Shown one piece after another: positions 1 through 10,076 of a DNA stretch of 10,076 nucleotides; the first letter of the stretch is position 1; the number at the start of each line of letters is the position of its first letter. The translations under genes were made by a program, and so were the position numbers. A model generated the notes under the pieces. The model had not been told where the DNA came from. It saw only the letters and a list, made by a program, of their open reading frames with translations, and searched no databases. The DNA lies in NCBI GenBank assembly GCA_014523695.1, contig JAATVS010000558.1, positions 1 through 10,076 of the forward strand, given 5' to 3'. This DNA comes from Nitrososphaerales archaeon TH5895 (GTDB lineage: Archaea; Thermoproteota; Nitrososphaeria; Nitrososphaerales; Nitrososphaeraceae).

Positions 1-322
1 CCGCTCTATCCCTGTTTTTCATTTTTCTATGTCCATTATTAGAGATGAACACAAGTATTTAGGTAAATTTTAAGTAACTACTTGGAAATAAATCTGCTTT
101 TAATGGTATACTAATTGGGGATAGATAACCTATAGAAGAAAAATCTGATCCAAAATAAGAGAATCGTAAGTTGTTGGCAAGATAGCGCTTTAAATTTTGA
201 AATGGTTCGAATGTCCTTCAAATATCAGAAAGTACAATGATAGAAGATAGAATAACACACTAAGCATTTGGGGGCCACCTGCAGGAAATAATCAATTATA
301 AGAAGCAGTCCAGCTTTATAGA
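1..322. other. left-edge stretch without a supportable gene
   Basis: All three plus-strand frames hit a stop within the first 75 bases, so at most a very short C-terminal tail of a plus-strand gene could lie here. On the minus strand an ATG at 22-20 opens a frame reading MKNRDRA that runs off the left edge. An AT-rich tract near 65-75 could serve as its TATA box, so a minus-strand gene may begin here, but seven codons cannot support a call. The rest, including the GC-richer patch near 270-285, shows no long ORF, tRNA-like fold or repeat that I can see. Confidence 0.4.
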
Positions 323-883
323 TTAAAAGTGTACTAGTCTGAAGCTTTTATCCCTTCTCTCTTTTAAAAAGGTATCAATATCTTGTATAATATGGGAACA
401 CCTAATCTTTGAAGCGCCTAAGTTGATTACATGGGTTGTGTCCTTAGCTTTGAGATCCAGGGTAGTAATCAACCACATATTCAGATCTTCAGTTTTTAGC
501 TTAAGGAAGGACAGTATTTCGTCGATCGTTGTCATATCGATAGGACTCCGGATAAACTGTACAACTATTACATCACTGGGATTTCTTGACAAGGTATGAA
601 GGTTAGGTATAATTAAGTCAATCGAAAGATGTGAAATTTTGACCTTTCTCTGAGAGGGAATAGTGCATGCTGTAAGCATAAAGTGTAGTAATATCTCATA
701 CATTGTAACCAATGAATTGCCGTCCAGTCTGTTGCTGAATTGTTCTAATGATCTATTGAAGAGGTGTTGCATGTACTCGTCTGCGATTTTTATATTTGAA
801 ATTACATCTGAACGGATTTTATGTTTGCCAATCTCATTTATTGCATCATATACTATAGAAACTAGTTTAGCTCTATCACTCAT
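323..883 (-). CDS. conserved-looking hypothetical protein, about 186 aa
   Basis: I do not recognise this protein. The N-terminal half (to about residue 85) looks helical and contains a run reading RLDGNSLVTMYEILLHFML. The C-terminal half alternates short hydrophobic strands (SIDLIIPN, VIVVQFIR, MWLITT) with helices and has no membrane segment or signal peptide. The strand-Asp-strand pattern loosely recalls the PD-(D/E)XK nuclease fold, but the acidic-x-Lys pair is missing (VVQF), so this is speculation. An ATG 15 bases upstream (898) gives 191 aa. I chose ATG 883 because a TATA-like box at 911-920 would place transcription start near 889, between the two ATGs. It stands alone, with more than 500 bp of spacer before thiC. 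The gene is likely real because the frame is long and the promoter well placed. Confidence 0.75.
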   Translation of the reverse strand: MSDRAKLVSIVYDAINEIGKHKIRSDVISNIKIADEYMQHLFNRSLEQFSNRLDGNSLVTMYEILLHFMLTACTIPSQRKVKISHLSIDLIIPNLHTLSRNPSDVIVVQFIRSPIDMTTIDEILSFLKLKTEDLNMWLITTLDLKAKDTTHVINLGASKIRCSHIIQDIDTFLKERRDKSFRLVHF

Positions 884-1412
884 ACACAAGTCTCTCATTT
901 AGAAGCGTGATAAATAAATATGGTGGTATGGGTTAAAAGGTCTGAGTATACTTTTTTAATGAAATTGTAGAATTGATAGAGCTCCTATAACGTTGTACTG
1001 CATACTTTGATTTTATGCCAGATGACATATTATGTGACAGCTCATGAATCAATGTTGAATAACACACTTATTTTCTATGTAATACTACCTCATCGGCAGT
1101 CTGTTTGGTTGATAATCCCCGTTATTTTTGAATATTACATTAAGTATTATCATAGGTTCCATTATCAACCGTGTAAAAGTAAAATAAAATACATGTTGAC
1201 GCAAAGATCTATCTCAAATTGATTTCCGCATATATAGTGTAATCAATACTAATAACAGTAATGTTTATACTTGAACCACTATTACTCGAAGTCACAATAA
1301 ATCGCAGAATCATTCATATTTGAACTTCTAGATCAAATTATCTTGATTCTGTAAAGAGCTGACTCGCTTCAAGTAAATACTGTCATTGGTAACAGAGAAA
1401 TTGTAGATGTTC
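884..1412. other. spacer of about 500 bp, possible leaderless mini-ORF
   Basis: This AT-rich spacer lies between the 3' end of thiC and the promoter of the 323-883 gene. The only longer plus-strand frame (1007-1222) needs a TTG start and reads as aromatic-rich, non-protein-like sequence, so I do not call it. A 20-codon plus-strand frame at 1261-1323 begins exactly at an ATG about 26 bases after a TATA-like GCATATATAG at 1229-1238, which is the geometry of leaderless archaeal genes. It is noted but not called as a gene. No tRNA or long inverted repeat was found. Confidence 0.4.
911..920 (-). promoter_or_regulatory. TATA-like box for the 323-883 gene
   Basis: The minus strand reads TATTTATTTA. 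Its centre is about 26 bases before a predicted start near 889, leaving a leader of only about 6 bases before ATG 883. Archaeal TATA boxes usually sit 25-30 bases before the transcription start. Confidence 0.45.
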
Positions 1413-2750
1413 CTATTCATTAATACTAGTTTTTTTCGTAATTACTTCATCATTCCTACGTTGTTGCGGTAACATTATGTATACACAAGCTCCTCCACAC
1501 ATAGTACAAGGAACATTATTGCCATCTAGCTGACCTTGTCGTCTGTGATGTATCTTGGCAGCCTGCTCAGGATCAATAGACAGAGCTATCTGCTTTTCCC
1601 AATTCAGAGTTCGCCGTGCTTCAGTAATCTCTTTATCCCAATCGATTACTTTTTCACGCAGTTTGACAAGGTCGCCTGCATGTGCGGCTATTCTATATGC
1701 TATTAGTCCTTCCTTTACTTCGTCGACAGTAGGCAATCCCAGGTGCTCTGCAGGCGTCAAGTAGCAAAGGAGGTCAACACCTTCAGCGGCGGAAACAGCG
1801 GCTCCAATTGCGCTAGCGATGTGATCATATCCCGCTGCTATGTCTGTTACTAAAGGACCAAGAACATAGTAGGGAACGTTTCCTATGAGTGATTTCGCAA
1901 GTCGAACATTTGCAGCAACTTCATTCAATGGAACATGTCCTGGACCTTCGACCATAACTTGAATGTCTTGCTCATGAGCTTTCTTTGTAAGTCTTGATAC
2001 ATTCAACATCTCCTCAATCTGCAATTCATCATGGGAATCCAGTATCGATCCAGGACGTAATGCGTCGCCCAAGCTGAATGTAACATCATACTCCCGGGCA
2101 ATTTCACAGAGATAATCAAAGTGTTTGAAATAAGGATTCTCTTTGTCATACTTTAGCATCCATGCTGCCGTTATGGTACCTCCTTTAGAGACTATTCCAC
2201 CATGTCTTTTTACCTCCAGTACTCTTTTTGCTAGTTCCTTAGTTATACCAGAATGTATGGTAGTATAATCAACTCCATCTTTAACATTCTTTTCAAACGC
2301 GTTCAGAAAATCATCCTCTGTAATATTAAGAGGGTTCTTGTATTTCTGGACTCCATGTGCATAAGCTTGATAAATTGGAACTGAACCAAAAGTTATTTTG
2401 GCTTCTTCCAATAGTCTTTCTCTGATTAGATCAAGATCGCCTCCATCCGACAAATCCATTATAGTATCCGCCCCGTGATTGACAGCAATCTTTGCCTTTG
2501 AGATCTCTTCCTCAAGATCTTGATACAAGGTCGAAGTTCCAATATTCACATTTACTTTGGTCTTCAAACCATTTCCTATTCCAACAACTCGGACGGCTTC
2601 TTGCTTTCTCGCGAGATTCCTGGGGATGATAATACTTCCTCTGGCTATCCCATGCATAAGGGCCTCAATATTTATCCTTTCATCTTTAGAAACACGAATC
2701 ATTTCGTCAGTTGTTTGGCCCTTTCTAGCACAGCTCATTTGGGTACCCAT
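1413..2750 (-). CDS. thiC: phosphomethylpyrimidine synthase ThiC
   Basis: ThiC is a radical-SAM enzyme of the cytosol. It rearranges 5-aminoimidazole ribotide into HMP-phosphate, the pyrimidine half of thiamin, giving off CO and formate. Family blocks are visible in order: the N-terminal QMSCARKG segment, TTIHSG, VSKGGTI, SLGDALRPGS, VMVEGPGHVPL, GPLVTDIAAGYDHI and CYLTPAEHLGLP. A C-terminal Cys cluster (C415, C418, C422; spacing C-x2-C-x3-C) should hold the [4Fe-4S] cluster. At 445 aa it is the short archaeal type, without the long N-terminal domain of many bacterial enzymes. ATG 2750 lies 28 bases from a TATA-like box, so the mRNA is probably leaderless, which leaves no room for a TPP riboswitch. 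It is transcribed alone, with no other thiamin gene in the window. Confidence 0.97.
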   Translation of the reverse strand: MGTQMSCARKGQTTDEMIRVSKDERINIEALMHGIARGSIIIPRNLARKQEAVRVVGIGNGLKTKVNVNIGTSTLYQDLEEEISKAKIAVNHGADTIMDLSDGGDLDLIRERLLEEAKITFGSVPIYQAYAHGVQKYKNPLNITEDDFLNAFEKNVKDGVDYTTIHSGITKELAKRVLEVKRHGGIVSKGGTITAAWMLKYDKENPYFKHFDYLCEIAREYDVTFSLGDALRPGSILDSHDELQIEEMLNVSRLTKKAHEQDIQVMVEGPGHVPLNEVAANVRLAKSLIGNVPYYVLGPLVTDIAAGYDHIASAIGAAVSAAEGVDLLCYLTPAEHLGLPTVDEVKEGLIAYRIAAHAGDLVKLREKVIDWDKEITEARRTLNWEKQIALSIDPEQAAKIHHRRQGQLDGNNVPCTMCGGACVYIMLPQQRRNDEVITKKTSINE

Positions 2751-2773
2751 GAAATCAGATTAGACTTTTAATC

Positions 2774-2782
2774 AATATATAG
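2774..2782 (-). promoter_or_regulatory. TATA-like box of thiC
   Basis: The minus strand reads CTATATATT, centred about 28 bases before the thiC ATG. This predicts a leaderless or 1-3 base leader transcript. If thiC is controlled by thiamin here, it would be at the level of transcription initiation rather than by a riboswitch. Confidence 0.55.
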
Positions 2783-3070
2783 ATAAGCCTAATCATACCC
2801 CCTTTGTATTGGGTTGAGTAATTGCAAACGGATACACGAGACTAAAATAGATCAATCTTGACGATTTGTGTAAATTACTCTTAATTTATATTGCCTTTAT
2901 CTAATATTTGGACAATCGAAGGGCACTTTGTTGCTTCTGAATATTCACCAACTTCGATAGAAAGTTCTTAGAAAATGCAAGAAGAACCCATCTTCAACGC
3001 GTAATGATATGATGAATAGTTATGGTTAGAGCACAACAGAATCTATCGGAATGGGATGACGTAATCCGTA
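2783..3070. other. intergenic spacer upstream of thiC
   Basis: No gene is supported here. A perfect 7-bp inverted repeat, ATCGAAG at 2915-2921 and CTTCGAT at 2952-2958, encloses a 30-base loop. It is far from the thiC promoter and may be chance. A plus-strand frame starting at 3022 looks protein-like for about 33 codons but then runs into the antisense of the alanine repeats, and it has no TATA-like box at the right distance. Confidence 0.35.
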
Positions 3071-3088
3071 TCCCTAAAAAAATAGGGG
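3071..3088 (-). terminator. probable terminator of the repeat-protein gene
   Basis: On the minus strand, about 35 bases after the TAG stop at 3122, the sequence reads CCCCTATTTTTTTAGGGA. CCCTA and TAGGG can pair around a T-rich loop, and the run of seven Ts would act as an archaeal U-tract terminator. The T-run is the stronger evidence, since archaeal termination depends mainly on U-runs and less on hairpins. Confidence 0.4.
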
Positions 3089-3121
3089 AATCTTGGTCAT
3101 CGGCCTTTAAGCACGCTCAAA

Positions 3122-3613
3122 CTAATTGTTTCCAGCTGCTGCGGCTGCTGCTGCTGAGTTGCCTGCTGCTGCGGCTGCTGCTGCTGCACTGCTGTTATCA
3201 CTATCATCGCCGTCATGATGTCTCTTCTTGCAGTCATCGTCGTCATGATGTCTCTTCTTATCATCGTCGTCATGATGTCTCTTCTTGCAGTCATCGTCGT
3301 CATGATGTCTCTTCTTATCATCGTCGTCATGATGTCTCTTCTTATCATCGTCGTCATGATGTCTCTTCTTATCATCGTCGTCATGATGTCTCTTCTTATC
3401 ATCGTCGTCATGGTCACCGCCGGATGCAGCTGCTGCTGCTGACGCGGAGCCACCATCGCTGGATGCAGCTGCTGCTGCTGACGCGGAGCCACCATCGTTG
3501 TCGTTGTCTCCCCTGTCATCTGCTAAAGCTAGCTTTGGAGCAAACGGAATTCCTGGTACCAACGTACCTAATCCCAAAATTGCTACTAAAGTTAGTGCTA
3601 ATATGGTTTTCAT
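3122..3613 (-). CDS. secreted Ala/His/Asp repeat protein (KKRHHDDDD repeats)
   Basis: I know of no named family for this 163-aa protein. Residues 1-31 form a Sec-type signal peptide: K2, a hydrophobic core, then LALA followed by DD, with cleavage likely after A31. The mature part has three repeat blocks. Residues 41-66 hold two 13-aa units of GGSASAAAAAS type. Residues 68-133 hold seven KKRHH motifs separated by HDDDD-type tetrads, with a Cys inserted before the fifth and seventh (C109, C128). Residues 143-163 hold two polyalanine runs ending in GN. No hydrophobic C-terminal anchor is visible. The His pairs and Asp runs suggest binding of divalent metal (copper, nickel, zinc or calcium); this is inference. 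ATG 3613 fits the TATA box better than a TTG 12 bases upstream, which would add four residues. DNA units are almost identical, so copy number probably varies. Antisense frames through the array are open only because of the repeat. Confidence 0.8.
   Translation of the reverse strand: MKTILALTLVAILGLGTLVPGIPFAPKLALADDRGDNDNDGGSASAAAAASSDGGSASAAAAASGGDHDDDDKKRHHDDDDKKRHHDDDDKKRHHDDDDKKRHHDDDDCKKRHHDDDDKKRHHDDDDCKKRHHDGDDSDNSSAAAAAAAAGNSAAAAAAAGNN
3135..3186. repeat. two 30-bp-spaced CTG-rich direct repeats (polyalanine tail)
   Basis: The 22-base sequence beginning GCTGCTGCGG occurs at 3135-3156 and again at 3165-3186. It encodes the two C-terminal alanine runs of the secreted repeat protein. 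The 30-base period keeps the reading frame. The alanine codons are mostly CAG/CCG on the plus strand read in reverse, far more GC-rich than the surroundings. Confidence 0.8.
3211..3411. repeat. tandem 27/30-bp coding repeat, seven full copies
   Basis: CGTCATGATG starts at 3211, 3241, 3268, 3298, 3325, 3352 and 3379, with a degenerate eighth copy (CGTCATGGTC) at 3406. Spacings are 30, 27, 30, 27, 27, 27 and 27. The 30-base units carry an extra in-frame triplet that encodes Cys. On the coding (minus) strand each unit encodes KKRHHDDDD. Copies are almost identical at the DNA level, including third positions, which indicates recent expansion by slippage or recombination and not old protein-level conservation. 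Confidence 0.95.
3422..3497. repeat. 39-bp direct repeat, two copies (SASAAAAAS units)
   Basis: A 37-base segment starting GGATGCAGCTG and ending CACCATCG occurs at 3422-3458 and identically at 3461-3497, a period of 39 bases or 13 codons. It encodes the two DGGSASAAAAAS units just after the signal peptide of the secreted repeat protein. Confidence 0.9.
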
Positions 3614-3630
3614 CTTCTTCTGCAAAAATG

Positions 3631-3645
3631 ATATATATTATTTAA
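3631..3645 (-). promoter_or_regulatory. TATA-like tract for the repeat-protein gene
   Basis: The minus strand reads TTAAATAATATATAT. Depending on which part serves as the TATA box, transcription would start at about 3608-3615, which brackets ATG 3613 and supports it over the TTG at 3625 as the start. Confidence 0.5.
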
Positions 3646-3947
3646 GGGTTAAGAATGTCTGTAAGATAAGATTAATTTTTCTGAACTGTCATTCTACCTT
3701 AAAATTGTTCGGGAACTATTCACTGAAAAACAAATATTGATAATCTAACATTTTTGCTGGCTTGAGGTTTAGTTTTGGTTAGCAACTGACCTTGGCTACG
3801 GTTTAGAGAATCTGAGAAGTGTTTGGTAATAAGGGAATGATACTATTTGATGGCTAAATACTAGTTCCGAAACAATTAAAGATGCGAATTGTGGTCATTA
3901 GAATATTTTACGACTCGATGGCCGCAAACATAATAGTTGTCGGCTCT
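3646..3947. other. intergenic spacer, about 300 bp
   Basis: No ORF, tRNA-like fold or clear repeat can be supported between the repeat-protein promoter and the 3' end of the zinc-ribbon gene. Frames on both strands are broken by frequent stops. Confidence 0.5.
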
Positions 3948-4178
3948 TTATCCAACACGCAGATGTAGACTACAACTCTCGCAGTAATAATAAAGTCTGT
4001 CAAAATCGGAATAAAGTTGTAAGATCTCATTGCATCTTGGACATTCAATTTCAATGTCCAATCGTGATATTAATGTTTCAGGTTTTGGATGGGGTTTTCC
4101 AAATTTCGCTCTTTTAACCAATCCAGGCATCGAGATCGGTCCATTCGATAAGATTCCATTTTGAGTATTCCTGGACAT
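3948..4178 (-). CDS. small zinc-ribbon protein, 76 aa
   Basis: The protein has a basic, Pro/Gly-rich and probably disordered N-terminus (residues 1-35) followed by a zinc ribbon. C46-P-R-C49 and C66-E-S-C69, spaced by 16 residues, form the usual two-knuckle zinc site, with aromatic residues between them (LYYYCESC). It has no enzyme motif, signal peptide or membrane helix. Small zinc ribbons of this kind act as nucleic-acid or protein contact modules; the actual partner is unknown. ATG 4178 follows a TATA-like box with a predicted leader of about 10 bases. It is a single gene: the next one downstream is more than 300 bp away and has its own promoter. I am sure of the ribbon, not of the role. 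Confidence 0.8.
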   Translation of the reverse strand: MSRNTQNGILSNGPISMPGLVKRAKFGKPHPKPETLISRLDIEIECPRCNEILQLYSDFDRLYYYCESCSLHLRVG

Positions 4179-4210
4179 TTTTGCCTAGGATATTTTGTAC
4201 ACATTATTCT

Positions 4211-4220
4211 TTTATATAAT
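4211..4220 (-). promoter_or_regulatory. TATA-like box of the zinc-ribbon gene
   Basis: The minus strand reads ATTATATAAA, placing the predicted start near 4189, about 11 bases before ATG 4178. The core TTTATATAA is nearly symmetrical, so weak transcription in the plus direction is also possible. Confidence 0.5.
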
Positions 4221-4231
4221 ATGCAAATATC

Positions 4232-4263
4232 CCCGTGTATAATTGATAATGAAGATATACGGG
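4232..4263 (+). repeat. 9-bp inverted repeat upstream of the zinc-ribbon promoter
   Basis: CCCGTGTAT (4232-4240) pairs with ATATACGGG (4255-4263) around a 14-base loop. One pair is G-U if transcribed on the plus strand and a C-A mismatch if transcribed on the minus strand. It lies 11 bases upstream of the TATA box, where a regulator site could sit. Confidence 0.4.
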
Positions 4264-4460
4264 AACATTATTTAATGACCTTTAAAAAATCTGATGGCTT
4301 CTATCTTATGGCTATCCATTGTATTGTATTTATCCCCTTACGTGAAAGATTGGCGATGAATCTCTATTTTTATGCTAATGCACGTACACTGCATGCCAAG
4401 AGCGAAATGTGCTATTGAATCAATTCACTACATGATATCCACTAATGGAATTTAGGAGCA

Positions 4461-4924
4461 TCATAATTTTAGCGCCGAATCTAGAGGATTTTTGATCCCA
4501 TCTATGTAGTCTTGTAATATTATGTTGAGGTTTTCAGCTGAAATTGGTTTCATTATTATCTCATTAACACCTGCAATCATAGCGTTACGTACTACACTGT
4601 CTCCAATTTCACATGAACTCATAAGGAATATTTTCACGGTGTTGCTTAGTTCTCTTATTTGTTTGACAAGTACCAAATATTCAGTACTAGATGTCTGGAA
4701 ATCACATAAAACCATGTCGTAATTTACCTTTTACTTTTCTCAATCTTCTGGAAGGCTGCGAATATGTTTGTAAAACAATGAACTTTGAAACCATATTCCT
4801 CTAAACTTTCCTTCAAGGTCATTGCAGATTCATAATCACTATTCACCAAAAGTATCTTCGTGATTCTTTGATACGGCAAATTTTTGTTTGAACTACGCGG
4901 AAATTTATCTACTAGTGAGCCCAC
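4461..4924 (-). pseudogene. single-domain response regulator receiver, frameshifted
   Basis: Two adjacent minus-strand frames, 4924-4724 (66 aa, GTG start) and the one ending at 4461, together make one CheY-like receiver of about 154 aa. The first supplies strand 1 and helix 1 (KILLVNSDYES onward) and stops at TAA 4726-4724. The second, offset by one base, supplies the phospho-acceptor loop MVLCDF (D75 if joined), the Ser switch position (FLMSS) and the conserved Lys-Pro (IIMKP). Adding one A to the AAAA run at 4732-4729 restores ...KSKKVNYDMVLCDF without a stop. The usual acidic pair is weakened to N-S-D (residues 28-30). No output domain follows. It is either a recent pseudogene or an indel in the sequence itself. 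Programmed frameshifting is unlikely because no good slippery heptamer is present. The GTG start is supported by a TATA box 31 bases away. Confidence 0.8.
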
Positions 4925-4950
4925 GATAATAATTTTAGTTGCTGGACAAA

Positions 4951-4960
4951 GATATATAAT
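4951..4960 (-). promoter_or_regulatory. TATA-like box of the receiver gene
   Basis: The minus strand reads ATTATATATC. The predicted start near 4929 leaves about 5 bases before GTG 4924. An intact promoter suggests that inactivation of the receiver, if real, is recent. Confidence 0.5.
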
Positions 4961-5026
4961 AATACGCTAAGAAAATACAGTGAGAATTTACAGAAAAATG
5001 TTTGTATTCAAGTGTAAAAGGTTCTA

Positions 5027-5059
5027 TGACGATCGTTCTACCTATCTCAAAGATCGTCA
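5027..5059. repeat. 8-bp perfect inverted repeat between winged-helix and receiver genes
   Basis: TGACGATC (5027-5034) and GATCGTCA (5052-5059) are perfect complements around a 17-base loop. The left arm also contains the self-complementary ACGATCGT (5029-5036). It lies after the winged-helix gene and about 70 bases before the receiver TATA box, so it could be an operator or a transcript-end hairpin. No T-run follows it on the minus strand, which argues against a terminator. Confidence 0.45.
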
Positions 5060-5105
5060 CACGTTATGATTTCGGTCACTAACGGGACAAGCATTTAGAG
5101 TATGT

Positions 5106-5396
5106 TTACTGAGCAAATTGTACAACTTGCTGCTTCATAATCATCAGTTCATTCATCTGTGAATACATCTTAAGGAAACGCATGCCTTTCTCAGTGGTTT
5201 TAAATGTTCTATCTCCGGGAGTATATTCTATCAGGTCATTCTCAATTAAGAACAACAAATAGTCCTTCAAGAGAGTATGTGAGAGATATGTTTTATAGAG
5301 TATTTCGGTTTGCCTTATTCGATTTCCATTTGCTGTTGCAAGAATAGACGCTATTATCTCCGATCTGCTTCTATGTTGTTGTCTTAGTTGCTTCAT
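5106..5396 (-). CDS. small winged helix-turn-helix transcriptional regulator
   Basis: This 96-aa protein has the helix-helix-recognition helix-wing order of compact archaeal regulators. RSEIIASILATAN is helix 1, the TEILYKTYLSHTLLKDYLLFLIENDLI stretch holds the turn and recognition helices, EYTPGDRTFKTTEKG is the beta wing, and a C-terminal helix (about residues 72-96) probably makes the dimer. It resembles the HTH_45 (PF14947) group, expanded in thaumarchaea; that family assignment is from memory. It has no ligand domain or cysteines. A GTG codon directly precedes ATG 5396. I use the ATG because the TATA-like box at 5418-5426 predicts a start on it. It might act on the neighbouring receiver or dps promoters, but nothing in the sequence proves this. 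Confidence 0.88.
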   Translation of the reverse strand: MKQLRQQHRSRSEIIASILATANGNRIRQTEILYKTYLSHTLLKDYLLFLIENDLIEYTPGDRTFKTTEKGMRFLKMYSQMNELMIMKQQVVQFAQ

Positions 5397-5417
5397 CACA
5401 AATAATATATTATTAGA

Positions 5418-5426
5418 ATAATATTA
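5418..5426 (-). promoter_or_regulatory. TATA-like box of the winged-helix gene
   Basis: The minus strand reads TTAATATTA, centred 26 bases before ATG 5396, consistent with a leaderless transcript. The AT-rich tract at 5401-5411 also resembles a TATA box but is too close to the start. Confidence 0.4.
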
Positions 5427-5467
5427 ACAAATGTAGTGTAAAGTCTATAAGAGTTTTCTATGATTAA

Positions 5468-5502
5468 CCGCCAATAATTTTATTTCATCTCAGTTGTGGC
5501 GG
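5468..5502. repeat. CCGCCA/TGGCGG inverted repeat in the divergent spacer
   Basis: CCGCCA (5468-5473) and TGGCGG (5497-5502) are perfect GC-rich complements in an AT-rich spacer between the divergent winged-helix and dps genes. The arm-to-arm centre distance is 29 bases, close to three DNA helical turns, which would suit a dimeric protein site; that is inference. Confidence 0.4.
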
Positions 5503-5582
5503 CTACAAAATGATCTATGATGGTAAGGGGTGGATAATTTACCTTCTCGCGATATCTAGTTTCAGATTGCCAAAAATATGAT

Positions 5583-5615
5583 GACCTCATCTAGATCCGA
5601 ATCAGGTATGAGATC
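5583..5615. promoter_or_regulatory. imperfect inverted repeat abutting the dps TATA box, possible operator
   Basis: GACCTCAT (5583-5590) and ATGAGATC (5608-5615) match as an inverted repeat at 7 of 8 pairs. The right arm ends one base before the TATA-like tract. This position, just upstream of the TFB/TBP site, is typical of archaeal activator or repressor sites. Confidence 0.35.
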
Positions 5616-5624
5616 TTTTTATAC
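5616..5624 (+). promoter_or_regulatory. TATA-like box of dps
   Basis: TTTTTATAC is centred about 27 bases before ATG 5648, so the dps transcript is probably leaderless. There is no Shine-Dalgarno-like GGAGG before the start, consistent with this. Confidence 0.55.
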
Positions 5625-5647
5625 ATTGATAACATAAATCTGATATA

Positions 5648-6148
5648 ATGACATTAAAAACACTTGAGAAGACGAAGAGTGACCTGAATATAGGGATTTC
5701 GCAGCAGAATAGAGAAGGTGTGGTAAAGATCCTAAACACTTTACTAGCAGACGAATATATCCTGTATACTAAGACTAGAAATTATCACTGGAATGTGACA
5801 GGATCTCACTTTAATGATAGACACAAGTTTTTCCAAGGTCAGTATGAAAAACTTGACGAAATAATTGATGAAATAGCAGAACGTACAAGGACAGTCGGAG
5901 GAATGTCAATAGCTACATTGACCGAATTCGTCAAAGAGTCTAGACTCAAAGAGAGTCCCGGAGAGTATCCAGGTGACCTTAAGATGATTTCTAAATTATT
6001 AAGCGATCACGAGCAAGTTATTCGCAATCTACGTTCAGATCTCGAAATATGTGATACAAAGTATCATGATATTGGTACAAACGATTTTCTAACCGGATTA
6101 ATGGAAATTCATGAGAAGATGGCCTGGATGTTAAGGGCACATCTTTAA
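5648..6148 (+). CDS. dps: Dps-family ferritin-like DNA-protection protein
   Basis: Dps proteins assemble into 12-subunit cages in the cytosol, oxidise Fe(II), usually with hydrogen peroxide, store the iron, and in some species coat DNA. This 166-aa protein has the normal family length. The signature NYHWNVTG-x-HF holds H47, followed by H59 twelve residues later, then D74 and E78 in DEIAERTR, matching the inter-subunit ferroxidase site. The position of the remaining acidic ligand, four residues after H59, is Gln (Q63), which is unusual. A C-terminal helix carries EIHEKMAWMLRAHL, as in other Dps proteins. The N-terminal tail has several lysines (K4, K8, K10), as expected for DNA contact. It is the only convincing plus-strand gene here, divergent from the winged-helix regulator 251 bp away, with its own promoter. 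Confidence 0.95.
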   Translation: MTLKTLEKTKSDLNIGISQQNREGVVKILNTLLADEYILYTKTRNYHWNVTGSHFNDRHKFFQGQYEKLDEIIDEIAERTRTVGGMSIATLTEFVKESRLKESPGEYPGDLKMISKLLSDHEQVIRNLRSDLEICDTKYHDIGTNDFLTGLMEIHEKMAWMLRAHL

Positions 6149-6301
6149 AGCTTCCATCAACAGACAAAATGCAATAATATGACCAATTTCATTGAAAATA
6201 AATTTGTGATTCAATTCAAAATCTATTCAATTGATATATGATGCATCGTGACTGACCTTTTCAGTAATACTGTATTCCAGATGAAATGCAGCGACTAATA
6301 A
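6149..6301. other. spacer downstream of dps
   Basis: No gene is visible. A TATA-like TTGATATATG at 6231-6240 could start a plus-strand transcript near 6262 that would run into the structured stretch that follows. No T-run terminator directly follows dps. Confidence 0.35.
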
Positions 6302-6409
6302 AACCGTAGGTACTGGCAGACCAGTTGTAGTATATTTCGGCGGTTAGGCATTCTCCTCATGCACTCTCCCCTATTCGTTATGGTAGGCTTCCTGCGATAA
6401 TATAGGGGA
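6302..6409. ncRNA. possible structured RNA or bidirectional terminator region
   Basis: Two folds lie side by side in a stretch that is GC-richer than its surroundings. Fold 1: AACCG (6302-6306) with CGGTT (6341-6345) encloses a tight hairpin, ACTGG (6312-6316) with CCAGT (6321-6325), loop CAGA. Fold 2: TCCCCTAT (6367-6374) with ATAGGGGA (6402-6409), a small internal loop, then TTATGGTAGG (6378-6387) with CCTGCGATAA (6391-6400), one mismatch and one G-T pair, loop CTT. A U-rich tract follows on the plus strand (6411-6430). It lies between the convergent dps gene and the possible 6506 ORF, so it may end either transcript or be a small RNA. I match it to no known RNA family. Confidence 0.35.
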
Positions 6410-6505
6410 TCTTGATTATTATTTGTGTATTTCAACATGATAACCGGAAACCTTTATTATACTCTCATCAGATTTGCAAATTCCTTTTAGCAATTGTGAA
6501 TTCTG

Positions 6506-6697
6506 CTACTTTACATTATGACGGGTACAGTTGTTACATAACAAAGGAAGTAACCCAGTTTTTCGACGTATCACATCTGTGAATCTCTCAGGTTCTGTTC
6601 CATCAGTGACTGATATTTCTACTGGGTAGCAAGAAGATACTGGATCAAAAGTTCGGTCTTTTCCTTGTTCGCGCATTAGTAAAAGATTTCTTAGCAA
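6506..6697 (-). CDS. possible small protein, 63 aa, low confidence
   Basis: I do not recognise this one. The 63-aa frame needs a TTG start at 6697; the first ATG (6676) would give 56 aa. The frame itself stays open six codons further upstream, to a TAA at 6718-6716. In its favour, third codon positions are A/T-rich as in neighbouring genes, the sequence is balanced and hydrophilic in the middle, and a CTATAC element at 6725-6730 is about 30 bases before the TTG. It carries three Cys, one alone (SSCYP) and a CNNC pair near the C-terminus, which could bind metal in a dimer. Against it are the short length, the start codon and isolation in a 900-bp gene-poor stretch. It may also be a gene remnant. 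Confidence 0.35.
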   Translation of the reverse strand: MLRNLLLMREQGKDRTFDPVSSCYPVEISVTDGTEPERFTDVIRRKTGLLPLLCNNCTRHNVK

Positions 6698-7048
6698 CCG
6701 ATCTACCTTTGGAAATTATGTTTGGTATAGGGTTTGCAATCCTTTAAAAACGATTTATCTCCTGTAATTCATCAATAGACAGTAACATTACTTACTCTTG
6801 ACATAATTTTAATAAATTTTTTGAAACCTAAGCATGAATTTTTGATTTACTGATAATTAATTTCATAGAGAATCTGGAATCTTATAAGAGAATAAAATAA
6901 GAATTTTATGGCACAGATTCTTACAACTCAATCGGAATAGCTCTTACGAAGTAATTTAGACCGATATGATGATCTTAATTGATAGTTAGTATTGACTGTC
7001 TAAAAATGCAGCTCTTTTGAACTCTACTTCTTGGGTTATTGCCGAAAC
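6698..7048. other. spacer of about 350 bp with a nested inverted repeat
   Basis: No gene of useful length is visible. GAATCTG (6870-6876) and CAGATTC (6914-6920) are perfect complements, enclosing a second pair TCTTAT (6880-6885) and ATAAGA (6897-6902). A ten-codon plus-strand frame (ATG 6908) lies inside, 21 bases after a TTATAA. The inner pair is AT-rich and could be chance. Confidence 0.35.
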
Positions 7049-7414
7049 CTATCTTGAAATAGATTTGTCCGGAAGATAAATTTTCAGAATCTGATCTATT
7101 TCTTCATCAGTAACGTCCGAATTCCTGTTAGATCCATATAAGCTGTACAGGAAATCAAACGCTTCCTCCTCCGTGCAGGATACTAACCTATTTTCTGGAT
7201 CCTGTGGTAGCCTTACCTGCTCCAGAGTTTTTTTGGTTTGCAACTCTCCTTTCTCGCTAGCCCGGGACGAGGAAGATAAAATAGTCCAGTAAAGCATCAA
7301 AAAGGTATGTTCACTACTTCGTTTCTTATAGAGTACTATGCCTTCCATAGACGTATGGTAAGGATATCGATCACCCACCGCAGCAAGTCGTATTGGATCC
7401 ACCAGATCCACCAT
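7049..7414 (-). CDS. hypothetical acidic protein, 121 aa, start uncertain
   Basis: I recognise no family. Residues 1-50 are mixed alpha/beta with a hydrophobic stretch (TFLMLYWTIL), residues 50-75 are charged and Ser-rich, and the C-terminal third is acidic and helical (CTEEEAFDFLYSLYG, then DVTDEEIDQILKIYL). It has no signal peptide, no convincing membrane helix, and only one Cys. ATG 7414 is the first usable start in the uninterrupted frame, but no TATA-like box lies at a suitable distance before it. The same frame stays open 47 codons further upstream with protein-like composition before meeting TAG at 7558-7556, and a good promoter and ATG lie at 7600. The true N-terminus may therefore be longer, and the gene may be damaged. 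Confidence 0.6.
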   Translation of the reverse strand: MVDLVDPIRLAAVGDRYPYHTSMEGIVLYKKRSSEHTFLMLYWTILSSSSRASEKGELQTKKTLEQVRLPQDPENRLVSCTEEEAFDFLYSLYGSNRNSDVTDEEIDQILKIYLPDKSISR

Positions 7415-7600
7415 ATCATATTTGATACTTTCATTTGATGCGTCGTGTCTGCTATGTACGACATTTTTTAAATCATGTGTGCCATTAACATTTTCAGTAA
7501 TATAGGCTGAAGTGGAATAAACAGTATCCTCCTCTGTCGTATCGTTAGATGATATCTAGCTCACCAACTACATTTTGGTAGAAAACTTGTTAATAGTCAT
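7415..7600 (-). other. amber-interrupted upstream extension of the 7049-7414 gene
   Basis: In the frame of the downstream gene, ATG 7600 opens MTINKFSTKM, then TAG, LVS, a second TAG (7558-7556), and then 47 uninterrupted codons rich in Asn, Ser, Thr, Asp and Glu leading into ATG 7414. An AT-rich TATA-like stretch at 7610-7628 fits a start at ATG 7600. This could be the decayed 5' end of a longer gene, or an untranslated leader that is open by chance. Confidence 0.4.
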
Positions 7601-7711
7601 GAATGCGCATATTTATTGATTAAATTATCGTTAGTCATTGAGTTGGGTCATGCAAATCATGTAATCCCTAACAAATCATGCGATGTTTGGTTAGAAAAAT
7701 TTATTCATATT

Positions 7712-7783
7712 ATGCATCATCATCATGCATCATCATCATGCATCATCATCATGCATCATCATCATGCATCATCATCATGCATG
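7712..7783. repeat. 13-bp tandem repeat ATGCATCATCATC, five copies plus a partial
   Basis: ATGCAT begins at 7712, 7725, 7738, 7751, 7764 and 7777, giving five identical 13-base units and a partial sixth. The period is not a multiple of three and the array lies in the 338-bp spacer between the MFS transporter's 3' end and the promoter region at 7600, so it is most likely noncoding. Plus-strand frames across it read as His-, Ser- and Ile-rich peptides only because the unit has no stop codons in those frames. The rest of this spacer (7601-7711 and 7784-7938) shows no gene that I can support. Confidence 0.95.
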
Positions 7784-7938
7784 TGTCATTCTTCGTGATG
7801 GGGTTTAGAGACGTGATTACACCTTCTTTAAATGGATTATTTTTGACCGAACCTAACAAGAAATGTCTAATGTGCATTCCCGTGCATTCCGATCTCAGCT
7901 TTTTTTTATCGACCTCCATAGCTTTACCGCATATAGGA

Positions 7939-9204
7939 TCAGTCTTCTAATGTCAAGATTGGAAGAACCAATGCAAGGAAAATCGCTCCTCCCACAATCC
8001 AAGCAGTCGAATATCCAAATTGATTAATTATTGAAACAAAAAGAATAGGTATCCAAAAGGCACCAAATAACGAAATACCATTAACATAACTTACAGAAAG
8101 CGTCTGGTAAGTAGGAAGAGATTGCGTGTCAACTTGCTTAGCCTTTACGTAGACTATTACAAATCCCCACGATAGAAAGAAGCCCGCCACAACAACGGAG
8201 ATACCAATGAGGTAAATTTGAGATTGTAGTACTCCAATCATCATTACACTAACTGCTGATATAATTCCAGATATTGCCAGCAGTTTTCTTGCATTTCCTA
8301 GTTTGTCGTATGCCTTTCCAACTAGCGGGGAGGATATTAGGGCCACAACCAGATTGAGACTTCCAATAAGACCTGCTAGTGCTGGATCTATCTTAATATG
8401 GTCTGCGAGATAGAATACGATAAAAGACCAGATCAGGCCTGAGCCTACTTGAAATCCAAGTAATACTAAACCGAGTTTAATGAGTGACTTATTAAACAGT
8501 ACGTTTTGCACTTGGTCAAACTTGATCTTAAAATTAACTCTCTCTCCAACATCAATATCGCTACCGTTATTTTGGGTCTCCTTCATTTGTTCATCGTCCA
8601 TGTCAAATGTTGTTTCCATCTGTTGTTTCTGGCGAAGTTTAGGCCCTTTCGGTAACCACATTTGTAGAATTATTACGGTAATGAGTCCAGCTATTGCACT
8701 CAGAACTATGCTTGTTCTCCATCCAAATATCTCCGCTACTAACACCCATATGAAAAGGCCAATGATTCCACCTATAGCATGGGCTGAATTGAGTAGACCC
8801 ATGCCCAAACCTTCAGATTGCCTCCCAACATATTCCGAAATTAGGATAACACTTGGGCCAAAGAAAAATGCCATGCCTACTCCTACAATAAACCTTAGTA
8901 CTGCAATAGAAAACAAATCTATGGAGAATGCAGAGAAAAAGACTGCGGTAGAAGCGATTGCAATACCAAGAATGGCAATTTTTCTTGGAGAATATTTGGA
9001 GGCTAGAATTCCCGCGAGAACCTGAAAGAGACCAACACCGATAAAAAAACTTGCAGTTATAAGGCCTAATACGGAAATGTCTTTGTCGAAATCAACAGCT
9101 ATAAAAAAGAAAATAGAGGGAATATTAAACCAATTTACAGTATAGAATATTCTTGCGAGCATTAACGAAATCACTGCCTTCTTAAGAAGAATGGAATTTA
9201 ACAT
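7939..9204 (-). CDS. MFS transporter, 12 predicted membrane helices
   Basis: This is a 421-aa polytopic membrane protein of the major facilitator superfamily, moving small solutes by ion coupling or facilitated exchange. Six helices fall in residues 10-185, then a charged cytoplasmic loop (about 186-235, rich in Gln, Asp, Glu and Lys), then six more to the C-terminus, the standard 6+6 layout and length. The loop-2/3 motif A is degenerate (AGILASKYSPRK, 65-76), and its second-half counterpart is GKAYDKLGNARK (296-307). RFIVGVGMAFFFGPS in helix 4 resembles motif B. The ligand cannot be told from sequence; drug, sugar, organic acid or nitrate-type substrates are all possible. ATG 9204 is the first codon of the frame with a leader of about 26 bases from the predicted transcript start. 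It stands alone, with no substrate-specific enzyme beside it. Confidence 0.93.
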   Translation of the reverse strand: MLNSILLKKAVISLMLARIFYTVNWFNIPSIFFFIAVDFDKDISVLGLITASFFIGVGLFQVLAGILASKYSPRKIAILGIAIASTAVFFSAFSIDLFSIAVLRFIVGVGMAFFFGPSVILISEYVGRQSEGLGMGLLNSAHAIGGIIGLFIWVLVAEIFGWRTSIVLSAIAGLITVIILQMWLPKGPKLRQKQQMETTFDMDDEQMKETQNNGSDIDVGERVNFKIKFDQVQNVLFNKSLIKLGLVLLGFQVGSGLIWSFIVFYLADHIKIDPALAGLIGSLNLVVALISSPLVGKAYDKLGNARKLLAISGIISAVSVMMIGVLQSQIYLIGISVVVAGFFLSWGFVIVYVKAKQVDTQSLPTYQTLSVSYVNGISLFGAFWIPILFVSIINQFGYSTAWIVGGAIFLALVLPILTLED

Positions 9205-9206
9205 TA

Positions 9207-9216
9207 AGATCGATCT
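9207..9216. promoter_or_regulatory. 10-bp perfect palindrome in the MFS gene leader
   Basis: AGATCGATCT is fully self-complementary and sits two bases before the transporter ATG, inside the predicted short leader, just downstream of the expected transcript start near 9230. Such a position would suit a repressor site, though a 10-bp palindrome also arises by chance. Confidence 0.3.
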
Positions 9217-9250
9217 GTTTGGTCCCTCAAATGCAATCTGATTCTTGCTC

Positions 9251-9260
9251 TTAATATATA
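9251..9260 (-). promoter_or_regulatory. TATA-like box of the MFS transporter
   Basis: The minus strand reads TATATATTAA, predicting a start near 9230 and a leader of about 26 bases. A GAGGG stretch at 9228-9224 lies about 20 bases before the ATG, too far for a usual Shine-Dalgarno site. Confidence 0.45.
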
Positions 9261-9654
9261 CTCATATTGTTTATAGCTTATCCTACTAAAGATGACTCTA
9301 TGCTTGCTGGAAATTATTTTGCTCTATATTTTCTTGTCTTACAATTTCAGTAGGGAGAGCTGAATGATTGCACGGACTTAATAATAATAGATATTTTCAT
9401 CACCGGCGCTACTGACAACGATACCAATCTCTAAGTTCTAACGATGGGAGGACCCAACATACAACGTTTGAGTTGTCACCAAATCTTACAATCGGTCATC
9501 TATTACTGCATGATCCTAAATATCATCTGAATCTTTGACGTTAACTGATGGAAAACGGCTTTCTATGCAACATCAAATCAATGTCGTTGATCTTGGTGAA
9601 CAAACCTGCGAATGTCCTAATCAATTCCAAGCAATAATTCATTTGTAGAAATGC
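9261..9654. other. spacer of about 400 bp, no gene seen
   Basis: Frames on both strands are short; the longest start-bearing plus-strand frame I followed (ATG near 9444) is about 20 codons. ACAAC and GTTGT near 9461-9476 can pair around a 6-base loop, but the stem is only 5 bp. I see no tRNA, repeat array or clear terminator. Confidence 0.45.
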
Positions 9655-10076
9655 TTAACTTGAAACGTATTCGACACATAAAAACATATTCGGTAATTCT
9701 GGAATCCTCGTAATGGCCGTCTTTACTTTTCCATCTATATTTAATAGGTCTAACTCTATTCGTTCTCCATCCTTTTTTGTTAGATTGCCACCTTGTCTGT
9801 TACTTTTATTGTTAACCTTTCTAGACCCCATTAAGTACGGTAATAATCGCTCCAGATAAAATATACAACCCTTAGATACATCTGTACTAGAGCTTTCAGA
9901 TATTGGCCTAAAAAATTTGTAATGATAATCACATCTATACTTGCCAACAATGAGTATCCCATTTGTATTTACCAAAGCAGCAAATATCACGTTCCTACTT
10001 GCAGATAAAGCCGCTTCACAAACTTTACGTAAATCATTTCTGCTATTATTCCCATAGTTGTTGTTACATTCTAGCA
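9655..10076 (-). CDS. thaumarchaeal-type conserved protein, 5' end cut by the window
   Basis: The visible C-terminal 139 or so residues begin off the right edge. The frame stays open from 10074 down to TAA at 9657-9655, so the GTG at 9990 is internal, not the start. The upstream residues read LRKVCEAALSASRN and join smoothly into VIFAALVNTNGILIVGKYR, followed by a helix with FYLERLLPYLMGSRK and a final strand pair ending MFLCVEYVSS. This order (helix, sensor-like strand with NTNG, long helix, closing strands) resembles a family found in Nitrososphaera-type genomes that I recall as DUF6659. It is likely a small cytosolic protein with a roadblock- or sensor-like fold. I cannot confirm the family without a search, and its function is unknown. 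Confidence 0.75.
   Translation of the reverse strand, partial: LECNNNYGNNSRNDLRKVCEAALSASRNVIFAALVNTNGILIVGKYRCDYHYKFFRPISESSSTDVSKGCIFYLERLLPYLMGSRKVNNKSNRQGGNLTKKDGERIELDLLNIDGKVKTAITRIPELPNMFLCVEYVSS

Follow-up and report, generated by a model that had tools for sequence, protein, structure and literature searches.

The best-known silk-like block proteins are those of animals. In spider and wild-silkmoth silk, poly-Ala blocks of about 7-8 residues alternate with Gly/Ser-rich or polar blocks, the chains carry conserved non-repetitive N- and C-terminal domains, and the fibres contain beta-sheet crystals. The other described systems closest to the locus presented here are the His/Asp-rich metal-binding proteins, among them those of the ZrgA type and the His-rich Ca-binding protein, the curlin-type functional amyloids with their repeats, and the type I antifreeze proteins, in which an Ala-rich helix carries a Thr every 11 residues. 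The gene that we compare with them encodes a predicted secreted, disordered block copolymer. It lies on the minus strand of the window, that is, the whole stretch of 10,076 nucleotides analysed, and its open reading frame runs from an ATG at 3613 to 3122 (3613..3122, 163 aa), with an in-frame alternative start, TTG, at 3625. The following features were read from the sequence:

3631..3643, minus strand: TATA-box-like element AAATAATATATAT, 18-30 bases 5' of the ATG
3521..3613, minus strand: signal-peptide-like leader MKTILALTLVAILGLGTLVPGIPFAPKLALA, residues 1-31
3488..3520, minus strand: acidic linker DDRGDNDNDGG, residues 32-42
3416..3487, minus strand: two Ala/Ser blocks (SASAAAAASSDGG and SASAAAAASGG), residues 43-66, a 39-bp tandem repeat
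3203..3415, minus strand: alternating array of seven KKRHH units and Asp tetrads, residues 67-137, a 27-bp repeat
3287..3289, minus strand: codon of Cys109 (DDDDC-KKRHH)
3230..3232, minus strand: codon of Cys128 (DDDDC-KKRHH)
3122..3202, minus strand: tail, residues 138-163, with A8 and A7 blocks and a GNN end, and the stop codon

An earlier note on this DNA had described a signal peptide and a mature protein of few residue types, made of two Ala/Ser units, seven KKRHH units with Asp tetrads and a poly-Ala tail, and the protein reads as described. Its N-terminus is hydrophobic, signal-peptide-like, and ends in ALA|DD, the leader being presumably cut after ALA and before DD; the two Ala/Ser blocks are each S-A-S-A5, the array contains seven DDDD tetrads and then a final DGDD, and the tail is A8-GNS-A7-GNN, which gives four poly-Ala runs of A5-A8 in all. 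Cys109 and Cys128, which that description did not mention, each directly precede a KKRHH unit, and the mature protein has no Thr. TRF, run on the window, reported the 27-bp array with 7.6 copies and 93% matches; since its seven units are near-identical in DNA, the array expanded recently, and its copy number is uncertain in an assembly of 719 contigs. AlphaFold2, given the single sequence, returned a mean pLDDT of 51 and a mature part without structure. The TATA-like element is identical at 12 of 13 bases across three orthologues (one base differs), and its position, judged by archaeal promoter spacing, fits a short-leader or leaderless transcript.

Database searches placed the protein in no named family, as the earlier note had supposed, with no match in Pfam, NCBIfam or PDB; Rfam and tRNA scans of the window also gave no matches. 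A homology search with the whole protein yielded four matches among 7988 scored candidates. The metagenome relative P0002 has a leader, a KKHH/KKRHH array and a poly-Ala tail like those of the focal protein and lacks Cys, while P0001, perhaps a chimera, joins KRHHDDDD repeats to a PF01451-bearing start. The other two, P0003 and P0004, have the look of low-complexity matches. With the leader alone, none of 26 candidates matched. The tandem DNA pattern KRHHDDDD-x-KRHH occurred once in genome_contigs (in TH5896) and not at all in viral_contigs, in searches from which records of the same or near genomes were possibly excluded. Among the matches listed from the open-licence PMC literature we found no archaeal silk-like or Ala-rich secreted family, and the passages drawn from PMC12625717, PMC7603488 and PMC12448741 make no mention of one.

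The gene has syntenic orthologues in two genomes of the same genus. Contig 328 of G003 runs collinear with the 10-kb window (93%), contig 2 of G001 with about 5.5 kb of it (80%), and the focal gene sits at the same place in both. The earlier note had made its reading depend on homologues in related genomes with an intact array; as aligned, the reading frame is kept in both orthologues and the array is neither frameshifted nor lost. Against G001, the aligned gaps are multiples of three in 5/5 cases in the focal gene and in 2/31 in non-coding DNA; against G003 the counts are 1/3 and 8/36, the three focal-gene gaps measuring 1, 5 and 3 bases (9 in total) in repeats whose alignment is ambiguous. 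Because of the collinear orthologues and the gap pattern against G001, we regard the focal ORF as more than a chance ORF. Purifying selection acts on the leader end of the gene: residues 1-42 have a dN/dS of 0.14 against G001 and zero nonsynonymous changes against G003, and the acidic linker is identical in G003 and reads DDKGDNDSDGG in G001. Beyond residue 42, dN/dS is 0.56 against G001 and 0.51 against G003, compared with 0.04-0.14 (four genes) and 0.07-0.35 (eight genes), respectively, for neighbour genes of the window by the same measure. The mature part, judged by these alignments, evolves fast, with an array that turns over by repeat homogenisation. Elsewhere in the window, a response-regulator-like gene (4461-4924, minus strand) is divided into two ORFs, with a PF00072 match below cut-off in 4461-4715; both relatives differ from it by one base in length at about 4727-4729, so that the split reflects a true frameshift or, alternatively, a mistake in the assembly. 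A perfect 13-bp tandem repeat, ATGCATCATCATC, is present in 5.5 copies at 7712-7782, between an MFS gene and the ORF at 7049-7414.

The orthologues also indicate which parts of the mature protein endure. Of the five units in the G003 array, four read KKRHN and one reads KKKHH, and its six tetrads comprise four DDND and two DDDD; the G001 array has KNKHH, KRHH or KNRHH units (HH in 5/5) with DDKD or DDH spacers. Both contain exactly two Cys in the charged array, as does the focal protein, and in both the array is flanked by Ala blocks on either side, which are A7 in G003 and shorter, partly Ser/Val, in G001. The terminal AAAAGNN is kept in both, after a tail with four Ala blocks in G003 and one in G001, against two in the focal protein. 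All 32 aligned Ala residues are retained in G003, although five of their codons changed, and 19 of 25 are retained in G001. Read across the three sequences, the alternating charges persist, as do the Ala blocks and the pair of Cys, but the exact HH/DDDD motif does not. The earlier note had looked for HH/DDDD conserved over different DNA: this is partly borne out in G001, for HH and not for the tetrads, and contradicted in G003.

These observations bear on the proposal, also made in that note, that the HH and acidic blocks bind metal, copper being its guess for an ammonia oxidiser. All five genus genomes do contain a single AmoA, so that the description as an ammonia oxidiser holds; copper specifically gained no support in our analysis. 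As a full explanation, the protein would be an extracellular buffer whose array His, Asp and Cys bind divalent ions (Cu, Zn, Fe or Ca). Chains rich in Asp are general cation binders, the array is rich in all three residues, HH is present in every G001 unit, KKHH/KKRHH blocks are kept in P0002, and the tails of relatives in leader group A (see below), such as DDDDDDRHDCDHDDDYCHDDDD, look even richer in ligands. The paralogue L075 weakly matches ZrgA, of zinc uptake (NCBIfam, E 0.0022; 17.7 bits where the cut-off is 185), and a gene for Dps, a ferritin-like iron protein, is located 2 kb away on the other strand, with no signs of linkage. However, HN replaces HH in four of the five G003 units and DDND replaces DDDD in four of the six tetrads, which weakens specific chelation by His pairs; His is missing beyond residue 30 in 7 of the 30 short proteins of the family, and no copper or zinc system was found among the ten window ORFs scanned. 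We therefore consider a metal buffer rather unlikely as the main role, and keep as a possible secondary trait that the Asp/His/Cys blocks bind cations or metals. The focal protein more likely builds extracellular material than only binds metal; the wider poly-Ala family and the Cys pair point more to a structural role.

A large silk-like family is expanded in the genus TH5896. Its members start with a signal-peptide-like leader, after which Ala blocks recur, separated by Gly, Ser or Asp. We counted DNA sites encoding Ala6-X-Gly in a genus sample of five genomes (GTDB TH5896) and found 49 in the genome of the window and 120, 7, 76 and 104 in the other four, with no match to a reversed-pattern control in any of the five; numbers of family members per genome are to be taken as "at least". 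In an order sample of 400 genomes, which includes those five, 65 had any such site (60 of the 395 outside the genus). More than six sites were present in only five of these 395, of which four also match the reversed control: G006, of the sister genus g3, has 15 sites (control 0), G246 has 56 (control 56), G263 has 22 (control 16), G273 has 28 (control 10), and G277 has 22 (control 6). The control counts in the last four indicate that composition explains some, though not all, of the sites outside the genus. G263, G273 and G277 belong to family f9, genus g44; their sites are diverse in sequence and spread over contigs, whereas those of the focal genus form tandem arrays, and the three genomes may be contaminated or GC-rich bins.

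From these loci we translated 30 short proteins (27 from the genus and three from g3) of 70-166 aa with signal-peptide-like leaders. They were picked by hand and, falling into six leader groups assigned by eye, are not phylogenetically independent. Group A has leaders of the MNRSVPVILAVVIIT type and acidic His/Cys tails; group B is that of the focal protein; group C has MKSKLSITLVALLALG and DDDDDDC blocks; group D is the fourth of the six drawn by eye; group E carries AKKKKKK or KKHKKHHH after the leader; and group F, from g3, is His-rich. We omitted from the 30 the partial or ambiguous ORFs of L067, L068, L069, L074, L078, L079, L081, L087, L094 and L096, the g3 fragment L098, and the larger mixed proteins of L065, L072 (its 314-residue ORF), L090 and L103; the database relatives P0002 (no Cys) and P0008, P0009, P0013 and P0021 (two Cys each) also stand outside the count. 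Besides the short proteins there are six long chains, with open frames of 428-818 aa, several of them cut by contig ends and without assigned starts. Ala makes up 35-65% of these chains, Gly 11-18% and Ser 6-14%; the modal length of their Ala runs is 7-8, and the blocks are most often spaced 9-12 residues apart.

A group-A query matched in all five genus genomes (in G002 a group-E member only) and, weakly (5e-4), in one of 56 other genomes. Of 18 database relatives of the group-A leader (P0005-P0022), 14 end without an acidic tail, and many of them break off within the Ala repeats or directly behind them; P0005 resembles a shifted frame of the gene that is intact in L027. These endings may come from genuine variation in frame, from errors of assembly or from gene-caller artefacts. 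Two further kinds of larger protein came up among the loci. L072 (1818-2771), L090 and L103, from three genus genomes, encode predicted secreted proteins of 310-316 aa with an N-terminal part that is Ig-like by eye and Ser/Ala/Asp-rich tails, and in L065 (750-2393) an open frame of 548 residues combines repeated Cys motifs (GEVLDESGNCVPQC) with Ala runs and an extended Gly-Thr repeat.

Cysteine follows acidity in the short proteins. Twenty of the 30 have at least 10 acidic residues after residue 30, and 18 of these have exactly two Cys, one has four and one has none; all ten non-acidic members have none. Since the members are not independent, a Fisher value for this pattern serves as description only. 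P0002, which is not counted here, is a second exception to the two-Cys rule. The two Cys of the 18 members are separated by five to twenty residues, a variable spacing from which we infer that cross-linking fits better than one fixed metal site.

Could the repeats instead be tolerated low-complexity filler, produced by slippage and recombination in a weakly constrained secreted protein with little specific function? The near-identical 27-bp units with their variable copy number and the dN/dS of about 0.5 outside the leader end speak in favor of this, as does a paralogue of G004 in which a KRHHDDDD array follows a different leader, which suggests that array modules move between leaders. Nevertheless, the frame is kept in both orthologues and the Cys pair in all three, and the sites are concentrated in one genus and yet occupy many loci there. 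Moreover, only 9 of 150 Ala runs in seven genes examined use a single codon, and the mixed codons of the rest argue for a protein sequence that is kept rather than for simple triplet slippage. We find filler improbable. The smallest chance among the explanations weighed goes to a stress-protective disordered protein, LEA-like or antifreeze-like, secreted to shield the cell surface from desiccation, freezing or changes in hydration. The chain is very hydrophilic, with Ala-rich blocks and no predicted fold, and relatives come from river and floodplain sediment, according to passages of PMC12625717. Against it, the absence of Thr from the mature protein leaves no room for the Thr-spaced 11-residue pattern of type I antifreeze proteins, Gly, Asp, Asn and Ser interrupt the Ala blocks, and there was no Pfam or NCBIfam match.

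The likeliest reading, to which we give an even chance, is that the focal protein is a charged, disulfide-capable member of a lineage-specific, silk-like extracellular matrix family. As such a member, the chain would be exported via its signal peptide, and its poly-Ala blocks would, by analogy with silk, associate with the Ala blocks of the family, including those of the 400-800-residue Ala/Gly/Ser chains. The alternating KKRHH/DDDD blocks could act as salt-bridged contacts between chains, with affinity for water, cations, minerals or cell surfaces, the Cys pair would allow extracellular disulfide cross-links, and the end product might be a cell coat, a fibre or a biofilm matrix. Counting against the matrix are the loss of Ala in G001, the fast evolution of the mature part, P0002 without Cys, the sites in G273 and G277, the unstructured AlphaFold2 model and the lack of any known domain among the proteins scanned; no genomic partner for such a role was found for the focal gene. 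A bolder version, which we hold possible though doubtful, is that the genus evolved its own silk, a set of secreted block copolymers that co-assemble outside the cell into a fibre or coat, a case of convergence with the silks of animals. Just as tentatively, this set might comprise the long Ala/Gly/Ser chains together with short basic, acidic (with a Cys pair) and alternating-charge members. If the matrix role is correct, a protein fibre or coat would join the known archaeal surface and biofilm materials, the short modular sequences (basic, acidic, alternating, Cys-bearing) could be used for testing charge and Ala blocks in assembly, and some of the uncharacterised proteins of a nitrifier lineage with large genomes would be accounted for. 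In the passages of PMC12625717, TH5896, at 911 RPKG, heads the list of the Nitrososphaeraceae genera that were most abundant in one floodplain.

Set beside the known systems, the focal protein shares with type I antifreeze proteins its Ala-rich blocks, but these are interrupted by Gly/Asp/Asn/Ser and show no Thr periodicity. With His/Asp-rich metal-binding proteins it has in common low-complexity His/acidic repeats outside the cytoplasm; unlike them, it has no domain match, and its nearest orthologue loses HH/DDDD. The link with curlin is a leader like that of group E, which in the Nitrososphaeraceae genera g1, g2 and g3 heads predicted secreted Q/N/S/G-repeat proteins, curlin-like by eye (SQIQGDGNAVSISQNQ; QSISQSQ..NNVSFQNQKNTGNNALAQ; loci L108, L109, L110, L111, L112, L114, L115, L117, L104, L106, L118 and L123), whereas the focal protein has no such repeat. 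Curlin membership of these proteins, plausible by eye, was not adopted, as no Pfam curlin match was obtained in the three tested. In L108 (1300-1563) and L109 (1294-1560), the curlin-like gene adjoins, on the opposite strand, a gene for a Gly/Pro-rich predicted secreted protein (GGPGGSSGLGPGGPGGSGG, two Cys), for which G003 has one strong relative and five genomes from outside the genus give weak matches. As for spidroin and fibroin, neither these nor any other known domain was detected in the scanned family proteins, no terminal-domain Pfam match appeared up to E 0.1 in the focal protein, L064 or L085, and the focal protein differs further in being short and having charged KKRHH/DDDD blocks. 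The alternation of poly-Ala and Gly/Ser blocks is, however, shared by the six long paralogues and, in part, by the focal protein. Judged by the open-licence papers listed, a multigene family of this sort in archaea, with members that are charged and bear Cys, appears to be undescribed; as a kind, the silk-like block copolymer, it resembles known animal proteins, a likeness that we take to be convergent.
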